In this document: positions 1-64,000 of the stretch, in pieces | How the letters are laid out: the number at the start of each line of letters is the position of its first letter | Numbering within the stretch: the stretch's first letter is position 1 | From: Nocardioides deserti | GTDB taxonomy: Bacteria; Actinomycetota; Actinomycetes; Propionibacteriales; Nocardioidaceae | Length of the DNA stretch: 64,000 bases | Direction: 5' to 3' | NCBI RefSeq assembly: GCF_014266025.1 | Contig: NZ_JACMYC010000001.1 | Span: 310,001 to 374,000 of the forward strand | Made by a program: the position numbers and the translations under genes | Notes under the pieces: generated by a model | Databases searched by the model: none | Told to the model about the DNA's origin: nothing | The model's input: the letters and a program-made list of their open reading frames with translations, nothing else

Positions 1-1214
1 GCGTCGGTGACCGGCGCGAGCGTGACCCCGGAGGCGTCCAGGTCGCGCCGGAGCGCGGCGGCCAGCTCCTCGGACCGCGTCGCACGCCAGTCGACGACGC
101 GGTCGCCGGCCTCCGCCTCCGCCCGCCGCTGCTCGAGCCAGGACACGCCCCGCAGCAGGGGACGGTCGGCGGCGGCGGCGAGCACCTGTCGCCACCAGGA
201 TCGTTTGACGTCGAGCTCGGGGTCGCCCCGGTCGTCCGGGATCCACAGCGCGCCAGTCTCGACCAGCATCGGCTTCTCCCGGCCGGCGGCGAAGCGCTCG
301 TAGAACGGGGTGCGCCCAGCAGTGCCGCCGTAGTTGAACCGCTCCTCGAGCTGGGCGACGAACGCGTCCGCCGCCGGCTCGACGTCGAGGCGGAAGCCGG
401 GGCTGCCTTCGGAGTCACCGGTCTCGCCGCCCTGGGCCGGGTCGAGCTCGTTGTCCTGGCGTCCGCTGTCGACGCCGAAGTGGTAGAGGGTCAGGCCGAC
501 CCAGTCGACCGCGGCCGAGCCGGGCCAGTAGGGCCCGTAGGGGTCGTCGCGCGCGTCGAGCCGGCCGTTCCCGTCGGTGTCCAACCGATCGGTGTCGTCG
601 GTCCGGTCCGGGTCCACGTCGCCGTACGCCGCGCCGTAGGGGTAGCCCGCTCCGTAGACCGGGGACCACACCATCGCGGCCTGCGGGGTGCGGCCGTGGA
701 CCACGTCGGCGACGAGGCGGAACGCATCGACGTAGGCACTCGGCTGCTGGCCCCAGGAGTACCAGCTGCCGTTCATCTCGGGGGCGAACCGGAGCAGGAA
801 GAAGGCGTCGAGCTCGTCGTGCAGCGCGACGAGCTCGTCGGCGAGGGCGGTGGCGTCCGTCTCGGTGAGCTCTGCCAGCGGGGCGGCGGGTTCCAGGTCG
901 ACGACGGCCACCGCGCCGAGCGCGGCGGCCTGCTCGACGAAGGTGCGCAGGAAGGACCGGGAGCCGTCGTCGAGGGGGTAGCGCACCCGCTGCGCGAGCA
1001 GCGACGGGCTGCGGCCCAGGCGATCGGCGTAGTCGTCCGCGCTGTCGACGGTCCAGTCGAGCGCGGGTCCGAACCACGGCTCGCCCGCGGGCGGCAGAGG
1101 CGCCGGGTCGTCCGTCGTCGTCGCGGTCGCCGGGCCGGCCGTCGCCAGCGCCATCGCCAGCGTCCCGAGGAGAGCGGCGAGCCGCGCGCTCAGCCCGCCG
1201 AGCCGCGCCGGCAC
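1..1214 (-). CDS. Secreted GH26-like endo-glycanase (3' end outside window)
   Basis: Partial gene: about 404 codons are visible and it continues past the left edge. The GTG start at 1214 gives an n-region with arginines and a hydrophobic core ending near ATAGPATA (residues 1-31), a likely signal peptide. The family GH26 pair is visible: general acid Glu in FAPEMNGSWYSWG (about E146) and nucleophile Glu in KPMLVETG (about E319). GH26 enzymes cleave beta-1,4-mannan or related beta-glucans. An Asp-rich EF-hand-like loop, DTDGNGRLDARDD (about 212-224), interrupts the barrel and probably binds Ca2+. The gene overlaps the kinase gene upstream by 25 bp and is last in the visible GT2 operon, so it may trim or release the polymer made by the GT2 (inference). 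True substrate unknown. Confidence 0.8.
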   Translation of the reverse strand, partial: MPARLGGLSARLAALLGTLAMALATAGPATATTTDDPAPLPPAGEPWFGPALDWTVDSADDYADRLGRSPSLLAQRVRYPLDDGSRSFLRTFVEQAAALGAVAVVDLEPAAPLAELTETDATALADELVALHDELDAFFLLRFAPEMNGSWYSWGQQPSAYVDAFRLVADVVHGRTPQAAMVWSPVYGAGYPYGAAYGDVDPDRTDDTDRLDTDGNGRLDARDDPYGPYWPGSAAVDWVGLTLYHFGVDSGRQDNELDPAQGGETGDSEGSPGFRLDVEPAADAFVAQLEERFNYGGTAGRTPFYERFAAGREKPMLVETGALWIPDDRGDPELDVKRSWWRQVLAAAADRPLLRGVSWLEQRRAEAEAGDRVVDWRATRSEELAAALRRDLDASGVTLAPVTD

Positions 1215-1618
1215 TCGAGCGTCCAGTGGTTGCGGCCCTCGACCCGTTCGTAGCGCAGGTCGTCGAGCGCCGCCGTCGCAAGTGCCAGGCCGCGTCCGGA
1301 CTCGGCCAGCTCGTCCTCGGGCAGGGCGACGCCGCTCAGGTCGAGCGCGACCGGCAGCCCGTTGTCGGCGAGGCTGGCGACGACACGCTCGTCGTCGGCG
1401 ACGAGCGTGATGTCGAAGCGACGCCCTGACTCGGCGTCGTGGGCGTAGGCGTGCTCGACCACGTTGCCGAGCACCTCGATCACGGCCAGCTCGAAGCGGC
1501 TCCGGTCCCGCTGCTCCCAGCTGTCGGCTCGGGCCCAGAGCTGCGCGAGCATGCTGTGCACCACCTCGAGGACCTCGGGGACGGCGGGGGCGGACAGCAC
1601 GAGCCGCCCGTCAGTCAT
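1190..1618 (-). CDS. RsbW-like anti-sigma factor kinase (HATPase_c)
   Basis: A 142-aa stand-alone GHKL ATPase domain. Visible motifs are the N-box (ELAVIEVLGNVVEHAY, Glu/Asn for Mg-ATP), the G1 box (SLADNG) and the G2 box (ESGRGLAL), as in RsbW/SpoIIAB. Such proteins bind a partner (a sigma factor or another target) and are displaced by the unphosphorylated STAS protein, which they phosphorylate on Ser. The cognate STAS gene lies directly upstream with an 8-bp overlap, and a PP2C phosphatase starts the same operon, completing a partner-switching triad. No sigma factor gene is adjacent, so the controlled target could be the GT2 itself or a distant sigma factor (inference). Confidence 0.85.
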   Translation of the reverse strand: MTDGRLVLSAPAVPEVLEVVHSMLAQLWARADSWEQRDRSRFELAVIEVLGNVVEHAYAHDAESGRRFDITLVADDERVVASLADNGLPVALDLSGVALPEDELAESGRGLALATAALDDLRYERVEGRNHWTLECRRGSAG

Positions 1619-1946
1619 CGAACGCCGTGTCGACGTCGTCCCGGGCCCGCAGGACCCGGTCGAGGTTGGTGAGCTCGAAGACGGTCGTCACCGCTGGGAC
1701 CGGGCGGGCGATCCGCAGGTCGCCGCCGGCCTGCCGCGCCGACTTCAGCCCGCCGATGAGCGCTCCGAGGCCGGAGGAGTCCAGGAACGTCGTCTCGGCC
1801 ATGTCGACGACGATCCGGCTGGTCCCGGTGCCGACGAGATCGGCCAGGACCTCCTTGAGCTGCCGCGCCGCCACCATGTTCAGCCGACCGCGCGGGACGA
1901 CGACGCCGATGCCGTCGTCGCGGGTGTGGACGTCGATCTCGATCAT
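1611..1946 (-). CDS. STAS-domain anti-anti-sigma factor (RsbV/SpoIIAA-like)
   Basis: A 111-aa single STAS domain. The phosphorylatable serine is in the canonical loop TTFLDSSGLGALIGG (about residues 52-66), as in SpoIIAA and RsbV. In the family, the dephosphorylated form captures the anti-sigma kinase; here that kinase is the overlapping downstream gene. The ATG at 1946 overlaps the stop of the GT2 gene (ATGA), so it is translationally coupled to the synthase. Confidence 0.88.
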   Translation of the reverse strand: MIEIDVHTRDDGIGVVVPRGRLNMVAARQLKEVLADLVGTGTSRIVVDMAETTFLDSSGLGALIGGLKSARQAGGDLRIARPVPAVTTVFELTNLDRVLRARDDVDTAFDD

Positions 1947-3937
1947 GCAGGCACTCCTGGGGTAGGACCGGCGCCGGGCCCGGCGTCGGCGGGGACGGCA
2001 TCCGGCTCGAAGCCGCGGTAGCGGACCGCCCGGATGATGACGGAGAAGATCAGCAGGTCGAAGGCGACCCAGAGCAGGTTGAACCCGATGCCGAGGAGCT
2101 CGCCCTGCCCGACGGCGAGCCGGACCAGGCCGATGACGGCAGCGCCGACCAGGAGTCCCATCGCCCACAGCTGGGGCTTGACGAGGTGCCAGTCGTGGCC
2201 TGACTTCTCGCGCTTGGTCTTCGGCGTCACCGCGAAGTCCAGGCTGCGACCGAGGAACACGTTGCCGAAGGCCGAGGTGAAGGACTTGATCCAGATCGGG
2301 AACAAGGCCAAGGAGTACTGCTGGCCCCGCCACGTCGGCCGACCCGCGGCGACGATGAAGAACAGCAGCTGGTTGAGCACGAGGAACGGCACCAACCGGA
2401 CGAAGAAGTCGGTGCTCAGTGCCTGGACGGGTAGTACTCCGATCGTCAGGTAGACCACCGGTGCGGCGATGTAGACCAGGGCGGCGAAGCCCGACAGGTA
2501 GCTCCACATCGTGGAGAAGTACATCAACCGCTGCGCCAGGGTGAGCCCCTTCTGGACGAGGGGGTTCTCCCGGAACATCACCTGGACGGTGCCCTGCGCC
2601 CAGCGCAGGCGCTGGACGAGCATGGTCTGCAGGTCCTCCGGCGCGAGGCCGTGGGCGAGCACCTCGTCGTGGTAGGCGGAGCGCCAGCCCAGGGTGTGCA
2701 ACCGCATGCAGGTCGCCATGTCCTCGGTGACGGAGATCGTCGCGAGCGGCATGATCGGCTGCGCCTCGCCGCCGCGGCCGACGTCGACCGCGCGGACGAG
2801 CGCCTCCACGGTCTCGACGGCCCCCAGCGGCGACCACTCGCGCTGGGTCATCTGGTCCAGCGCGGAGAGGTCGATCGTCGCCAGCCCGCCGTCGGGACTG
2901 TCCGCGATGCCGTCCAGGCTCGCGATGATCTCCAGGTCGGCCTGCATCGTCTGCAGGTCCGCCGCGACGAGCGAACGGCGTACCTCCGCGACCTGCTGCT
3001 GGAAGCGGAAGGTGACGTCGAACAACGCCTCGCCGGCCGTCAGGGCGGCTCGCGCCTCGGCGATGCGGCCTTCGATCTCGTCGAGTGCCGCCCGCACCTC
3101 GACCTCGTCCCCAGGCAGCTGCCTCCGCGCCGAGCGGATGACCGAGCGGGCGGTGCGGAGCGCGCGGCGGACGCCCTCCTCCACCTCGCCGACGTAGCGG
3201 GAGACACCTAGCTGCATCAGCGCCTCGCGGCGGATGACGGCATTCGACCCGCAGAAGAACGCGGCGTTCCAGCCGTCCTTGCCCTGCTGGATGGGCCCGT
3301 AGAACAGCGGCGCCTGGCTGCCGAGGGGGTCCTCCTCAGGCACGTTGACGAACCACTGGGGCGTCTGCACGAGCGCCATCCGCTCGTCCTCGAAGTAGCC
3401 GAGGGTGCGGTCGAGGATCTCCGGCAGCGGGATCTGGTCGGCGTCGAGGATCAGCATGAACTCGCCGTCGGTCTGCAGCAGCGCGTTGTTGAGGTTGCCG
3501 GCCTTCGCGTGGCGCGGCATCCCCGCCCAGTCCGCCGACCGCGTCAGCCAGCCGATGCCCTCGGCCTCCGCCGCCGCACGCATCTCCGGCCGGTTGCCGT
3601 CGTCGAGGATCCAGGTGCGATGCGGGTAGCGGATCGCCTTCGCCGCCCGCGCGGTCGCCATCACCAGCTCGATCGGCTCGTTGTACGTCGCGATGAACAC
3701 GTCCACCGTCCGGTCGGGCGGGGCCGGGGGCGGGTCTCCCCGCTCCTTGAGCCGCCACATGCCCAGGCCGAAGAGGAGTGAGTCGACCAGGCTGTAGGTC
3801 TCGGCGAGCACCAGCGGCACCGCGATCCACCAAGCCGACCAGTTCACCGAGAACATCCAGCGCCAGGTCAGGTAGTTGAGGCCGAGCAGGGCGGTGACCA
3901 GCACCACCGTGCGGATCAGGAGCAGGCGCCGGCTCAC
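1943..3937 (-). CDS. Cellulose-synthase-like family 2 glycosyltransferase with a large insertion
   Basis: A 664-aa membrane synthase from a GTG start at 3937 that overlaps the phosphatase stop (GTGA). Two N-terminal TM segments (about 5-22 and 36-58) precede a GT-A domain with YNEP (85-88), DDG (112-114), the metal-binding DAD (165-167), QTPQWF (191-196), TED (404-406) and QRLRWAQG (442-449), the full set for processive synthases of the BcsA/CesA type; at least five C-terminal TM segments follow. No PilZ domain was seen at the C-terminus, so c-di-GMP control of the BcsA kind is not supported. The stretch between FCGSNAVIRR (228-237) and TED is about 165 residues, far longer than in BcsA, and its charged, Ala-rich composition suggests coiled coil. 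Probable role: synthesis and export of a beta-linked polysaccharide. The polymer is unknown. Confidence 0.88.
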   Translation of the reverse strand: MSRRLLLIRTVVLVTALLGLNYLTWRWMFSVNWSAWWIAVPLVLAETYSLVDSLLFGLGMWRLKERGDPPPAPPDRTVDVFIATYNEPIELVMATARAAKAIRYPHRTWILDDGNRPEMRAAAEAEGIGWLTRSADWAGMPRHAKAGNLNNALLQTDGEFMLILDADQIPLPEILDRTLGYFEDERMALVQTPQWFVNVPEEDPLGSQAPLFYGPIQQGKDGWNAAFFCGSNAVIRREALMQLGVSRYVGEVEEGVRRALRTARSVIRSARRQLPGDEVEVRAALDEIEGRIAEARAALTAGEALFDVTFRFQQQVAEVRRSLVAADLQTMQADLEIIASLDGIADSPDGGLATIDLSALDQMTQREWSPLGAVETVEALVRAVDVGRGGEAQPIMPLATISVTEDMATCMRLHTLGWRSAYHDEVLAHGLAPEDLQTMLVQRLRWAQGTVQVMFRENPLVQKGLTLAQRLMYFSTMWSYLSGFAALVYIAAPVVYLTIGVLPVQALSTDFFVRLVPFLVLNQLLFFIVAAGRPTWRGQQYSLALFPIWIKSFTSAFGNVFLGRSLDFAVTPKTKREKSGHDWHLVKPQLWAMGLLVGAAVIGLVRLAVGQGELLGIGFNLLWVAFDLLIFSVIIRAVRYRGFEPDAVPADAGPGAGPTPGVPA

Positions 3938-5115
3938 CGCCCGTGCTCCGACCGGAACACGGCCACCGCAGTGATGTCGTCCAGCGCGGTCTGCGACCGC
4001 GCCAGCCGGGCGATCGCCGTCAGCAGCGCCGGCACGTCGGGCGCCTCGGCGACCATCGCGCCCAGCGGCCCCCACCACCGGTCGGGATCATCGAGCAGGT
4101 CCAGGACGCCGTCGCTGAACACGAGCAGCCGGCCACCCGGCTCCACCTCGGCGAGGTGCTCGGTCCAATGGTCCTCGGGCAGGACCCCGAGGGGGCGGTC
4201 CCGGCCGCCGAGCCGCTCGACGGCGCCGTCGGCGTGGACGACGAGCGCCAGGCCCGAGCCGGCGTCGACGTACCGCAGCTCGCCGTCGTCGAGGTCGAGG
4301 GCGACCTCCATCAGGGTGGCGAAGGACTCCGCCGCCTCGAAGTCCGCGAGCAGCGAGCGGGCGACCTGGGTGACCACGATGCCGAGGTCGACCCCGGCGG
4401 CGACCGCGTCGTTCGTGCCGCGCAGGGCGGTCCGGACGCCCGCACCGAGCAGGGCCGCGCCGGTTCCCTTGCCCATCACGTCGCCGAGCGCGAGGTGCAG
4501 CGTCTGCCGGGTGACGACGTAGTCGTAGAAGTCGCCGCCGACCGCGAGTGCGGGCAGGCACACTCCCGCGACGTCCCAGCCGTCGACGCGGATGGGCGTC
4601 GCCGGGAGCAGGGAGGCCTGCACCCGCCCGGCCTGGGTCATCTCCGCGGAGGCGACGAGCTCGAGCTCCGCCCAAGCCGCGAGGTCCTGGAACGTGACGA
4701 GGTCGTCCCCGGCGAGGGTCCGGGGTTCGGTGTCGTAGACGCAGAAGGTCCCGACCACGTTGCCGGCATGGTCGCGGAGGGGATGCCCGGCGTAGAACCG
4801 GATGCCGCCCTCGGAGACCACCGGCAGCTCGCGGAAGCGCTCGTGCAGCGTCGCGTCCTCCACGACGAGGGTCCCGCCCTCGTCGTGCGTGCGGTCGCAG
4901 AACGTCTGGTCGCGGGGGAGCTCGTCCAGCTCGATCCCGGCGGTGCTCGGGAACCACGCCCGCTCACCGTCCAGGACGGTCACGGTCGAGATCGGCACGC
5001 GCAGGGCCGTCCGCGCCAGCCGGGTGACCCGGTCCAGCCGGTCGTGCTGCCGGCCCTCGTCGAGGGCGAGGCTCTCGACGGCGCGTTGACGCCGCTCCTC
5101 CGCGGAGGTCCCCAT
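3934..5115 (-). CDS. GAF-PP2C (SpoIIE/RsbU-type) serine phosphatase
   Basis: 393 aa. The N-terminal GAF-like sensor (about 25-160) carries typical pieces such as RDQTFCDRT, GGIRFYAGHPLRD and GNVVGTFCVYD. The C-terminal PP2C/SpoIIE domain (about 180-390) has the metal-binding motifs VGGDFYD and LGDVMGKGTGAALL plus a late FSDGVLDLLDD. Family role: it dephosphorylates the Ser-phosphorylated STAS protein in response to a GAF ligand or redox signal, triggering partner switching. It is first in the operon with a good Shine-Dalgarno-like GGGTGA ahead of ATG 5115, followed with 4-bp overlap by the GT2. Expression start lies in the 115-bp gap shared with the divergent response regulator. Confidence 0.88.
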   Translation of the reverse strand: MGTSAEERRQRAVESLALDEGRQHDRLDRVTRLARTALRVPISTVTVLDGERAWFPSTAGIELDELPRDQTFCDRTHDEGGTLVVEDATLHERFRELPVVSEGGIRFYAGHPLRDHAGNVVGTFCVYDTEPRTLAGDDLVTFQDLAAWAELELVASAEMTQAGRVQASLLPATPIRVDGWDVAGVCLPALAVGGDFYDYVVTRQTLHLALGDVMGKGTGAALLGAGVRTALRGTNDAVAAGVDLGIVVTQVARSLLADFEAAESFATLMEVALDLDDGELRYVDAGSGLALVVHADGAVERLGGRDRPLGVLPEDHWTEHLAEVEPGGRLLVFSDGVLDLLDDPDRWWGPLGAMVAEAPDVPALLTAIARLARSQTALDDITAVAVFRSEHGR

Positions 5116-5230
5116 GGTGCTTCACCCTTCCGCGCCCGTCGTGCCAGAGCCCCCATGCCGTGCGCGCCGGGCCGATACCCCGCGCCGGTCGGATACCAAA
5201 CGTCTCCGGCCGCGGGCTAGGGTCGCACGT

Positions 5231-5968
5231 GTGGAGCAGGTGGTCGGACAACGTGCCCTGGTGGTCGACGACGACACCGACATCCGTGAGCTGGTCCAGG
5301 TCCTGCTCGAGGGGATGGGGCTGCAGGTGTCGGCGGCTGCCTCCGGAGCCGCGGCGCTCGACATGGCGCAGCGGGAGTCGCCGGACCTGATCACCCTCGA
5401 CCTCACGCTGCCCGACATGGACGGCAGGGACGTCTGCCGGGAGATCCGTGCCTTCTCCGACGCCTACATCATCATGATCACCGGTCGGGACTCCGAGATC
5501 GACCGGCTGGTCGGGCTCGAGGTCGGCGCGGACGACTACTTGGCCAAGCCGTTCTCCCCGAAGGAGCTGCGAGCGCGGTCCGCGGCGCTGCTGCGTCGTC
5601 CGCGCGCCTCCACGACGGGGACCACGCCGGCCGAGGGCGCGCGCTCGGCCCCGGCCCCCGACCTGGACGCCGGTGGCGGCCTGGTGCTGGTACCGGTCGA
5701 CCACGTCGCCCTGCTCGACGGTCAGCCCTTGCCCCTGACACCCGCAGAGCTCGCGCTCCTCACCGCGTTCGCCGCGCAGCCGGGCCGCACCTGGGACCGC
5801 GGCGACCTCGTCCGCGAGGTGTGGCAGGGCGAGTTCATCGAGTCCGACTTCCTCGTCGACGTCCACGTGGCGAACCTGCGGCGCAAGCTCCGCAAGGCCG
5901 GCGGCCGCCACCGTGAGTGGATCCGCACCGTCGGCGGTGTCGGCTACACGTTCGCCTCCGCCGACTGA
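5231..5968 (+). CDS. OmpR/PhoB-family response regulator
   Basis: 245 aa from GTG 5231; an upstream in-frame start would add a non-conserved Arg/Pro-rich tail. The receiver domain shows the acidic pocket (VVDDDTD), the phospho-acceptor Asp in LITLDLTLPDMDG, and the conserved Lys in LAKPF. A Pro/Ala linker leads to a winged-helix DNA-binding domain (LTPAELALLTAFAAQPGRTW, then VDVHVANLRRKL and TVGGVGYTF). No histidine kinase gene is adjacent. It is divergent from the phosphatase-GT2 operon across about 115 bp, so it may control that operon (inference). Confidence 0.9.
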   Translation: MEQVVGQRALVVDDDTDIRELVQVLLEGMGLQVSAAASGAAALDMAQRESPDLITLDLTLPDMDGRDVCREIRAFSDAYIIMITGRDSEIDRLVGLEVGADDYLAKPFSPKELRARSAALLRRPRASTTGTTPAEGARSAPAPDLDAGGGLVLVPVDHVALLDGQPLPLTPAELALLTAFAAQPGRTWDRGDLVREVWQGEFIESDFLVDVHVANLRRKLRKAGGRHREWIRTVGGVGYTFASAD

Positions 5969-5994
5969 GCCGCGCTCGGCTGGTCGCCGGCTCA
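5966..5994. terminator. Inverted repeat between convergent genes
   Basis: TGAGCCG (5966-5972) and CGGCTCA (5988-5994) form a 7-bp stem that spans the stop codons of the response regulator and the convergent channel gene. No U-tract follows. It may act as a bidirectional terminator; weak evidence. Confidence 0.35.
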
Positions 5995-6720
5995 GGCCTC
6001 GTTCCTCGTGGCGGCCTGGGCCTCCTGGGCGGCCTGGGTCTCCTTGACGGCCTGCCGGCTGACGACGAGGCCGACGAGGCGGGAGATGACGAGGGCCACG
6101 TAGAGCACGCCGGCGACCATCTCGACCACGACCAGCGAGCGGGCGTTGGCCTGGATCGGGACGACGTCGGAGAGCCCCACGCTGGTGAGCACCGAGAACG
6201 ACAGGTAGAGCAGCTCGAACCAGGAGCGCTGGTCCCCGCCCCCGGCGCTCGTGAAGGCGTCAGGGACGAGCACCTGCGTGGCGGAGTACAGGTAGGCGAA
6301 GCCCCAGGCGACGACCGTGAACGCCGCACCGGTCGCATAGAGCTCGTCGGTGGTGACCCGGTCGTCGTGGAAGAGGTACCGGATCAACGCATAGGAGACG
6401 TAGAAGTAGAACGGCGCGTGCAGCAGCGCGGAGACCAGGACGACCCAGTCGGTGTCGGGCGAGGCCGCCTCGAGCACGGTGAACACGACGGCCGGGGCCC
6501 CCAGGAGGCCGGCGGACCAGTTGAGCGCAGGCGTGCGGCGCACCGCCCAGACCGCGATGGTCACCACCGCGATCTGCACCACGCCGATCACGGCACGACC
6601 GGCCGCGGAGTCCTGCAGGAACGGGTAGGCGAGCACCGCCACCAGCTGGACCCCGAGCAGGACGGCGGACGGGTGTCGCCCGAGGACCCCGCGGACCTGC
6701 TGCTGGCCGGCCGCGGTCAC
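5992..6720 (-). CDS. Two-pore-helix K+-channel-like membrane protein
   Basis: 242 aa from GTG 6720, overlapping the upstream gene by 4 bp (GTGA). About five to six hydrophobic segments are visible; the last two flank a pore loop, LLYLSFSVLTSVGLSDVVP, that resembles Ion_trans_2 channels. The selectivity-filter region reads TSVGLSD rather than the canonical TVGYGD, so K+ selectivity is not assured. The C-terminus is a short charged, Ala/Gln-rich tail. Likely a small ion channel in the plasma membrane, co-transcribed with the DUF1707 protein. Confidence 0.75.
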   Translation of the reverse strand: MTAAGQQQVRGVLGRHPSAVLLGVQLVAVLAYPFLQDSAAGRAVIGVVQIAVVTIAVWAVRRTPALNWSAGLLGAPAVVFTVLEAASPDTDWVVLVSALLHAPFYFYVSYALIRYLFHDDRVTTDELYATGAAFTVVAWGFAYLYSATQVLVPDAFTSAGGGDQRSWFELLYLSFSVLTSVGLSDVVPIQANARSLVVVEMVAGVLYVALVISRLVGLVVSRQAVKETQAAQEAQAATRNEA

Positions 6721-7298
6721 GGTCGACTCCCTCGGCCGCCCCGGTTGCGCAGGGCCTTGGCCTGGCGTCGCTCGAGCCGCTCGACCTCCGCGGTGATCAG
6801 CTCCTGGCGGGAGACGAGGGTCCGGACCAGGTGGAAGCCGGTCGCGGCCATGACGATGAGCGGCCAGGGGAAGTACGGCTCGAAGCCGCCGTCGCCGAAC
6901 GACGTGGCCACCCACACGGCCCAGCAGATGAGGGTCGGGCCGATGAAGGCGAGCACCGCCGAGCGCCGGTCGGACTCCCACTCGCGCGCGGCCATCCGCC
7001 GCAGGTCGTCGGGGCTGGCGAGGGCGAGGGCCGCCGACCTCCCCCGCGCGGGCGCGGGGGTCGTGGGCACGAGGTCGTCGAGGAGCGGTCGCAGGTCGCC
7101 GAAGGTCCGGGCCGAGGCGAGCCCGGCGGCCCTCTCGTCGTGCTCCTCGCGGGTCAGCCGTCCGTCGGCGTACGCCTCGCCCAGCACGCGCAGCACGACG
7201 TCGCGGTCCGCGTCGCCGGCGCGCAGGCCGGCGTTCGCCTTGACGCGAGGGTCGTGGGTGAAGGACGCCCAGGTGGCGGCGGGATCGTGGCTGGGCAC
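6717..7298 (-). CDS. DUF1707 protein with 2TM segment
   Basis: 193 aa. The N-terminal DUF1707 signature is clear: AGLRAGDADRD, a GRLTREEHDER stretch and an LRPLLDDLVP ending (about 24-78). After an Ala/Pro linker comes a pair of hydrophobic helices (about 115-132 and 144-160) separated by an aromatic loop, then a basic tail. DUF1707 domains are short helical modules common in actinobacterial membrane proteins; biochemical role unknown. The gene is divergent from the mce operon; its ATG is 47 bp from the KstR-like box. Confidence 0.8.
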   Translation of the reverse strand: MPSHDPAATWASFTHDPRVKANAGLRAGDADRDVVLRVLGEAYADGRLTREEHDERAAGLASARTFGDLRPLLDDLVPTTPAPARGRSAALALASPDDLRRMAAREWESDRRSAVLAFIGPTLICWAVWVATSFGDGGFEPYFPWPLIVMAATGFHLVRTLVSRQELITAEVERLERRQAKALRNRGGRGSRP

Positions 7299-7345
7299 GT
7301 CGGCATCCTAGGCCGCCCGGTCAGTGGACGTCCGTTGCCCGAAAC

Positions 7346-7359
7346 GAGAACACGTTCTA
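7346..7359 (+). promoter_or_regulatory. KstR-like operator upstream of mce4 operon
   Basis: GAGAACACGTTCTA matches the KstR consensus TnnAACnnGTTnnA except for the first base (G for T). It lies 38 bp before the yrbE4A ATG, in the position expected for repression of the importer operon. A kstR gene is present in the window. Confidence 0.8.
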
Positions 7360-7397
7360 CGGTGGCCCAGCCGTCATCGATCTGGGGAGGTGGGGGA

Positions 7398-8171
7398 ATG
7401 GCGTTCTCTGCTGTGTCCGTCATCCGCGGACCCGGTGAGCTGACCGCGATGGTCGTCGACGTGACCAAGCGGGTCTTCACGACACCGTTCCAGCTGCGCG
7501 AGTTCATCGAGCAGGCCTGGTTCATCACCAGCGTGACATTGATGCCGACGATCTTGGTCTCCGTGCCGTTCGGCGCGGTCATCTCGCTCCAGGTCGGCAA
7601 CCTCACCGGCCAGCTCGGTGCCCAGTCCTTCGCCGGCGCCTCGGCCGTCCTGGCGGTGGTCCGCGAGGCGGCGCCGATCGCGGCGGCCCTCATCATCGCG
7701 GGCGCCGCGGGCTCGGCGATCTGCTCGGACCTCGGCGCGCGCAAGATCCGCGAGGAGATCGACGCGATGGAGGTGCTGGGCGTCGACCCGATCGCCCGGC
7801 TCGTGGTGCCCCGCGTGATGGCCACCGTCTTCGTCGCGGTGATGATCATCGGCCTGGTGATCTCCGCCGGCATCGGCGGGGGCTACTTCTTCACCGTCAT
7901 CATCCAGGACGGCTCGGCCGGCGCCTTCCTGTCGTCGTTCACAGCGCTCGCGAGCCTGCCCGACCTCTACATCGCGATCGTCAAGGCGGCCGTCTTCGGC
8001 TACCTCGCGGCCATCGTCGGCGCCTACAAGGGCCTCAACGCCGGCGGCGGCCCCAGCGGCGTCGGCCACGCGGTCAACGAGTCGGTGATCGTCGCCTTCA
8101 TGCTGCTGTTCTTCCTCAACGCGATCATCACCGCGATCTACTTCCAAGTCGTCCCTCAGCACGGGCTCTGA
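7398..8171 (+). CDS. yrbE4A: Mce4-type permease subunit YrbE4A (MlaE family)
   Basis: 257 aa, the usual size for YrbE proteins. ATG 7398 follows a purine-rich GGGGAGGTGGGGG. It shows the MlaE/permease pattern: N-terminal amphipathic helix, then about five TM segments, with the coupling-helix motif CSDLGARKIREEIDAMEVLG and PRVMATV downstream, the contact for the MceG/Mkl ATPase, which is not in this window. First gene of a ten-gene importer operon. Family knowledge: Mce4 imports cholesterol and related sterols in mycobacteria and rhodococci; assignment to the Mce4 type here rests on the KstR-like box and the following fdxD-hsd4A operon. Confidence 0.9.
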   Translation: MAFSAVSVIRGPGELTAMVVDVTKRVFTTPFQLREFIEQAWFITSVTLMPTILVSVPFGAVISLQVGNLTGQLGAQSFAGASAVLAVVREAAPIAAALIIAGAAGSAICSDLGARKIREEIDAMEVLGVDPIARLVVPRVMATVFVAVMIIGLVISAGIGGGYFFTVIIQDGSAGAFLSSFTALASLPDLYIAIVKAAVFGYLAAIVGAYKGLNAGGGPSGVGHAVNESVIVAFMLLFFLNAIITAIYFQVVPQHGL

Positions 8172-8172
8172 C

Positions 8173-9012
8173 GTGGCAGCGATCACCGACGTCGGCAGCG
8201 CCATCCTCCGGGAGCGGCGCGCGCGCCTGGAGGAGTACGGCGACCAGCTGCTGTTCTACGTCAAGGCGCTGGCCTGGACGCCGCGGGCGATCCGCCGCTA
8301 CCCGCGCGAGATCCTCAACACCCTCGCCGAGGTGTCCTTCGGCGTCGGCGGCCTGTCGGTCATCGCCGGCACGGTCGGCGTCATCGCCTTCCTGGCGTTC
8401 TTCGCCGGCACCGAGGTCGGCATCCAGGGCTACGCCTCGCTCAGCCAGCTCGGTGTCTCGAAGTTCACCGCGTTCATCTCCGCCTACTTCAACACCCGCG
8501 AGGTGGCGCCGCTGATCTCGGCGATCGCGCTCGCCGCGACCGTCGGCTGCGGCTACACCGCCCGCCTGGGCGCGATGCGGATCAGCGAGGAGATCGACGC
8601 GCTCGAGGTGATGGGCATCCCGTCGCTGCCGTTCCTCGTGACGACCCGGATGATCGCGGCGTTCATCGCGGTCATCCCGTTGTACGTCGTGGCGCTGAGC
8701 GCGTCGTACCTCTCGCCGCGGTTGATCACGACGATGGTCTACGGGCAGTCGGCCGGCACCTACGACCACTACTTCCTGCAGTTCCTGCCGCCGATCGACA
8801 TGCTGTGGTCGTTCTTCAAGCTGATCTTCCTGGCCGTGGCGATCATCCTGATCCACTGCTACTACGGCTACACCGCCTCGGGCGGACCGGCCGGCGTGGG
8901 CACGGCCGTCGGCCGGGCGATCCGCACGAGCATCGTGACCACGGTCGTCGCCGACTTCTTCCTCAGCTTCGCGATCTGGGGCTCCACCACGACCGTCCGG
9001 ATCACGGGGTAG
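8173..9012 (+). CDS. yrbE4B: Mce4-type permease subunit YrbE4B (MlaE family)
   Basis: 279 aa from GTG 8173, one base after the yrbE4A stop. It is the second MlaE-type permease, with the family loop GYTARLGAMRISEEIDALEVMG followed by PFLVTTRMIAA and about five TM segments. It pairs with YrbE4A to form the membrane channel of the Mce ABC importer. Length and order (A then B, then six mce genes) are as in mycobacterial mce operons. Confidence 0.9.
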   Translation: MAAITDVGSAILRERRARLEEYGDQLLFYVKALAWTPRAIRRYPREILNTLAEVSFGVGGLSVIAGTVGVIAFLAFFAGTEVGIQGYASLSQLGVSKFTAFISAYFNTREVAPLISAIALAATVGCGYTARLGAMRISEEIDALEVMGIPSLPFLVTTRMIAAFIAVIPLYVVALSASYLSPRLITTMVYGQSAGTYDHYFLQFLPPIDMLWSFFKLIFLAVAIILIHCYYGYTASGGPAGVGTAVGRAIRTSIVTTVVADFFLSFAIWGSTTTVRITG

Positions 9013-9016
9013 CGGC

Positions 9017-10330
9017 GTGCTGGTCAACATCCACCACGACACCCCGGGCGAGCACCGGCGGCTGCTGGTCGCCGGCGTGGCGTTCCTGACGGTGATCGGG
9101 CTGCTGCTGTGGCTGTCGGTGGCGATCTACAACAAGGAGTTCGAGCGCGCCACGCGGATGACGCTCCAGGCCGACCGCGCCGGCCTGCAGCTCGCGGTCA
9201 ACGGCGACGTCCGCTACCACGGCGTGCTCGTGGGGCGGATCGACTCGATCGGCCAGGACGGCGAGCAGGCGGTCATCGACGTCGCGCTCCAGCCCGACGC
9301 CGCGCGCGACATCCCGCGCAACGTGCGGGTGGAGATCCTCCCGACGACGCTGTTCGGTCAGAAGTTCGTCTCCCTGGTCGAGCCCGCCGATCCGTCGGCG
9401 GAGCCGGTCGCCGACGGCGACGTGGTGCCGGCCGACCGGGTCGAGACCAACGTCGAGCTGAGCCGGATCCTCGCGAACCTCTTCCCGCTGCTGCGCTCGG
9501 TCAAGCCGGCCGAGCTCAACAGCACGCTCTACGCGCTGGCCTCCGCGTTGGCCGGCCGCGGCGAGGACGTCGGCGCGCTGCTGGAGCGGCTCGACGGCTA
9601 CACCGGGAGGCTGGCCGACCGGCTGCCGACCCTCGAGCAGGACCTCGAGCTGATCGCCGACGTCTCCGGCACCTACGAGCGCGCCGCTCCGGACGTGCTC
9701 CGGCTGCTGCGCAACGCGACGGTCTCGGCGCGCACGGTCGCCGACCAGGAGGCGCAGCTCTCCTCCTTCATCGGCGACGTCACCGGCATGGCCGAGACCA
9801 CCACCCGCGTGCTGGCCGAGAACGAGGACGGCATCATCCGGCTCGGTGAGCTGTCCCGGCCGCTGCTGCGGCTGCTCGACACCTACGCGCCGCAGTACCC
9901 CTGCCTGCTCGAGGGTCTCGACATCTATACCGCGAAGCTCGCCGAGATCTTCGAGAACGACCGGGTCAATCAGGTGCTCGAGCTGGGCTCGGTGCAGAAG
10001 CCTGCGTACGACGTCAACGACCGCCCGGAGTACGCCGAGGTCGGCCACGGACCGTGGTGCGCGGGCCTGCCGCGGCCGAGCGGCCCGAACAGCACGCCGC
10101 TCGCGGACGGCAGCGACCAGGACGAGATCGCCGGCTCGACGCTGCCGTTCCGGACCGTCGACCCTGCGTCGTACCGCAACCCGACCAAGGGGTACGCCGG
10201 CACCGTCCCCGAGCAGCGCCTGGTCAACGTCCTGCTGGCCTCCGAGGCGGGGCTGTCCTACCGCGACCTCGGATCGCTCTCGGCGCTCCTCTACGGCCCG
10301 CAGGTGCGCGGGACGGTGGTGCAGCGGTGA
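9017..10330 (+). CDS. mce4A: Mce family substrate-binding protein MceA
   Basis: 437 aa from GTG 9017, 4 bp after yrbE4B. One N-terminal TM anchor (about 15-35), then an MlaD/MCE domain beginning TLQADRAGLQLAVNGDVRYH with VGRIDSI, followed by a long helical region (about 150-300) and a Cys-containing tail (YPCLLEGL; GPWCAGLPRP). In the family six different Mce proteins assemble a hexameric, tube-like shuttle across the periplasm. Its stop overlaps the next gene (GTGA). Confidence 0.9.
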   Translation: MLVNIHHDTPGEHRRLLVAGVAFLTVIGLLLWLSVAIYNKEFERATRMTLQADRAGLQLAVNGDVRYHGVLVGRIDSIGQDGEQAVIDVALQPDAARDIPRNVRVEILPTTLFGQKFVSLVEPADPSAEPVADGDVVPADRVETNVELSRILANLFPLLRSVKPAELNSTLYALASALAGRGEDVGALLERLDGYTGRLADRLPTLEQDLELIADVSGTYERAAPDVLRLLRNATVSARTVADQEAQLSSFIGDVTGMAETTTRVLAENEDGIIRLGELSRPLLRLLDTYAPQYPCLLEGLDIYTAKLAEIFENDRVNQVLELGSVQKPAYDVNDRPEYAEVGHGPWCAGLPRPSGPNSTPLADGSDQDEIAGSTLPFRTVDPASYRNPTKGYAGTVPEQRLVNVLLASEAGLSYRDLGSLSALLYGPQVRGTVVQR

Positions 10331-11391
10331 GCACGCGCAACACCAGGACGATCGTCGCGGCGGTCAAGCTCGCGATCTTCACCGTGATCTCGATCCTCGT
10401 CACCGGGCTGCTGGCGGTGATCATGGGCAACGTCGGCTTCGGCGACAAGCGCACGGTCAACGCCGAGTTCACCAGCGCGAGCATGCTCCAGGAGGGCGAC
10501 GACGTCCGGATCGCCGGCATCCCGGTCGGCGAGGTCAAGGAGATCGAGCTGCACGAGCGCAGCCGCGCGATGGTCACCTTCACCGTGGCCGCCGACGTGC
10601 CGCTCACGACGAACAGCCGCGCGGAGATCCGCTACCTCAACGTCGTCGGCGACCGCTACCTCGCGCTCGAGGAAGGGCCGAAGGGCGGCAAGCGGCTCGG
10701 CGACGACGCCACCATGCCGGTCAGCCGGACCGAGCCGGCGCTGGACCTGACCGCGCTCTACAACGGCTTCCAGCCGCTCTTCTCCGCGCTCGACCCGAAG
10801 GCGGTCAACGAGCTCTCCCAGAACATCATCGACGTGCTCCAGGGGGAGTCCGGCACCGTGCAGGGCCTGCTCGCCCGGACCGCGTCGCTCACCAACACCC
10901 TCGCGAACCGCGACGAGCTGATCGGCGACGTCATCACGAACCTCGACGAGCTGCTCGGGACCGTCGACCGCCGCCGCACCCAGCTCTCCGAGCTGGTGCT
11001 GGGGCTCGAGGAGTGGATGGGCAACCTGGCCGAGGACCGCGACGTCATCGGCACCTCCGTGCAGAACCTCTCCGAGCTGACCGACACCGTCGCCGACCTG
11101 CTCACCCGCGCCCGGCCGCTGCTGGCCGAGGACGTGCGCGAGCTGCGCACCCTCGTGCGCACGCTGTCGAAGCAGGAGAACCTCGAGGTGCTGACCAAGC
11201 TGCTCGACCGGCTGCCCGAGGCGATGACCGACCAGACCCGGATCGGGACCTACGGCTCTTGGTACAACTACTACCTCTGCGACTTCGAGGGCAGCATCAA
11301 GCTGCCGAAGATCCTCGGCATCGACCTCGGTTGGCTCGAGGACGCGCTCAACGACCTGTCCTTCCACAGCACCGCTCCGAGGTGCCAGTGA
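10327..11391 (+). CDS. mce4B: Mce family protein MceB
   Basis: 354 aa from GTG 10327 (4-bp overlap). N-terminal TM (about 10-32), MCE domain with the pattern EGDDVRIAGIPVGEVKEIEL and YLNVVGDRYLAL, then the long helical segment and a Cys-bearing C-terminus (YYLCDFEG, PRCQ). The order A-B-C-D-E-F is intact, so this is the B subunit of the hexamer. Confidence 0.88.
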   Translation: MSTRNTRTIVAAVKLAIFTVISILVTGLLAVIMGNVGFGDKRTVNAEFTSASMLQEGDDVRIAGIPVGEVKEIELHERSRAMVTFTVAADVPLTTNSRAEIRYLNVVGDRYLALEEGPKGGKRLGDDATMPVSRTEPALDLTALYNGFQPLFSALDPKAVNELSQNIIDVLQGESGTVQGLLARTASLTNTLANRDELIGDVITNLDELLGTVDRRRTQLSELVLGLEEWMGNLAEDRDVIGTSVQNLSELTDTVADLLTRARPLLAEDVRELRTLVRTLSKQENLEVLTKLLDRLPEAMTDQTRIGTYGSWYNYYLCDFEGSIKLPKILGIDLGWLEDALNDLSFHSTAPRCQ

Positions 11392-11404
11392 TGGGGAGCC
11401 GGTA

Positions 11405-12388
11405 GTGGGCGCGCGCGGACGCAGCGACCGCCAGGTCCTGCGCTTCGGCGTGGTGGCCCTGGTGGTGCTGCTCGTGGTGATGGCGGCGGCGTTCAACCTG
11501 CAGAAGTTCCCCGGTTTCCGGGGCGTCGGCTACCACGCCGAGCTGAGCGACGCGAGCGGCCTGCGGCCGGGACACATGGTGCAGATCGCCGGCAAGCGGG
11601 TCGGCCGGGTCAACGGCATGTCGGTCGAGGACGGCGTGGTCGTCGTCGACTTCGAGCTCGACGCCGGCACCGAGCTCGGGCCGGAGAGCCGCGCGTCGGT
11701 GGAGGTGCTCAACCTGCTGGGGGAGAAGTACCTCGAGGTCGTGCCGAGCGACGAGGGCCAGCTCGAGGAGGGCGGCACCATCCCCGTCGAGCGCACCCAG
11801 TCGGCGTACGACATCGTCAACGTGCTCGGCGACCTGACCAGCACCACCGAGGCCATCGACGACGAGCAGCTCGGCGAGGCGCTCGACGTCATCTCCGAGA
11901 CCCTCGACGGCGCGGCACCGGAGATCCAGGACAGCTTCACCGGCCTGTCCCGGCTCTCGCGCACGATCGCCAGCCGCGACGAGGACCTCGCCGGCCTGCT
12001 CGACCGGGCGGAGTCGGTCACCGGCCTGCTGGCCGACCGGCGCGGCGACCTCGTGCAGCTGATGGCCAGCAGCAGCCAGGTCTTCGACGAGCTCGACCGG
12101 CGTGAGGAAGCCATCCACCGGCTCCTCGTCGGCGCCCGCCAGCTCGCCGTGCAGCTGCGCGGCCTGGCCGAGGACAACGAGGACGAGATCGGCCCCGCGC
12201 TGCGCGACCTGCGCACGGTCACCACGATGCTGCGCGACCGCCGCGACCAGCTGAGCAAGACCGCGAAGGCCGTCGGGCCGTACGCAGACATCCTCGGCCA
12301 CATCGTCGGCACCGGCCCGTGGTTCGACGCCTACCTGGTCAACCTGCTCGGCCTCGCCGGCGAGTTCGTCCCCGGACGGAGGAACTGA
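11405..12388 (+). CDS. mce4C: Mce family protein MceC
   Basis: 327 aa from GTG 11405. TM anchor about 11-30, MCE domain (AELSDASGLRPGHMVQIAGK, VGRVNG; VEVLNLLGEKYLEVVP), then helical repeats and a short C-terminus ending VPGRRN with no extended tail. Sits 13 bp after mceB and 3 bp before mceD. Confidence 0.88.
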   Translation: MGARGRSDRQVLRFGVVALVVLLVVMAAAFNLQKFPGFRGVGYHAELSDASGLRPGHMVQIAGKRVGRVNGMSVEDGVVVVDFELDAGTELGPESRASVEVLNLLGEKYLEVVPSDEGQLEEGGTIPVERTQSAYDIVNVLGDLTSTTEAIDDEQLGEALDVISETLDGAAPEIQDSFTGLSRLSRTIASRDEDLAGLLDRAESVTGLLADRRGDLVQLMASSSQVFDELDRREEAIHRLLVGARQLAVQLRGLAEDNEDEIGPALRDLRTVTTMLRDRRDQLSKTAKAVGPYADILGHIVGTGPWFDAYLVNLLGLAGEFVPGRRN

Positions 12389-12391
12389 GCG

Positions 12392-13558
12392 ATGCCCCGG
12401 ATCACGATGAAGGCCGCCGGCGGCCTGGTCGCCGCGCTGCTGCTCCTCGGCACGGTGCTGGTGCTCGTCGACGGCGACAGCGGCCGCAAGACGGTCACGG
12501 CGCACTTCGCCCGGGCCGTCAGCGTCTTCGTCGGTACCGAGGTGCGGATCCTCGGCGTGCCGGTCGGCGAGGTGACCGCGGTGGTGCCGGAGGGGGAGTC
12601 CGTGCGCGTCGAGATGGAGTACGACGACGCCTACGACGTGCCGAAGGACGCGCGGGCGGTCATCGTCACCCCGACGCTGGTGGCCGACCGGTTCATCCAG
12701 CTCACCCCCGTGCACACGAGCGGGCCGGTGATGGCCGACGGCGCCGACATCCCGCTCGCGGAGACCGCGAGCCCGGTCGAGCTGGACCGGATCTACGAGA
12801 GCCTCTCGACCCTGGCGAACGCGCTGGGCCCCAACGGCGCCAACAGGAACGGGTCGCTCGACACGCTGCTGGCCTCCGGTGCCGAGGCGCTCGGCGGGCA
12901 GGGCCGCACGGCCAACCAGCTGGTCCGCGACCTCTCGGCCGCGGCGACGACGTTCGGCGACAACAGCGGCGACCTGTTCGGCACCGTGAAGCAGCTCGAC
13001 GCCTTCACCCGGACGCTGGCGCGCAACGACGACCTGGTCGACGAGTTCATGGGCGACCTCGGCCGCGCCACCGAGCAGCTGTCGGGGGAGCGGGAGGAGC
13101 TCGGCGCCGCGCTCGAGGCGCTCGCGGGCGCCGTCGGCACCGTCGAGGCGTTCGTCAAGGACAACCGCAAGGCCCTCGTCGGCGAGGTCGAGGACCTCAC
13201 CGACGTCCTCGACGTGCTGGTCGCGGAGAAGGAGTCCCTCACGCAGGCCATCGAGAAGGGACCGCTCGGCCTCGGCAACCTCGCCCTCGGCTTCGACACC
13301 AAGACCGGGTCGCAGAACGCACGGATCCAGGTCGGCCCCAACGTCGAGGACCTCGACGGCTTCCTTTGCGCGGTCGTCAACAACGCCGGTGTCCCGGCCG
13401 CCAAGACGGTCTGCAAGCTCCTCGAGTCGCTGCTGGAGCCGCTCGGCCTCGCCCTGCCCACCGGTCCCGCCCGCTCGGCGGCACCCGATACCCGGGTCCC
13501 GGGCGAGGCCGTCCCGGCCATGGACCTGCGCGAGCTGCTCGGAGGTGGTCCCCGATGA
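12392..13558 (+). CDS. mce4D: Mce family protein MceD
   Basis: 388 aa. TM anchor about 8-26; MCE domain with VGTEVRILGVPVGEVTAV and an ADRFIQL strand; helical region to about 300; two Cys near the end (FLCAVVNNAG, KTVCKLL). The C-terminal 40 residues are Pro/Ala-rich. Stop overlaps the lipoprotein gene by 4 bp (ATGA). Confidence 0.88.
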   Translation: MPRITMKAAGGLVAALLLLGTVLVLVDGDSGRKTVTAHFARAVSVFVGTEVRILGVPVGEVTAVVPEGESVRVEMEYDDAYDVPKDARAVIVTPTLVADRFIQLTPVHTSGPVMADGADIPLAETASPVELDRIYESLSTLANALGPNGANRNGSLDTLLASGAEALGGQGRTANQLVRDLSAAATTFGDNSGDLFGTVKQLDAFTRTLARNDDLVDEFMGDLGRATEQLSGEREELGAALEALAGAVGTVEAFVKDNRKALVGEVEDLTDVLDVLVAEKESLTQAIEKGPLGLGNLALGFDTKTGSQNARIQVGPNVEDLDGFLCAVVNNAGVPAAKTVCKLLESLLEPLGLALPTGPARSAAPDTRVPGEAVPAMDLRELLGGGPR

Positions 13559-14757
13559 GCACCACGACGAGGACGTCCAGAAGCCCGCTGGCAGGGCTGG
13601 TGTCGCTGGCGCTGGCCGTCCCGCTGCTGGCGGCCTGCGACTTCGACGGCGCCTACGACCTGCCGCTGCCCGGAAGCCCGGTCAGCGGCGAGGAGACGTT
13701 CACGGTGACCGCTGAGTTCGACGACGTGCTCAACGTCGTGCCCCGCTCGCCGGTCATGGTGAGCGACGTCGTGGTCGGCGAGGTGGACGAGGTCGAGCGT
13801 GACGGGTGGAACGCCGTCGTACGCCTCAAGATCCGGCAGGACATCGAGCTGCCCGACAACGCGATCGCCGAGATCCGCCAGACGAGCCTGCTCGGCGAGA
13901 AGTACGTCGCGCTCGAGGAGCCCGCGGGCCGGGCGCGCGGCCGGCTCGAGGACGGCGACCGGCTCGGGCTCGCGGACACGGGCCGCAACCCGGAGGTGGA
14001 GGAGGTGCTCGGCGCGCTGTCGTTCCTGCTCAGCGGCGGTGGCGTCGGCCAGATCAAGCAGATCAGCGACGAGGTCAACGACATGCTTTCCGGGCGCACC
14101 GACGACGTGAGGTCGCTGTTCAACCAGCTCGAGCAGCTCGTCGGCGGGCTGGACGAGCAGATGGACGACATCGTCTCGGCGATGGAGTCGCTCGACACGC
14201 TCGCCCGCACGCTCAACCGCGAGTCGCGCACGATCACCGACGCCATCGAGGCGACCGGACCGGCGCTGGAGGTCCTCAACCAGCAGCACGACCAGCTGGT
14301 CGCGATGCTCGGGCAGCTCGACGAGCTCGGCGAGGTCGGCACCCGGGTCATCAACGGCACCAAGGAGAACCTCCTGGCCGACCTCGACCACCTCCGGCCG
14401 ATCCTGCGGCGCCTCAACGAGACCGGCGACTCGCTGCCCCGCGGGCTGTCGCTGCTGATCAGCTTCCCGTTCCCGGAGCAGGCCAGCGAGATCGTCAAGG
14501 GTGACTACGCCAACGCGAAGTTCGCCCTGGACGTCTCCTTGGAGGGGATCACCCAGCTCATCGAGCAGCCCGGCGACGGGCCGACGATCCCGCTGCCCGA
14601 CATCCCCGGGTTGCCCGACCTGCCCGACATCCCGCTCCCGGACATCCCCGGCCTGCCCACGCTGCCCGGCCTCGGCCGGGCCGGCGAAGCGGGCTACACC
14701 CGGGACATGTCGGTCGGCACCGGCGGCGGCCTGCTCGCCGAGGGGCTGGGCCGATGA
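13555..14757 (+). CDS. mce4E: Mce family lipoprotein MceE (LprN type)
   Basis: 400 aa. The signal sequence ends in a lipobox, VPLLAAC (Cys about residue 28), so the protein is predicted to be lipid-anchored like LprN in mycobacteria. The MCE domain follows (SPVMVSDVVVGEVDEV; IRQTSLLGEKYVAL). The C-terminus carries a Pro/Leu/Asp repeat, several copies of LPDIPGLP, about residues 343-370, then a Gly-rich end. Such proline-rich tails are common in Mce proteins and of unknown function. Confidence 0.9.
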   Translation: MSTTTRTSRSPLAGLVSLALAVPLLAACDFDGAYDLPLPGSPVSGEETFTVTAEFDDVLNVVPRSPVMVSDVVVGEVDEVERDGWNAVVRLKIRQDIELPDNAIAEIRQTSLLGEKYVALEEPAGRARGRLEDGDRLGLADTGRNPEVEEVLGALSFLLSGGGVGQIKQISDEVNDMLSGRTDDVRSLFNQLEQLVGGLDEQMDDIVSAMESLDTLARTLNRESRTITDAIEATGPALEVLNQQHDQLVAMLGQLDELGEVGTRVINGTKENLLADLDHLRPILRRLNETGDSLPRGLSLLISFPFPEQASEIVKGDYANAKFALDVSLEGITQLIEQPGDGPTIPLPDIPGLPDLPDIPLPDIPGLPTLPGLGRAGEAGYTRDMSVGTGGGLLAEGLGR

Positions 14758-15986
14758 CACGCGGCGTCAAGGTCCGGCTGGTGCTCTTCGTGGCGCTGGC
14801 CGCGGTCGGCATCGTCTACGTGACCGGCACCTACCTGGGGCTGGTCGACCGGCTGCTCGGCCGCGGCCTGACCATCTCGGCGACGCTCCCGGACTCCGGC
14901 GGCCTGTTCGTCGGCAGCGAGGTGACCTACCGCGGCGTGAAGGTCGGCAAGGTCTCGGCGATGGACGTGACCCGTGAGGGCCTCGAGGCGGAGCTCGCGC
15001 TCGAGGACGGCACCCAGGTCCCGCTCGACGCGAAGGTGGAGGTGCACAACCTCTCCGCGGTCGGGGAGCAGTACCTCGACATCGTCCCCGAGGACGGCGA
15101 CGGGCCGTACGCCGAGGACGGCGCCGTGCTGGCGGGCGACACCGACAGCCTGCCGGTGGGGGAGGACGAGCTGCTGATCGACCTCGACCAGCTCGTCTCC
15201 TCCGTCGACCAGGGCAACCTCTCGACCGTCATCGAGGAGCTCGGCCTGGCCTTCGAGGACACCGCCGGCCCGCTGGAGCGGATGGTCGACAGCGGCTCGC
15301 GCTTCGTCGAGGCAGCGCTGGCCAACGAGGAGTCGACGTTCCGGCTGCTCGACAACGGCCGCACCGTCCTACGCACCCAGCAGGAGCACCGCGGCGACAT
15401 CCGCGCGTTCGCCCGGTCGCTGGCCGACCTCACCGGCACCCTGCGCGGCAAGGACCCCGAGCTGCGCACGGTCCTCGAGGGCGGCGCGAGCGCGGTGCGC
15501 GAGGTGGAGAAGCTGATGGCGGGGCTGGAGCCGACCATGCCGGTCTTCATCGGCAACCTGGTGACGCTGAACCAGATCGTCACGACCCGGCTGCCGGCCG
15601 TCGAGCAGCTGCTCGTGACGTTCCCGAAGATCGTCGCGAACGGCTTCACCGGCACGCCCGGCGACGGCTACGGCCACATCAACCTCCAGCTGGCCCAGAA
15701 CCCCGGCCCGTGCCGCGAGGGCTTCATGCCGAGCGAGGACTGGCGGCCGTCCTCCGACCTCACCGACGCCCCGATCTACCCGGCCACCTGCCTGTCCGGG
15801 CCGCCGTACAACCAGCGCGGCCCGAAGTACGCGCCGCGCTTCGGCGGCAGCACCAACCGGGCTGCGCCGGGCGCTACCCTCGCCGACGAACCGGCCGTGC
15901 GGGTCGGGACGAAGGGTGGGTTGCGCGACGTGTTCGGCGAGGACTCGTGGCGCTGGATGCTCATCGGTCCGCAGGAGGGGATGTGA
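14754..15986 (+). CDS. mce4F: Mce family protein MceF
   Basis: 410 aa, ATG overlapping the mceE stop (ATGA). TM anchor about 8-28; MCE domain with GGLFVGSEVTYRGVKVGKV and NLSAVGEQYLDIVP; helical region; C-terminal domain with Cys pair (NPGPCREGFMP, YPATCLSGPPYN) typical of MceF. Ends the set of six. Its stop overlaps the Mas gene (ATGTGA arrangement). Confidence 0.9.
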   Translation: MTRGVKVRLVLFVALAAVGIVYVTGTYLGLVDRLLGRGLTISATLPDSGGLFVGSEVTYRGVKVGKVSAMDVTREGLEAELALEDGTQVPLDAKVEVHNLSAVGEQYLDIVPEDGDGPYAEDGAVLAGDTDSLPVGEDELLIDLDQLVSSVDQGNLSTVIEELGLAFEDTAGPLERMVDSGSRFVEAALANEESTFRLLDNGRTVLRTQQEHRGDIRAFARSLADLTGTLRGKDPELRTVLEGGASAVREVEKLMAGLEPTMPVFIGNLVTLNQIVTTRLPAVEQLLVTFPKIVANGFTGTPGDGYGHINLQLAQNPGPCREGFMPSEDWRPSSDLTDAPIYPATCLSGPPYNQRGPKYAPRFGGSTNRAAPGATLADEPAVRVGTKGGLRDVFGEDSWRWMLIGPQEGM

Positions 15987-16534
15987 GTCGACTGCTGCCC
16001 GCCACGACGTGGGGCCGGGTGACGGCCGTGCTCGCGGTGCTCGCCGTGGCGCTGGCCGGCGCGATCGCCGTCACCGCACTGCGGTCCGACGAGGGCCGCG
16101 ACGCGCTCCAGCAGGCCGTCGGCGTCGCCGGCGACGGGGGCGACGAGGAGCTGACCGCGGCGCACCGCGAGGTGTCCGAGGCGGCGCGTGAGCTGACGCT
16201 GGCCTTCCTCGAGGTCGACCACCGCGACATGGAGCCGCTCACCGACAAGGTCCTGTCCTACGCGACCGGGGAGTTCGAGGAGCAGTACGCCGCCAACGTC
16301 GAGCAGCTCATCGACGCCGCCGAGCGCAACGAGTCGGTCAGCACCGGCTCGGTCGTCGCCCTCGGCGTCGGCGACCTCGACGCCGACTCGGCGCTGGTGT
16401 ACGTCGCCGCCGACAGCGAGGTCGCCAACGTCACCACCGACGGCACCACCCAGTCCCGCTACTACCGCCTCCAGCTCGACATGGTCCGCGAGGACGGCGA
16501 GTGGCTGGCCTCGAACGTGCAGTTCGTGGGCTGA
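15983..16534 (+). CDS. Mce-associated membrane protein (Mas)
   Basis: 183 aa from GTG 15983, overlapping mceF. One N-terminal TM (about 13-33), a short helical stretch (EELTAAHREVSEAARELTLAF) and an NTF2-like C-terminal domain ending in a repeated beta pattern (YRLQLDMVREDGEWLASNVQFVG). This is the usual Mas architecture; mycobacterial mce4 also carries two such genes after mce4F. Mas proteins are thought to stabilise the Mce complex. Confidence 0.85.
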   Translation: MSRLLPATTWGRVTAVLAVLAVALAGAIAVTALRSDEGRDALQQAVGVAGDGGDEELTAAHREVSEAARELTLAFLEVDHRDMEPLTDKVLSYATGEFEEQYAANVEQLIDAAERNESVSTGSVVALGVGDLDADSALVYVAADSEVANVTTDGTTQSRYYRLQLDMVREDGEWLASNVQFVG

Positions 16535-16546
16535 GGTGACCCGACG

Positions 16547-17260
16547 ATGACCGACGAGACCAGCGCCGACACCAAGGCCTGCCCGTTCTGCGCGGAGACC
16601 ATCAAGGCCGCCGCCATCCGCTGTCGCTACTGCGGCTCCGACCTCGAGCCCGAACCCCAGCCCGAACCGCCCCCACCGCTGGTCGAGCAGCGAGCGCCAG
16701 CGAGCGTCGACGAGACCCCGCGAGACGACAGCCGACCTCAGTCCCGCCGCTGGGCCGCGATCGCTCTCGCCGTGCTCGTCCTCGCCCTCGGCATCGTCTT
16801 CGTCCGCATGCTCACGGTCGACGATGGGACCGACGGCCCACCCGACGGCACGACTCCCCTCGCGGACGGCGTGGTCTTCGAGTCCGAGGGCGCGAAGTCG
16901 GCCGGCCTGAGCGCGGCGACGGAGGCGGCGGAGAAGGTGCTGTCGTACTCCGCGGGGACCCTGGACGCGGACATGGAGGCGGCCTTGCCGCTGCTCGCCC
17001 CGCGGATGCAGACGGAGTACCGCGAGACGCTCGAGGCGATCCGCGAGGACACCGAGCGCAACCGCGCGAAGGTCGAGGCGACCGTCGTGGCGGCGTCGGC
17101 CATCTCGGCGAGCGAGCACGACGTGAAGGCGCTGCTCTTCGTCAACCAGGCGACGACCGGCAAGGGCAGCAAGCAGCCGCGCGCCGACCTCAACCGCGTG
17201 GTGGTGACCCTCAGTCGCGGTGAGGGGGACTGGGTCGTGACGGACCTCGACGCCCTCTGA
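16547..17260 (+). CDS. Zinc-ribbon/TM/Mas-like fusion protein
   Basis: 237 aa. The N-terminus has a cytoplasmic zinc ribbon, CPFCAETIKAAAIRCRYCGSD (two CxxC pairs, about 12-30), then a Pro/Glu linker, one TM segment (about 70-87) and an extracellular Mas-like domain (about 115-237) ending VVTLSRGEGDWVVTDLDAL. The second half takes the place of the second Mas gene of mce4 loci. A zinc ribbon on the cytoplasmic side is unusual for Mas proteins and could sense or bind the importer's ATPase (inference). Last gene of the importer operon; the gap to the next operon holds a KstR-like box. Confidence 0.8.
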   Translation: MTDETSADTKACPFCAETIKAAAIRCRYCGSDLEPEPQPEPPPPLVEQRAPASVDETPRDDSRPQSRRWAAIALAVLVLALGIVFVRMLTVDDGTDGPPDGTTPLADGVVFESEGAKSAGLSAATEAAEKVLSYSAGTLDADMEAALPLLAPRMQTEYRETLEAIREDTERNRAKVEATVVAASAISASEHDVKALLFVNQATTGKGSKQPRADLNRVVVTLSRGEGDWVVTDLDAL

Positions 17261-17282
17261 TAGAACTGTCCCCGACCGAACC

Positions 17283-17296
17283 TAGAACACGTTCTA
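17283..17296 (+). promoter_or_regulatory. KstR-like operator (best match in window)
   Basis: TAGAACACGTTCTA fits TnnAACnnGTTnnA exactly, and the extended CTAGAAC-AC-GTTCTAG is palindromic apart from the central two bases. It starts 51 bp before the FNR gene start and separates the importer operon from the FNR-ferredoxin-Hsd4A operon. Confidence 0.88.
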
Positions 17297-17333
17297 GTAG
17301 ACCACCTGGGGCGGGAGGAGCAGGATCGCCGCC

Positions 17334-18335
17334 GTGACCGCGACTGCCAGCCCCACCAGCCCGTCCCACCGCGTCGAGACCGACCTGCTCGTCGTCGGCG
17401 CCGGACCGACCGGCCTGTTCGCCACCTACTACGCCGGCTTCCGCGGGCACCGCGTCGCGGTCGTGGACTCGCTGCCAGAGCTGGGCGGCCAGGTCACCGC
17501 GATGTACCCCGAGAAGCTCATCCTCGACGTCGCCGGGTTCCCCGCCGTCAAGGGCCGCGACCTGGTCGCGGGACTGGTCGAGCAGGCGGCGACCGCGGAC
17601 CCGACGTACCTCCTGGGCCGCACCGCGACCACGCTCGAGCACGGCGACGACGGCGTGGTCGTCACGCTCGACGACGGCACCGAGGTCGCAGCCGCAGCGG
17701 TCCTCGTCACCGCCGGGATCGGCAAGTTCAGCCCCCGGCCGCTGCCGGCGGGCGAGGGCTGGCTGGGTCGGGGGATGGAGTTCTTCGTCCCGAGCTTCGC
17801 GCCGTACGCCGGCAAGGACGTCGTCATCGTCGGCGGCGGCGACAGCGCCTTCGACTGGGCGCTCCACCTCGAGCCGGTGGCCCGCTCGGTGCGGCTGGTG
17901 CACCGCCGCGACGCGTTCCGCGCCCACGAGCGCACCGTCCAGCAGGTCCGCGACTCCTCCGTCGAGATCGTCACCCGCGCCGAGGTGACCGCCCTGAGCG
18001 GCGCCGAGCACCTCGAAGAGGTCGAGGTGACCGTCGACGGCGAGGCCACGACGTACCCCTGCCAGGCGCTCGTCGCCGCGCTCGGCTTCATCGCCGACCT
18101 CGGGCCGCTGCAGCAGTGGGGGATCGACGTGCACAAGCGGCACGTCGTCGTCGACCCGGCGATGCGCACCAACCTGCCGCGCGTCTTCGCGGCTGGCGAC
18201 ATCACGGAGTACTCCGGCAAGGTCCGGCTGATCGCCGTCGGCTTCGGCGAGGCCGCGACCGCCGTCAACAACGCGACCGTGGCGATCGACCCGACCGCCC
18301 ACGTCTTCCCCGGCCATTCCAGTGAAGGGAGCTAG
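17334..18335 (+). CDS. TrxR-like ferredoxin--NAD(P)+ reductase
   Basis: 333 aa from GTG 17334. FAD Rossmann fold GAGPTGLFATYYAGFRGH at about 20-37, LGGQVTAMYPEK, a second nucleotide fold VIVGGGDSAFDWAL (about 163-176) and the C-terminal FAD-contact VFAAGDITEY. The thioredoxin-reductase redox CxxC is absent, which fits the YumC-type FNR class. The adjacent gene is a 3Fe-4S ferredoxin, so it likely passes electrons to it for a P450 or oxygenase of steroid catabolism. First gene after a perfect KstR-like box. Confidence 0.85.
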   Translation: MTATASPTSPSHRVETDLLVVGAGPTGLFATYYAGFRGHRVAVVDSLPELGGQVTAMYPEKLILDVAGFPAVKGRDLVAGLVEQAATADPTYLLGRTATTLEHGDDGVVVTLDDGTEVAAAAVLVTAGIGKFSPRPLPAGEGWLGRGMEFFVPSFAPYAGKDVVIVGGGDSAFDWALHLEPVARSVRLVHRRDAFRAHERTVQQVRDSSVEIVTRAEVTALSGAEHLEEVEVTVDGEATTYPCQALVAALGFIADLGPLQQWGIDVHKRHVVVDPAMRTNLPRVFAAGDITEYSGKVRLIAVGFGEAATAVNNATVAIDPTAHVFPGHSSEGS

Positions 18336-18338
18336 TCC

Positions 18339-18533
18339 ATGAGCAGGATCAAGGTCGACTTCGACCTCTGTGAGTCGAACGCGCTGTGCGAGGCGATGGC
18401 GCCGGAGGTCTTCGAGCTAGACGACGACGACTACCTGCAGGTCAAGGCCGAGGAGACCACGCCCGAGAACGAGGGCGACGTCAAGCGAGCCGTCGCGGCC
18501 TGCCCGCGCGCAGCCATTTCCCTGGAGGACTGA
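18339..18533 (+). CDS. fdxD: FdxD-type 3Fe-4S ferredoxin
   Basis: 64 aa. Three cysteines fit a [3Fe-4S] cluster: CESNALC at 11-17 and ACPRAAI (Cys about 55). Size and sequence style match FdxD next to hsd4A in mycobacterial mce4 loci. Probable role: electron carrier for CYP125/CYP142-type sterol hydroxylases, which are not in this window. It lies 3 bp after the reductase gene and 7 bp before the Hsd4A gene. Confidence 0.88.
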   Translation: MSRIKVDFDLCESNALCEAMAPEVFELDDDDYLQVKAEETTPENEGDVKRAVAACPRAAISLED

Positions 18534-18540
18534 TCCACCG

Positions 18541-19452
18541 ATGAGCACCACCACCGACGACCTCTCCCTCGACGGCCGCGTCGCCGTCGTGACCGGCGCC
18601 GGCGCCGGCCTCGGGCGCGCCGAGGCGCTCGCCCTAACCGCCGCCGGCGCGAAGGTCGTCCTCAACGACCTGCCCGGCGCTGCCGACGAGGCGGTCGAGG
18701 AGATCCGCTCCCGCGGCGGCGAGGCCACCGTGGTCGAGGGCGACGTCTCCGAGCGGTCCACCGCCGACGCGATGGTCGCGGCCGCGGTCGACGGGTTCGG
18801 CTCGCTCGACATCGTCGTCAACAACGCCGGGATGACCCGCGACCGGATGCTGTTCAACATGTCCGACGAGGAGTGGGACGCGGTCATCCGGGTCCACCTG
18901 CGCGGCCACTTCCTGCTCTCCCGCAACGCCGCGGCGTACTGGCGTGGGAAGTCGAAGGAGACCGATGCCCCCGTCTACGCCCGGGTGGTCAACACCGCGA
19001 GCGAGGCGTTCCTCGGCGGGTCGCCGGGGCAGCCGAACTACGCCGCCGCGAAGGCCGGCATCACCGCGCTGACCCTGTCGACCGCCCGCGGCCTCGGGCG
19101 GATCGGCGTGCGCGCGAACGCGATCTGCCCGCGTGCCCGCACCGCGATGACCGCGCAGGTCTTCGGCGAGGACACCTCGGGCCAGCAGATCGACCCGTAC
19201 TCGCCCGACCACGTCGCGCCGCTCGTGGCGTACCTCGCCTCGCCCGCCGCGGACGCCATCACCGGCCAGGTCTTCGTCGTGTACGGCGGGATGGTCGCGC
19301 TCGTGGCCGCGCCGGTCGTCAAGCAGCGCTTCGACGCCTCGGGCTCGGTGTGGGACCTCGAGGACCTCGCCAAGCAGGTCGGCGGCTTCTTCGAGGGCCG
19401 CGACCCGTCGGTCGGCTTCGCCGCCGACTCGATCATGCAGCTGACGGTCTGA
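18541..19452 (+). CDS. hsd4A: Hsd4A-like SDR (17beta-HSD / 3-hydroxyacyl-CoA dehydrogenase)
   Basis: 303 aa. SDR motifs: [13 protein letters not shown] for the cofactor (about 19-31), NNAG, catalytic Ser in VNTASEAF and YAAAK. The C-terminal extension beyond a standard 250-residue SDR, ending in the [15 protein letters not shown] region, matches Hsd4A, for which dual 17beta-hydroxysteroid and 3-hydroxyacyl-CoA dehydrogenase activity is known. In sterol side-chain beta-oxidation it would oxidise 3-hydroxyacyl-CoA intermediates. Order FNR-fdxD-hsd4A supports the call. Confidence 0.85.
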
Positions 19453-19465
19453 GAGGGGAACGGTC

Positions 19466-20233
19466 GTGGGACGACTCGCAGGGAAGGTCGCCGTCGTCAC
19501 GGGCGGCGCCATGGGCCAGGGTGCGGCGATCAGCCGGGCCTTCGTCGCCGAGGGCGCGTCGGTGGTCGTCGCCGACATCGCCAAGGACGCCGGGCAGGAG
19601 CTCGCCGACGAGCTGGCGGGGGAGTCGGGCGGGCGGGCGCACTTCGCCCACCACGACGTCAGCGACGCCGCGTCGTGGGCGTCGCTCGTGGATGACACGA
19701 ACACCCGCTTCGGCCCGGTCTCGGTGCTGGCCAACAACGCCGGCCTGCTCCGCTTCGGCGAGATCGGCACCATGCCGCAGGACGAGGTGGAGCTGCTGTT
19801 CCGCGTCAACCAGCTCGGCTGCTTCCTCGGCATGCAGGCCGTCACCGCGACCATGCGCGCCAACGGCGGCGGCTCGATCATCAACGCCTCCTCGGTCGAG
19901 GGCCTGGCCGGCATGGCCGGCTGCACGGCGTACGCCGCCACCAAGTGGGCGATCCGCGGCATGACCAAGTGCGCGGCGATGGAGCTCGGACCGCAGGGGA
20001 TCCGGGTCAACTCGGTGCATCCCGGGATGATCGACACCCCGATGACGCGCGTGCACGGCGGCGACGCCGCGATGGAGTACGGCGCCTCGAAGGTGCCGCT
20101 GCGCCGGGTCGGCCAGCCGGGGGACATCGCGCCGCTCTACGTCTACCTCGCCTCCGACGAGTCGGCGTACGTCAACGGCGCCGAGATCGCCATCGACGGC
20201 GGCGTGACCTCCACGCACGCCTTCGGCGGCTGA
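19466..20233 (+). CDS. SDR oxidoreductase, probable hydroxysteroid dehydrogenase
   Basis: 255 aa from GTG 19466. Classical [18 protein letters not shown], the NNAG element present as ANNAG, catalytic Ser in [13 protein letters not shown], and the HPGMIDTPM loop. Overall it resembles bacterial 3alpha,20beta-hydroxysteroid dehydrogenases of the FabG3 kind; the substrate cannot be read from sequence. It follows hsd4A by 13 bp in the same KstR-controlled operon, consistent with a steroid substrate. Confidence 0.78.
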
Positions 20234-20249
20234 CCACTACGTTCTCGCC

Positions 20250-20747
20250 ATGGCCAACCAGCGGTCCCAGGTCGTCATGTCCGACGACGAGGTGGACACC
20301 TTCCTCACCCAGCAGCGCAGCTCCACGGTCGCCACGGTCGGCCCGAACGGGCAGGTGCACCTCGTGGCGATGTGGTACGCCTGGCTCGACGGCCACATCT
20401 GGCTCGAGACCAAGGCCAAGTCGCAGAAGGTCGTCAACCTCCGCCGCGACCCGCGGATGAGCTTCCTCGTCGAGGCCGGCCACACCTACGACCAGCTCCG
20501 CGGCGTCTCCCTCGAGGGCAACGGGGTCGTGATCGAGGACGAGCAGACCGTCTGGGACGTCTGCGTCAACGTGTTCGAGCGCTACAACGCGCCGTACACC
20601 GAGGAGCTCAAGCCCTTCGTCGAGCTGATGGCCAAGAACCGCGTCGTCGTCCGCCTCGACGTCGACCGCGTCCGCAGCTGGGACCACCGCAAGCTCGGCA
20701 TGGACCCCCTCGACCTCGGCGGCTCCACCGCCGAGTTCCTCGACTGA
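20250..20747 (+). CDS. Pyridoxamine 5'-phosphate oxidase (PPOX)-fold flavoprotein
   Basis: 165 aa split-barrel protein. Family features are the TVATVGPNGQVHLVAMWY strand pair, KAKSQKVVNLRRDPRMSFLV and the late RSWDHRKLG. PPOX-fold proteins bind FMN or F420 and reduce diverse substrates; this one could be F420-linked as is common in actinomycetes, but this is not shown. It follows the SDR gene by 16 bp and is probably the last gene of the FNR operon. A repeat/hairpin region follows directly. Confidence 0.72.
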   Translation: MANQRSQVVMSDDEVDTFLTQQRSSTVATVGPNGQVHLVAMWYAWLDGHIWLETKAKSQKVVNLRRDPRMSFLVEAGHTYDQLRGVSLEGNGVVIEDEQTVWDVCVNVFERYNAPYTEELKPFVELMAKNRVVVRLDVDRVRSWDHRKLGMDPLDLGGSTAEFLD

Positions 20748-20752
20748 CGTCA

Positions 20753-20888
20753 GTTCCATCGGGGGGCCGTCACCTTCGTCGGGGCACCGTGAGGTTCATC
20801 GGGCAGCCGATGGACCTCACGGCCCGCCGATGAAACTTCGTCGGGGGACCGTGAGTTTCGTCGGGCAGCCGATGAACCTCGAAGCCCG
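20753..20888. repeat. 62-bp direct repeat with nested hairpins
   Basis: Two copies of a 62-bp unit start at 20786 and 20848 (second truncated), with a diverged partial copy before them. Each holds a hairpin with GCAG loop: 20789-20820 (14-bp arms, one mismatch) and 20851-20882 (weaker arms). They lie just 3' of the PPOX gene and 5' to the convergent kstR stop, so they may end transcription from both sides; a REP-like mobile repeat is an alternative. Confidence 0.7.
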
Positions 20889-20939
20889 CTCGGCCGACCG
20901 ATCAGCGGCTGAACGCGCCAGCCGCGGTACGGCGCCGGC

Positions 20940-21542
20940 TCAGTCGCGGAGGATGAGGTGGACGGCGCGCTCGATCTGGGCGCCGGTCTCGGCGGCGGTC
21001 ATCCGGCCGGTGACCCAGCCGACGAGGGCGGCGAGCCAGACGTCGCCGATGATCCGGGTGATCGCGACGTCCTCGTCGGTGGGCTCGGACTGGCCGGGGT
21101 GCATGGCGCGGGTGAGCATCGTGCTCAGCAGCATGCCGACCTGGTGGATCTCGGCCTGGACCGAGGCGTCGGCGAACATGAACGCGCGGGTGAGCGCCTC
21201 GGTGAGGTGGGGGCTGCTCTGCAGGCCGCGGGTGGTCCCCTTGAGGACGTTGATGACCCGCTCCGAGGCGGTGTCGCCGGGGATCTCGACGTCGCGGCGG
21301 GTGGCCTCGGCGCGCTCGAACTCGCGGCCGAGCGCGCTGACGAGCAGGTGGATCTTGGAGGGGAAGTAGCGGTAGAGCGTGCCGAGGGCGACGTCGGCCT
21401 GGTCGGCGACGGCGCGCATCTGGACGGCGTCGAAGCCGCCCTTGGAGGCGAGGTCGATCGTGGCGTCGAGGATGCGCTTGCGGCGGTCGCGCTGGGCCGC
21501 GGACCCGAGGTCCTCCACGTTGAGGGAGTTGGTCGCGCTCAT
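20940..21542 (-). CDS. kstR: KstR, TetR-family repressor of sterol catabolism
   Basis: 200 aa. The N-terminal HTH is nearly identical in pattern to mycobacterial KstR: LGSAAQRDRRKRILDAT, then DAVQMRAVADQADVALGTLY, RYFPSKIHLLVSALGREF. The C-terminal ligand domain keeps LTEALTRAFMFADAS and ITRIIGDVWLAALVGW. KstR represses sterol uptake and side-chain genes and is released by 3-oxo-cholestenoyl-CoA-type thioesters in mycobacteria. Six matching boxes occur in this window, one in its own upstream region (21678), so autoregulation is likely. Confidence 0.93.
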   Translation of the reverse strand: MSATNSLNVEDLGSAAQRDRRKRILDATIDLASKGGFDAVQMRAVADQADVALGTLYRYFPSKIHLLVSALGREFERAEATRRDVEIPGDTASERVINVLKGTTRGLQSSPHLTEALTRAFMFADASVQAEIHQVGMLLSTMLTRAMHPGQSEPTDEDVAITRIIGDVWLAALVGWVTGRMTAAETGAQIERAVHLILRD

Positions 21543-21677
21543 CGAAGGTGCCCCTGGGTGCTCGTCGCGGTCATGGCGGCCCAGTGTCCCGCGTCATGTG
21601 ATCCGATGCGGAACCGGGATTGATCCGGACCCGACCGCCGGTATGTGGCACTAGGCTAGCCCCACGTGGTCCATGAT

Positions 21678-21691
21678 AGGAACACGTTCCA
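21678..21691 (+). promoter_or_regulatory. KstR-like operator between kstR and the GT4 gene
   Basis: AGGAACACGTTCCA keeps the AACnnGTT core and the final A but starts with A instead of T; its GGAAC/GTTCC arms are symmetrical. It is 135 bp from the kstR start and 79 bp from the GT4 start, so it could serve either or both. Confidence 0.7.
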
Positions 21692-21715
21692 GTTCGTCCG
21701 GCCCGGCGTGTCAAG

Positions 21716-21736
21716 CATCCGGAGTGTGTCCGGATG
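21716..21736. repeat. Perfect 8-bp inverted repeat, possible second operator
   Basis: CATCCGGA (21716-21723) and TCCGGATG (21729-21736) are separated by GTGTG. It lies 34 bp upstream of the GT4 start codon, downstream of the KstR-like box. Dyad shape fits a regulator site or a leader hairpin; no known family consensus was recognised. Confidence 0.45.
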
Positions 21737-21770
21737 TCGGCAACGGCACAGTCGAGAAAGGTCGTGACGC

Positions 21771-23054
21771 GTGCGGATCGCGATGCTGTCCTACCGGAGC
21801 GCACCCCACACCGGGGGGCAGGGCATCTACCTCCGTCACCTCACGCGGGAGCTGGCCAACCTCGGTCACGAGGTCGAGGTGTTCTCCGGTCAGCCCTACC
21901 CCGAGCTCGACCACCCCGGGGTCAGGCTGACGAAGGTCCCGAGCCTGGACCTCTACCGGCAGCCGGACCCGTTCCGGGTGCCGAAGCTGCGCGAGTTCCG
22001 CGACCGCATCGACGTCGAGGAGTTCCTCACGATGTGCGCGGCCGGCTTCCCCGAGCCGAAGACGTTCAGCTCGCGCGTCGCCCGGGTGCTGCGCGACCGG
22101 GTCGAGGACTTCGACATCGTCCACGACAATCAGGTCCTCGGCTACGGCATGCTCGAGATCGAGAAGATGGGGCTGCCGCTCGTCACGACGCTGCACCACC
22201 CGATCACCTTCGACCGTCGCATCGACATCAGCCAGACCAGGAACCCGTGGCGCAAGTTCACGCTGTGGCGCTGGTACGGCTTCCTGCGGATGCAGGCCAA
22301 GGTCGCCCGCGCCGCCCGCAAGATCCTGACGCCCTCGGAGGCGTCCAAGCGCGACATCGCCAAGGACTTCGGCGTCGACCCTGCGCGGATGCAGGTGATC
22401 CTGCTGGGGGTCGAGGACCTCTTCAAGCCGCCGACCAGGCCGCGCGTGCCGGGCCGGATCCTGGCCATGGCCAGCGCCGACGCCCCGATGAAGGGCATCG
22501 CGACGCTGCTGGAGGCCTTCGCCAAGCTCCGCACCGAGCGCGACGTCGAGCTGGTGCTCATCACCAAGCCCCGGCCGGGCGGCACCACCGAGCGGCTCAT
22601 CGAGAAGCTCTCGATCGGCCACTGCGTGCGGTTCGTCAGCGGCGTGACCGACGAGGAGCTCGTCGACCTGATGGGGTCGGCCGAGGTCGCGTGCGTGCCG
22701 TCGCTGTACGAGGGCTTCTCGCTGCCCACCGCGGAGCTGATGGCCTGCGCCACCCCGCTGGTGGTCTCCCGGGCAGGGGCGATCCCCGAGGTGACCGGCC
22801 CCGACGGCGAGGCCGCCGACCTGGTCACCCCCGGCGACGTGGGGGAGCTGACCCAGGCGCTCGGCGCGCTGCTCGACGACCCCGAGCGTCGCGCCCGGAT
22901 GGGTGCCGCGGGACGCAAGCGCGTCGAGGAGATGTTCAGCTGGCGTGCCGTGGCGGTCAAGGTCGCCGCAGCGTACGAGGAAGTGATCGAGGACCACCGC
23001 CGCGAGCGCGGCGCGCGTCCCGCCGACGAGAGGAACAACCGTGCTCACCGTTGA
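21771..23054 (+). CDS. GT4-family glycosyltransferase
   Basis: 427 aa from GTG 21771. GT-B fold: N-terminal HTGGQGIYLRHLTRELANLGHEV (glycine loop), middle TPSEASKRDIAKDFGVD, and the C-terminal EX7E motif in YEGFSLPTAELMACATPLVV. Acceptor and donor sugar are not readable. It is the first gene of a cluster with a methyltransferase (14-bp overlap) and an alpha/alpha-barrel protein (8-bp overlap), downstream of a KstR-like box and divergent from kstR. The arrangement suggests modification of a glycolipid or cell-wall glycan that is adjusted during sterol growth (inference). Confidence 0.85.
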   Translation: MRIAMLSYRSAPHTGGQGIYLRHLTRELANLGHEVEVFSGQPYPELDHPGVRLTKVPSLDLYRQPDPFRVPKLREFRDRIDVEEFLTMCAAGFPEPKTFSSRVARVLRDRVEDFDIVHDNQVLGYGMLEIEKMGLPLVTTLHHPITFDRRIDISQTRNPWRKFTLWRWYGFLRMQAKVARAARKILTPSEASKRDIAKDFGVDPARMQVILLGVEDLFKPPTRPRVPGRILAMASADAPMKGIATLLEAFAKLRTERDVELVLITKPRPGGTTERLIEKLSIGHCVRFVSGVTDEELVDLMGSAEVACVPSLYEGFSLPTAELMACATPLVVSRAGAIPEVTGPDGEAADLVTPGDVGELTQALGALLDDPERRARMGAAGRKRVEEMFSWRAVAVKVAAAYEEVIEDHRRERGARPADERNNRAHR

Positions 23055-23809
23055 CTTCGACCGCCTCGGGCTGCGCCCGGGTGACCGCGTCCTGGACATG
23101 GGCTGCGGGGCCGGCCGGCACGCGTTCGAGATGTACCGCCGCGGTGGCGACGTCGTCGCCTTCGACATGGACGCCGACGAGCTGTCCAAGGTGCGTGACC
23201 TCTTCACCGCGATGAAGGAGGCCGGCGAGGTGCCCGAGGGCGCCGAGGCCGACGTCAAGGAGGGCGACGCGCTGCAGCTGCCCTTCGCGGACGGCGAGTT
23301 CGACCGGATCGTGGCCGCCGAGGTGCTCGAGCACATCTGGGCCGACGTCGACGCGATCAAGGAGCTCGTCCGGGTGCTGCGCCCGGGCGGCACGCTCGCG
23401 ATTTCGGTGCCGCGCTGGCTGCCGGAGGTCATCAACTGGAAGCTCTCCGACGAGTACCACAACGCCGAGGGCGGCCACATCCGCATCTACACCGACCACG
23501 AGCTCATCGACAAGGTCACCAAAGCGGGCCGGCCCAACGACGGCGAGCCCGGCGACGCGATGGTCTTCGAGGGCAAGGACTACGCCCACGGCCTCCACGC
23601 GCCGTACTGGTGGATCAAGTGCGCGGTCGGCGTCAACAACGACGACCACCCGCTCGCGAAGGCGTACCACAAGCTGCTGGTCTGGGAGATCATGAAGCAG
23701 CCGACCGCGCTCAAGGTCGCGGGCAAGGTGCTCGACCCGCTCATCGGCAAGAGCATGGTGCTGTACTTCCGCAAGCCCGAGACCGCCGACGCGCGTGCTG
23801 CCGGTGCCG

Positions 23810-23817
<8 letters not shown>
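23041..23817 (+). CDS. SAM-dependent methyltransferase
   Basis: 258 aa. Class I fold with the SAM-binding loop RVLDMGCGAGRHAFEM at about 15-30, acidic ribose contact FDMDADEL, post-motif FDRIVAAEVLEHI and GGTLAISVPRWLPE. The C-terminal part (HAPYWWIKCAVG) is an aromatic extension used in substrate capping in related enzymes. It overlaps the GT4 gene and the next gene, so all three are coupled. Likely O-methylates the product of the GT4 (inference). Confidence 0.8.
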
Positions 23818-25546
<1,729 letters not shown>

Positions 25547-25556
25547 CTAGTAGGGT

Positions 25557-25570
25557 TGGAACACGTTCTA
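25557..25570 (+). promoter_or_regulatory. KstR-like operator upstream of fadE34
   Basis: TGGAACACGTTCTA fits TnnAACnnGTTnnA exactly. It lies 41 bp before the fused acyl-CoA dehydrogenase ATG and 19 bp before the divergent methyltransferase start, so it can control both. Confidence 0.85.
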
Positions 25571-25611
25571 GTTCTCGCCTGAGGGCTGGGCAGCCTGGAA
25601 GGACGCCTCCC

Positions 25612-27708
25612 ATGTCGATCGGGATCTCCGACGAGCACGTCGAGCTGGCCGAGAGCCTGCGCAAGTGGGCCGCGAGCCTCGACGGACCGGCCGTGGTCCG
25701 GGCCGCGGAGGGCACGGCGGCCGAGACGTTCGCCGCGACCTGGCAGGCAGTGACCGAGATGGGCGTGGCGTCCATCGGGCTGCCCGAGGCGGCCGGCGGT
25801 GGCGGCGGGTCGGTGCTCGACCAGGCGGTCGCGCTCGAGGCGTGCGCCCGCGAGATGGTGCCCGGTCCGCTGCTCGGGCCGGTCGTCGCGGCGGCGCTGC
25901 TGGGGGAGTCGGAGATCGCCCCGGTGCTCGGCGAGGGTGGGGTCGTGGCCGTGGCGCTCTCGGACCTGGTCTGGGACGTCCCGTCGGCCACCCACGTGCT
26001 GGTCGAGGTCGGCGGGGGCGCGGGCGGCGGCTGGCGGGTGCTGCCGGCCGAGGGCGTCACCGTCGTTCCGGGCACCGGGCTCGACCTCAGCCGGCGCTAC
26101 GGCACGGTGTCGGTCGACGACCCGACCGTCGGTGTCGCCGTGCCGGCCCTGACCCGCGAGCTGCTGCATCGCACGGTCGTGACGTACGCCGCCGCGGAGG
26201 CCGCGGGCCTCGCGCGGTGGTGCCTGGACACCGCGGTCGAGTACGCCAAGGTCCGCGAGCAGTTCGGCCAGAAGATCGGCGCCTTCCAGGCGGTCAAGCA
26301 CCTCTGCGCACAGATGCTCGAGACCGCCGAGGCCGTCACCAGCGCCGCGTGGGACGTCGCGTCCGCGGCGCAGCACGGGATCTCGGGGGAGGCCGACGAC
26401 GAGCAGTGGGCGTTCGCGGCCGACGTCGCCGCCGTCACCTGCTTCGACGGTGCGGTCGAGGTCGCGAAGACCTGCATCCAGGTGCTCGGCGGCATCGGCT
26501 TCACCTTCGAGCACGACGCACACCTCTACCTGCGCCGGGCGGTCGCCCTGCGCAGCCTGGTCGGCAGCACCGACGAGGCCGCCCGGCGGCTTACCGCCCG
26601 CGCGGTCGCCGGCACCCGACGGCGGCTCGAGGTCGACCTCGAGGGGCGCGACGCGGCGGTGCGCGACGAGGTGCGCGCGACGGTCGGGTCGATCGCGGCC
26701 CGGCCCGAGGAGGAGCGGCGGGCCGGCCTGGTGGACACCGGCTACCTGATGCCGCACTGGCCGGCGCCGTACGGCATCGGGGCGGACGCGGTGACGCAGA
26801 TCGTCATCGACACCGAGCTCGCGCGGGCCGGCGTGACCCGACCGGACATCGTCATCGCCGGGTGGGCGCTGCCGACGATCCTCGAGCACGGCACCGACGA
26901 CCAGCGCGAGCGATTCGTGGAGCCGTCGCTGCGCGGCGACCTGGTCTGGTGCCAGCTCTTCTCCGAGCCCGGGTCCGGTTCGGACCTGGCGTCGCTGCGC
27001 ACCCGCGCGGAGAAGGTCGACGGCGGCTGGCGGCTCACCGGCCAGAAGGTGTGGACGTCGATGGCCGAGCGCGCCGACTGGGGCATCTGCCTGGCACGCA
27101 CCGACCCCGGCGCCCCGCAGCACAAGGGGATCTCCTACTTCCTCGTCGACATGCGCTCCGAGGGCATCGACGTGCGGCCGCTGCGCGAGATCACCGGCGA
27201 AGCCCTCTTCAACGAGGTCTTCCTCGACGACGTGTTCGTGCCCGACGACATGATGGTCGCCGGCCCGGGGGACGGGTGGCGGCTGGCCCGCACCACGCTG
27301 GCCAACGAACGGGTCGCGATGGCGAGCAGCCGCCTGTCGAAGAGCACCGAGCGGGCCGTCGAGCTCGCCGCCGGTGGGCTCTCGGTGGCGCAGGAGGTGC
27401 GCGTCGGCCAGGCGGTCGCCCTGTCGACCGTGTGCTCGCTGCTCGGCGTCCGGTCGACCCTGCGATCGCTGGCCGGGCAGGGGCCCGGTCCGGAGTCGAG
27501 CGTCGCTAAGCTGCTCGGCGTCCGCAACCGCCAGGACGGTTCGGAGCTCGTGGTCGCGCTGCACGGCGACCGCGCGCTGACCGACGCCGAGGACGTCCGC
27601 GCCGACGTCTGGGAGATGCTCAACACCCGGTGCCTCTCCATCGCCGGCGGCACCACCCAGGTGCTCCGGAACGTCGCCGGCGAGCGCATCCTCGGGCTGC
27701 CGCGCTGA
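25612..27708 (+). CDS. fadE34: FadE34/ChsE3-like fused acyl-CoA dehydrogenase
   Basis: 698 aa, two ACAD halves in one chain. The N-half (about 1-345) ends with LGGIGFTFEHDAHLYLRRA; the C-half has the FAD/substrate motif FSEPGSGSDLASLRTRAEKV, TGQKVWTSMAERADWG, and ends SIAGGTTQVLRNVAGERILG. This architecture and size match mycobacterial FadE34 (ChsE3), a fused enzyme acting on sterol C5 side-chain CoA thioesters and known to be under KstR. FadE6 has similar architecture, so FadE34 versus FadE6 is not fully settled. A hairpin follows the stop. Confidence 0.82.
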   Translation: MSIGISDEHVELAESLRKWAASLDGPAVVRAAEGTAAETFAATWQAVTEMGVASIGLPEAAGGGGGSVLDQAVALEACAREMVPGPLLGPVVAAALLGESEIAPVLGEGGVVAVALSDLVWDVPSATHVLVEVGGGAGGGWRVLPAEGVTVVPGTGLDLSRRYGTVSVDDPTVGVAVPALTRELLHRTVVTYAAAEAAGLARWCLDTAVEYAKVREQFGQKIGAFQAVKHLCAQMLETAEAVTSAAWDVASAAQHGISGEADDEQWAFAADVAAVTCFDGAVEVAKTCIQVLGGIGFTFEHDAHLYLRRAVALRSLVGSTDEAARRLTARAVAGTRRRLEVDLEGRDAAVRDEVRATVGSIAARPEEERRAGLVDTGYLMPHWPAPYGIGADAVTQIVIDTELARAGVTRPDIVIAGWALPTILEHGTDDQRERFVEPSLRGDLVWCQLFSEPGSGSDLASLRTRAEKVDGGWRLTGQKVWTSMAERADWGICLARTDPGAPQHKGISYFLVDMRSEGIDVRPLREITGEALFNEVFLDDVFVPDDMMVAGPGDGWRLARTTLANERVAMASSRLSKSTERAVELAAGGLSVAQEVRVGQAVALSTVCSLLGVRSTLRSLAGQGPGPESSVAKLLGVRNRQDGSELVVALHGDRALTDAEDVRADVWEMLNTRCLSIAGGTTQVLRNVAGERILGLPR

Positions 27709-27712
27709 GGCG

Positions 27713-27741
27713 GTGACGGCCGTTCCTGCGACGGCCGTCAC
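27713..27741 (+). terminator. Hairpin after fadE34
   Basis: GTGACGGCCGT (27713-27723) and ACGGCCGTCAC (27731-27741) form a perfect 11-bp stem with a 7-nt loop, 5 bp after the fadE34 stop. No T-tract follows, which is usual for actinobacterial terminators. Confidence 0.7.
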
Positions 27742-27798
27742 TGCAGGTCAGGAGGCGTTTTCGGCCGATTCTGCGGCGGGCCCGCGGACCCGTACGAT

Positions 27799-28944
27799 TT
27801 GCCGGTGCTCGACGCCTCCATCCTCGCCTACTTCGCCGACGACACCACCCGCACGTACCAGCTCGTGCAGTGGCTGCCGGTGCTCGAGCAGCTCGCCGAG
27901 CACCAGCCCGTCGGCGTCGTCGCGCGCGACCCCGAGGCGGCCGCTCTGCTGCGCACGCGGACCTCGCTGCCGGTCGCGCTGGCCGAGTCGTTCCCCGAGC
28001 TGACCGAGCTGTACGCCGTGGTCGACCCGAAGGTCGTCCTCTACGTCAACAACTCGATGCTGAACTTCCAGTCGCTGCTGCACGGCCGCGCGTTGCACGT
28101 GCACGTCAACCACGGCGAGAGCGACAAGCAGAGCATGGCCAGCAACAACGCCAAGGCCTACGACCGCGTCCTGGTCGCCGGCGAGGCCGCCGTGCAGCGC
28201 CACGTGGCCGGGCTGCTCGAGCTCGACACCCGCCGGCTGGTCCGGGTCGGCCGCCCGCAGCTGGACCTGCAGCGCGAGCCGCTGCTGGAGCCGAGCAGCC
28301 GCCGCACGGTCCTCTACGCGCCGACGTGGGAGGGCGACGCGGAGTACAACGACTACACCTCCGTCGACACCATCGGCTCCGATGTCGTGCGCGCGGTGCT
28401 GGCCGTGCCCGACGTGCGCCTGGTCTACAAGCCGCACCCCAAGGTCGTCACCAGCGAGACGCCGGCCGTCCGCGACGGGCACCGCACGATCCTGGCGCTC
28501 CTCGACGAGGCGGCCCGACGCGACCCGGCAGCCGGCCACGTCGCCGTGCTTGCCGGCGACATCCTCGCGCTGATGCCCGACTGCGACGCGATGGTCACCG
28601 ACGTCTCCTCGGTGGGCCTCGACTGGCTCTACCTGCGCACCGAGCGCCCGATCTTCATCACCGACCGCCACCACGACGCCGAGCGGCTGCGCCGGGAGGT
28701 CCCGGTCAGCCGCTGCGCCGACGTCCTCGACTCCGTCGACGTCCCCGCGCTCACCGAGCTGGTCGCCGCGCGGCTCGACCACGACGCGCACCACCTCGCC
28801 CGGGTGGCCATGCGGCACCACTACTTCGACGACCTCCAGGTCGGCGACAGCACTCTCCGCTTCCTCGACGCCGTCGCCGAGCTCGCCGCCCGGCGCGACC
28901 ACCTCCTCGGCGAGATCACCCTCGGCACCGCCATCACCGCCTGA
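27799..28944 (+). CDS. CDP-glycerol glycerophosphotransferase-like protein (TagB/TagF family)
   Basis: 381 aa from TTG 27799; GTG 27805 is a near-equal alternative. Visible family motifs are HVNHGESDKQSM, RTVLYAPTWEGD, VRLVYKPHPKV and MVTDVSSVGLDWLYLRTERP, all typical of Glyphos_transf proteins that transfer glycerol-phosphate from CDP-glycerol to teichoic-acid acceptors. Teichoic-acid synthesis genes are not adjacent; in this position it may decorate a cell-wall glycan. It follows fadE34 by 90 bp across a hairpin, so it is probably a separate transcript. Confidence 0.8.
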   Translation: MPVLDASILAYFADDTTRTYQLVQWLPVLEQLAEHQPVGVVARDPEAAALLRTRTSLPVALAESFPELTELYAVVDPKVVLYVNNSMLNFQSLLHGRALHVHVNHGESDKQSMASNNAKAYDRVLVAGEAAVQRHVAGLLELDTRRLVRVGRPQLDLQREPLLEPSSRRTVLYAPTWEGDAEYNDYTSVDTIGSDVVRAVLAVPDVRLVYKPHPKVVTSETPAVRDGHRTILALLDEAARRDPAAGHVAVLAGDILALMPDCDAMVTDVSSVGLDWLYLRTERPIFITDRHHDAERLRREVPVSRCADVLDSVDVPALTELVAARLDHDAHHLARVAMRHHYFDDLQVGDSTLRFLDAVAELAARRDHLLGEITLGTAITA

Positions 28945-28968
28945 GCCGGTCCGACCAGCGGAGGCGGG

Positions 28969-30213
28969 TCAGCCGGCGCGGCGGCCCTGCTCGCGGCGGT
29001 ACTGGTTCCAGTGCCAGTGCAGGAAGCGGTCGATGGCGCGGACGACGTGGGAGCTGCGGATCGAGGGGAAGACGTCGAAGGCGTGCTGGGCGCCGGGCAG
29101 CTCGGCGTACACGACCGTCCGCTTCGAGACCTGCCGCAGCTTCTCGACGAACGACCGCGCCTGGCTGACCGGGACGAGGGTGTCGTACGCGCCGTGCAGG
29201 ACGAAGAAGTCCGGGGCGTCGGGGGTGATCCGCAGGATCGGGGAGGCGTCCTCGAAGACCTCGGGGTCCTCGGACCACCGCTTCTTGAGCACGCGCGGCG
29301 CGAGGAAGAGGTCGCGCAGCTGCTCCGCGGCGCGGGTGCCGGTCGAGCCGGCGAAGTCGTAGACGCCGTAGTGCGGCACGGCGACCTGGACGGAGGTGTC
29401 GGCGTCCTCGAAACCGGGCTGGTACGCCGGGTCGCCGGGCGTGAGGGCGGCGAGCGCGACGAGGTGGCCGCCCGCCGAGCCGCCGGTGATCGCGATGTAC
29501 TCGGGGTCGCCCCCGTGCTCGGCGATGTTGGCCTTGATCCAGGCGATCGCCTTCTTGACGTCGACGACGTGGGCTGGCCAGTCCGAGCGTGGCGAGAGCC
29601 GGTAGTTGATGGCGACGCAGACCCAGCCCTTCGCGGCGAGGTGCTGCATGAGCGGGATGCCCTGCTGGTCCTTGTTGCCGATTGTCCAGCCGCCGCCGTG
29701 CACCTGGAGCAGGACGGGCGCGCCGCCATCGGGGACGCCGTCGGCGGGGGAGTAGACGTCGAGGAGGCCGCGCCTGCCGATGGCGGGGTCGTAGGCGATG
29801 TCCTTCTCGACGCGGACGCGGGCGTCGCGCATCCGGAACGGGTTGACCAGCCGACGCCACGGCACCGCGAGGTCGGCCGGGGTCGGCTTGGCGTCGAGCT
29901 GCTCGAGGTAGTCCGCGCCGAGCGCCTCGACCAGGCTCTCCTCGGCCTGGTGCTGCACCTGCCGCGCCTGGGCGACCAGGTAGGACAGGCCCGCCGCGCT
30001 GGCGGCGGCGAGGGCGAGCCCGCGCGCGTCCCGCTTCGGCCCGCGGGCGTGCGCCGCGGCGTCGGCCACGGTCAGTGCGAGCGCGTGGGGCGCGAGCTCG
30101 CCGACGAGCCAGCCGGCCATGAAGGCGGGGATGCCGGGACGGAAGCCGGGGAGCGGTCGAAGGGCGTTCGCGGTGAGCGCGGCGGTCACTACCTGGCGTC
30201 GGAGGAACGACAT
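28969..30213 (-). CDS. LipC-like alpha/beta hydrolase esterase (HSL family)
   Basis: 414 aa. ATG 30213 was chosen because it starts a hydrophobic N-terminal segment and lies clear of the promoter. Hydrolase motifs: oxyanion HGGGW, nucleophile elbow GGSAGG, then VLHGAYDTLVP (Asp) and AQHAFDVFPS (His). The fold and N-terminal helices match bacterial HSL-type esterases such as mycobacterial LipC (Rv0220), which sits next to a wax ester synthase (Rv0221), as here. Divergent from the DGAT across a KstR-like box; probably releases fatty acids from stored or imported esters. Confidence 0.8.
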   Translation of the reverse strand: MSFLRRQVVTAALTANALRPLPGFRPGIPAFMAGWLVGELAPHALALTVADAAAHARGPKRDARGLALAAASAAGLSYLVAQARQVQHQAEESLVEALGADYLEQLDAKPTPADLAVPWRRLVNPFRMRDARVRVEKDIAYDPAIGRRGLLDVYSPADGVPDGGAPVLLQVHGGGWTIGNKDQQGIPLMQHLAAKGWVCVAINYRLSPRSDWPAHVVDVKKAIAWIKANIAEHGGDPEYIAITGGSAGGHLVALAALTPGDPAYQPGFEDADTSVQVAVPHYGVYDFAGSTGTRAAEQLRDLFLAPRVLKKRWSEDPEVFEDASPILRITPDAPDFFVLHGAYDTLVPVSQARSFVEKLRQVSKRTVVYAELPGAQHAFDVFPSIRSSHVVRAIDRFLHWHWNQYRREQGRRAG

Positions 30214-30292
30214 GCGGACGAGGGTAGTCCGGAGTTGACGCGCGTCACGGGCGCGCCCGCGTGACGTCGTACGGTCGTGGACGTTACCGGAG

Positions 30293-30306
30293 TGGAACAC
30301 GTTCTA
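30293..30306 (+). promoter_or_regulatory. KstR-like operator upstream of the DGAT gene
   Basis: TGGAACACGTTCTA fits TnnAACnnGTTnnA exactly and is identical to the site before fadE34. It is 16 bp from the DGAT start codon, close enough to block the promoter or leader, and about 80 bp from the esterase start. Confidence 0.85.
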
Positions 30307-30322
30307 CGTCGAGGGAGTTGCT

Positions 30323-31759
30323 GTGGTCGACCGGCTGTCGGGGCTCGATGCGAGCTTCCTCTACCTCGAGACGCAGGCCCAGCTGATGCACGTCTGCGGC
30401 GTGATCGTCCTGGACCCGGCGACGATGCCCGAGCCGTACTCGTTCGAGCGCCTCCGGGCCACGGTCCACGAGCGGGTGCGCGACACCCCGGCGTTCACCC
30501 GCAAGCTGCGCCGCGTGCCGCTGGGTCTCGACCACCCGATCTGGGTGCGCGACCGGCAGTTCGACATCGAGCGGCACGTGCACCGTCTCGCGCTGCCGCG
30601 GCCCGGCGGCCTCGCGGAGCTCACCGACCTCGCCGGCCACCTCGCCGGGCAGCCGCTGGACCGCTCGCGGCCGCTGTGGGAGATGTGGGTGATCGAGGGG
30701 TACGACGGCGGGCTGGACCACGACCTGGTCGCGGTGTTCATGAAGATGCACCACGCCACGGTCGACGGCGTCTCCGGCGCCAACCTGGTCTCGCACCTGT
30801 GCAGCCTCGAGCCGGAGGCCGAGCCGCTGGCGACCGCCGCGGACCAGCGCTACGGACGCGACCCGGACCGGCTGGAGCTGCTCGGCCGCGCGCTGCTGTC
30901 CAACGCGACCAAGCCGGTCCAGGTGGCCAAGCTGCTCAGCCCGTCGGCCCAGCTGGTCTCGCGCACGATCGGCCGCGCGCGGGCCGGCACCGCGATGGCC
31001 GCCCCGCTGACCGCGCCGCGCACGTCGTTCAACGGCACGATCACCGGGCACCGCACGATCGCGCTGACCGACATCGACCTCGAGCAGGTGCGCGAGGTGA
31101 AGGCGGCGACCGGCACGACGGTCAACGACGTCGTGCTGACGGTGGCCGGCGGTGCGTTGCGTTCCTACCTCGAGGACCGCGGCGAGCTGCCCGACGACTC
31201 CCTGCTCGCGACCGTGCCGGTCTCGGTGCACGGCAGCTCGAGGCGGTCCGCCGGCGCCAACAAGGTCTCGGCCCTCTTCGCCAAGCTCGGCACCGACGAG
31301 GAGGACCCGCTGGTCCGGCTCGAGGACATGGCGACCCGCAACCGACACGCCAAGGAGCACCACAACGCGATCAGCGCGGACTCCCTCCAGGACTGGGCGG
31401 AGTTCGCGGCGCCGCGGACCTTCGGGCTGGCGGTGCGGACGTACGCCTCGCTGCGCCTGGCCGAGCGGCACCCGGTCGTGCACAACCTGGTGATCTCCAA
31501 CGTCCCGGGTCCGCCGGTCCCGCTGTACTTCTGCGGCGCCGAGGTGCTCGGCCTCTACCCGCTCGGCCCGGTCTTCCACGGCGCAGGCCTGAACATCACG
31601 GTGATGTCCAACCACGGCCACCTGCATGTCGGCGTCATCGCCTGCCGGGAGTCGGTGCCGAACCCCGACGACCTGGTGCAACGGTTCCCCGCGCAGCTGG
31701 CCGAGCTGCGCGCCGCGGTGGCCGCCCGCCCGCTCCGCGAGGAGGCCGAGCCCGGCTGA
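30323..31759 (+). CDS. Wax ester synthase / diacylglycerol acyltransferase (WS/DGAT)
   Basis: 478 aa from GTG 30323. The catalytic HHxxxDG motif is HHATVDG in MKMHHATVDGVSG (about 151), with the N-terminal LSGLDASFLYLETQAQ and C-terminal NLVISNVPGPPVPLY that mark this family. It makes triacylglycerols or wax esters from acyl-CoA. Close in length and setting to Rv0221, next to an esterase gene. KstR control would link neutral-lipid storage to sterol uptake. Confidence 0.88.
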   Translation: MVDRLSGLDASFLYLETQAQLMHVCGVIVLDPATMPEPYSFERLRATVHERVRDTPAFTRKLRRVPLGLDHPIWVRDRQFDIERHVHRLALPRPGGLAELTDLAGHLAGQPLDRSRPLWEMWVIEGYDGGLDHDLVAVFMKMHHATVDGVSGANLVSHLCSLEPEAEPLATAADQRYGRDPDRLELLGRALLSNATKPVQVAKLLSPSAQLVSRTIGRARAGTAMAAPLTAPRTSFNGTITGHRTIALTDIDLEQVREVKAATGTTVNDVVLTVAGGALRSYLEDRGELPDDSLLATVPVSVHGSSRRSAGANKVSALFAKLGTDEEDPLVRLEDMATRNRHAKEHHNAISADSLQDWAEFAAPRTFGLAVRTYASLRLAERHPVVHNLVISNVPGPPVPLYFCGAEVLGLYPLGPVFHGAGLNITVMSNHGHLHVGVIACRESVPNPDDLVQRFPAQLAELRAAVAARPLREEAEPG

Positions 31760-31776
31760 TCACGCTCATCTGATGC

Positions 31777-33366
31777 TCAGCTGATCTCGGGCAGCTCCTG
31801 CGCGGCGCCGAGCAGGGCCCGGAACGGGTCGCCGTGCTCGGCGATCCGCTCCAGCGCCGTGCGGATCGTCCACCGGTCCGGCCGCAGGTCCGGGTCGTCG
31901 AGCTCCTCCCACCGGATCGGCACCGACACCGGAGCGCCGGGTGCCGGCCGCGGCGACCACGGGCCGACGAGCGTCTTGTTGACGGCGTTCTGCGTGTAGT
32001 CCAGCCGCGCCAGCCCGCCCCGCGCCTTGACCTCCCACTTCCAGCTGACCAGCTCCGGCACGACCTTCCCGACGGTCCGCGAGAGCCGCTCGACCCAGGC
32101 GCGGGTGTCGCTGAACGAGTAGCCGGGCACGACCGGCACCCACACCTGGATGCCGCGCCGCCCGGTCACCTTCGGCAGCGCGGTCACGCCGAGGTGGTCG
32201 AGCGCGGTGCGGTGCAGCCGGGCCAGCACCAGCAGCTCCTCCCAGCTGGTGCGCTCGCCGGGGTCGAGGTCGACCAGGGCGTACGTCGGCTCGTGCATCG
32301 CCTCGGTCCGCGAGGTCCACGGGTGCCACTCGAGCGCCCCGAAGTTGGCCATCCACACCAGCGTGGCCGGCTCGTCGGCGACGACGTACGCCGTGGTCTC
32401 GCCCTCGTCGGCGTCCGGGTTCTCCCAGCAGTCCACCCACTCCGGCGCGTGGTCGGGACGCTGCTTGTGCCAGAAGCCCGGCCGGTCGGCGCCCTCGGGG
32501 TAGCGGTGCAGGTTGACGGCCCGGCCCTCGAGGTAGGGCAGCGCGACGGGCGCCACCTGCGCGGCGTACGCCAGCAGCTCGCGCTTGGTGATCGCCTCCT
32601 CGCCGGGCCGGCCGGGGAAGAGCACCTTGTCCAGGTTGGTGACCTTGAGCCGCCGGCCGTGCACCTCCCAGGTGCCGCCGCTGCCGGGCAGTTCCCCCAG
32701 GGCGTCGATCGCCTCGTCGGGGACGCTCGCGGCCGGGGTCGGCGGCACGCCGGCGAGGACGTCGTCGTTGGTGCGCCCGCTCAGCACCGACCGCGGGTGG
32801 TCCTCGGGGTCCCAGCCGTCCACGGCGTGCTCGTCGCGCTTGTGCAGGAGCATCCACTCGTCCTTGCCCGGGCCCTTGCTCAAGTCCTTGCTCTCGCGGC
32901 GGACGAGGACGAGCCGGCCGCGCAGCTTGCGACCGTGCACCTCGACGTGGAGCTCGCCGGCGGCGACGGCGGCCGCAGGGTCGTCGGTGCGGACCGGCTC
33001 GAAGGTGCCGGTGTCCCACACGATGACGTCGCCGCCGCCGTACTCACCGCCGGGGATCGTGCCCTCGAAGTGCAGGTAGTCGACCGGGTGGTCCTCGACG
33101 TGCACGGCGAGCCGCCGCGTGCCCGGGTCGAGCGTCGGACCCTTCGGCACCGCCCAGCTGACCAGCACACCGTCGATCTCGAACCGCAGGTCATAGTGGA
33201 GGTGGCTGGCCCGGTGCCGTTGCACCACGAAGCGCGGCGCACCCTCCTCGGTCGCCACGTCGCCGGCCGGCTCGGGGGTGCGGGCGAAGTCGCGCATCGA
33301 GCGGTACGTCGCGAGCGGGTCGGTCACGGCCGGTCGGTACCCACCGCCGGGCACGGGCTGCCGCAC
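31777..33366 (-). CDS. ligD: LigD-like PE-Pol protein lacking a ligase domain
   Basis: 529 aa from GTG 33366; in-frame GTG 33327 is an equally plausible start just before VTDPLATYR. The N-terminal 3'-phosphoesterase domain is clear (FVVQRHRASHLHYDLRF, WAVPKGPTLDP, GTIPGGEYGGGDV, about 40-170), and the C-terminal Prim-Pol domain has ALVDLDPGE (metal-binding Asp), RRGIQVWVPV and NAVNKTLVGPWSPR. The ATP-dependent ligase domain of full LigD is absent, and the PE-Pol order differs from the Pol-PE-Lig of mycobacteria. No Ku gene is adjacent. Probable role in end processing/fill-in for non-homologous end joining. Confidence 0.85.
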   Translation of the reverse strand: MRQPVPGGGYRPAVTDPLATYRSMRDFARTPEPAGDVATEEGAPRFVVQRHRASHLHYDLRFEIDGVLVSWAVPKGPTLDPGTRRLAVHVEDHPVDYLHFEGTIPGGEYGGGDVIVWDTGTFEPVRTDDPAAAVAAGELHVEVHGRKLRGRLVLVRRESKDLSKGPGKDEWMLLHKRDEHAVDGWDPEDHPRSVLSGRTNDDVLAGVPPTPAASVPDEAIDALGELPGSGGTWEVHGRRLKVTNLDKVLFPGRPGEEAITKRELLAYAAQVAPVALPYLEGRAVNLHRYPEGADRPGFWHKQRPDHAPEWVDCWENPDADEGETTAYVVADEPATLVWMANFGALEWHPWTSRTEAMHEPTYALVDLDPGERTSWEELLVLARLHRTALDHLGVTALPKVTGRRGIQVWVPVVPGYSFSDTRAWVERLSRTVGKVVPELVSWKWEVKARGGLARLDYTQNAVNKTLVGPWSPRPAPGAPVSVPIRWEELDDPDLRPDRWTIRTALERIAEHGDPFRALLGAAQELPEIS

Positions 33367-33372
33367 GCGCCG

Positions 33373-33693
33373 CTAGTCGGGCGCCTGCTGCTCCTCGATC
33401 TCGCGCTGGTCCACGGCGCGCTCCCGCTCGGTGACCGATCGCTCCCGCTCGGCCGAGCGCCGGTCGTGCTCGTCGGCGGCGAGGTCGCGTTCGTCCGCCG
33501 CCCGGTCGCGGTCGTCGGCTGCCCGGTCGCGTTCGTCGGCGGCGCGGGACCTGTCCTGCGCGGCCTGCCCGGACCAGCGTTCGCGGTCGGCCGCGACGGT
33601 GTCGCGCTCGTCGGCCTCGCTCGCGCGCACCTCGAGGTCGATCGCCCGCTGCTCGGCTGCTCGATCGTCCGGTGGGGGACCTGGGTCCGTCAT
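33373..33693 (-). CDS. Hydrophilic heptad-repeat (AADERDR) protein
   Basis: 106 aa from ATG 33693. Almost entirely charged: a seven-residue repeat of the form RAADERD runs from about residue 45 to 80 and continues degenerately to the end, giving a predicted single long alpha helix or coiled coil. No domain or TM segment. It ends 6 bp before the LigD-like gene and may be co-transcribed. Related low-complexity proteins occur in actinomycetes; function unknown. Confidence 0.65.
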   Translation of the reverse strand: MTDPGPPPDDRAAEQRAIDLEVRASEADERDTVAADRERWSGQAAQDRSRAADERDRAADDRDRAADERDLAADEHDRRSAERERSVTERERAVDQREIEEQQAPD

Positions 33694-33767
33694 CGGTTCC
33701 ACCTCCGCTCCGCATGGTCGCACGCGGGGCGGGGCGCCGTGTGGGCCTGCGTGCCATCGTGGCCGGC

Positions 33768-34682
33768 ATGAGCGAGACAGCAGCAGACGCCCCTGTCGTC
33801 GTCGTGACCGGGGCGAACGGCTTCGTCGGGTCCGCCACCTGCGCCGCCCTGGTCGAGCGCGGCGCCTCCGTGCGAGCGGTCGTACGCCGTGCCGGCTCGG
33901 CGCCGGCGGTGCCCGGGGTGGAGGAGCGGGTCGGCGAGTTCGGCGACCCGGCGTTCGCCGCGTCGGTCGTCGAGGGCGCGACCGCCGTGGTCACGACCGT
34001 GCACCCGATGGGGTCGGACCGCGAGACCCAGCACCGGGTCGGCGTGGCGGCCACGACCACCCTCGCGCGGGCCGCCCGAGACGCCGGCGTCGACCGGCTG
34101 GTGCACGTGTCGACCGCGGCGGTCTACGACCGCTCGCCGGGGATGGGTGACGTCGACGAGGGCTCGGCGCTGGTCGGCGAGGACGGTGGCGACTACGGCG
34201 TCACCAAGCGCGACACGGACGCCTCCCTGGCCGAGGTCGACGGGACCACCCGGGTGCTGGTCCGGCCACCCGCGATCCTCGGGCCGGGGGAGACCTCGGT
34301 CTGGAACACGCTCCGGCCCGCCGCCGTCCGCGACCAGCCGGACGCACGGCGTACTGCTCCGGACAAGACGTTCGCCTGGGTCCACGTCCGCGACCTCGCC
34401 GCCTTCCTCGCCGACGTCGCGGTCGGGGTGGTGGCCCAGTCCGACGACCCCGGCCGCGGGCCGGTCGTCGGCGGCTGCACGCCGGTCAACCTGGCGGCCG
34501 AGCCGGCCCGGACGCGGAACTACTACGAGACCGTCACCTCCGCCGTCGGCGTCGAGGCGGCGTGGGTCGACGAGCCGTCGTGGACCGGCCGGATCGTCGC
34601 CGACCGGGCGCGCGCCTGGGGCTGGTCGCCGACCGTCACGCTGGAGCAGGCGCTCGCTGAGCTGGCCGACGGGCTTCGCTGA
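33768..34682 (+). CDS. NAD-dependent epimerase/dehydratase (extended SDR)
   Basis: 304 aa from ATG 33768. Rossmann motif TGANGFVGSATCAAL at the N-terminus, catalytic Ser/Thr and Tyr-x3-Lys region (VHVSTAAVYD and DYGVTKRD), and late WVHVRDLAAFL. The family includes sugar epimerases and 3beta-hydroxysteroid dehydrogenases; substrate not readable. It is divergent from the heptad-repeat gene. Confidence 0.75.
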   Translation: MSETAADAPVVVVTGANGFVGSATCAALVERGASVRAVVRRAGSAPAVPGVEERVGEFGDPAFAASVVEGATAVVTTVHPMGSDRETQHRVGVAATTTLARAARDAGVDRLVHVSTAAVYDRSPGMGDVDEGSALVGEDGGDYGVTKRDTDASLAEVDGTTRVLVRPPAILGPGETSVWNTLRPAAVRDQPDARRTAPDKTFAWVHVRDLAAFLADVAVGVVAQSDDPGRGPVVGGCTPVNLAAEPARTRNYYETVTSAVGVEAAWVDEPSWTGRIVADRARAWGWSPTVTLEQALAELADGLR

Positions 34683-34798
34683 CCGACGACTGCCCACTGC
34701 TGCCCGCTGCTGCCCGCTGCCGATGACGGGTCGTGTGCCCTGCGACGCGCCGGGCCGCGTCGGGGAGCACACGACCGGCCCCGGGACAGTCGCGAGGC

Positions 34799-35362
34799 TC
34801 AGCGCCGGACGGCGTACCGCGTCATCACCACGCCCCCGGGGAAGGTCCGCGTCTCGGCGAGGTCGAGATCCACGCGAGCGTCCAGGTCGGCGAGGAACGG
34901 CAGGCCGCCGCCGAGCAGCACCGGGTGGGTGACGACGGCGTACTCGTCGACCAGTCCGGCCCGCATCGCCGCCGCGGCGAGCGTGGGTCCGCCGACGCAG
35001 AGCGGTCCGCCGTCCTCGGCCTTGAGGCGGGTCAGCTCGGGGACCGGGTCGCCGGCGACGAGACGGGTGCCCCAGCCGACCGCGTCGAGCGTCGAGGAGA
35101 AGACCACCTTCGGGGTGTCCCGCCAGTTCCGCGCGAACGCGACCTGGGCCGGGGTGGCGTCGGGCTGCTGGTCGCCCGTGGGCCAGTAGGAGCTCATCGC
35201 CTCCCACAGCCGGCGCCCGTAGGCGATCACGTCCGCGGCCTGTTGCTCGGCGAGCCACCACTCGAACAGCTCGTCGCTCGAGGCGCCCCACCCGTGGTCG
35301 CCGTCGGGCCCGGCGACGTAGCCGTCGAGGCTCACGTTCATCCCGTAGGTCAGCGTCCGCAT
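34799..35362 (-). CDS. RibD-C/dihydrofolate reductase-like protein
   Basis: 187 aa from ATG 35362. Features of the DHFR-like family: NVSLDGYVAGPDGDHGW, VIAYGRRLWE, LCVGGPTLAAAAM and VTHPVLLGGGLPFLA. This group (RibD C-terminal type) reduces pyrimidine or pteridine-like compounds, often with unknown substrates. Adjacent genes give no clue. A short intergenic of about 115 bp before it on the other side contains a CTGCTGCCCG tandem repeat. Confidence 0.75.
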   Translation of the reverse strand: MRTLTYGMNVSLDGYVAGPDGDHGWGASSDELFEWWLAEQQAADVIAYGRRLWEAMSSYWPTGDQQPDATPAQVAFARNWRDTPKVVFSSTLDAVGWGTRLVAGDPVPELTRLKAEDGGPLCVGGPTLAAAAMRAGLVDEYAVVTHPVLLGGGLPFLADLDARVDLDLAETRTFPGGVVMTRYAVRR

Positions 35363-35471
35363 GCCTCGCACCTTCCGTCCGTCACTCCTGGACGAGGTGG
35401 ACCGGCGCGGCGTGCGGGACTCATCGGCTCTGGTCCAAGGCGGGCGCGGGATCACGGCCGGGCACACGAAC

Positions 35472-35492
35472 GGCGAGGGAGAACCCCTCGCC
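35472..35492. terminator. Hairpin in the RAE leader region
   Basis: GGCGAGGG (35472-35479) pairs with CCCTCGCC (35485-35492), a strong stem with a short loop. It lies 19 bp before the rifamycin-associated element; it could be a terminator for minus-direction read-through or a leader hairpin. Confidence 0.45.
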
Positions 35493-35510
35493 ATGTCCAA
35501 GGTATAGCGC

Positions 35511-35539
35511 GTCGGGGGGCTTGCGGCAAGGCCCCCGAC
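35511..35539. promoter_or_regulatory. Rifamycin-associated element (RAE) upstream of helR
   Basis: The core GGGGCTTGCGGCAAGGCCCC matches the published RAE found upstream of rifamycin-inactivating enzymes and HelR in actinomycetes. It is a near-perfect inverted repeat extended on both sides by GTCG/CGAC and ends 20 bp before the helR GTG start. RAEs mediate induction by rifamycins; presence here predicts rifampicin-inducible helR. Confidence 0.88.
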
Positions 35540-35559
35540 GGGCCCCAGAATCACCCGCC

Positions 35560-37824
35560 GTGACGAGGGATGCGGGGGTCTTCGACCTCGACGAACGGCT
35601 GGCGGCCAAGGCCGACCCGGCGCTGGTGACGGCCGACGAGGCGCACTTCGCGGCGATCGCGCGGAGCCTCGAGGAGAGCCTGGCCGAGCTGGCTGACCGG
35701 CTCGAGGTCGTGCGCCGCGAGGGCGGCGGGCACGGGCAGGCGGCGCTCGACCGGGACCAGGAGGTGCACCGGCTGACGGCGCGGATCCGGACGCTGAGCC
35801 GGTACGGCGTCGACCTGTGCCTGGGGCGGATGGTGCCCGCCGAGGGCGACCCCGTCTACGTCGGACGGCTCGGCCTGACCGACCGGGCGGGTCGACGGCT
35901 GCTGGTGGACTGGCGGTCGCCGGCGGCGGAGCCGTTCTTCGGCGCGACCCATGCCGACCCGCAGGGGCTGATGAGCCGACGGCGGTACCGCTGGACGCTC
36001 GGCCGCGTCACCGACTACTGGGACGAGGTGTTCACCGCCGACGGTCTCGAGGGGCACGCCGCGCTGGACGACCAGTCGGCGTTCATCGCCAGCCTGGGCA
36101 GCAGCCGCGGCGAGCGGATGCGCGACGTGCTGGCCACGATCCAGGCCGACCAGGACGCGATCATCCGAGCCCCATCACGCGGGGTGCTCGTCGTCGACGG
36201 CGGTCCCGGCACCGGCAAGACGGTCGTCGCGCTGCACCGCACGGCGTACCTCCTCCACGCCGACCCGCGGCTCGGCGGGCAGGACGGGCAGCGGCGCGGA
36301 GGAGTGCTCGTCGTCGGGCCGCACGAGCCCTACCTCTCCTACGTGGCCGACGTGCTGCCCAGCCTCGGTGAGGAGGGCGTCGTGACCTGCACGCTGCGCG
36401 ACCTCGTGCCCGAGGGGGCGACGGCCGTCGAGGAGGCCGACCCCGAGGTGGCCCGGCTCAAGGCGAGCGCGGCGCTGGTCGACGCGATCGAGCCGGCGGT
36501 GGCGCTCTACGAGGAGCCGCCGACCGAGGGGATGGTCGTCGAGACGCCGTGGTCCGACGTCTGGCTCGGGGCGGACGGGTGGGCGGAGGTGTTCGCCTCG
36601 CCCGACCCCGGCACGCCGCACAACGAGGCCCGCGACCAGGTCTGGGACGAGCTCGTGGACCTGCTGGTCGACAAGCACGACCTCGACGACCACGACCTGG
36701 ACGGGGGCGCGCCGGAGCCCACGGCCGACGACGTGCGCCGCTCGCTGCACCGCCACCGCGAGCTGCGCGCAGCCTTCGACCGCGCCTGGCCGCTCATCGA
36801 CGCCGCGGACCTGGTCGGCGACCTGTGGACCGTGCCGGCCTACCTCCGTCGGTGCGCGCCGGACCTCACCCCCGACGAGGTGCGACTGCTGCAGCGCGCC
36901 GACCCGCAGGCCTGGACGACCGCCGACCTCCCGCTGCTCGACGCCGCCCGGCACCGCCTCGGCGACCCCGACGCGGCCCGCCGTCGGCGGCGCGAGCGCA
37001 GCGCGGCCGCCGCCCAGCGGGCGCGGATGGACGAGGTCGTCGACCACCTGGTCGCGATCGACGACTCGGAGATGCGGGTGATGTCGATGCTGCGCGTGGC
37101 CGACCTCCAGACCGCCCTGGTCGACGTCGACGGCGCAGGCAGCAGCGGCGCGGGGGCCGACCGGTTGGCGGGCCCGTTCGCGCACGTCGTCGTCGACGAG
37201 GCGCAGGAGCTCGACGACGCGCAGTGGCGGATGCTGCTGCGCCGCTGCCCGTCGCGCAGCCTCACGGTCGTCGGCGACCGGGCACAGGCGCGGCACGGGT
37301 TCGCCGGGTCCTGGGAGGATCGGCTCGCGCGGGCGGGGCTGGCCGGATCCGGGGCCGGGGCCGGGGCCGGGTCGGGGTTCGGGTCCGGGTCGGGGCAGGT
37401 GACCGTGGCGTCGCTGCGGATCAACTACCGCACGCCGGCCGAGGTGATGGCGGCCGCCGAGCCGGTGATCCGGGCCGCCCTGCCGGACGCCAACGTGCCG
37501 ACGTCCGTCCGCAGCACCGGCCGCCCCGTGCGCCACGGCACCGTGGCCGAGCTCGGGTCGGTCGTCGACGCCTGGCTGGCCGAGCACGACACCGGCACCG
37601 TGTGCGTCGTGACCGCCGACGGCGAGCGGACCGACGTACCTCCCTCGCCCCGCGTCCGCCAGCTCACCCCCGTCCTGGCCAAGGGCCTGGAGTTCGACCT
37701 GGTGGTGCTGGTCGAGCCGGACCGGTACGCCGCGGCGGAGACCTCGGGCGTCGCCCCCGCCGTCGATCGGTACGTCGCCATGACCCGCGCGACCCAGGAG
37801 CTGGTGGTCCTCGACGGGCCGTGA
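35560..37824 (+). CDS. helR: HelR-like (HelD family) RNA polymerase-associated motor ATPase
   Basis: 754 aa from GTG 35560. The N-terminal arm is coiled-coil-like (ARSLEESLAELADRLEVV), followed by Walker A GGPGTGKT at about 214-221, a UvrD-like 1A/2A frame, DEAQELDDAQ (Walker B) near 545, and the late KGLEFDLVVLVEP and YVAMTRATQ. A long insertion with HelD-type helices sits between. HelR displaces rifamycin from stalled RNA polymerase. The upstream RAE strongly supports HelR rather than a repair helicase. A Gly/Ser-rich linker (37343-37398) is unusual in the 1B/2A junction. Confidence 0.88.
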   Translation: MTRDAGVFDLDERLAAKADPALVTADEAHFAAIARSLEESLAELADRLEVVRREGGGHGQAALDRDQEVHRLTARIRTLSRYGVDLCLGRMVPAEGDPVYVGRLGLTDRAGRRLLVDWRSPAAEPFFGATHADPQGLMSRRRYRWTLGRVTDYWDEVFTADGLEGHAALDDQSAFIASLGSSRGERMRDVLATIQADQDAIIRAPSRGVLVVDGGPGTGKTVVALHRTAYLLHADPRLGGQDGQRRGGVLVVGPHEPYLSYVADVLPSLGEEGVVTCTLRDLVPEGATAVEEADPEVARLKASAALVDAIEPAVALYEEPPTEGMVVETPWSDVWLGADGWAEVFASPDPGTPHNEARDQVWDELVDLLVDKHDLDDHDLDGGAPEPTADDVRRSLHRHRELRAAFDRAWPLIDAADLVGDLWTVPAYLRRCAPDLTPDEVRLLQRADPQAWTTADLPLLDAARHRLGDPDAARRRRRERSAAAAQRARMDEVVDHLVAIDDSEMRVMSMLRVADLQTALVDVDGAGSSGAGADRLAGPFAHVVVDEAQELDDAQWRMLLRRCPSRSLTVVGDRAQARHGFAGSWEDRLARAGLAGSGAGAGAGSGFGSGSGQVTVASLRINYRTPAEVMAAAEPVIRAALPDANVPTSVRSTGRPVRHGTVAELGSVVDAWLAEHDTGTVCVVTADGERTDVPPSPRVRQLTPVLAKGLEFDLVVLVEPDRYAAAETSGVAPAVDRYVAMTRATQELVVLDGP

Positions 37825-37914
37825 GGGTCGGGGGCGGGGGCATCCCGACCGCGTCGGCGGGTACCACCCCAGCGGAGGGCGCCACCCGCCGACCAGCGTC
37901 CTCGGAGGTGCCCG

Positions 37915-38757
37915 ATGTCCGCTCGCGAACCGCAGGAGACCGCGACCGTCGCCGCGACGACCGGTGCCAAGAAGGTGCACCGGTCCTGGGACCGGGTGCT
38001 CGTCAGCTCGTTCCTCGCCGGGGCGTACATCGCCTTCGGCGGGATGGTCGCGATCACCGTGTCCTCGGGGCTGGACCCGGCGACGTGGGGCACGCTGCCG
38101 ACGCTGTTCACCGGCGCCGCGTTCACCCTCGGGCTGGTGCTGGTGGTGATCGCCGGCTCCGACCTCGCGACCGGCAACATGATGCTCGTGCCGCTCGGCG
38201 CCCTCGACGGCAAGCTCTCCGCCGGCGACGTGGCCCGCAACCTGACGCTCGTGCTGGTGGGCAACCTGCTCGGAGCGCTGTTCGTGGCGTTCTTCCTCGC
38301 GGTGCAGAGCGGCGTCATCGGCAGCTCCGGGGCGGACCCCGGCAGCGCCGCGGCGATGACCTTCGACCGGCTGGCCGGCATCGCGCACGGCAAGGCGACC
38401 GACCACAACGCGTGGGAGACGTTCCTGCGGGCCGTCGGCTGCAACTGGCTGGTGTGCCTCGCGGTGTGGATGTCGCTCGCGGCCACGTCGGTGGCCGGCA
38501 AGATCCTCGCGATCTTCTTCCCGATCATGGCGTTCGTGGCGATGGGCTTCGACCACGTCGTGGCCAACATGTTCTTCCTGCCGGCCGCGATCTTCGCCGG
38601 CGTCCCGGACCTGGGCTGGGGCGACGTGCTCGTCAACTGGTTGCTCGCCGGGGCCGGCAACCTGGTCGGCGCGGTCGTGTTCGTGGCGACGTCCTACTGG
38701 TACCTCTTCCTCCGCGACGACGAGCCGGCCGAGGCCGAGCCGGAGCAGGGGGCCTGA
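37915..38757 (+). CDS. Formate/nitrite-type (FNT) anion channel
   Basis: 280 aa with six TM segments. FNT signatures include FLAGAYIAFGG, AGSDLATGNMM and NWLVCLAVWMSLAA, and the loop near FDHVVANMFF resembles the FNT signature with a central His. FNTs carry monovalent anions (formate, nitrite, lactate, acetate) with protons. It precedes an Fe-S/FAD oxidase pair, so lactate or glycolate transport is more likely here than nitrite (inference). A strong inverted repeat separates it from the next gene. Confidence 0.82.
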   Translation: MSAREPQETATVAATTGAKKVHRSWDRVLVSSFLAGAYIAFGGMVAITVSSGLDPATWGTLPTLFTGAAFTLGLVLVVIAGSDLATGNMMLVPLGALDGKLSAGDVARNLTLVLVGNLLGALFVAFFLAVQSGVIGSSGADPGSAAAMTFDRLAGIAHGKATDHNAWETFLRAVGCNWLVCLAVWMSLAATSVAGKILAIFFPIMAFVAMGFDHVVANMFFLPAAIFAGVPDLGWGDVLVNWLLAGAGNLVGAVVFVATSYWYLFLRDDEPAEAEPEQGA

Positions 38758-38796
38758 GCAGGGGCCCGAGCAGGCTGCCCACCGGCCCGGACGCAC

Positions 38797-38826
38797 GCCG
38801 ACTTCCCCCACATTGGGGATGTCGGC
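38797..38826. promoter_or_regulatory. 12-bp-arm inverted repeat between FNT and oxidase operon
   Basis: GCCGACTTCCCC (38797-38808) and GGGGATGTCGGC (38815-38826) are inverted with one mismatch, 6-nt spacer. It sits 67 bp before the Fe-S protein start and 39 bp after the FNT stop; either an operator for the oxidase operon or a terminator for the channel gene. Confidence 0.6.
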
Positions 38827-38893
38827 CGCCCCACCACGCCCTAGGTTCCGACGTCTCGGCACGGTCAAACCGACGCGGCGCAAGGTGGGGGAG

Positions 38894-40252
38894 ATGACCC
38901 AGATCGACGACCCGGAGCAGGCCGACGATGCCCTGGCGGTGCCGTTCACCCCCGGGATGCGGGACAACCCGGCGCAGCTGTCGGAGTACGTCGAGACCAT
39001 CGCCGGCGAGCCGCTGCCGCTCGCGGACGTCACTGCGACGCCGGAGCAGGAGCTCGCCGCCGAGTGGCGCAACGCGGCGTACAACTGCTTCTCCTCCGGC
39101 CACAAGTTCTGCCGCGAGGTGTGCCCGGTCACCCAGGTGACCCGGAACGAGTCGTGGACCCCGACCGCCTTCCACGCCAACGTCGTGGCGATGGAGCAGG
39201 GGCAGCTGAGCGTCGCGGACGTGGCGGCCGACTACGTCAACTGCACCCAGTGCGGCGCGTGCGAGCTGCGCTGCCCGAACACCCTCTTCACCGGCGACTT
39301 CTACCGCTTCCGGACCCGCACCGTCGACGTGGTCAAGGCGGTGCGGGCTCTCGCCGTCGACCAGGGGGTGCACCAGGAGGGCTGGCGCACCTGGAACGCC
39401 CGCACCGACCAGCTCACCCACGAGCCGGTGCTCGGCGACACGCCGGTCAGCCAGGAGCACGTCCGCGACTGGAGCGCCGGGCTCGACCTGCCCATCGGCG
39501 GGCCGACCGTGCTGTTCGTCGACTGCGAGGCGGCGTTCTACCGGACCTCGGTGCCGCGAGCGGTGGCGCAGGTGCTGCAGCTGGCTGGCGTCGAGTTCGG
39601 GCTCATGGGCGAGCAGTGGTGCTGCGGCGGCCCCGCGGCCGAGATGGGGTACGTCGAGCAGGCCCGGCGCTTCGCCCGGCACAACCTCGACAGCTGGCGC
39701 TCGACCGGCACGACGCGGGTGCTGGTGCTCGACCCGCACGACTACATCTCGTTCACCGAGGACTACCCGCGCTACTTCGGCGAGGAGTACGCCGACATCG
39801 AGGTCGTGCTGGTCGTCGAGCTGCTCGCGGAGCTGCTCCGCGAGGGCCGGTTGACCCCGTCGGTCCCGGTCGAGCGGACGATCACTTACCACGACCCCTG
39901 CCGGCTCAACAAGCGCAAGGGCATCTGGCGGGAGCCGCGGGAGGTCCTCCGCGCCATCCCGGGGCTGACCTTCCACGACGTCGACCGGGTGACCCAGTGG
40001 TCCTACTGCTCCGGCGGCGGGGGCGGGCTCCCCATCGAGAAGCCCGAGCTGACCGAGCAGATCGCCGCCGGCCGGGTCGACAAGGCCGCCGCGCTGGGGG
40101 TCGACACCCTGGTCAGCGCCTGTCCCTGGTCCGAGCGGCCGCTCGCAGGTGCGGGGGAGGCCGTCGGCATCGACGTCGTCGACATCCACGAGCTGCTGGC
40201 GCTCTCGCTCGGCATCGACGTCGGTGGCACGACGAACGGCGGTGCACCGTGA
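38894..40252 (+). CDS. CCG-domain Fe-S oxidoreductase subunit (GlcF/HdrD-like)
   Basis: 452 aa from ATG 38894. An N-terminal ferredoxin-like cluster region (NCTQCGACELRCPN) is followed by two CCG domains: the first has QWCCGGPAAEMG, the second reads SYCSGGGGGLP, lacking the second Cys of the canonical CCG, plus YHDPCRLNKRKG and SACPWS. Such proteins move electrons from flavin oxidases (GlcD type) to quinone or heterodisulfide. It overlaps the FAD-oxidase gene by 4 bp. Partner: FAD-linked oxidase next. Confidence 0.82.
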   Translation: MTQIDDPEQADDALAVPFTPGMRDNPAQLSEYVETIAGEPLPLADVTATPEQELAAEWRNAAYNCFSSGHKFCREVCPVTQVTRNESWTPTAFHANVVAMEQGQLSVADVAADYVNCTQCGACELRCPNTLFTGDFYRFRTRTVDVVKAVRALAVDQGVHQEGWRTWNARTDQLTHEPVLGDTPVSQEHVRDWSAGLDLPIGGPTVLFVDCEAAFYRTSVPRAVAQVLQLAGVEFGLMGEQWCCGGPAAEMGYVEQARRFARHNLDSWRSTGTTRVLVLDPHDYISFTEDYPRYFGEEYADIEVVLVVELLAELLREGRLTPSVPVERTITYHDPCRLNKRKGIWREPREVLRAIPGLTFHDVDRVTQWSYCSGGGGGLPIEKPELTEQIAAGRVDKAAALGVDTLVSACPWSERPLAGAGEAVGIDVVDIHELLALSLGIDVGGTTNGGAP

Positions 40253-41760
40253 CGCTCCAGGTCGAGCGCGTCGACGAGGTGGTCGCCGCGCTCCGCACCG
40301 TGCTGGCCGACGACCAGATCCTCACCTCGCGCGCCGACCGGCTGAACCGGTCCCGCGTGCCAGCGCCGTTCCCCGTGCACCGCTGGGCCGAGCGGATGCC
40401 GGACCTCGCCGTGCTGCCGACCAGCACCGAGCAGGTGGCCGGCGTCCTCCGGATCGCCAACGACCTCCGGGTGCCGGTGGTGCCCCGCGACGGCGGCACC
40501 GGCCTCACCGACGGCGCGGTGCCGCTGCGCGGGGGGATCGTCGTCGACGTCAAGCGGATGAACCAGGTCAAGGAGATCGACCTGGAGAACCGCACCGCCA
40601 CCGTCGGGACCGGCATCAACATGCTCAAGCTCAACGAGCAGCTGGCCGCCCACGGCCTGATCTACCCCGACGACCCGGCGTCCTACCCCTGCTCGCTGGT
40701 GGGGGGCCGGATCGGCACCAGCGGGTGGTCGCTCATCGGGTCCCGCTACGGGCACACCCGGGACCTGGTGCTCAGCTTCGACCACGTGCTGCCCACCGGC
40801 GAGGTGCTGCACGTCGGCGACGGGATCGGCCACAAGATCAGCAAGTCCTCGAGCGGCTACCAGCTCAAGCACCTGTTCATGGGCCACCAGGGCACCCTGG
40901 GCATCGCGACCGAGGCGACCCTCAAGCTCTACCCGAAGCCCGAGGCCGAGCTGTCGCCGTTCTGGGCGTTCGACGACTACGACGCGGCGTACCGCTGCGT
41001 GGGCGCTCTCGCCCGGGCCGGCGTGGCGACCTTCGCCGGGGCGGTGCTCTTCGACGAGTGGAAGGTCGCCTATCTCCGCCGCGACGACGAGGCCTACATC
41101 CCGCAACCGCGCGACGTCCGCGCCCTGGTCTGCGCGGTGCTCTACGGCTACGAGGACGAGGTGCGGGTCGGCGGCAAGCGGCTCTTCCGCATCGCGCGCG
41201 ACCACGGCGCCCGCTACCTCGGCGACGAGATCTCCGAGGGCGACTGGGCGGCCCGCCACGACCGGTACGCGACCCCGCTGCACGGCCGCACGAAGGACGG
41301 CCAGGTGGTCCCGATGAGCTGGCACTGCGAGGACGCGGCGGTGAACTACACGAGGGTGCCGGCGGTCAGCCGCGCGTGGCACGAGATCGTGGCCGACCTG
41401 CGACGCAAGACCGACGTCTTCGACGACTGGGGCATGTTCGCCTACACCTCGGCCGACACCGGCGTGGACTACCTGACCGAGATTGACGTGGGGATCTGGG
41501 AGCAGCAGCTCGACGACCGGGCGTGGGGGCTGTGGGTTCGGGCCAAGCGGGACATCGCGGCCGCGGCGCTCGCCCACGACGGCTCGATCAGCGCCTGCCA
41601 CGGGTCGTGCCGGGAGGGCGAGGTGGACCTCGTGCCCTACGAGCTCGGCCGCGGCTTCGACGTGATGCTCGACGTGAAGCGGGCGGTGGACCCGAACAAC
41701 ATCATGAACCCGGGCAAGTACCTCCTCGACCGGGCCTACCCCGCCGAGGAGGCGCCATGA
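40249..41760 (+). CDS. FAD-linked oxidase (GlcD/D-lactate dehydrogenase-like)
   Basis: 503 aa from GTG 40249 overlapping the Fe-S subunit by 4 bp. FAD_binding_4 motifs VVPRDGGTGLTDGAVPLRGGI, then HKISKSSSGYQLKHLFMGHQ with GTLGIATEATL, and the C-terminal FAD-oxidase C domain (SISACHGSCREGEV; VDPNNIMNPGKYL). These oxidise 2-hydroxyacids (glycolate, D-lactate) or related acids. With the CCG protein it forms a GlcDF/LldEF-like unit feeding electrons to the quinone pool. Confidence 0.85.
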   Translation: MTLQVERVDEVVAALRTVLADDQILTSRADRLNRSRVPAPFPVHRWAERMPDLAVLPTSTEQVAGVLRIANDLRVPVVPRDGGTGLTDGAVPLRGGIVVDVKRMNQVKEIDLENRTATVGTGINMLKLNEQLAAHGLIYPDDPASYPCSLVGGRIGTSGWSLIGSRYGHTRDLVLSFDHVLPTGEVLHVGDGIGHKISKSSSGYQLKHLFMGHQGTLGIATEATLKLYPKPEAELSPFWAFDDYDAAYRCVGALARAGVATFAGAVLFDEWKVAYLRRDDEAYIPQPRDVRALVCAVLYGYEDEVRVGGKRLFRIARDHGARYLGDEISEGDWAARHDRYATPLHGRTKDGQVVPMSWHCEDAAVNYTRVPAVSRAWHEIVADLRRKTDVFDDWGMFAYTSADTGVDYLTEIDVGIWEQQLDDRAWGLWVRAKRDIAAAALAHDGSISACHGSCREGEVDLVPYELGRGFDVMLDVKRAVDPNNIMNPGKYLLDRAYPAEEAP

Positions 41761-42104
41761 GCCCGGAGGAGCACGGCCCCGGGGAGCACGGCCCGGGGGA
41801 GCAGGGCACGCAGGACGGCGGCGGCCGGCTCGGCTACCGCTACGCCGAGCAGCACGCCCCGCCGCCACCGGTCCCCGTCACCGACGTCGCGGTCACGACC
41901 TTCGAGCACGTCCTCGAGGTCGACCCCCGGCTGATGGAGCGCTGGGTGCACCAGCAGCAGATGCCCGCCTGGGACAGCCTGCGGATCGTGCACAGCCGGC
42001 ACGACCACCTCGACTGGATGCACCGCCACTTCGCGGACCGGGTGGTGGCCGGCTCCGCGCTGCTCCGAGAGGTCGAGGCCGAGGACCCGGAGGTCGGGCC
42101 GTGA
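41757..42104 (+). CDS. Conserved small protein of the oxidase/permease operon (unknown function)
   Basis: 115 aa, ATG overlapping the oxidase stop (ATGA). N-terminus is Gly/Glu/His-rich (GEHGPGEHGPGEQ), C-terminus contains HSRHDHLDWMHRHF. No TM or recognised domain. It is sandwiched between the FAD oxidase and the APC permease with overlaps on both sides, so it belongs to the same pathway. Could be a metal-binding accessory protein because of its histidines (inference). Confidence 0.6.
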   Translation: MSPEEHGPGEHGPGEQGTQDGGGRLGYRYAEQHAPPPPVPVTDVAVTTFEHVLEVDPRLMERWVHQQQMPAWDSLRIVHSRHDHLDWMHRHFADRVVAGSALLREVEAEDPEVGP

Positions 42105-43645
42105 GCCACCGGCTCGGGGACCGGCCACTGCCGGGCGACCGGCGCCAGCACGACGCCGACGCGGCGGCCCTGGCGTCGCTGGGCTACCGGTCGGAGTTCC
42201 GGCGCGAGATGAGCCCGGCCGCGAACTTCGCGCTGGGCTTCACCTATCTCTCCCCGGTCGTCGGGATCTACACGTTGTTCGCGGTCGGCCTCGTCAGCGG
42301 CGGGCCGGCGATGATCTGGTGGCTGGCGATCGTGGGCGTGGGGCAGCTCCTGGTCGCCCTGGTCTTCGGCGAGGTCGTCTCGCAGTTCCCGGTGGCCGGC
42401 GGCGTCTACCCCTGGGCACGCCGGCTGTGGGGCCGCCGGTGGGCGTGGATGACGGGCTGGATCTACCTCGTCGCCCTGCTGACCACGATCGCCGGCGTCG
42501 TCTACGGCTCCGGGCCCTTCCTCGCCCAACTCCTGGGCTTCAGCCCCGGGACGTCGTCGACGATCACCTGCGCGCTGATCCTGCTGGCGATCGCGCTGGC
42601 CATCAACCTGATGGGGACGCGGTGGCTGGCCACCGCGGCGGTCGTCGGGTTCACGGCCGAGCTGCTGGGCGCGCTCGCGGTGGGCTGGTGGCTGCTCCTG
42701 ACCGAGCGGCACCAGTCCCTGTCGGTGCTCTTCGACACCGGGGACGTGGTCGGACACAGCGGCGGCTACCTGTCGGCGTTCCTGGCCGCGGCGCTGATCG
42801 GCATCTACCAGTACTACGGGTTCGAGGCCTGCGGTGACGTGGCCGAGGAGGTCCCTGATCCCTCGCGGCAGATCCCGAAGGCGATGCGGATGACGATCTA
42901 CGTCGGCGGGGCGGCGGCGATCTTCGTGTGCCTGGCGCTGCTCCTGGCGGTCTCCGACTACGCCCGCGTCATCGACGGCACCGACGCCGACCCGGTCACG
43001 ACGATCCTGCACGAGGCCTTCGGCGAGACCGGCACCAAGGTCGTCCTCGTCGTCGTGATGCTGTCCTTCCTCTCCTGCGCGCTGAGCCTGATGGCCGCCG
43101 CGAGCCGGCTGCTGTACGCCTACGCGCGCGACGACATGGTCCCGGGCGCCCGCCTGTTCCGGACGTTCCTTCCGGGTCGGCACGTCCCGCCGTACGCGAT
43201 GGTTGTCGCCGCGGTCGCGCCGGCGGTGATCGTCCTGGGCTCGGTGTTCTCGACGAAGGCGCTGACCTCGATCATCTCCTTCGCCACCCTCGGCATCTAC
43301 CTCGGCTTCCACATGGTCACGGCCGCCGCGCTGCGCGCCCGCCTCCTCGGGTGGGTGCCGAGCGGACCGTTCACCCTCGGGCGCTGGGGCCTGCTCGTCA
43401 ACGCCGCGGCGCTGGCGTACGGCGTCCTGGCGATGGTGAACATGGCATGGCCGCGGAGCCCCGGCCTGCCGTGGTACGACAACTGGCTCGTCGCCCTCTC
43501 CGCCGCGATTGGTGTGGGCATCGGCGGGCTCTACCTCGTCCTCGCGCGTCCCCACGAGCGCAGCGACGCCGTCGCCGGGGACGCGATCCCCGCCCCGGAC
43601 GACCTCGACCGTCCCTCCCCGCCCGCCGAAGGAGCCATCCGATGA
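42101..43645 (+). CDS. APC-family amino acid/amine permease
   Basis: 514 aa from GTG 42101 (4-bp overlap). Twelve or more TM segments, with the family motif region NFALGFTYLSPVVGIYTLFA at TM1, GEVVSQFPVAGGVYPWAR at TM2, and YGFEACGDVAEEVPDPSRQIPKA at the TM6-7 loop. APC transporters move amino acids, polyamines or ethanolamine. Position between an oxidase and an LLM enzyme suggests uptake of the compound degraded by the operon, identity unknown. Confidence 0.8.
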   Translation: MSHRLGDRPLPGDRRQHDADAAALASLGYRSEFRREMSPAANFALGFTYLSPVVGIYTLFAVGLVSGGPAMIWWLAIVGVGQLLVALVFGEVVSQFPVAGGVYPWARRLWGRRWAWMTGWIYLVALLTTIAGVVYGSGPFLAQLLGFSPGTSSTITCALILLAIALAINLMGTRWLATAAVVGFTAELLGALAVGWWLLLTERHQSLSVLFDTGDVVGHSGGYLSAFLAAALIGIYQYYGFEACGDVAEEVPDPSRQIPKAMRMTIYVGGAAAIFVCLALLLAVSDYARVIDGTDADPVTTILHEAFGETGTKVVLVVVMLSFLSCALSLMAAASRLLYAYARDDMVPGARLFRTFLPGRHVPPYAMVVAAVAPAVIVLGSVFSTKALTSIISFATLGIYLGFHMVTAAALRARLLGWVPSGPFTLGRWGLLVNAAALAYGVLAMVNMAWPRSPGLPWYDNWLVALSAAIGVGIGGLYLVLARPHERSDAVAGDAIPAPDDLDRPSPPAEGAIR

Positions 43646-44691
43646 GGTTCAGCTATGCGATGCTGCCGGACTACCCGCTCAGCCAGTCCCTCGCGTCGAT
43701 CCAGAAGGCCGACGAGCTCGGCTTCCACGCCGTGTACGCCGCCGACGAGACCTGGCACAAGGACCTCTGGCTGCTCTTCGCGGCGGCCGCGGCGACCACG
43801 AGCCGGATCCGCCTCGGCCCGAGCGTCTCAGGCATCTGCCTGCGCGAGCCGACCCTGGTCGCGCAGGCCGCGGCCACCCTGGACGAGCTGACCGGCGGCC
43901 GCGCGGAGGTGGCCGTCTCCAGCGGCAACTTCGGCCTGCTCGCGCAGTACGGCATCGACTGGGCCGGCACCAAGCCGCTCTCGCGGGTCAAGGAGGCGGT
44001 CCACGTGATCCGCACGCTCCTCGACGACGGCGTCGTCACCTTCGACGGCGAGTTCTTCACCTACAACGGACTGTTCACCTTCGCCCGCCCGGTGCAGAAG
44101 CACCTGCCGGTGATGATGGGAGCGATGCGCGGGCCCAAGTCGTTCGAGGCGGCCGCGGAGCTCTCCGACGGCTGCCACCACGCGCTCAGCTACACCCGCG
44201 AGGCCTACGAGTACATGATCGAGCACTGCGCGATCGGCGCGAAGCGGGCCGGCAAGGACCTCGACGACCTCGACCTCGGCTCCTGGGTGGTGTTCTCGGT
44301 CGCGGAGGACTCCGCGGTCGCCAAGGACGCCGCCCGCAGCATGGTCGGTCTCTACGCGTCCTCCATGCCGCACGAGCAGCTCGAGCGCAACGGCGTGAAG
44401 CCGGAGGAGATGGCCCCCATCATCGAGGCGATCGGCGCCGGCGACATGGCCCGGGGCATCGAGCTGACCACCCCGGACATCGCCGAGCGCCTCTCGATCG
44501 CCGGCACGCCCGAGGAGGTCACCGCGCTCATCAAGGAGCAGATCGAGCCGACCGGGGTCAACCACATGATCCTCGCGATCACCGACGCCGCGTTGGTCAA
44601 GGCGCTCATGGGCCGCGAGCTGGAGGGCGTCCCGGACATCGACGCCCAGCTGCAGCTCGTCCACGACCAGGTGATGCCGGCATTCGCCTGA
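43642..44691 (+). CDS. LLM-class F420/flavin-dependent oxidoreductase
   Basis: 349 aa. TIM-barrel luciferase-like enzyme: ADELGFHAVYAADE, ATTSRIRLGPSVSGIC, DELTGGRAEVAVSSGNF and a late GTPEEVTALI. Resembles the F420-dependent Mer/Adf branch more than FMN luciferase, but the cofactor is not proven. ATG overlaps the permease stop (ATGA). Last gene of the operon starting with the Fe-S subunit. Possibly completes oxidation of the imported substrate. Confidence 0.82.
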   Translation: MRFSYAMLPDYPLSQSLASIQKADELGFHAVYAADETWHKDLWLLFAAAAATTSRIRLGPSVSGICLREPTLVAQAAATLDELTGGRAEVAVSSGNFGLLAQYGIDWAGTKPLSRVKEAVHVIRTLLDDGVVTFDGEFFTYNGLFTFARPVQKHLPVMMGAMRGPKSFEAAAELSDGCHHALSYTREAYEYMIEHCAIGAKRAGKDLDDLDLGSWVVFSVAEDSAVAKDAARSMVGLYASSMPHEQLERNGVKPEEMAPIIEAIGAGDMARGIELTTPDIAERLSIAGTPEEVTALIKEQIEPTGVNHMILAITDAALVKALMGRELEGVPDIDAQLQLVHDQVMPAFA

Positions 44692-44763
44692 CCCGCGCGT
44701 GGCGGGCTGGACCGACTTGTTAGCGTCGACGCCGCGTCCGCCCCGCCCGTCCGAAAGGTCAGC

Positions 44764-46908
44764 GTGCCTCCCTCGCAGCACCCGTCCACGCCGGTCCGGG
44801 ACCACGGGAAGGAGGGGCACCAGCCGCAGCGCCGCGGCTTCCGTGACGACATCCAGGGCGTGCGCGCGCTCGCCGTGCTGGCGATCATGCTCTACCACGC
44901 GGGGCTGAGCCCCTACCCGGGCGGCTTCGTCACCCTCGACGTCTTCTTCGTCGTCTCCGGCTTCCTCATCACCCACCTCCTGCTCAAGGAGGTGGACCGC
45001 GACGGGTCGGTCTCGCTGGTGAAGTTCTACGCCCGGCGGGCGCGGCGCATCCTCCCGGCGGCCTCGGTCGTCACCGTCGCGACGCTGGTCGCCTCGGCCG
45101 TCTGGCTGGGCGTGGTGGAGGCCAGGGACGCCGCGACCGACGCGCTGTGGACCGCGTTCTTCGCGGCGAACATCCGCTTCGCCAGCGAGCAGACCGACTA
45201 CTTCGCGCAGGACACCGCCGCCTCGCCGTTCCAGCACTTCTGGTCGCTGGCGGTGGAGGAGCAGTTCTACCTCGTGCTGCCGCTGCTGGTGGTCCTCGCC
45301 GCGTGGTGGGCGGCGCGCCGGGCCGGCTCGATGCGGGCGCGGGCCGCGATCGTGCTCGGCACGATGACCGCGGCGAGCCTCGCCTGGTCGGTGCACGCGT
45401 CCACGACCAGCCCGGAGACGGCGTACTTTTCGACCTTCACCCGCACCTGGGAGTTCGGCGTCGGCGCACTGCTCGCGATCATCGCGCCCTGGCTGGTGCG
45501 GCCGCTCGGCGCGCGCGACCGCAGCCTGCTCGCCGCGACCGGCCTGGCGGCGGTCGTGGTCGCCTGCTTCACCGTCACGGAGGAGACCGCGTTCCCCGGG
45601 TACGTCGCGCTGCTGCCGGTCCTCGGCACCGGCGCGATCATGGTCGCCGGAGCCGAGTGGTCCGGGCGCCCGCCGCTCGTGCAGCGGATGCTCGGCATCG
45701 CGCCGCTGCGGTGGGTCGGCGACGCGTCGTACTCCCTCTACCTCTGGCACTGGCCGGTCTTCCTCATCGCCAGCCAGCACGTCGGCCGCGACCTCAGCCT
45801 GCGCGGGACCGCCGCGGCGGTGCTGGTGACCTTCGCGCTGTCGTGGGCGACGTACCGCTTCGTCGAGACGCCGTTCCGGACGCTCTCGTGGTCGCCGGTG
45901 CGCACCCTGCGGCTCTACCCGGCCTCGGTCGGGGTGGTCCTGGCCGCGAGCCTCGTCGCGGGCTTCGTCGTCGAGCGCTCGATGGTGCACGACGACGCGC
46001 CGCCGATCACCATCGCCTCCCAGGACGAGGGTCCGACGGGGGAGAAGCTCTCCGAAGACCCGGCCGTCGCGCTCGTCCAGGTCAGCGCGCGGGCCGCGAA
46101 GGACGGCGAGCCGGTCCCCTCCGAGCTCGAGCCGGGGCTGCTCGACCTCAAGGGGGACAAGGCCGACCTGGGGGAGTGCGAGTACGGCGCCGCCCCGTGG
46201 AAGCTGTGCCGCCGCGGCGACACCGACGGGGAACGCACGCTCGTCCTGCTCGGCAACTCGCACGGCCGCCACTGGGTGCCGGCCCTCGAGAAGATCGCCG
46301 AGCGCGCCGGCTACCGCGCCTACTACCTGGTCAAGTCCGCCTGCACTCCCGCGCGCGTCGAGTCGCTGCACCCCAAGCTCGACGAGCCGTTCGACGAGTG
46401 CACCGACTTCAACCGCTGGACGCTCAACCGGATCGCGAGGCTCGAGCCCGACCTCGTCGTCGTCACCGGCTCCGCCCCGCGCGGCATCGTCGTCGACGGC
46501 GAGGTCGTCAAGGACCGCGACGAGATCCTTCCGGCGATGGGCCAGGGGTTCGCCGACGTGATCGCGGACGTCCAGCCGTACGCCGGCCGGGTCGCCGTCC
46601 TCGGCGACGCCCCCAAGCGCCAGCGCGAACCCGCCGACTGCCTCGGCCGGCGCGGCGCCACCCTTGCGGCCTGCGCCGACGAGCCGGTCGACGCCGCCCG
46701 CCAGGTCACCCTCACCGCCCGCGACGCCGCCCAGGACGCCGGCGTGGACTGGATCGACCCGCAGCGGTGGTTCTGCGCCGGCGGGCTGTGCCCCGCCGTC
46801 GTCGGCGCCACCATCACCATGCGCGACCTCGGCCACCTCACCACGGCGTACTCCGAGCAGCTCGCCGAGCCCCTCGGCCGCGCGCTCGGCGTCTGGGGCC
46901 GGGACTGA
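44764..46908 (+). CDS. OatA-like membrane acyltransferase with SGNH domain
   Basis: 714 aa from GTG 44764. The N-half is acyltransferase 3 (ten or so TMs): FRDDIQGVRALAVLAIMLYH (His), GGFVTLDVFFVVSGFLI, SLAVEEQFYLVLPL. After the last TM comes an extracellular SGNH hydrolase domain with LLGNSHGRHW and the C-terminal RDLGHLT (D-x2-H). This is the architecture of peptidoglycan/exopolysaccharide O-acetyltransferases (OatA). GNSH rather than the usual GDSH is a common variant. Likely O-acylates a cell-wall or exported polymer. Confidence 0.85.
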   Translation: MPPSQHPSTPVRDHGKEGHQPQRRGFRDDIQGVRALAVLAIMLYHAGLSPYPGGFVTLDVFFVVSGFLITHLLLKEVDRDGSVSLVKFYARRARRILPAASVVTVATLVASAVWLGVVEARDAATDALWTAFFAANIRFASEQTDYFAQDTAASPFQHFWSLAVEEQFYLVLPLLVVLAAWWAARRAGSMRARAAIVLGTMTAASLAWSVHASTTSPETAYFSTFTRTWEFGVGALLAIIAPWLVRPLGARDRSLLAATGLAAVVVACFTVTEETAFPGYVALLPVLGTGAIMVAGAEWSGRPPLVQRMLGIAPLRWVGDASYSLYLWHWPVFLIASQHVGRDLSLRGTAAAVLVTFALSWATYRFVETPFRTLSWSPVRTLRLYPASVGVVLAASLVAGFVVERSMVHDDAPPITIASQDEGPTGEKLSEDPAVALVQVSARAAKDGEPVPSELEPGLLDLKGDKADLGECEYGAAPWKLCRRGDTDGERTLVLLGNSHGRHWVPALEKIAERAGYRAYYLVKSACTPARVESLHPKLDEPFDECTDFNRWTLNRIARLEPDLVVVTGSAPRGIVVDGEVVKDRDEILPAMGQGFADVIADVQPYAGRVAVLGDAPKRQREPADCLGRRGATLAACADEPVDAARQVTLTARDAAQDAGVDWIDPQRWFCAGGLCPAVVGATITMRDLGHLTTAYSEQLAEPLGRALGVWGRD

Positions 46909-46918
46909 GCCGCTGCGT

Positions 46919-46987
46919 CGGGGTAGTAACGGTCAGGAACGTCCGTGACTATCCCGACGGAGGACAAAAACGTCCGTGACTATCCCG
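46919..46987. repeat. Direct 19-bp repeat with an inverted partial copy
   Basis: AACGTCCGTGACTATCCCG occurs at 46938-46956 and 46969-46987, and a related inverted copy starts near 46919 (CGGGGTAGTAACGGTC). The first copy can pair with the inverted one to form a terminator-like hairpin 3' to the acyltransferase; the second copy contains the DUF488 stop codon. Origin unknown; no mobile element is near. Confidence 0.6.
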
Positions 46988-47525
46988 GCTTCCCGGCTGG
47001 GGCGTCGTAGCGGAGCCCCTCCGGGGTGACCTGCGCGCCGGCCGACGGCTCGTGGAGGGTGGTGCGCCCGTCGTGGGCGAGGTGGAGGACGGGTACGCCG
47101 TGCAGCAGCGTGAGCGCGTCGGCGACCATCCGCCGGTGGCAGCGCCACCACAGCGACTCGCTGCACATGAGGGTCGTCGTGCCGGACCGTGCGCCGCCGA
47201 GCAGGTCGTCGAGGCCGGCGCGGAACTCGTCGGTGCGCATGTGCGCGGCGTACGCCCGGAACGCCGTGACCCGCCACCAGCCGTCCACCGCCGGGTCCTG
47301 GCCCTTCGGGACGCTGCGGCGGCCGCCGAGGCGCGGCTCCCAGGCGTAGCCGATGCCGGCCTCCGGCGCCCACTGCTCCATCGCGTCGCGCGACACGTCG
47401 GGATTGCGGCGGCTGCCGGGGAAGCGGCGCACGTCGACGAGCCGGTCGACGCCGGCGCCCTCGAGGAGCATGCGGAGCTCATGGCGGTCCGCGGTGCCGT
47501 GTCCGACGGTGAGCAGCGGCGGCAT
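46980..47525 (-). CDS. DUF488 family protein
   Basis: 181 aa. N-terminal TVGHGTADRHELRMLLEGAG and RLVDVRRFPGSRRNPDVSRD, then RLGGRRSVPKGQD and TTLMCSESLWWRCHR, are DUF488 hallmarks. Family function unknown; conserved Cys/His suggest nucleic-acid or thiol chemistry. Its stop is in the 46969 repeat. Divergent from the universal stress protein. Confidence 0.78.
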   Translation of the reverse strand: MPPLLTVGHGTADRHELRMLLEGAGVDRLVDVRRFPGSRRNPDVSRDAMEQWAPEAGIGYAWEPRLGGRRSVPKGQDPAVDGWWRVTAFRAYAAHMRTDEFRAGLDDLLGGARSGTTTLMCSESLWWRCHRRMVADALTLLHGVPVLHLAHDGRTTLHEPSAGAQVTPEGLRYDAPAGKPG

Positions 47526-47566
47526 GGGGAACCGGTGCCCGACCGCGGGTGGGGCACGCTTGCCCC

Positions 47567-48391
47567 ATGGACGAGCTGCTCGGCTCCGGGGCGCTGGACG
47601 GTGCGGTCGTGGCGGGCGTGGACGGCTCGACGCAGGCCGACGAGGCGTTGCGGTGGGCCGCGGAGCAGGCCGTGCTCGAGGGGCGACGGCTGGTCGTGCT
47701 CAACGCCGCCGACGCCGGGACCGCCTTCGCTTCGGCGTGGGCCGGCGTCCCGGGAAGTGCGCCGGAGTCGTTGCTGCGGGAGCTCGAGGACCACGCCCGG
47801 GGCTTCGTCGTCCGGGCCGGGAGGTCCGTGGTCGACCTCGTGCCCGGGGTGGAGGTGCTGACCGCGGTCGGCCGCCAGGACCCCCGGCAGGCGCTGCTCA
47901 CCTGCTCGCAGCACGCCGCGCTGCTGGTCGTCGGGTCGCGTGGCCGCGGACCGGTGCGGAGCCTCCTGTTGGGGTCGGTCAGCGCCGGTGTCGCCCGGCA
48001 CGCGACGTGCCCGGTGGTGGTCGTCCGACCGTGGTGCGGCCTGCCGGCGCGGACGGCACGGACCGGGGTCACCCTCGCCTCCGACCCCGCCCTGCTCGGG
48101 CCGCGCACGGTCGAGCGTGCGCTGCTCCACGCCCGCGTCCGCGGCCTGCCGATCACGGTGCTGCACCGCCCGGACGACGACCCGACCGGCGTCCTGCCGA
48201 CGGGCACCGACGGCGGTGTCGTGGTCCGGTTCCGCTGCACCGACCACGACCTCGTCCGGTCCCTCGAGGAGCTCAGCGGCACCAGCCACCTGGTGCTCGT
48301 CGGCGCACCCCGCACCGGCCGCGGCTCGCGGGCCGCCATGGCGGTGCTCGAGCACGCCCGCGGGCCGGTCTGCGTCGTGCCGGAGGAGTAG
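47567..48391 (+). CDS. Tandem universal stress protein (second domain degenerate)
   Basis: 274 aa. First UspA domain is intact, with VVAGVDGSTQADEALRWAAE and the ATP-motif region LVVGSRGRGPVRSLLLGSVS and CPVVVV. The second half resembles another Usp fold (LVLVGAPRTGRGSRA) but its GxxG motif is eroded. Usp proteins bind ATP under stress; binding by the second domain is doubtful. Divergent from DUF488. Confidence 0.78.
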   Translation: MDELLGSGALDGAVVAGVDGSTQADEALRWAAEQAVLEGRRLVVLNAADAGTAFASAWAGVPGSAPESLLRELEDHARGFVVRAGRSVVDLVPGVEVLTAVGRQDPRQALLTCSQHAALLVVGSRGRGPVRSLLLGSVSAGVARHATCPVVVVRPWCGLPARTARTGVTLASDPALLGPRTVERALLHARVRGLPITVLHRPDDDPTGVLPTGTDGGVVVRFRCTDHDLVRSLEELSGTSHLVLVGAPRTGRGSRAAMAVLEHARGPVCVVPEE

Positions 48392-48497
48392 CGCCTCGGG
48401 CGAGCCTCCGGCGTACCGTGGCTCGACCGCACTCGGAAGGAACCGGCAGGCGAGCCACCCGCACCCGGACGCGCCCCCTGCTGGTCGCGACCGGCGG

Positions 48498-48944
48498 GTG
48501 CGCGGCGGGTCGGGCGTCGACGTCGTCGAGGTGCAGGGGTACTCGGACCCCGGGGACCTGCCGGTCCGCTACGACCTGGCTCGCCGGACCTTCAGCAGGG
48601 ACGGCGCGACGGTGCCGTTCGCTGCCGAGAAGCTCCTGGTCCGGTCCACCGGCGCCCTGCGCGAGGACGTGCTCGTGCTCGGCACCCCGCGCCGCGACGT
48701 CGTGACCATGCGCGCCTGCGGCGGCGTCGTCCGCTGCGCCGGCGGCCCCGACGTGCTGCGCTCCGACGCCGAGCAGTGCGAGGGCACCCGCACCGTCCTG
48801 CGCGGCGGCCCGGGCGACGACCGGCTCCGCGGCGGCGTCGAAGGCGAGGTGCTGATCGGCGGCCCCGGGCAGGATCGCGCCGTCGGCTCCGACGGCATCG
48901 ACCGCTGCCGCGCCGAGGTCGAGCGGGACTGTGAGCTGGACTGA
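48498..48944 (+). CDS. Hypothetical protein with short RTX-like nonapeptides (start uncertain)
   Basis: 148 aa from GTG 48498; other starts are possible. Contains [12 protein letters not shown] and [12 protein letters not shown], two RTX-like Gly/Asp motifs that bind Ca2+ in secreted toxins and enzymes, and several Cys. The reading frame upstream of 48498 is not convincing, and a neighbouring frame shows a lipobox-like LLVATGGC, so an ancestral signal peptide may have been lost by frameshift. Low confidence as an active gene. Confidence 0.4.
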
Positions 48945-48976
48945 GGCCGGTTCCCACGCGGCATACGCTCCGGGAC

Positions 48977-49318
48977 ATGCACCGGATCTTCACCACGAGC
49001 GTCGCGTCGGTGTACCCGCTCTACGTGACCAAGGTCGAGCGGAAGGGCCGGACCAAGGCCGAGCTGGACCGGGTGATCGAGTGGCTGACCGGCTTCGACG
49101 AGGCCGAGCTGGCGCGGCAACTGGAGGCCGGGACGACGTTCGAGGAGTTCTTCGCCGCCGCCGAGCTCAACCCGCTGGTCTCGCAGATCACCGGCTCGGT
49201 CTGCGGGGTGAAGGTGCAGGAGGTCGAGGACCCGCTGATGCGCCGCATCCGCTACCTCGACAAGCTCGTCGACGAGCTGGCCCGCGGCAAGGCGCTGGAG
49301 AAGATCCTCCGCTCCTGA
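48977..49318 (+). CDS. DUF2200 family protein
   Basis: 113 aa. Matches the DUF2200 pattern: [30 protein letters not shown]-type loop and [20 protein letters not shown]. Small cytoplasmic helical protein of unknown function found in many bacteria. Its stop nearly abuts the convergent pseudogene's stop (palindrome CCTGACCTCAGG). Confidence 0.8.
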
Positions 49319-49320
49319 CC

Positions 49321-50061
49321 TCAGGAGACCGGCGGCGGGTCAGGGGCGACGGTGACGTCCGTGGGCTCGCCCACCTCGGTGGTGCCGGTGGGGCCGCGGA
49401 GGTAGTGGCGGCCGTGGGGGTGCGTTCGTCGAGGCGGACGTAGCGCTTGTCCAGGGCGGCGAGCTGGGCGAGCTCGCGTTCCTCGGCGTGCAGGCGCAGC
49501 ATCGCCTCGTCGATGATCCGGTCCAGGCGGACCACGCCGATGGAGCCGGCGACGGGGGCGACGTGCTCGTCGACGTACGTGGTGACGTCGTCGGGGCGGC
49601 CGAGGACGGCTTGGGCGATCCGGCGGGCGCGCCAGGCGGGGACGTCGCCGGTCAGGGTGCGGGTCCAGGTCTTCGGCAGTCGGTGGCGCAGCACCAGCGC
49701 GTCGCGGATGAGCGCCTGCCCGGCTTCGGTGGACATGGCGTTCGCCGCGGCGAACGCCGCTGGTGCGTCCCAGCGCACCAGTGGGATCCCGGACAGCTCG
49801 TCACCGGTCACGTCGGCGTCGGGGTCGTCCTCGTCCCCGGAGCCGTCGAGGGCGTCGGGGGGGCGAGCCGGGCACGCCCCAGGCTTCTTGGCCGGGCAGC
49901 ACCGGGTGCGCGTGCGCCCACGCGACCGCCAGGACCAGCAGCTCCACCTCGGCGGCGTCCGCGGTCCTCCTCGCCCCGCGGACCCGGTCCAGCAACGCAC
50001 CGGGCGTGACGGCGTCGTCTGCCAGGTCAGCCCCGGGGCGAGCGTGGACGTAGTCATGCAC
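49321..50061 (-). pseudogene. Broken DUF222 (13E12-type) gene with two frameshifts
   Basis: Readable pieces fall in three frames: MHDYVHARPGADLADDAVTP... from 50061; after a seven-G run (about 49857-49863 on the plus strand) the frame becomes GIPLVRWDAPAAFAAANAMS and RLDRIIDEAMLRLHAEEREL; near 49425 a C5 run shifts it to GRHYLRGPTGTTEVGEP and VAPDPPPVS. DUF222 proteins usually exceed 400 aa and end in an HNH nuclease; the middle and HNH parts are missing here. Frameshifts at homopolymers could be sequencing errors, but the missing HNH supports true decay. Confidence 0.7.
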
Positions 50062-50225
50062 CTATCCATATCCGACACGTGTGCGGGTCACGGTCTGAGT
50101 CGGCCGTTGTGCGCTTTCCCAGGCAGAAGCGGTGGAATTCCGTCACCGCTGCGGACGGACCGATGAGGATGGGTCCCGGTCGTGGTCGGACCCGCTGACC
50201 CGACCACCGAGCCCAGGAGCCACTT

Positions 50226-50792
50226 GTGCGCACGCTCATCGTCACCGCGTTCATGTCCCTCGACGGCGTCATGGAGGCACCGGGCGGGGAGCCCGGGTAC
50301 CGCAACAGCGGTTGGACCTTCGACGGCATCGCGTTCGACGAGGCGGCGTACGCCCTCAAGGCACAGGAGCAGGACGGCGCCGGCGCGCTGCTGTTGGGCC
50401 GTCGCAGCTACGAGGCGTTCGCGCCGGTGTGGCCGACGATGACCGCGGAGTTCCCGCGCTACAACGCGATGCCGCGGTACGTCGTCTCCACGACCCTCGA
50501 GGGCGACGACCCGCGCTGGCCGGCGACCGTCCTCCGCTCCCTGGACGACGTCGCCGCGCTGAAGCAGACCGACGGCGCGCCGCTGATCGTGCACGGCAGC
50601 GCCACCCTCGGCCACGCGCTGGCCGACGCCGGTCTGGTCGACCGCTACCACCTGCTCGTCTTCCCGGTCCTCCTCGGCGCCGGCAAGCGGCTCTTCAGCG
50701 ACGCGGACCGGGACAAGACCCTGCTCGACGTCGTGGACACCGAGTCCTACGCCAACGGCATCGTCAAGGTCGTCGCCGACGTGCGCCGCTGA
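50226..50792 (+). CDS. RibD-C/dihydrofolate reductase-like protein
   Basis: 188 aa from GTG 50226. Second RibD-like protein in the window: TAFMSLDGVMEAPGGEPGY, LLGRRSYEAFAPVWPT, LIVHGSATLGHALADAGLVD and VFPVLLGAGKRLF. Distantly similar to the gene at 34799; substrate unknown. Preceded by a 164-bp gap after the DUF222 relic. Confidence 0.78.
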   Translation: MRTLIVTAFMSLDGVMEAPGGEPGYRNSGWTFDGIAFDEAAYALKAQEQDGAGALLLGRRSYEAFAPVWPTMTAEFPRYNAMPRYVVSTTLEGDDPRWPATVLRSLDDVAALKQTDGAPLIVHGSATLGHALADAGLVDRYHLLVFPVLLGAGKRLFSDADRDKTLLDVVDTESYANGIVKVVADVRR

Positions 50793-50846
50793 GCCGGCGC
50801 CCTGAGGCGCGTCGGTCGGGCGCCGACCCAGGTCAGCACCCGCGTA

Positions 50847-50870
50847 ACCCTTCAGGGCCGCTCGGGCGTT
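50847..50870 (+). promoter_or_regulatory. Possible ECF-type autoregulatory promoter
   Basis: AACC (50847-50850) and CGT (50868-50870) fit the -35 AAC / -10 CGT pattern of ECF sigma promoters, 17 nt apart, 48 bp before the sigma gene start. Autoregulation is typical for such genes. Sequence-only suggestion. Confidence 0.4.
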
Positions 50871-50918
50871 GAGGAGGGTGAGAGGCACTTCAGGACCGAC
50901 GGGACAGGACGTGACCGG

Positions 50919-51353
50919 ATGGCCACCTTCGAGGAGTTCGTGGCGGCGCGCAGCCCCGCGCTGCTGCGGGCGGCGTGGTTGCTGACCGGCGACCGCCACG
51001 ACGCCGAGGAGCTCGTGCAGTCGGCCCTGGCGCGGACCTGCGCGAAGTTCGACCGCATCGACCGTGGGGAGGGCGGGTCGTTCGAGGCGTACGTGCGACG
51101 CGCCATGCACAACGAGTACGTCTCCTGGCACCGCCGGCTCGCCCGGCAGGTCGTCCTCGCAGCGCTCGAGGAGCTCTCGCCACGCCAGCGCGAGGTCGTC
51201 GTGCTGCGGTTCTACGAGGACCTGCCGCTCGCCGAGGCCGCGGCGGTCATGGGCTGCTCGCTCGGAGCGGTCAAGTCCCACCAGGCGCGGGCGCTCGCGG
51301 CCCTGCGCGAGCACCCTTCCCTGCGTGACGTCCTCTGCGAGGAGCGCCGATGA
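50919..51353 (+). CDS. SigE-family ECF RNA polymerase sigma factor
   Basis: 144 aa with a sigma2 region (LLTGDRHDAEELVQSALART) and a sigma4 HTH (ELSPRQREVVVLRFYEDLPLA, then MGCSLGAVKSHQARALAALR). Short linker, no C-terminal extension. ATG 50919. It overlaps the next gene by 4 bp, a one-TM protein with a PASTA domain that is likely its anti-sigma or a membrane partner. Confidence 0.88.
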   Translation: MATFEEFVAARSPALLRAAWLLTGDRHDAEELVQSALARTCAKFDRIDRGEGGSFEAYVRRAMHNEYVSWHRRLARQVVLAALEELSPRQREVVVLRFYEDLPLAEAAAVMGCSLGAVKSHQARALAALREHPSLRDVLCEERR

Positions 51354-52087
51354 GCAACCACGACCGCGACACCAGCCACGAGACCGCGCACGAGACCGTC
51401 CTGCGCCGGTCCCTCACCGAGGCCGTCCCGCCCGGGTTCGGACCCCTGGACGCCACGACGATCCGGGGCCGGGCGTCCCGCGAGCGCCGCCGTCGCCGCG
51501 CCGCGTGGGCCGGCACCGCGGTCCTGGCGGTCGCTGCGGTCGGTCTGGCCGCCCCGGTCGTCACCGATGGGTGGGACTCGGGCCCCCATGAGCAGGAGCC
51601 GGCGGCGCCCGGCCTCGACCAGGTCACCGTGCCCTCGCTCGACGGCCTGCCGCTCGGGGAGGCCACGAAGGTCGCGACCCGGCTCGGGCTCCGCCTGGAC
51701 GCCGGCGAGGTGACCGTCGAGAGCATGGGTCACGTCGTGCTGGACCAGGCGCCCGCCGGCGACACGGCCGTCGCCCGCGGAACGACCGTGACCGTCGAGG
51801 TCGGGCTCGCGGGCGGGGCGGCCGAGGCCGGTCTGACCGTGCGGAACCGTGCCGGCGCACCGGTCTACATCGAGGACGACGAGGGCATGACCGTCGTCGA
51901 GCCGGGGAAGGTGATGGCCTACATCGAGCGCGATGCCTGCGACCTCGGACCGCTCCGGGCGATTGTCGTCGACGGCTTCACCACCATCGCGGTGCACAAG
52001 GCCGACTGCATCGGCGAGACGTGGGTGGTGCGTCCTCAGGGCCCCGGTGTCGTCCTGCCGCCGGGTGCCGCCTCGTCCGGACGGTAG
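51350..52087 (+). CDS. One-TM protein with PASTA domain, possible anti-sigma partner
   Basis: 245 aa. N-terminal cytoplasmic part is His/Glu/Arg-rich (DRDTSHETAHETVLRRSLTE), then a TM (about 51-68), then a PASTA domain (VTVPSLDGLPLGEATKVATRL to VTVEVG) and a short extracellular tail with Cys pairs. PASTA domains bind unlinked peptidoglycan. No ZAS zinc motif is seen in the short cytoplasmic part, so a zinc anti-sigma is not supported. Coupled to the sigma gene by ATGA; may sense envelope stress. Confidence 0.72.
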   Translation: MSNHDRDTSHETAHETVLRRSLTEAVPPGFGPLDATTIRGRASRERRRRRAAWAGTAVLAVAAVGLAAPVVTDGWDSGPHEQEPAAPGLDQVTVPSLDGLPLGEATKVATRLGLRLDAGEVTVESMGHVVLDQAPAGDTAVARGTTVTVEVGLAGGAAEAGLTVRNRAGAPVYIEDDEGMTVVEPGKVMAYIERDACDLGPLRAIVVDGFTTIAVHKADCIGETWVVRPQGPGVVLPPGAASSGR

Positions 52088-52149
52088 GTCGTCGGGGACA
52101 CGCCGCGGTGCAGCCCCCGGCTGGGACGTCGGGTCGGCATGATCGGACC

Positions 52150-52740
52150 GTGGCTGTCGACGTCGTGGCGTACCGGGACGAGTGGCCGCAGCAGTTCGCC
52201 GCGGTGGCGGAGGTGCTGACCCGAGCCCTGGCCGGGGTGGCCTCGGCCGAGGTCGAGCACGTCGGGTCGACAGCCGTGCCGGGACTCGCGGCCAAGCCGG
52301 TGATCGACGTCGACGTGGTCGTCGAGCCCGGCGACGTACCGGCTGCGATCGCCGCGCTCGCGAGCATCGGCTACGTGCACCGCGGCGACCTGGGGGTCGT
52401 CGGCCGGGAGGCGTTCACCGCGCCGGACGACGAGCCGCGGCGCCACGTCTACGTCTGCGAGGCCGGCACGCCTTCGGTGCGCAACCACCTCGCGGTGCGG
52501 GACGTGCTGCGGGAGCGCCCGGACCTGCGCGACGAGTACGCCGCGGTCAAGGCGAGCCTCGCGACCGACCCGTCGATGACGATCGACCGCTACCTCGCCG
52601 GCAAGTCCGAGGTGCTCCAGAAGGTGCTTGCGGCGTCGTCGCTGCTCACCGCGGAGGAGCGGCGTGCGATCGACCGCCTCAACCGCGGGCTCGACCCGAC
52701 GTCGGGCCCCGTTGCGGACGCATCGGCGGGTCCCTCCTAG
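52150..52740 (+). CDS. GrpB family protein (nucleotidyltransferase-like)
   Basis: 196 aa from GTG 52150. GrpB features: YRDEWPQQFAAVAEVLTRAL, VEHVGSTAVPGLAAKPVIDV (DID-like metal site) and HLAVRDVLRERPDLRDEYAAVK, KSEVLQKVL. GrpB proteins resemble nucleotidyltransferases and are often near CoA or vitamin genes, but their reaction is unclear. Its stop overlaps the convergent LuxR gene by 4 bp. Confidence 0.82.
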   Translation: MAVDVVAYRDEWPQQFAAVAEVLTRALAGVASAEVEHVGSTAVPGLAAKPVIDVDVVVEPGDVPAAIAALASIGYVHRGDLGVVGREAFTAPDDEPRRHVYVCEAGTPSVRNHLAVRDVLRERPDLRDEYAAVKASLATDPSMTIDRYLAGKSEVLQKVLAASSLLTAEERRAIDRLNRGLDPTSGPVADASAGPS

Positions 52741-53492
52741 CCGCCCGCGCGCTTGGCCAGGGCCACCGCGGCCAGCTGGGAGGACACCTGGAGCTTGGCC
52801 AGGATCGACTTGACCTGCGTGCGGACGGTCCCCTCGGCGACGACCTCGCGCCTGCTGATCTCGCCGACGGTCAGTCCCTCGCACAGGAGGGCCAGGACGG
52901 TGCGCTCACGGTGGGTGAGCAGGCGCAGACGGGCGCGCCCGCCGTGCAGGGAGTGCTCATGGGTTGCGGCGAGGGCGACCAGCTCGTCGCGCGTGCTCCG
53001 GTCGATGGCCGGGAGCCCGCGGCTCAGCAGTGCGAGCGCGTCCAGCACCCTGGCCAGCGGCTCGTCCATGCCGATCACCGCACCGGCGCCGTGTCGTAGG
53101 CAACGGCCCCAGCGGGCCCGGGCGCGGGTCCCGGTCAGGACGACCACGTCGGTCCCTTCGGCCGCCAGCCCCGACACCAGCCGAACCGCCTCGTCGAGCT
53201 CCGCGTCGAGGTCGACGACCAGGAGCGCGGTGCGAGCGCGGGCCTGCAGGACGAACGACGGCGAGGGCAGCGGGTCGGCCGGGGACGGGAACAGGACGCT
53301 GCGGACCTCGTAGCCCTCCTGGGCGAGCACCACCTCGAGGCAGTGGACGAGCAGTACGTGCCGGCCGAGCACGACCGTGCGGACGTGCCCGAGGCGCCGC
53401 CGGACCAGCTCGTCCTCGCCGACACGCGGGACGTACGAGACCGGCGGTGATCGATGTCGCAGGGGCAGGGCTCGGTCGGGGGTCCGTGTCAT
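52737..53492 (-). CDS. LuxR-type regulator with a degenerate receiver domain
   Basis: 251 aa. The C-terminal HTH is typical of NarL/LuxR (LLTHRERTVLALLCEGLTVG, EISRREVVAEGTVRTQVKSI). The N-terminal receiver-like domain keeps an Asp in LLVVDLDAEL but replaces the conserved Lys switch region (AVIGMDEPLA). This suggests a phosphorylation-independent or atypical regulator. Targets not known. Confidence 0.75.
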   Translation of the reverse strand: MTRTPDRALPLRHRSPPVSYVPRVGEDELVRRRLGHVRTVVLGRHVLLVHCLEVVLAQEGYEVRSVLFPSPADPLPSPSFVLQARARTALLVVDLDAELDEAVRLVSGLAAEGTDVVVLTGTRARARWGRCLRHGAGAVIGMDEPLARVLDALALLSRGLPAIDRSTRDELVALAATHEHSLHGGRARLRLLTHRERTVLALLCEGLTVGEISRREVVAEGTVRTQVKSILAKLQVSSQLAAVALAKRAGG

Positions 53493-53850
53493 GTGGGGTC
53501 TCCACGATCGGTACGACGCGCACGGAGTCGGCCGCGGGGGAACGGACGACCCTTCCCCGGGCCCGTGACGCGAGCGCTCGGAACGGCGTGGGTGGGCCGC
53601 CCGGTGGCCCGCGCCCTCGGCCTGGGGAAGGACGCGTGTGGCAGGGACCGTCAGGTCTACCCCGGCCCGGGCGCGCGATCAATCGTCCTTTCGGGCAGGC
53701 GCGACCGAGGTGGGCAGCGGCCGGGCCGGGGTCGTGTGCCCGACGACGCGCATCGTCACGTCCAGGGACACACGACCGCCGGCAGCGGTGTTCCCATCCC
53801 GCGGGCAGCCCGCCGGCAGCTCGCGGGCGCCGACGGGCCGGTACGTCGGG
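53493..53850. other. 358-bp intergenic region, no gene recognised
   Basis: No convincing coding sequence on either strand. Likely holds the promoter of the LuxR gene and the 3' end of the secreted-protein gene. A weak inverted repeat (CCCGCG at 53798-53803 with CGCGGG at 53822-53827) and an 8-bp pair GTCGTGTG / CACACGAC around 53732-53777 are visible but not clearly functional. Confidence 0.5.
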
Positions 53851-54240
53851 TCAGCGAATCCGGATGGTGCGGGTCTTGCCCGTGCCACCGACCTTCTTGA
53901 CGGTCACCTTGAAGACGTCGGCGCCCTTGGTGTCGCGGCGGCGCTTGTCGATGTCGACGTCGCCGTCGGAGTCGGCGCGGTGGACCTTCTTGTGGAACCG
54001 CTTGCCGTCGTGGCGCAGCACGATCTTCCACTTGCTGCCCGGGCGGGCGTCGTCGATGTCCACGTCGATCTCGAAGCGGCCGTCGTCCTTCTCGACCTGG
54101 AAGTCGACGTCGGCGCCCGCCACGCGGAACTCGCGCTCCTTCTCCGGGCCGTCGGCGTGGGCGGGGGCCGCGAGCGCGAGGGGCGCGGCGATCAGGGAGG
54201 CCGCGGCGAGGGCAGCGGTGGCCGTGCGAGCGTGCGTCAT
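53851..54240 (-). CDS. Small secreted basic/acidic protein, unknown function
   Basis: 129 aa. N-terminal signal peptide ATAALAAASLIAAPLALA followed by cleavage near AAPAHA. The mature part is highly charged with alternating Asp/Glu and Lys/Arg stretches (DVDFQVEKDDGRFEIDVDID, HKKVHRADSDGDVDIDKRRR) and ends RTIRIR, so it is probably beta-rich. No family recognised. ATG 54240. Confidence 0.7.
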   Translation of the reverse strand: MTHARTATAALAAASLIAAPLALAAPAHADGPEKEREFRVAGADVDFQVEKDDGRFEIDVDIDDARPGSKWKIVLRHDGKRFHKKVHRADSDGDVDIDKRRRDTKGADVFKVTVKKVGGTGKTRTIRIR

Positions 54241-54356
54241 GAGGTGACTCCGTTTCGGTGGGGGAGTTTCCGTGCTGTCCGAGACGTCCGGCCCGAACGG
54301 TCCCCACTCTGCGCGGCGCCCATGAGTACCGGGTGAGACCTTCATGAGGCGGTCTC

Positions 54357-54620
54357 TCATGTTCGCTGCTGTGGCACCGTCCGCTCGCGCAACCACGTCG
54401 TCGTGCCTGCCGCCAGGCCCCGCAGCTTCGGTGTCTCGTGCAGAGGTACGACGACGAGCGCGGCGTGGTCGGGCAGCGACCACTTGAGCGCGTGGTAGAC
54501 CGCTGAGAGGTGCTCGGTGCTGTCGATGAGCAGCAGGCCGGGCGCGACCGGGCGGGCCTCGGTCCACGGGCCGTCGAGGTCCTCCGGCGGCTCGGCCGTC
54601 CAGGCGAGGTAGGCGGGCAT
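54357..54620 (-). CDS. Small conserved-looking hypothetical protein
   Basis: 87 aa. N-terminal MPAYLAWTAEPPEDLDGPW and a C-terminal region HAALVVVPLHETPKLRGLAA. No domain recognised. It lies downstream of the alpha/beta hydrolase gene (39 bp gap) and could be the last member of that transcript. Confidence 0.5.
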   Translation of the reverse strand: MPAYLAWTAEPPEDLDGPWTEARPVAPGLLLIDSTEHLSAVYHALKWSLPDHAALVVVPLHETPKLRGLAAGTTTWLRERTVPQQRT

Positions 54621-54659
54621 GGGGGCATCCTGCCGGGTGGCGAGGTGGGGTGGGCCCGC

Positions 54660-55508
54660 TCAACCGGCGGATCGGCGGCGGGCCTCGACGGTGGCGGCGG
54701 CCTCGAGGAAGCGGGGGACGAACACCTCGGCCCGGAGCACGCAGCCGGCGTGGCCGGCGGTGATCTCGTGGACGGTGGCGCCCGGGATGCGGCGGGCCAG
54801 GGCGAGCTGGCGGGAGGCGGGGATGACGCGGTCGCCCAGGGTCACGACGACCGCGGTCGGCACGTCGATCCGGCCGAGCCAGGGCTGGGAGTGGTGGTTG
54901 CCGAGCGCGCTGAGCGCCTGCCCGACCGCCCACGGGCTGGTGCTGCGCAGCTCGCGCAGCGCCCAGTCGTGGACGTCGGTGGGGCGCAGGCCGGTCGCCC
55001 CGCGCGCGGCGCGGACGGCTGTGCGGGAGCGCGAGATGCCGCGGGCGGCGAGCATCGTGGCGCCCATGCCGGCGAAGAAGCCCTGCTCGACCGGGTTGTT
55101 GCGGAACCGGTCGCTCGTCGCGGCGAGCACCAGTCCGGCGACGCGGTCGGGGTGCTGGCGCCAGACACGCTGGGCGACCACCCCGCCCATCGAGTAGCCC
55201 CCGACGAGCACCTCGTCGAGCCCCAGCACGTCGCACAACGCGGCCACGTCGTCGGCGCAGTCGCGCAGCGAGAAGTCCTCGCTGCGGATGCCCTGGCCGT
55301 GCCAGCGCTGGTCGAGGGTGATGACGCGGAAGCGCCGGGCGAGGACCTCGACCGCCGGGTACCACGTCAGCAACCCCGTGCATCCCAGCGCGTGCAGCAG
55401 CACCAGCGGCGTCGAGGACGCGGACGGACCCGGGGTGTCGGTGACGTACGTCGTGCCGCGCCCGGGCAGCTCGACGGTGCGGCCTGCGGGGATCCGCGCC
55501 CACGGCAT
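54660..55508 (-). CDS. Alpha/beta-fold hydrolase, divergent from sterol side-chain operon
   Basis: 282 aa from ATG 55508 (GTG 55559 would add 17 residues and directly abuts a GAGGAG). Hydrolase motifs: LVLLHALGCTGLLTWYPAV, DQRWHGQG, VGGYSMGGVVAQ (nucleophile Ser), TLGDRVIP (Asp) and TAGHAGCV (His). Could be a thioesterase, lactonase or meta-cleavage-type hydrolase of steroid breakdown (the last would resemble HsaD but no direct support). It shares an intergenic region with chsE containing a KstR-like box (78 bp from its start). Confidence 0.72.
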   Translation of the reverse strand: MPWARIPAGRTVELPGRGTTYVTDTPGPSASSTPLVLLHALGCTGLLTWYPAVEVLARRFRVITLDQRWHGQGIRSEDFSLRDCADDVAALCDVLGLDEVLVGGYSMGGVVAQRVWRQHPDRVAGLVLAATSDRFRNNPVEQGFFAGMGATMLAARGISRSRTAVRAARGATGLRPTDVHDWALRELRSTSPWAVGQALSALGNHHSQPWLGRIDVPTAVVVTLGDRVIPASRQLALARRIPGATVHEITAGHAGCVLRAEVFVPRFLEAAATVEARRRSAG

Positions 55509-55585
55509 GTAGACCCGGCGAAGCGCGCTGCGAGGAGTCGGCAGAGCCAGTGGGATCACCTCCTCGCGCGACCGTCGACCTGTGC

Positions 55586-55599
55586 TAGAACACGTTACA
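55586..55599 (+). promoter_or_regulatory. KstR-like operator upstream of the chsE operon
   Basis: TAGAACACGTTACA fits TnnAACnnGTTnnA; its right arm has TAC instead of TCT. Starts 53 bp before the chsE GTG and controls, most likely, the side-chain operon and possibly the divergent hydrolase. Confidence 0.82.
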
Positions 55600-55638
55600 G
55601 TTTCGCAGCGGGGAACCCCGAGTCGTGAGGAGACACGC

Positions 55639-57864
55639 GTGGGCACGGACGGCTACACCGAGGTGGACGCGGAGCGCGCCGAGTCGCTCGACGCGGTCCG
55701 GTCGGTCATCACCGAGGCGCTGGAGCGCGGCGGCGGCGGCTGGCGCGAGGACTGGGCGGCGCTCGCCGCCAACGGCCTCACGGCCCTGCCCGTCCCCGCC
55801 GAGCACGGGGGAGAGGGTCTCGGGCTCGCCGCGGTCGCGGTGCTCCTGCGCGAGACCGGCACCCGCGCCCGCCACCTCCCGGTCTGGGAGACGCTGTGCT
55901 GCGGCGCGCTCGTCCTCGCCGCCCACGGCAGCGACGAGCAGCGCGCGGCGCTCCTGCCGGGCGTCGCCTCCGGCGAGCTGCTGCTGACGCCCGCGATCCG
56001 CGAGGTCGGCCGGGGGCTCACCGCCTCCTCGGCGACGCGGCCCACCACGACGTACGACGGCAGCACGGTGTCCGGGCGCAAGATCGGCGTGACGTACGCC
56101 GACGCCGCGGCCCGCCTGCTCGTCACGGCCACCGGGTCCGACGGCGAGCCGGTGCTGGTGCTCGTCGACCCTGACGGCCCGGGTGTCGAGCGGCTCGAGT
56201 CGCCGTCCTCGGCCCGGATCCCCGAGCACACCGTCGTCCTCGACGGCGCCCCGGCCGAGCTGGTCGGCCAGGCGGACGCTGCCCGGTCGCTGCTCGAGCA
56301 CGCGGTCACCGGCCTGGTGCTGACCGCCGCGGGCGTGGTGGCCGGCGCCCGCGACCTGACCGCGGACTACGTCAAGGGGCGCACGCAGTTCGGCCGCTCC
56401 CTCGCGCAGTTCCAAGCGGTCGCGATGCAGGTCGCCGACGTCTACATCACCTCCCGGCTGGCCGACCTCGCCGCGGCCAACGCTGCCTGGCGGGTCGAGC
56501 AGGGCCTGCACGTGACCGACGACCTCGCCGTCGCGGCGTACTGGACCTGCGCCGAGGCGCCCCGCGCCATGCGCAACTGCCATCACCTCCACGGTGGCAT
56601 GGGCGTCGACGAGACCTACCCGATGCACCACTACTACTCGTGGGTGATGGACGTCGTCCACGCCCTCGACGCCCGCCCCGAGCACGTGCACGTCGAGGAC
56701 CCGACCACCAAGAACCTCGAGCTCAGCGCCGAGCAGCGCGCGCTCAAGGCCGAGCTGCGGACCTACTTCACCGGCCTGGCCGACCACGACGCGCACCTCG
56801 ACATGGGCAGGGACCGCCACGGCCCGACCTACCAGCGCGTCGTGCGGCAGATGGGCACCGACGGCTGGATGGGCGTCGGCTGGCCGAAGGAGTACGGCGG
56901 CCACGGGCTGGGCGAGATCGAGCAGACCGTCTTCGCCAACGAGGCGCAGCGTGCCGACGTGCACCTGCCGGCCGTGACGCTGCAGACCGTCGGTCCGACG
57001 CTGATCCGCTACGGCACGCAGAAGCAGAAGGACCTCTTCCTCAAGCGGATCCTCGAGGGCGACGTGCACTTCGCGATCGGCTACTCCGAGCCCGACGCCG
57101 GCACCGACCTCGCCTCGCTGCGCACCACCGCCCGCCGCGACGGTGATCACTACGTCGTCAACGGGCAGAAGCTGTGGACCACCGGCGGGCACCAGGCCGA
57201 CTACGTCTGGCTCGCGGTCCGCACCGACCCCGACGCGCCCAAGCACAAGGGCATCTCGATCCTCATCGTCGACACGACCGACCCCGGCTACTCCTTCACG
57301 CCGATCATCACCGCCGACGGCAGCCACCACGTGAACGCGACGTACTACAACGACGTGCGCGTGCCGGTCGACATGCTCGTCGGTGAGGAGAACCAGGGCT
57401 GGAAGCTGATCACCACCCAGCTCAACCACGAGCGGGTCATGCTCGGCCCGGCCGGCCGCATCGAGGGGCTGCGGGACCGCGTCCTGGACTGGGCGACCAA
57501 GGCCGGCGTCGCGGAGCTGCCCGACGTCGTCGACGTGATGGGCCGGACCACCGCGGTCTTCCGCGTCAACGAGCTGCTCAACTGGGAGGTCGCCCGCGCC
57601 GCGGCCACCGGTGAGATCTCGGTCGGCGACGCGTCCTCCTCGAAGGTCTTCGCCGCCGACCAGGTCCAGCACCTGCTGGACGACCTGACGCGGGTCGTGC
57701 ACCGGTACGGCGACCCGGGGGAGGCCGAGACGCGGCACCTGGTGGAGTACCTCGACGCGCAGGCCAAGCGGAACCTCGTCCTCACCTTCGGTGGTGGCGT
57801 GCAGGAGGTGCAGCGCGAGCTGATCGCGATGTTCGGCCTCGGGCTGCCGCGGGTGCCTCGATGA
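55639..57864 (+). CDS. Fused ChsE1-ChsE2-type acyl-CoA dehydrogenase (FadE28-FadE29 fusion)
   Basis: 741 aa from GTG 55639, two ACAD halves. The N-half (about 1-350) shows FGRSLAQFQAVAMQVADVYI and NCHHLHGGMGVDETYPMHHY, the FadE28 (ChsE1)-like part; the C-half has FAIGYSEPDAGTDLASLRTT, NGQKLWTTGGHQADYVWLA and a long tail ending LTFGGGVQEVQRELIAMFGL, the FadE29 (ChsE2)-like part. In mycobacteria these are two genes forming an alpha2beta2 enzyme that dehydrogenates 3-oxo-4-pregnene-20-carboxyl-CoA. Order followed by chsH2, chsH1 and ltp2 matches the igr operon. Stop overlaps the next ATG by 4 bp. No cyp125 adjoins. Confidence 0.85.
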   Translation: MGTDGYTEVDAERAESLDAVRSVITEALERGGGGWREDWAALAANGLTALPVPAEHGGEGLGLAAVAVLLRETGTRARHLPVWETLCCGALVLAAHGSDEQRAALLPGVASGELLLTPAIREVGRGLTASSATRPTTTYDGSTVSGRKIGVTYADAAARLLVTATGSDGEPVLVLVDPDGPGVERLESPSSARIPEHTVVLDGAPAELVGQADAARSLLEHAVTGLVLTAAGVVAGARDLTADYVKGRTQFGRSLAQFQAVAMQVADVYITSRLADLAAANAAWRVEQGLHVTDDLAVAAYWTCAEAPRAMRNCHHLHGGMGVDETYPMHHYYSWVMDVVHALDARPEHVHVEDPTTKNLELSAEQRALKAELRTYFTGLADHDAHLDMGRDRHGPTYQRVVRQMGTDGWMGVGWPKEYGGHGLGEIEQTVFANEAQRADVHLPAVTLQTVGPTLIRYGTQKQKDLFLKRILEGDVHFAIGYSEPDAGTDLASLRTTARRDGDHYVVNGQKLWTTGGHQADYVWLAVRTDPDAPKHKGISILIVDTTDPGYSFTPIITADGSHHVNATYYNDVRVPVDMLVGEENQGWKLITTQLNHERVMLGPAGRIEGLRDRVLDWATKAGVAELPDVVDVMGRTTAVFRVNELLNWEVARAAATGEISVGDASSSKVFAADQVQHLLDDLTRVVHRYGDPGEAETRHLVEYLDAQAKRNLVLTFGGGVQEVQRELIAMFGLGLPRVPR

Positions 57865-58388
57865 GCGCCGCCGCCGCCGACACCGGCGCGCACGAGCGGA
57901 TCATGGCCGAGGCCGAGCGGATCGAGGCGCTCGGCGAGGCGGCCGAGCGCGAGGCGCGCGACCCGGTCAACCAGCCGACGATCAACAACTGGCTCGAGGC
58001 GATGGGCAACACCAACCCGCGCTGGCAGGCCGGGGAGGCGCCGCCGTCGATGGCGCAGGTGTGGACGATGTACGGCCTGGGCGGGAAGCCACCGGCCGAC
58101 GACCCCCTGCACGGGATGATGAAGGTGCTCACCGACGAGGGCTACACCGCGGTCCTCGGGACGAACTGCGAGCAGGAGTACCGCCGTACGCTGCGCGTCG
58201 GCGAGCAGGTGCGCGTCACCACCGCACTCGACTCCGTCGTCGGCCCGAAGCGGACCGGCATGGGCGAGGGCTACTTCGTCACCTCGCGCAACACCTGGTA
58301 CGTCGACGGGCCGGACGGCGCCGCCGAGGTGGTCGCGACCATGCTCTTCCGCGTCCTGAAGTTCATCCCGAAGGGGGCGGCCTCGTGA
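57861..58388 (+). CDS. chsH2: ChsH2 MaoC-like N-terminal domain as separate protein
   Basis: 175 aa. MaoC/FAS1-dehydratase-type hot-dog fold region with NQPTINNWLEAMGNTNPRW, PPSMAQVWTMYGLGG, LGTNCEQEYRRTLRVGEQV. In mycobacteria the ChsH2 protein (about 311 aa) carries this domain plus a C-terminal DUF35; here the two are separate genes that overlap by GTGA and total 310 aa. It pairs with ChsH1 to hydrate the steroid enoyl-CoA. Confidence 0.82.
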   Translation: MSAAAADTGAHERIMAEAERIEALGEAAEREARDPVNQPTINNWLEAMGNTNPRWQAGEAPPSMAQVWTMYGLGGKPPADDPLHGMMKVLTDEGYTAVLGTNCEQEYRRTLRVGEQVRVTTALDSVVGPKRTGMGEGYFVTSRNTWYVDGPDGAAEVVATMLFRVLKFIPKGAAS

Positions 58389-58792
58389 GCGCCGGAGGTG
58401 CCGCGGCCATCCGGCCGATGGTCGGCCGCGACAGCGCGTTCTTCTGGGAGGGCACCGCCGCCGGCGAGCTGCGCATCCAGAAGTGCAACGGCTGCGGGTC
58501 GCTGCGGTTCCCGCCGGGCCCGTCCTGCCCGGCGTGCCACTCGTTCGACCAGACGTACGTCGTCGCGGCCGGCACCGGCACGGTCTTCTCCTACGTCGTG
58601 CACCGGCACCCGCCCGTGCCCGGCAAGGAACTGCCGATCGTCATCGCGCTCATCGACCTCGACGAGGGTGTCCGGATGGTCGGCGAGGTCGCCGACGTGG
58701 CCGCCGACGAGATCGAGATCGGCATGCGGCTGCGTGTCGGCTTCTCCCGCATCGACGACGACCTGACCCTCCCGACCTGGCGGAAGGCCTGA
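58385..58792 (+). CDS. ChsH2 DUF35 domain as separate protein
   Basis: 135 aa from GTG 58385, overlapping the MaoC gene by 4 bp. DUF35/OB-fold with a zinc ribbon: CNGCGSLRFPPGPSCPAC (about 32-49), then an OB-like stretch (GTGTVFSYVVHRHPPVPGKE). In characterised systems the ChsH2 DUF35 domain binds and activates the Ltp2 aldolase. The independent gene is a domain fission relative to mycobacteria. Confidence 0.85.
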   Translation: MSAGGAAAIRPMVGRDSAFFWEGTAAGELRIQKCNGCGSLRFPPGPSCPACHSFDQTYVVAAGTGTVFSYVVHRHPPVPGKELPIVIALIDLDEGVRMVGEVADVAADEIEIGMRLRVGFSRIDDDLTLPTWRKA

Positions 58793-58793
58793 G

Positions 58794-59207
58794 ATGACAA
58801 CGTCCACCCTGCCCCTCACCGTCGGTGACACCATCCCGGCCTGGGAAGTGCCGATCACGCCCACCCTCGTGGTGAGCACGGCGATCTCCACCCGCGACTT
58901 CCAGGACGTCCACCACGACCGCGACATCGCGCAGGCGGCCGGGTCGAAGGACATCTTCGTCAACATCCTGACCTCGACGGCGCTCGTCGAGCGGTACGTC
59001 ACCGACTGGGCCCACCAGCGGACGGGCCACTGGGACACCGAGGTCCGCGGCATCGCGATCCGCCTCGGCGCGCCGGCGTACCCTTACGACACCCTCACCT
59101 TCACCGGCTCCGTCGAGTCGGTCGAGGACGGCGTCGCCACGCTCGAGGTCACCGGGGCGGTCTCGCTCGGCGACCACGTCATCGGCACCGTGAAGGTGGC
59201 CGTCTGA
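58794..59207 (+). CDS. chsH1: ChsH1-type MaoC-like hydratase
   Basis: 137 aa. Hot-dog domain with the hydratase pattern TAISTRDFQDVHHDRDIAQ that contains the catalytic Asp and His, and DIFVNILTSTALVERYVTDW. In mycobacteria ChsH1 (about 129 aa) joins ChsH2 to hydrate the pregnene-dicarboxyl-CoA intermediate before Ltp2 cleavage. It lies 1 bp after the DUF35 gene and shares one base with ltp2. Confidence 0.87.
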   Translation: MTTSTLPLTVGDTIPAWEVPITPTLVVSTAISTRDFQDVHHDRDIAQAAGSKDIFVNILTSTALVERYVTDWAHQRTGHWDTEVRGIAIRLGAPAYPYDTLTFTGSVESVEDGVATLEVTGAVSLGDHVIGTVKVAV

Positions 59208-60373
59208 TGGCGGGCCTCTCGCGCGAGGCCGCGATCGTCGGCATCGGCGCCACCGAGTTCTCCAAGGAGTCCGGCCGCTCGGAGCTCCAGCTGTCCGTCG
59301 AGGCGGTGCTCGCCGCGCTGGCCGACTGCGGGCTCACCCCCGCCGACGTCGACGGCCTGACGACCTTCACCATGGACACCTCCTCGGAGATCGCGGTCGC
59401 CCGCGAGCTCGGGGTGCCGGAGCTGCGGTTCTTCTCCCGGATCAACTACGGCGGCGGCGCCGCCTGCGCGACCGTCCAGCAGGCCGCCATGGCCGTCGCG
59501 ACCGGCGTCGCCGACGTCGTGGTCTGCTACCGCGGCTTCAACGAGCGCTCCGGCAGCCGCTTCGGCCAGGTCTCGGTGGCCGCGGCCACCCAGGTCAACA
59601 CCAACGGCCTCGACAACGCCTGGACCTACCCGATGGGTCTCGGCACGCCGGCCGCGACCGTCGCCATGCAGGCGCGGCGCTACATGCACGAGTACGGCGC
59701 CACCTCCGAGGACTTCGGCCGCGTCGCGGTCGCCGACCGCCGGCACGCCGTCACCAACCCCAACGCCTTCTTCTTCGAGCGGCCGATCACCCTCGAGGAC
59801 CACCAGGCCTCGCGGATGATCGCCGACCCGCTGCACCTGCTCGACTGCTGCCAGGAGTCCGACGGCGCGGTCGCGCTCGTGGTCGTCTCGGCCGAGCGGG
59901 CCAAGGACCTGCCGCAGAGACCTGCGTACGTTGCCGCGGCGGCGCAGGGCAGCGGCAAGGACCAGTTCGTGATGACGTCGTACTACCGCGACGACATCGG
60001 CATCCCCGAGATGGGCGTCGTCGGCCGCGAGCTGTGGCGGCAGTCCGGCCTGCGGCCCGACGACATGCCGGTCGCGATCCTCTACGACCACTTCACGCCC
60101 TACGTCCTCATGCAGCTGGAGGAGCTCGGCTTCTGCGGCCGCGGCGAGGCGCCCGGGTTCGTCGCGGACGGCGCTATCGAGATCGGCGGCAGGCTGCCGG
60201 TCAACACCCACGGCGGCCAGCTCGGCGAGGCCTACATCCACGGGATGAACGGCATCGCCGAGGGCGTCCGCCAGCTCCGCGGCACCTCGGTCAACCCGGT
60301 CGACGGCGCCGAGCACGTGCTCGTCACCGCCGGCACCGGCGTGCCGACCAGCGGCCTGGTGCTCTCGGTCTGA
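59207..60373 (+). CDS. ltp2: Ltp2-type aldolase (thiolase-fold lipid-transfer protein)
   Basis: 388 aa, close to mycobacterial Ltp2 (386). Thiolase-like fold: EAAIVGIGATEFSKESGRSE, NYGGGAACATVQQAAMA, and YDHFTPYVLMQLEELGFC whose Tyr residues are proposed catalytic in Ltp2; thiolase catalytic Cys is absent. It retro-aldol cleaves the hydroxylated side-chain CoA thioester to androstenedione and propanoyl-CoA, working with the DUF35 protein. Last gene of the KstR-controlled operon. Confidence 0.9.
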   Translation: MAGLSREAAIVGIGATEFSKESGRSELQLSVEAVLAALADCGLTPADVDGLTTFTMDTSSEIAVARELGVPELRFFSRINYGGGAACATVQQAAMAVATGVADVVVCYRGFNERSGSRFGQVSVAAATQVNTNGLDNAWTYPMGLGTPAATVAMQARRYMHEYGATSEDFGRVAVADRRHAVTNPNAFFFERPITLEDHQASRMIADPLHLLDCCQESDGAVALVVVSAERAKDLPQRPAYVAAAAQGSGKDQFVMTSYYRDDIGIPEMGVVGRELWRQSGLRPDDMPVAILYDHFTPYVLMQLEELGFCGRGEAPGFVADGAIEIGGRLPVNTHGGQLGEAYIHGMNGIAEGVRQLRGTSVNPVDGAEHVLVTAGTGVPTSGLVLSV

Positions 60374-60383
60374 GACTGGGGGC

Positions 60384-60869
60384 ATGTCCTCGCTGCTGCC
60401 CGTGCTGACCCTCCTGCTGGTCGCGCTCGTCGTCGCAGGGGCGGTCGCCGTGTACGCGGCCAGGCTGCGGACGCGGGCACGTCGCCGCGCGACCGGGGCA
60501 GACGCGGACCGTCGGACCCGCGAGCTGGTGCTCGCTGCGACGCCGCTCGTCGCGCGGGACCACGAGGTGGTGACCGCGCGGGTGAGGCTCACCGTGCGCC
60601 AAGACCCCGAGGGCATCGTCGGCTGGCGCGAGCACGACGTGCGGCCCCTGGAGGTGCTCGTCGTCGCCACGCTCCGGGCGATGGCCGAGGAGCTGCCGGC
60701 CGCAGAGCTGCTGGCGGGCCACCACGCGGTGACCGATCGCCTGCAGCGGGTCGTGCGGCTCGCGCCCCTCGGGCACGACGCCCGGGTGGTCGTGCGGCTG
60801 GAGCGTGGCATGCCGGCGACCGTCGAGCTCGGCGACCAGCGGACGGCGGTGCGGGTGGTCGAGGACTGA
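60384..60869 (+). CDS. One-TM conserved hypothetical protein
   Basis: 161 aa. N-terminal TM (about 5-25), basic linker (ARLRTRARRRATG), then a cytoplasmic or extracellular domain with beta/alpha pattern (LVARDHEVVTARVRLTVRQD and TVELGDQRTAVRVVED). Function unknown. It is 10 bp after ltp2 and may be read through from the chsE operon, though family links to sterols are not known. Confidence 0.55.
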   Translation: MSSLLPVLTLLLVALVVAGAVAVYAARLRTRARRRATGADADRRTRELVLAATPLVARDHEVVTARVRLTVRQDPEGIVGWREHDVRPLEVLVVATLRAMAEELPAAELLAGHHAVTDRLQRVVRLAPLGHDARVVVRLERGMPATVELGDQRTAVRVVED

Positions 60870-60893
60870 AGGTTCTTCGGCATCCGCGGAATG

Positions 60894-60908
60894 TACCCCC
60901 CAGGGGTA
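60894..60908 (+). promoter_or_regulatory. CsoR/CopY-like GC-rich operator upstream of DUF4396 gene
   Basis: TACCCC-CCA-GGGGTA is a GC-rich dyad of the kind bound by CsoR-type copper repressors. It ends 14 bp before the ATG, so it overlaps the promoter/leader. The encoded protein starts with a His-rich tail, consistent with metal control. No csoR gene in the window. Confidence 0.6.
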
Positions 60909-60922
60909 TACGTTACGTCGGC

Positions 60923-61588
60923 ATGGACCACTCCACCCACCAGCACCACGCCCACCCGACGGCGAGCCGGTCGATGGCCGTCAGCGCCACGCTCCACTGC
61001 CTCAGCGGTTGCGCCATCGGTGAGATCGCCGGCCTCATGATCGGCACGGCCATCGGCCTGTCGAACGGCTGGACCATCGCGCTGGCGGTCGGCCTGGCGT
61101 TCCTCTTCGGCTACGCGCTCTCGACGCTCCCGCTCGTCCGCACCGGCCTCGGCGTGGGGGCCGCCCTCGGCGTCGTGCTCGCCGCCGACACGCTCTCGAT
61201 CGCGACCATGGAGGTCGTGGACAACGCCGTCATGGCCCTCATCCCCGGAGCGATGGGCGCCGGCCTGGTCGACGTCACGTTCTGGGTCGCCATGCCGATC
61301 GCGCTGGCGGTCGCGTTCGCCGCGGCCTACCCGGTCAACCGGCATCTGCTCGCGCGCGGCAAGGGCCACGCCCTCACGCACGCCTTCCACGACGCCCCGG
61401 CCGAGCCCACCGGCTACCGACGGTTCATCCCGGCGATCGCGACCTCGACGTTGGTCGCCGCCATCGCGGCCTTCCTGCTCGGCGGGTTGGTCGTCGCGGC
61501 CGCTGACACGCTGGGCGCCGACCGCGGCGGCCACGCCGCGCCCACGCTCGTGACGCCGGCCGGCCCGTCGCTCAGTGGACGAGCTTGA
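60923..61588 (+). CDS. DUF4396 family membrane protein, probably copper-related
   Basis: 221 aa. N-terminal His-rich tail (MDHSTHQHHAHPT), then CLSGCAIGEIAGLMIGTAIG and GAALGVVLAADTLSIATMEV, the DUF4396 signature, over about five TM segments with a second His region (HALTHAFHD). The family is often found with copper transport genes. Its stop overlaps the convergent SMR gene by 17 bp. Confidence 0.78.
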   Translation: MDHSTHQHHAHPTASRSMAVSATLHCLSGCAIGEIAGLMIGTAIGLSNGWTIALAVGLAFLFGYALSTLPLVRTGLGVGAALGVVLAADTLSIATMEVVDNAVMALIPGAMGAGLVDVTFWVAMPIALAVAFAAAYPVNRHLLARGKGHALTHAFHDAPAEPTGYRRFIPAIATSTLVAAIAAFLLGGLVVAAADTLGADRGGHAAPTLVTPAGPSLSGRA

Positions 61589-61886
61589 GCCCGATGACGC
61601 AGCCGACCAGCCCGGCGATCAGGAGCACGCGGGCGACGCTGACCGGCTCGGCGCCGGTGGCCATGCCGAAGGCGACCGTGAGCGACGCACCGATGCCCAC
61701 CCACACGGCGTACGCCGTGCCGACGGGGAGGGTGCGCATCGCGTAGGCGAGGCCGGCCATGCTCGCCGTGAGCGCGACCGCGAAGACGACCGACGGCGTC
61801 AGCCGGGAGAAGCCGTCCGAACGGCCGAGGGCGACCGCCCACACCGCCTCGAGACCTCCGGACAGGACCAGCACGAACCACGCCAC
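61572..61886 (-). CDS. SMR family small multidrug/guanidinium exporter (SugE/EmrE-like)
   Basis: 104 aa from GTG 61886, four TM segments. SMR key Glu in the first TM (VLSGGLEAVWAVALGRSDGF) and family motifs AYAMRTLPVGTAYAVWVGIG, FGMATGAEPVSVARVLLIAGL. The motif pattern fits the SugE/Gdx guanidinium exporter branch as well as EmrE. No guanidine riboswitch could be supported upstream (see rejected items). Confidence 0.8.
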   Translation of the reverse strand: MAWFVLVLSGGLEAVWAVALGRSDGFSRLTPSVVFAVALTASMAGLAYAMRTLPVGTAYAVWVGIGASLTVAFGMATGAEPVSVARVLLIAGLVGCVIGLKLVH

Positions 61887-61975
61887 GACGACTCCTCGTG
61901 GCCGTCTTGTCGCTGTCCGGGTACGGCTCCCTCGTCCGGCGGGCCGCCTCGGCCCACCCCGAGGCTAGCAAGCGT

Positions 61976-62461
61976 TCAGGGACGGCGGACGCGGGTCCGT
62001 GCGAGGGTGAGCGCGAGCCAGCCGAGCAACCCGCCGATGACGGCGCCGACGGTGTTGGAGAGCCAGTCGTCGGTCGAGCACGAGCGGCCGAGCGCCGGAA
62101 CCAGCGCCTGCAGCGTCTCGATCGCGGCGGACAGCAGGCCGGCCGCGAGGACGGCCAGCGCGGGGCGGCGCGACGCCACGGCCGCGAGCAGGGCCGGGGC
62201 GACGAGGAGGACGACGTTCGCGGCGAGCTCCACCCGGCCGGGGGTCGGCAGCGTCCAGGCGACCTCGCAGCGGGAGAACAGCTCCCGGTCGACCGGCACC
62301 AGCGCCAGCGCCGCCACCGGCACCAGCGAGAGGGCCGTCGCGGCCCATGCCAGCCGCGGGCGGACGCTCAACCAGGCACCGACGAACGGGCCGAGGACGA
62401 CGAGCACCAGCAGCGCCGTGGGGGAGAGCCAGGGGTGCTCGACGAGCACGGTCGTGATCAC
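61976..62461 (-). CDS. VanZ-like membrane protein
   Basis: 161 aa from GTG 62461. VanZ-type TM bundle with LAANVVLLVAPALLAAVASR, TLQALVPALGRSCSTDDWLS, and the conserved GAVIGG loop. VanZ-like proteins are linked to teicoplanin resistance in some species but are mostly uncharacterised; here a general membrane protein. Confidence 0.7.
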   Translation of the reverse strand: MITTVLVEHPWLSPTALLVLVVLGPFVGAWLSVRPRLAWAATALSLVPVAALALVPVDRELFSRCEVAWTLPTPGRVELAANVVLLVAPALLAAVASRRPALAVLAAGLLSAAIETLQALVPALGRSCSTDDWLSNTVGAVIGGLLGWLALTLARTRVRRP

Positions 62462-62538
62462 TGCGGGGCGCCTTGCACGGCGACGACGGTACGGCGCGCG
62501 GTCGGCGTCGCGGTCGGGCAGGTGGGTACTGGCGGTGC

Positions 62539-63372
62539 ATGAGCGACGCACCCCGCCACGTGTCCGTCGAGTGGCTCCACGAGCACCTCTCCGACCCGAC
62601 CCTGCGCGTCCTCGACGCGACGGTGCACCTGACCTTCGACGAGGACGGGGCGCACGTCGAGCCCGGGCGGGAGACCTACGAGCGCGGGCACGTGCCGGGC
62701 GCGGCCTTCGTCGACCAGGTCGCGAGTCTGAGTGACCCCGAGGGCGAGGCGCCGTTCGCCGCCGTGGCCAGCGACCGGTTCGCCGCCGTCATCGGTGAGG
62801 CCGGTGTCGGGGACGACAACCGCGTCGTCGTCTACGACTCGGTGAACGGCATCTGGGCCACGCGGTTGTGGTGGCAGTTCGGGCTCGAGGGGAGCGACAA
62901 CGTGTCGGTCCTCGACGGCGGGCTGGCGGCCTGGCAGGCCGCGGGCTACGAGACGACGACCGGCAACGAGACCTACCCGCCGACGACCTTCACCGCGCGG
63001 CGCCGGCCGGAGCGGATCAGCCACACCGCCGACGTCGAGCGCGCCGTCGACGACCCCGGCGTGCTGCTCGTCAACGCGCTCGACCGCGACGCCTTCGCCG
63101 CCGGACACATCCCCGGCAGCGTCAACGTGCCGTTCGGCGAGCTGGTCGGCCCGGACGGGCGGATGCGTCCGCTCGACGAGCTGCGCGGCCTGTTCGAGTC
63201 CGTCGGTGCGCTCGACCCCGGCAAGCAGCCGGTGACGTACTGCGGCGGCGGCATCGCCGCCACCGCCGCCGCGCTCGCGCTGATGGAGCTCGGCCGCGAG
63301 GACGTGGCCGTGTACGACGGCTCCATGAACGCCTGGACCGCCGACCCGTCCCGGCCGGTCGGGACCGCCTGA
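62539..63372 (+). CDS. Tandem-rhodanese sulfurtransferase (3-mercaptopyruvate/thiosulfate type)
   Basis: 277 aa with two rhodanese domains. N-terminal RVLDATVHLTFDEDGAHVEP and RGHVPGAAFVDQ, C-terminal AFAAGHIPGSVNVPFG and active-site Cys loop VTYCGGGIAATAAALAL. The CGGGIA loop fits a thiosulfate sulfurtransferase subtype. Involved in sulfur transfer or cyanide detoxification. Confidence 0.87.
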   Translation: MSDAPRHVSVEWLHEHLSDPTLRVLDATVHLTFDEDGAHVEPGRETYERGHVPGAAFVDQVASLSDPEGEAPFAAVASDRFAAVIGEAGVGDDNRVVVYDSVNGIWATRLWWQFGLEGSDNVSVLDGGLAAWQAAGYETTTGNETYPPTTFTARRRPERISHTADVERAVDDPGVLLVNALDRDAFAAGHIPGSVNVPFGELVGPDGRMRPLDELRGLFESVGALDPGKQPVTYCGGGIAATAAALALMELGREDVAVYDGSMNAWTADPSRPVGTA

Positions 63373-63387
63373 CGCCGGGGGTCGGCC

Positions 63388-63804
63388 TCAGCCGAGGAGG
63401 TGCTGGCTCAGGTCGCCGGTGAGGTCGAGCCGCATCGAGCGGGTGGCGAACCACCAGGTGCCGTCGACCCGGGTGAACGTGTCGACGTAGCGTCCGGCCG
63501 CGACCGCCTGGAGCGGGAGGTCGGGGGTCGCCTGGAGGACGGTGAACCGGGAGCGGCAGGTCGCGGTCCCCGCGGCCTCGTCGACGTCGATGATCGGGTT
63601 GCTGACGACGTGGTGGCTGAGCGGGCGTCCGGTCGGTTCGTGGAGCCGCAGCGTGGCGGCGTACATCTGCTTCACCGCGGCCGGACCCTCGTGGCCGACG
63701 ACGCTGCCGTGCTCGAACAGCGCCGCGACGCCGTCGAGGTCGCCGGCGTCGACGTGCTCGGCGTAGCGGTAGAGGAGGTTCTCGATCGCGCGTGCGCTGT
63801 CCAC
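63388..63804 (-). CDS. SnoaL/NTF2-like protein
   Basis: 138 aa from GTG 63804. NTF2-fold: ENLLYRYAEHVDAGDLDGVA, LFEHGSVVGHEGPAAVKQMY, HHVVSNPIIDVDEAAGTATC and DGTWWFATRSMRLDLTGD. Related proteins are hydratases or isomerases (including ketosteroid isomerase-like) or scaffold domains. A steroid link is possible but not supported by sequence alone. Convergent with the rhodanese gene. Confidence 0.75.
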   Translation of the reverse strand: MDSARAIENLLYRYAEHVDAGDLDGVAALFEHGSVVGHEGPAAVKQMYAATLRLHEPTGRPLSHHVVSNPIIDVDEAAGTATCRSRFTVLQATPDLPLQAVAAGRYVDTFTRVDGTWWFATRSMRLDLTGDLSQHLLG

Positions 63805-63878
63805 GCCTCGCAACCTAGCCGCGGGAGCGGGTCCGTGCCGGAGGTATGCCGGTGGCCGTGTGCGGAACCGGGAGCGCA

Positions 63879-64000
63879 TGACCGGATGGATCGTCCTCGT
63901 CGTCGTGCTCGTCGCGATCGCTGTCGGCTACTTCCTCGCCAGCACCCGCTCGGCCAAGCAGGAGCAGCGCCGGATGGACGACGGCATCGCCGGGGAGCAC
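63879..64000 (+). CDS. Small one-TM protein (partial, right edge)
   Basis: Begins MTGWIVLVVVLVAIAVGYF and continues with a basic/acidic tail to the window end. One TM helix, then charged residues (ASTRSAKQEQRRMDDG). Incomplete, family not recognised. Confidence 0.5.

Follow-up and report, generated by a model that had tools for sequence, protein, structure and literature searches.

A partner-switching module inherited with a BcsA-type synthase and its probable role in gating polymer synthesis

When a partner-switching module is encoded around a polysaccharide synthase, does it control the synthase itself or a sigma factor encoded elsewhere? The question is raised by a locus of Nocardioides deserti (Nocardioidaceae), found in a 64,000-nucleotide stretch of contig NZ_JACMYC010000001.1 (assembly GCF_014266025.1, forward-strand positions 310,001 to 374,000), here called the window. 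Post-translational control of bacterial cellulose-type synthases is understood mainly via c-di-GMP. By computation we establish the gene content of this and related loci, their conservation and co-inheritance, an in-frame kinase in some synthases, and the absence of PilZ and GGDEF domains. Our main reading, to which we give a probability of about three in four, is that the partner switch gates a BcsA-type synthase post-translationally and replaces c-di-GMP/PilZ control. That the synthase, and not a sigma factor or a cyclase, is what the switch acts on is, if anything, slightly more probable.

In the window, the genes for a phosphatase, a GT2 synthase, a STAS protein, a kinase and a fifth protein form one operon on the minus strand, and the gene overlaps described in the sequence-only reading are confirmed (4, 4, 8 and 25 bp). 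The first gene (3934-5115) encodes a 393-aa protein with GAF and SpoIIE-type PP2C domains (Pfam, 50 and 99 bits), probably a sensor and STAS-P phosphatase judging from this domain content. The synthase gene (1943-3937) does lie, as had been noted, between the phosphatase and STAS genes. The STAS-domain protein (1611-1946, 111 aa) resembles anti-sigma antagonists (TIGR00377, 67.8 bits; cut-off 53.45) and is followed by an RsbW-like GHKL serine kinase of 142 aa (1190-1618; HATPase_c_2, 58.7 bits). The divergent response regulator reported earlier is real, an OmpR-type protein by domain search (5114-5968, plus strand). Only 10 of 31 family loci have it at this position, and it is therefore not core to the module.

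The key residues of the three switch proteins are conserved. The acceptor column of the STAS proteins linked to these loci holds Ser in 101 of 102 cases and Thr in the remaining one. Among linked or inserted kinases, 98 of 99 carry the N-box E and N, the exception (L120) being a truncated match; the N and G2 boxes by which we recognise an RsbW-like kinase are present, and some of these kinases vary at the G1 residue. Conserved Asp columns, which we take to be the metal-binding residues of PP2C enzymes, are kept in 86-89 of the 92 phosphatases near insert-bearing GT2s. Kinase, STAS protein and PP2C can thus be assigned, by sequence criteria, as components of a partner-switching module.

The synthase itself (664 aa, GTG start) is matched by GT2 and cellulose-synthase models of Pfam and NCBIfam. 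It scores 340 bits against the CelA model TIGR03030, below the cut-off of 699, so that the name 'cellulose synthase' expresses resemblance only. Like BcsA, it has the GT2 core, the DDG, DxD, TED and QxxRW motifs and, by alignment, the gating loop, and its AF2 model (pLDDT 83) finds BcsA as the top Foldseek matches. Unlike BcsA, it contains no PilZ domain, and its group carries a helical insertion or a kinase domain in addition. The insertion postulated from the sequence alone exists: where BcsA runs straight through, the alignment shows about 153 extra residues (245-397; 2747-3205, minus strand) just N-terminal of the TED motif, with long AF2 helices in or near them (237-273, 279-300 and 305-342). 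Conservation is lower in the actinobacterial insertion than in the core (mean top-residue fraction 0.50 vs 0.76), and the insertion is retained even where the switch module has moved away.

Insertion and PilZ domain are mutually exclusive in the proteins compared. At the site before TED, 85 of 86 non-cyanobacterial insert-bearing GT2s have 156-181 residues and the remaining one (L117) has 116; the 26 unfused cyanobacterial GT2s have 36, and all 16 full-length insert-free controls have 14. These lengths are taken from the alignment; regular expressions under-read some cases. A PilZ domain is found in 16/16 of the full-length controls (15 above the cut-off and L143 below it) and in 0/62 of the insert-bearing GT2s scanned (46 of A2 and 16 of A3, from a set of 120). 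All insert-bearing GT2s group together at no more than 0.75 support, the non-cyanobacterial ones at 0.39. A phylum-wide search at E 1e-60 gave matches in 5 of 396 genomes, two with a full-length GT2 and three with an N-terminal match only; the latter served later as controls L247-L249.

The fifth gene had been described as a secreted GH26, a description that has to be revised. It covers 1-1214 of the window (minus strand), runs 1170 bp past the window start (full gene L009:6830-9214) and codes for a single 794-aa GH26-like/OpgC membrane fusion that is not simply secreted. Its N terminus looks signal-peptide-like by eye, its GH26-like part scores 14.6 bits with PF02156 (cut-off 20.2), and its C-terminal OpgC_C membrane domain 96 bits with PF10129 (cut-off 21). 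Standalone GH26-like homologues in Gordonia and Williamsia reach 49 bits with the Pfam GH26 model. A phmmer search of the protein against PDB sequences returned nothing at E 0.01.

Co-inheritance ties the switch to the synthase. Exactly one cognate STAS protein (132-169 bits, E <= 1e-30) occurs in 31/31 GT2-positive family genomes, compared with 1/118 GT2-negative ones (Fisher p 3e-31, phylogeny ignored). These searches scored only part of the first-look candidates per genome, and we infer that the GT2 and STAS searches covered the same 149 genomes. The gene neighbourhoods agree. Around 100 insert-bearing GT2s a STAS gene is found at 87 loci, a kinase at 86, a PP2C gene at 80, all three at 78 and none at 7, whereas among 11 insert-free control loci there are one STAS, no kinase, one PP2C and no complete set. 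These counts use non-identical loci with flanks of at least 3.5 kb (20 of 120 insert-bearing loci and 6 of 17 controls were excluded for short flanks, and eight loci with identical GT2s were removed as duplicates); similarity to the query defined the insert-bearing set, and its sampling of the phylogeny is uneven. Among the controls, L144 is a fragment, the PP2C match at L145 is weak, and L237 has STAS, kinase and PP2C matches 2.5-5.4 kb away. In 966 kb of outer flank there are one STAS, no kinase and 18 PP2C matches, a background against which chance neighbours were rejected as the explanation.

The arrangement of the genes is variable and the set persists. With P for phosphatase, G for GT2, S for STAS and H for kinase, the orders P-G-S-H, G-S-H-P, P-S-H-G, P-H-G-S, PH fused-G-S and G[H]-S are all seen. 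Leaving aside contig edges, 11 actinobacterial loci have no STAS beside the GT2; nine of the genomes concerned were tested (G033 and G825-G832), and each has retained a cognate STAS-kinase pair, a trio or a second full locus elsewhere. G046 keeps a PP2C-STAS-kinase trio and no GT2 was found in it, and its genus-mate G033 has trio and GT2 at separate places; the trio may therefore have another role in this genus.

The closest association is found in cyanobacteria. At seven loci an RsbW-like kinase domain (HATPase_c_2, 53-69 bits in 7/7) lies in frame within the GT2, giving frames of 786-813 aa. A STAS gene follows 23-119 bp downstream in six of them (L208 has none nearby; at L137 it is cut, the sequence ending 291 bp past the GT2), and no match to a separate kinase was found near any of the seven. 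By sequence (39-53% identity), the inserted domain comes nearest to the kinases encoded separately at sister loci. Assembly error was rejected as the source of the fusion, given seven non-identical loci in different genomes, with L208 and L211 on contigs of more than 5 Mb. One fused protein, L210, has lost catalytic motifs. An L137 model built from a 16-row alignment has a mean pLDDT of 57, below 50 in the kinase part, and was for this reason kept out of the fold search; the evidence for the fused proteins is thus the HATPase_c_2 sequence matches. Among 26 unfused cyanobacterial loci, some on short contigs, a kinase was not seen nearby in 12, and no switch gene lies within 3.5 kb at L134, L141, L223 and L224 (contig edge). 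FastTree places the unfused forms within the fused ones. In a more careful tree the fused forms make up one side of a branch at 63/97, and a grouping of the unfused forms is not rejected (p-AU 0.28); in the kinase tree the standalone kinases (96/89) stand beside L137 (89/64), among the fused ones. Fission of a fused form is thus a possible event in cyanobacteria, as far as the trees suggest.

What do these observations say about the target? The sequence-only reading had offered direct action on polymer synthesis or on a distant sigma factor. The first is now strongly favoured because of the co-inheritance, the reordered genes that stay together, the exclusivity of insertion and PilZ domain and the kinase inside the cyanobacterial synthase. 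The second is weakened, since 8 of 22 genomes have no SigB/F/G match above 131-148 bits (cut-off 234), and in all eight the GT2 has the full set of switch genes close by. The 22 genomes include L130, with only STAS near its GT2, and the fused forms L136, L137 and L142. The sigma candidates classified look RpoD- or FliA/WhiG-like, on the basis of NCBIfam runs on 10 of the 19 candidates translated from the stronger SigBFG matches, in which several best matches fall below model cut-offs. In the window, the earlier statement that no sigma factor lies nearby is borne out for the SigB/F/G-type model, the sole sigma model run there, which gave one weak match at about 51.1 kb and none near the module. 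Control of a SigB/F-type sigma factor encoded elsewhere, with the GT2 merely co-transcribed or a regulon member, would be the canonical role of RsbW/RsbV/SpoIIE-type proteins, whose control of SigB/SigF uses the same three components and key residues. A sigma target is possible in the window's genome since SigF-like genes are present there (best 310 bits, four more above 200). However, the module also occurs in genomes without such matches, the switch is missing along with the synthase across the family, and the kinase can sit within the GT2, which together make this explanation improbable.

A diguanylate cyclase could also stand between switch and synthase, with c-di-GMP then acting on the GT2 as for BgrV-BgrR, HsbA-HsbD and SiaC-SiaD. 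According to the portions of the reports available, a partner-switch route leads to polysaccharide in Sinorhizobium (PMC7647112) and BgsA binds c-di-GMP without a PilZ domain (PMC5567048). GGDEF proteins are present in 11 of 19 module genomes, but they are missing in the other 8, including the window's own genome (100% complete), and the GT2 has no PilZ domain. A GGDEF intermediate is therefore rejected, being unlikely in the GGDEF-free genomes unless they possess a different family of cyclases, and of the explanations weighed here it is the least probable. Four genomes with the full module have neither a SigB/F/G match nor a GGDEF domain; in Microbacterium, likewise, neither was detected.

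If the switch acts on the synthase, which component makes the contact? GHKL switch kinases phosphorylate STAS partners. That the kinase instead phosphorylates the GT2 insertion directly, with the phosphatase reversing it, would fit the nearly invariant T309 and S369 of the insertion and the catalytic residues kept in the kinase, but the near-universal STAS acceptor Ser, together with the usual substrate of such kinases, makes this unlikely. Less remote, though still doubtful, is that the GT2 is bound and activated by STAS in its unphosphorylated form, the kinase doing no more than setting the phosphorylation of STAS. STAS and kinase genes occur near the GT2 at almost equal frequency, and at L115 and L117 no switch part other than STAS was detected next to the GT2. 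The partial texts of three reports also describe a STAS or STAS-like protein, SypA, HmpV or SiaC, as the downstream output (PMC10120452, PMC8256260, PMC8457831), SiaC acting on SiaD and SypA being proposed to act on an unknown target. Against this, the part inserted into the synthase at the seven cyanobacterial loci is the kinase, and in Curtobacterium a kinase stays beside the GT2 and the cognate STAS is encoded at another place. Curtobacterium also has a second STAS-kinase pair elsewhere, and no PP2C was detected nearby. We lean towards the kinase, rather than STAS, as the part that touches the synthase.

On the preferred reading of a kinase-mediated gate, the phosphorylation of STAS would be set by a PP2C phosphatase that senses through its GAF domain and by a GHKL kinase, and the switch would gate the membrane synthase through protein contact. 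In the likeliest geometry the kinase would dock on the helices inserted in the catalytic domain and so restrain the synthase; it is plausible that the insertion itself is what the switch acts on. Stimulation of the phosphatase would yield unphosphorylated STAS that captures the kinase, so that synthesis starts; once STAS is phosphorylated, the kinase would return to the synthase. Outside the cell, the GH26-like/OpgC protein may trim or acylate the polymer. We infer the docking and the polarity, and likewise that the polymer is a beta-glucan and how it is modified. The cyanobacterial kinase sits between DDG and HAKAGN and the actinobacterial insertion just before TED; therefore one docking mode cannot explain both groups.

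Several known systems share parts of this design. Searches of an open-licence full-text collection listed no description of the gene combination; the first reading likewise knew of no characterised system that matches it exactly. As far as the accessible parts of the reports go, BgrSTUWV-BgrR-BgsA of Sinorhizobium meliloti, which makes a mixed-linkage beta-glucan, also couples phosphatase and kinase (BgrU/BgrW) with a STAS protein (BgrV) and ends in a BcsA-like GT2, but there the switch feeds into the cyclase BgrR and c-di-GMP. Similarly, SiaABCD and HsbA-HsbD of Pseudomonas aeruginosa are partner switches that contact an enzyme and have a biofilm role; in the same partial record that enzyme is a diguanylate cyclase and not a polymer synthase. 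SypA-SypE of Vibrio fischeri, tied to the polysaccharide locus syp, and HmpUVW of Nostoc punctiforme, tied to hormogonium motility and polysaccharide, use the same three kinds of protein with an output not known as a sigma factor. Their reports, so far as accessible, name no target, whereas here the in-frame kinase and the co-inheritance indicate one.

We consider it reasonably probable that a group of BcsA-type synthases from Actinobacteria, Chloroflexi, Spirochaetales and Cyanobacteria swapped c-di-GMP/PilZ control for a serine-phosphorylation partner switch on the catalytic domain, the kinase shifting between a gene of its own and a domain within the synthase, and that this is the first known partner switch with a polysaccharide synthase as output. 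One bacterial GT2 analysis, according to the part of its text at hand, discarded sequences with insertion regions of more than 10 residues (PMC6821405), and such removal may partly explain why the group was overlooked. The natural kinase-synthase chain brings a test of the idea down to two proteins, the fused synthase and its STAS. A glycosyltransferase would be a concrete candidate for the kind of target on which SypA, HmpV and similar STAS proteins act, and bacteria free of GGDEF proteins would have a plausible means to switch a matrix polymer on and off.

The first 5.1 kb of the window hold an operon on the minus strand. Domain-model matches identify a GAF-SpoIIE phosphatase (5115-3934), a GT2 synthase of 664 residues (3937-1943), a STAS protein (1946-1611) and a GHKL kinase (1618-1190), followed by a GH26-like/OpgC_C gene that starts at 1214 and extends 1170 bp past the window. 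As the sequence-only reading had claimed, the five genes, all on the minus strand, overlap, by 4, 4, 8 and 25 bp in succession. The same reading called the fifth product a secreted GH26; the N-terminal half of this 794-residue protein is indeed GH26-like, but the chain also carries an OpgC_C membrane domain. Within the family the GH26-like part was found in 21 of 31 loci and the OpgC part in 17 of 31, and 16 of the 21 encode both in a single reading frame. Further along, reading by eye revealed an ion-channel-like membrane protein with the unusual pore-like motif TSVGLSD (5992-6981, minus strand) and the apparent start of a YrbE/Mce-type transport operon (about 7.3-10.3 kb, plus strand).

The synthase shares an alignable core and the gating loop (FAVTPK) with E. 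coli BcsA, whereas two features set it apart: Pfam detects no PilZ domain, and about 153 extra residues (245-397) stand directly N-terminal to the TED motif, where E. coli BcsA is uninterrupted. An AlphaFold2 model built from 46 sequences (pLDDT 83) depicts this insertion as long helices, and Foldseek ranked BcsA structures at the top. The protein scores below the CelA cut-off (340 vs 699 bits). A BcsB gene immediately upstream of the switch-linked GT2 in a Roseiflexus relative (L110:5437-7902) hints that the polymer may be a beta-glucan.

Insertion and PilZ also part ways across the wider set of synthases. In alignments, the stretch before TED measures 14 residues in all 16 full-length insert-free controls; of the 86 insert-bearing GT2s from outside the Cyanobacteria, 85 have 156-181 residues there. 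The one clearly shorter case (116 residues, L117) has an adjoining STAS gene and no kinase detected beside the GT2. Cyanobacterial GT2s have 36 residues before TED and instead place, when unfused, 129-146 residues between DDG and HAKAGN. Pfam found PilZ in 16/16 full-length controls, the match in L143 lying under the cut-off, and in none of the 62 insert-bearing GT2s scanned.

Window-type GT2s occur in 31 of 149 family genomes. One of the window's congeners (G044, locus L047) shares an identical GT2 with the locus of Nocardioides alkalitolerans (L072), which places the window in Nocardioides. The search of actinobacterial genomes proposed in the sequence-only reading placed the phosphatase, STAS and kinase genes next to the GT2 in 30 of these 31 loci. 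A scan of named genomes gave 80 loci, part of them identical to loci of other searches. The set extends to Arthrobacter, Clavibacter, Gordonia, Williamsia, Mycolicibacterium, Microbacterium and other Actinobacteria, including an Acidimicrobiales MAG, and beyond them to two Chloroflexi MAGs (Roseiflexus, Anaerolineae), one Spirochaetales MAG and Cyanobacteria, with several gene arrangements. For the 100 insert-bearing, non-identical loci flanked by 3.5 kb or more on each side, STAS was near the GT2 in 87, the kinase in 86, PP2C in 80, all three in 78 and none in 7. In 11 insert-free control loci the figures for STAS, kinase and PP2C were 1, 0 and 1, with all three in none, and 966 kb of outer flanks contained 1 STAS, 0 kinase and 18 PP2C matches. 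Switch residues are retained: the STAS acceptor Ser in 101/102, the kinase Glu and Asn in 98/99 and the phosphatase Asp in 86-89/92. In the Spirochaetales locus (L120:5764-7971) a single PAS-GAF-PP2C-HATPase chain, joining kinase and phosphatase, lies immediately upstream of the GT2. At one control locus with a PilZ-type BcsA (L237), STAS, kinase and PP2C matches lie at a distance of 2.5-5.4 kb; those to STAS and PP2C are on the other strand.

Loci lacking an adjacent STAS gene were followed up in nine actinobacterial genomes, with Curtobacterium L081 and L082 outside this test. All nine carry, elsewhere in the genome, a kinase gene next to one for a cognate STAS whose best match scores 147-157 bits: a PP2C-STAS-kinase trio in G033, a REC-PP2C-STAS-kinase set in two Arthrobacter genomes (G825, G826), a STAS-kinase pair in five Curtobacterium genomes, and a second full locus, GT2 included, in G827. 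At Curtobacterium loci L080-L082, L085, L086, L089 and L094, taken with L265-L269, a kinase adjoins the GT2, and each of the five genomes tested has a second STAS-kinase pair elsewhere, a possible kinase duplication. The reverse test is sharper: cognate STAS is present in 31/31 GT2-positive vs 1/118 GT2-negative family genomes. In the sole exception, G046, the trio is intact and a genome search found no GT2.

Seven cyanobacterial loci (L136, L137, L142, L208-L211) encode a GT2 whose own reading frame contains an RsbW-like kinase domain. It is situated between DDG and HAKAGN and flanked by helical stretches, and it lengthens this segment to 263-271 residues. All seven domains match Pfam HATPase_c_2 at 53-69 bits. 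STAS follows 23-119 bp downstream in six of the seven, L208 being the exception, and no separate kinase matched near any of them, L137 ending 291 bp past the GT2. An order-level search of 148 cyanobacterial genomes matched 20, five fused and 15 unfused; 14 of 26 non-identical unfused loci have a standalone kinase of about 140 residues within 2.8 kb of the GT2. The inserted domains are 39-53% identical to these standalone kinases, closer than they are to six kinases drawn from other phyla, and group with them in one clade of the kinase tree (97/94). The fused GT2 of L210 (frame 8577-10934) has lost catalytic motifs and, because DDG, HAKAGN, TED and QRLRW are altered, looks like a pseudo-synthase that retains its kinase domain. 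DUF3131 proteins lie just upstream of two cyanobacterial GT2s (L208:4518-8687 and L212:6970-8421).

Partner-switch outputs named in passages of earlier work are sigma factors and a few diguanylate cyclases (PMC8457831, PMC7647112, PMC8256260). SigB/F/G-type factors are present in the window's genome; in eight of 22 genomes no match exceeded 131-148 bits, against a cut-off of 234. GGDEF is found in 11 of 19 genomes and absent from eight, the window's among them. Tessaracoccus G556, Microbacterium G558, Arthrobacter G559 and Georgenia G560 show neither. An ECF, FliA-type or primary sigma factor could in principle be the target; among 19 translated sigma candidates, the 10 classified fit RpoD-type or FliA/WhiG-type models best. 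A published account of the locus, also sought at the suggestion of the sequence-only reading, did not surface: full-text searches of an open-licence library brought up no title, abstract or consulted passage that describes a partner-switch module with a synthase. A review excerpt mentions a STAS domain at the N-terminal end of the Anabaena glycosyltransferase all4160.

Taken together, switch and synthase are strongly linked. Direct contact between them, the polarity of control and which component makes the contact are what we infer. The most likely mechanism, modelled on RsbW, would have the kinase bind the helical insertion and thereby restrain the synthase. The main rival casts STAS as a direct activator of the synthase. 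Under kinase-mediated restraint, a stimulated phosphatase would generate unphosphorylated STAS, which would draw the kinase off the synthase, or in fused forms dock on the built-in kinase, and rephosphorylation of STAS would reset the system.
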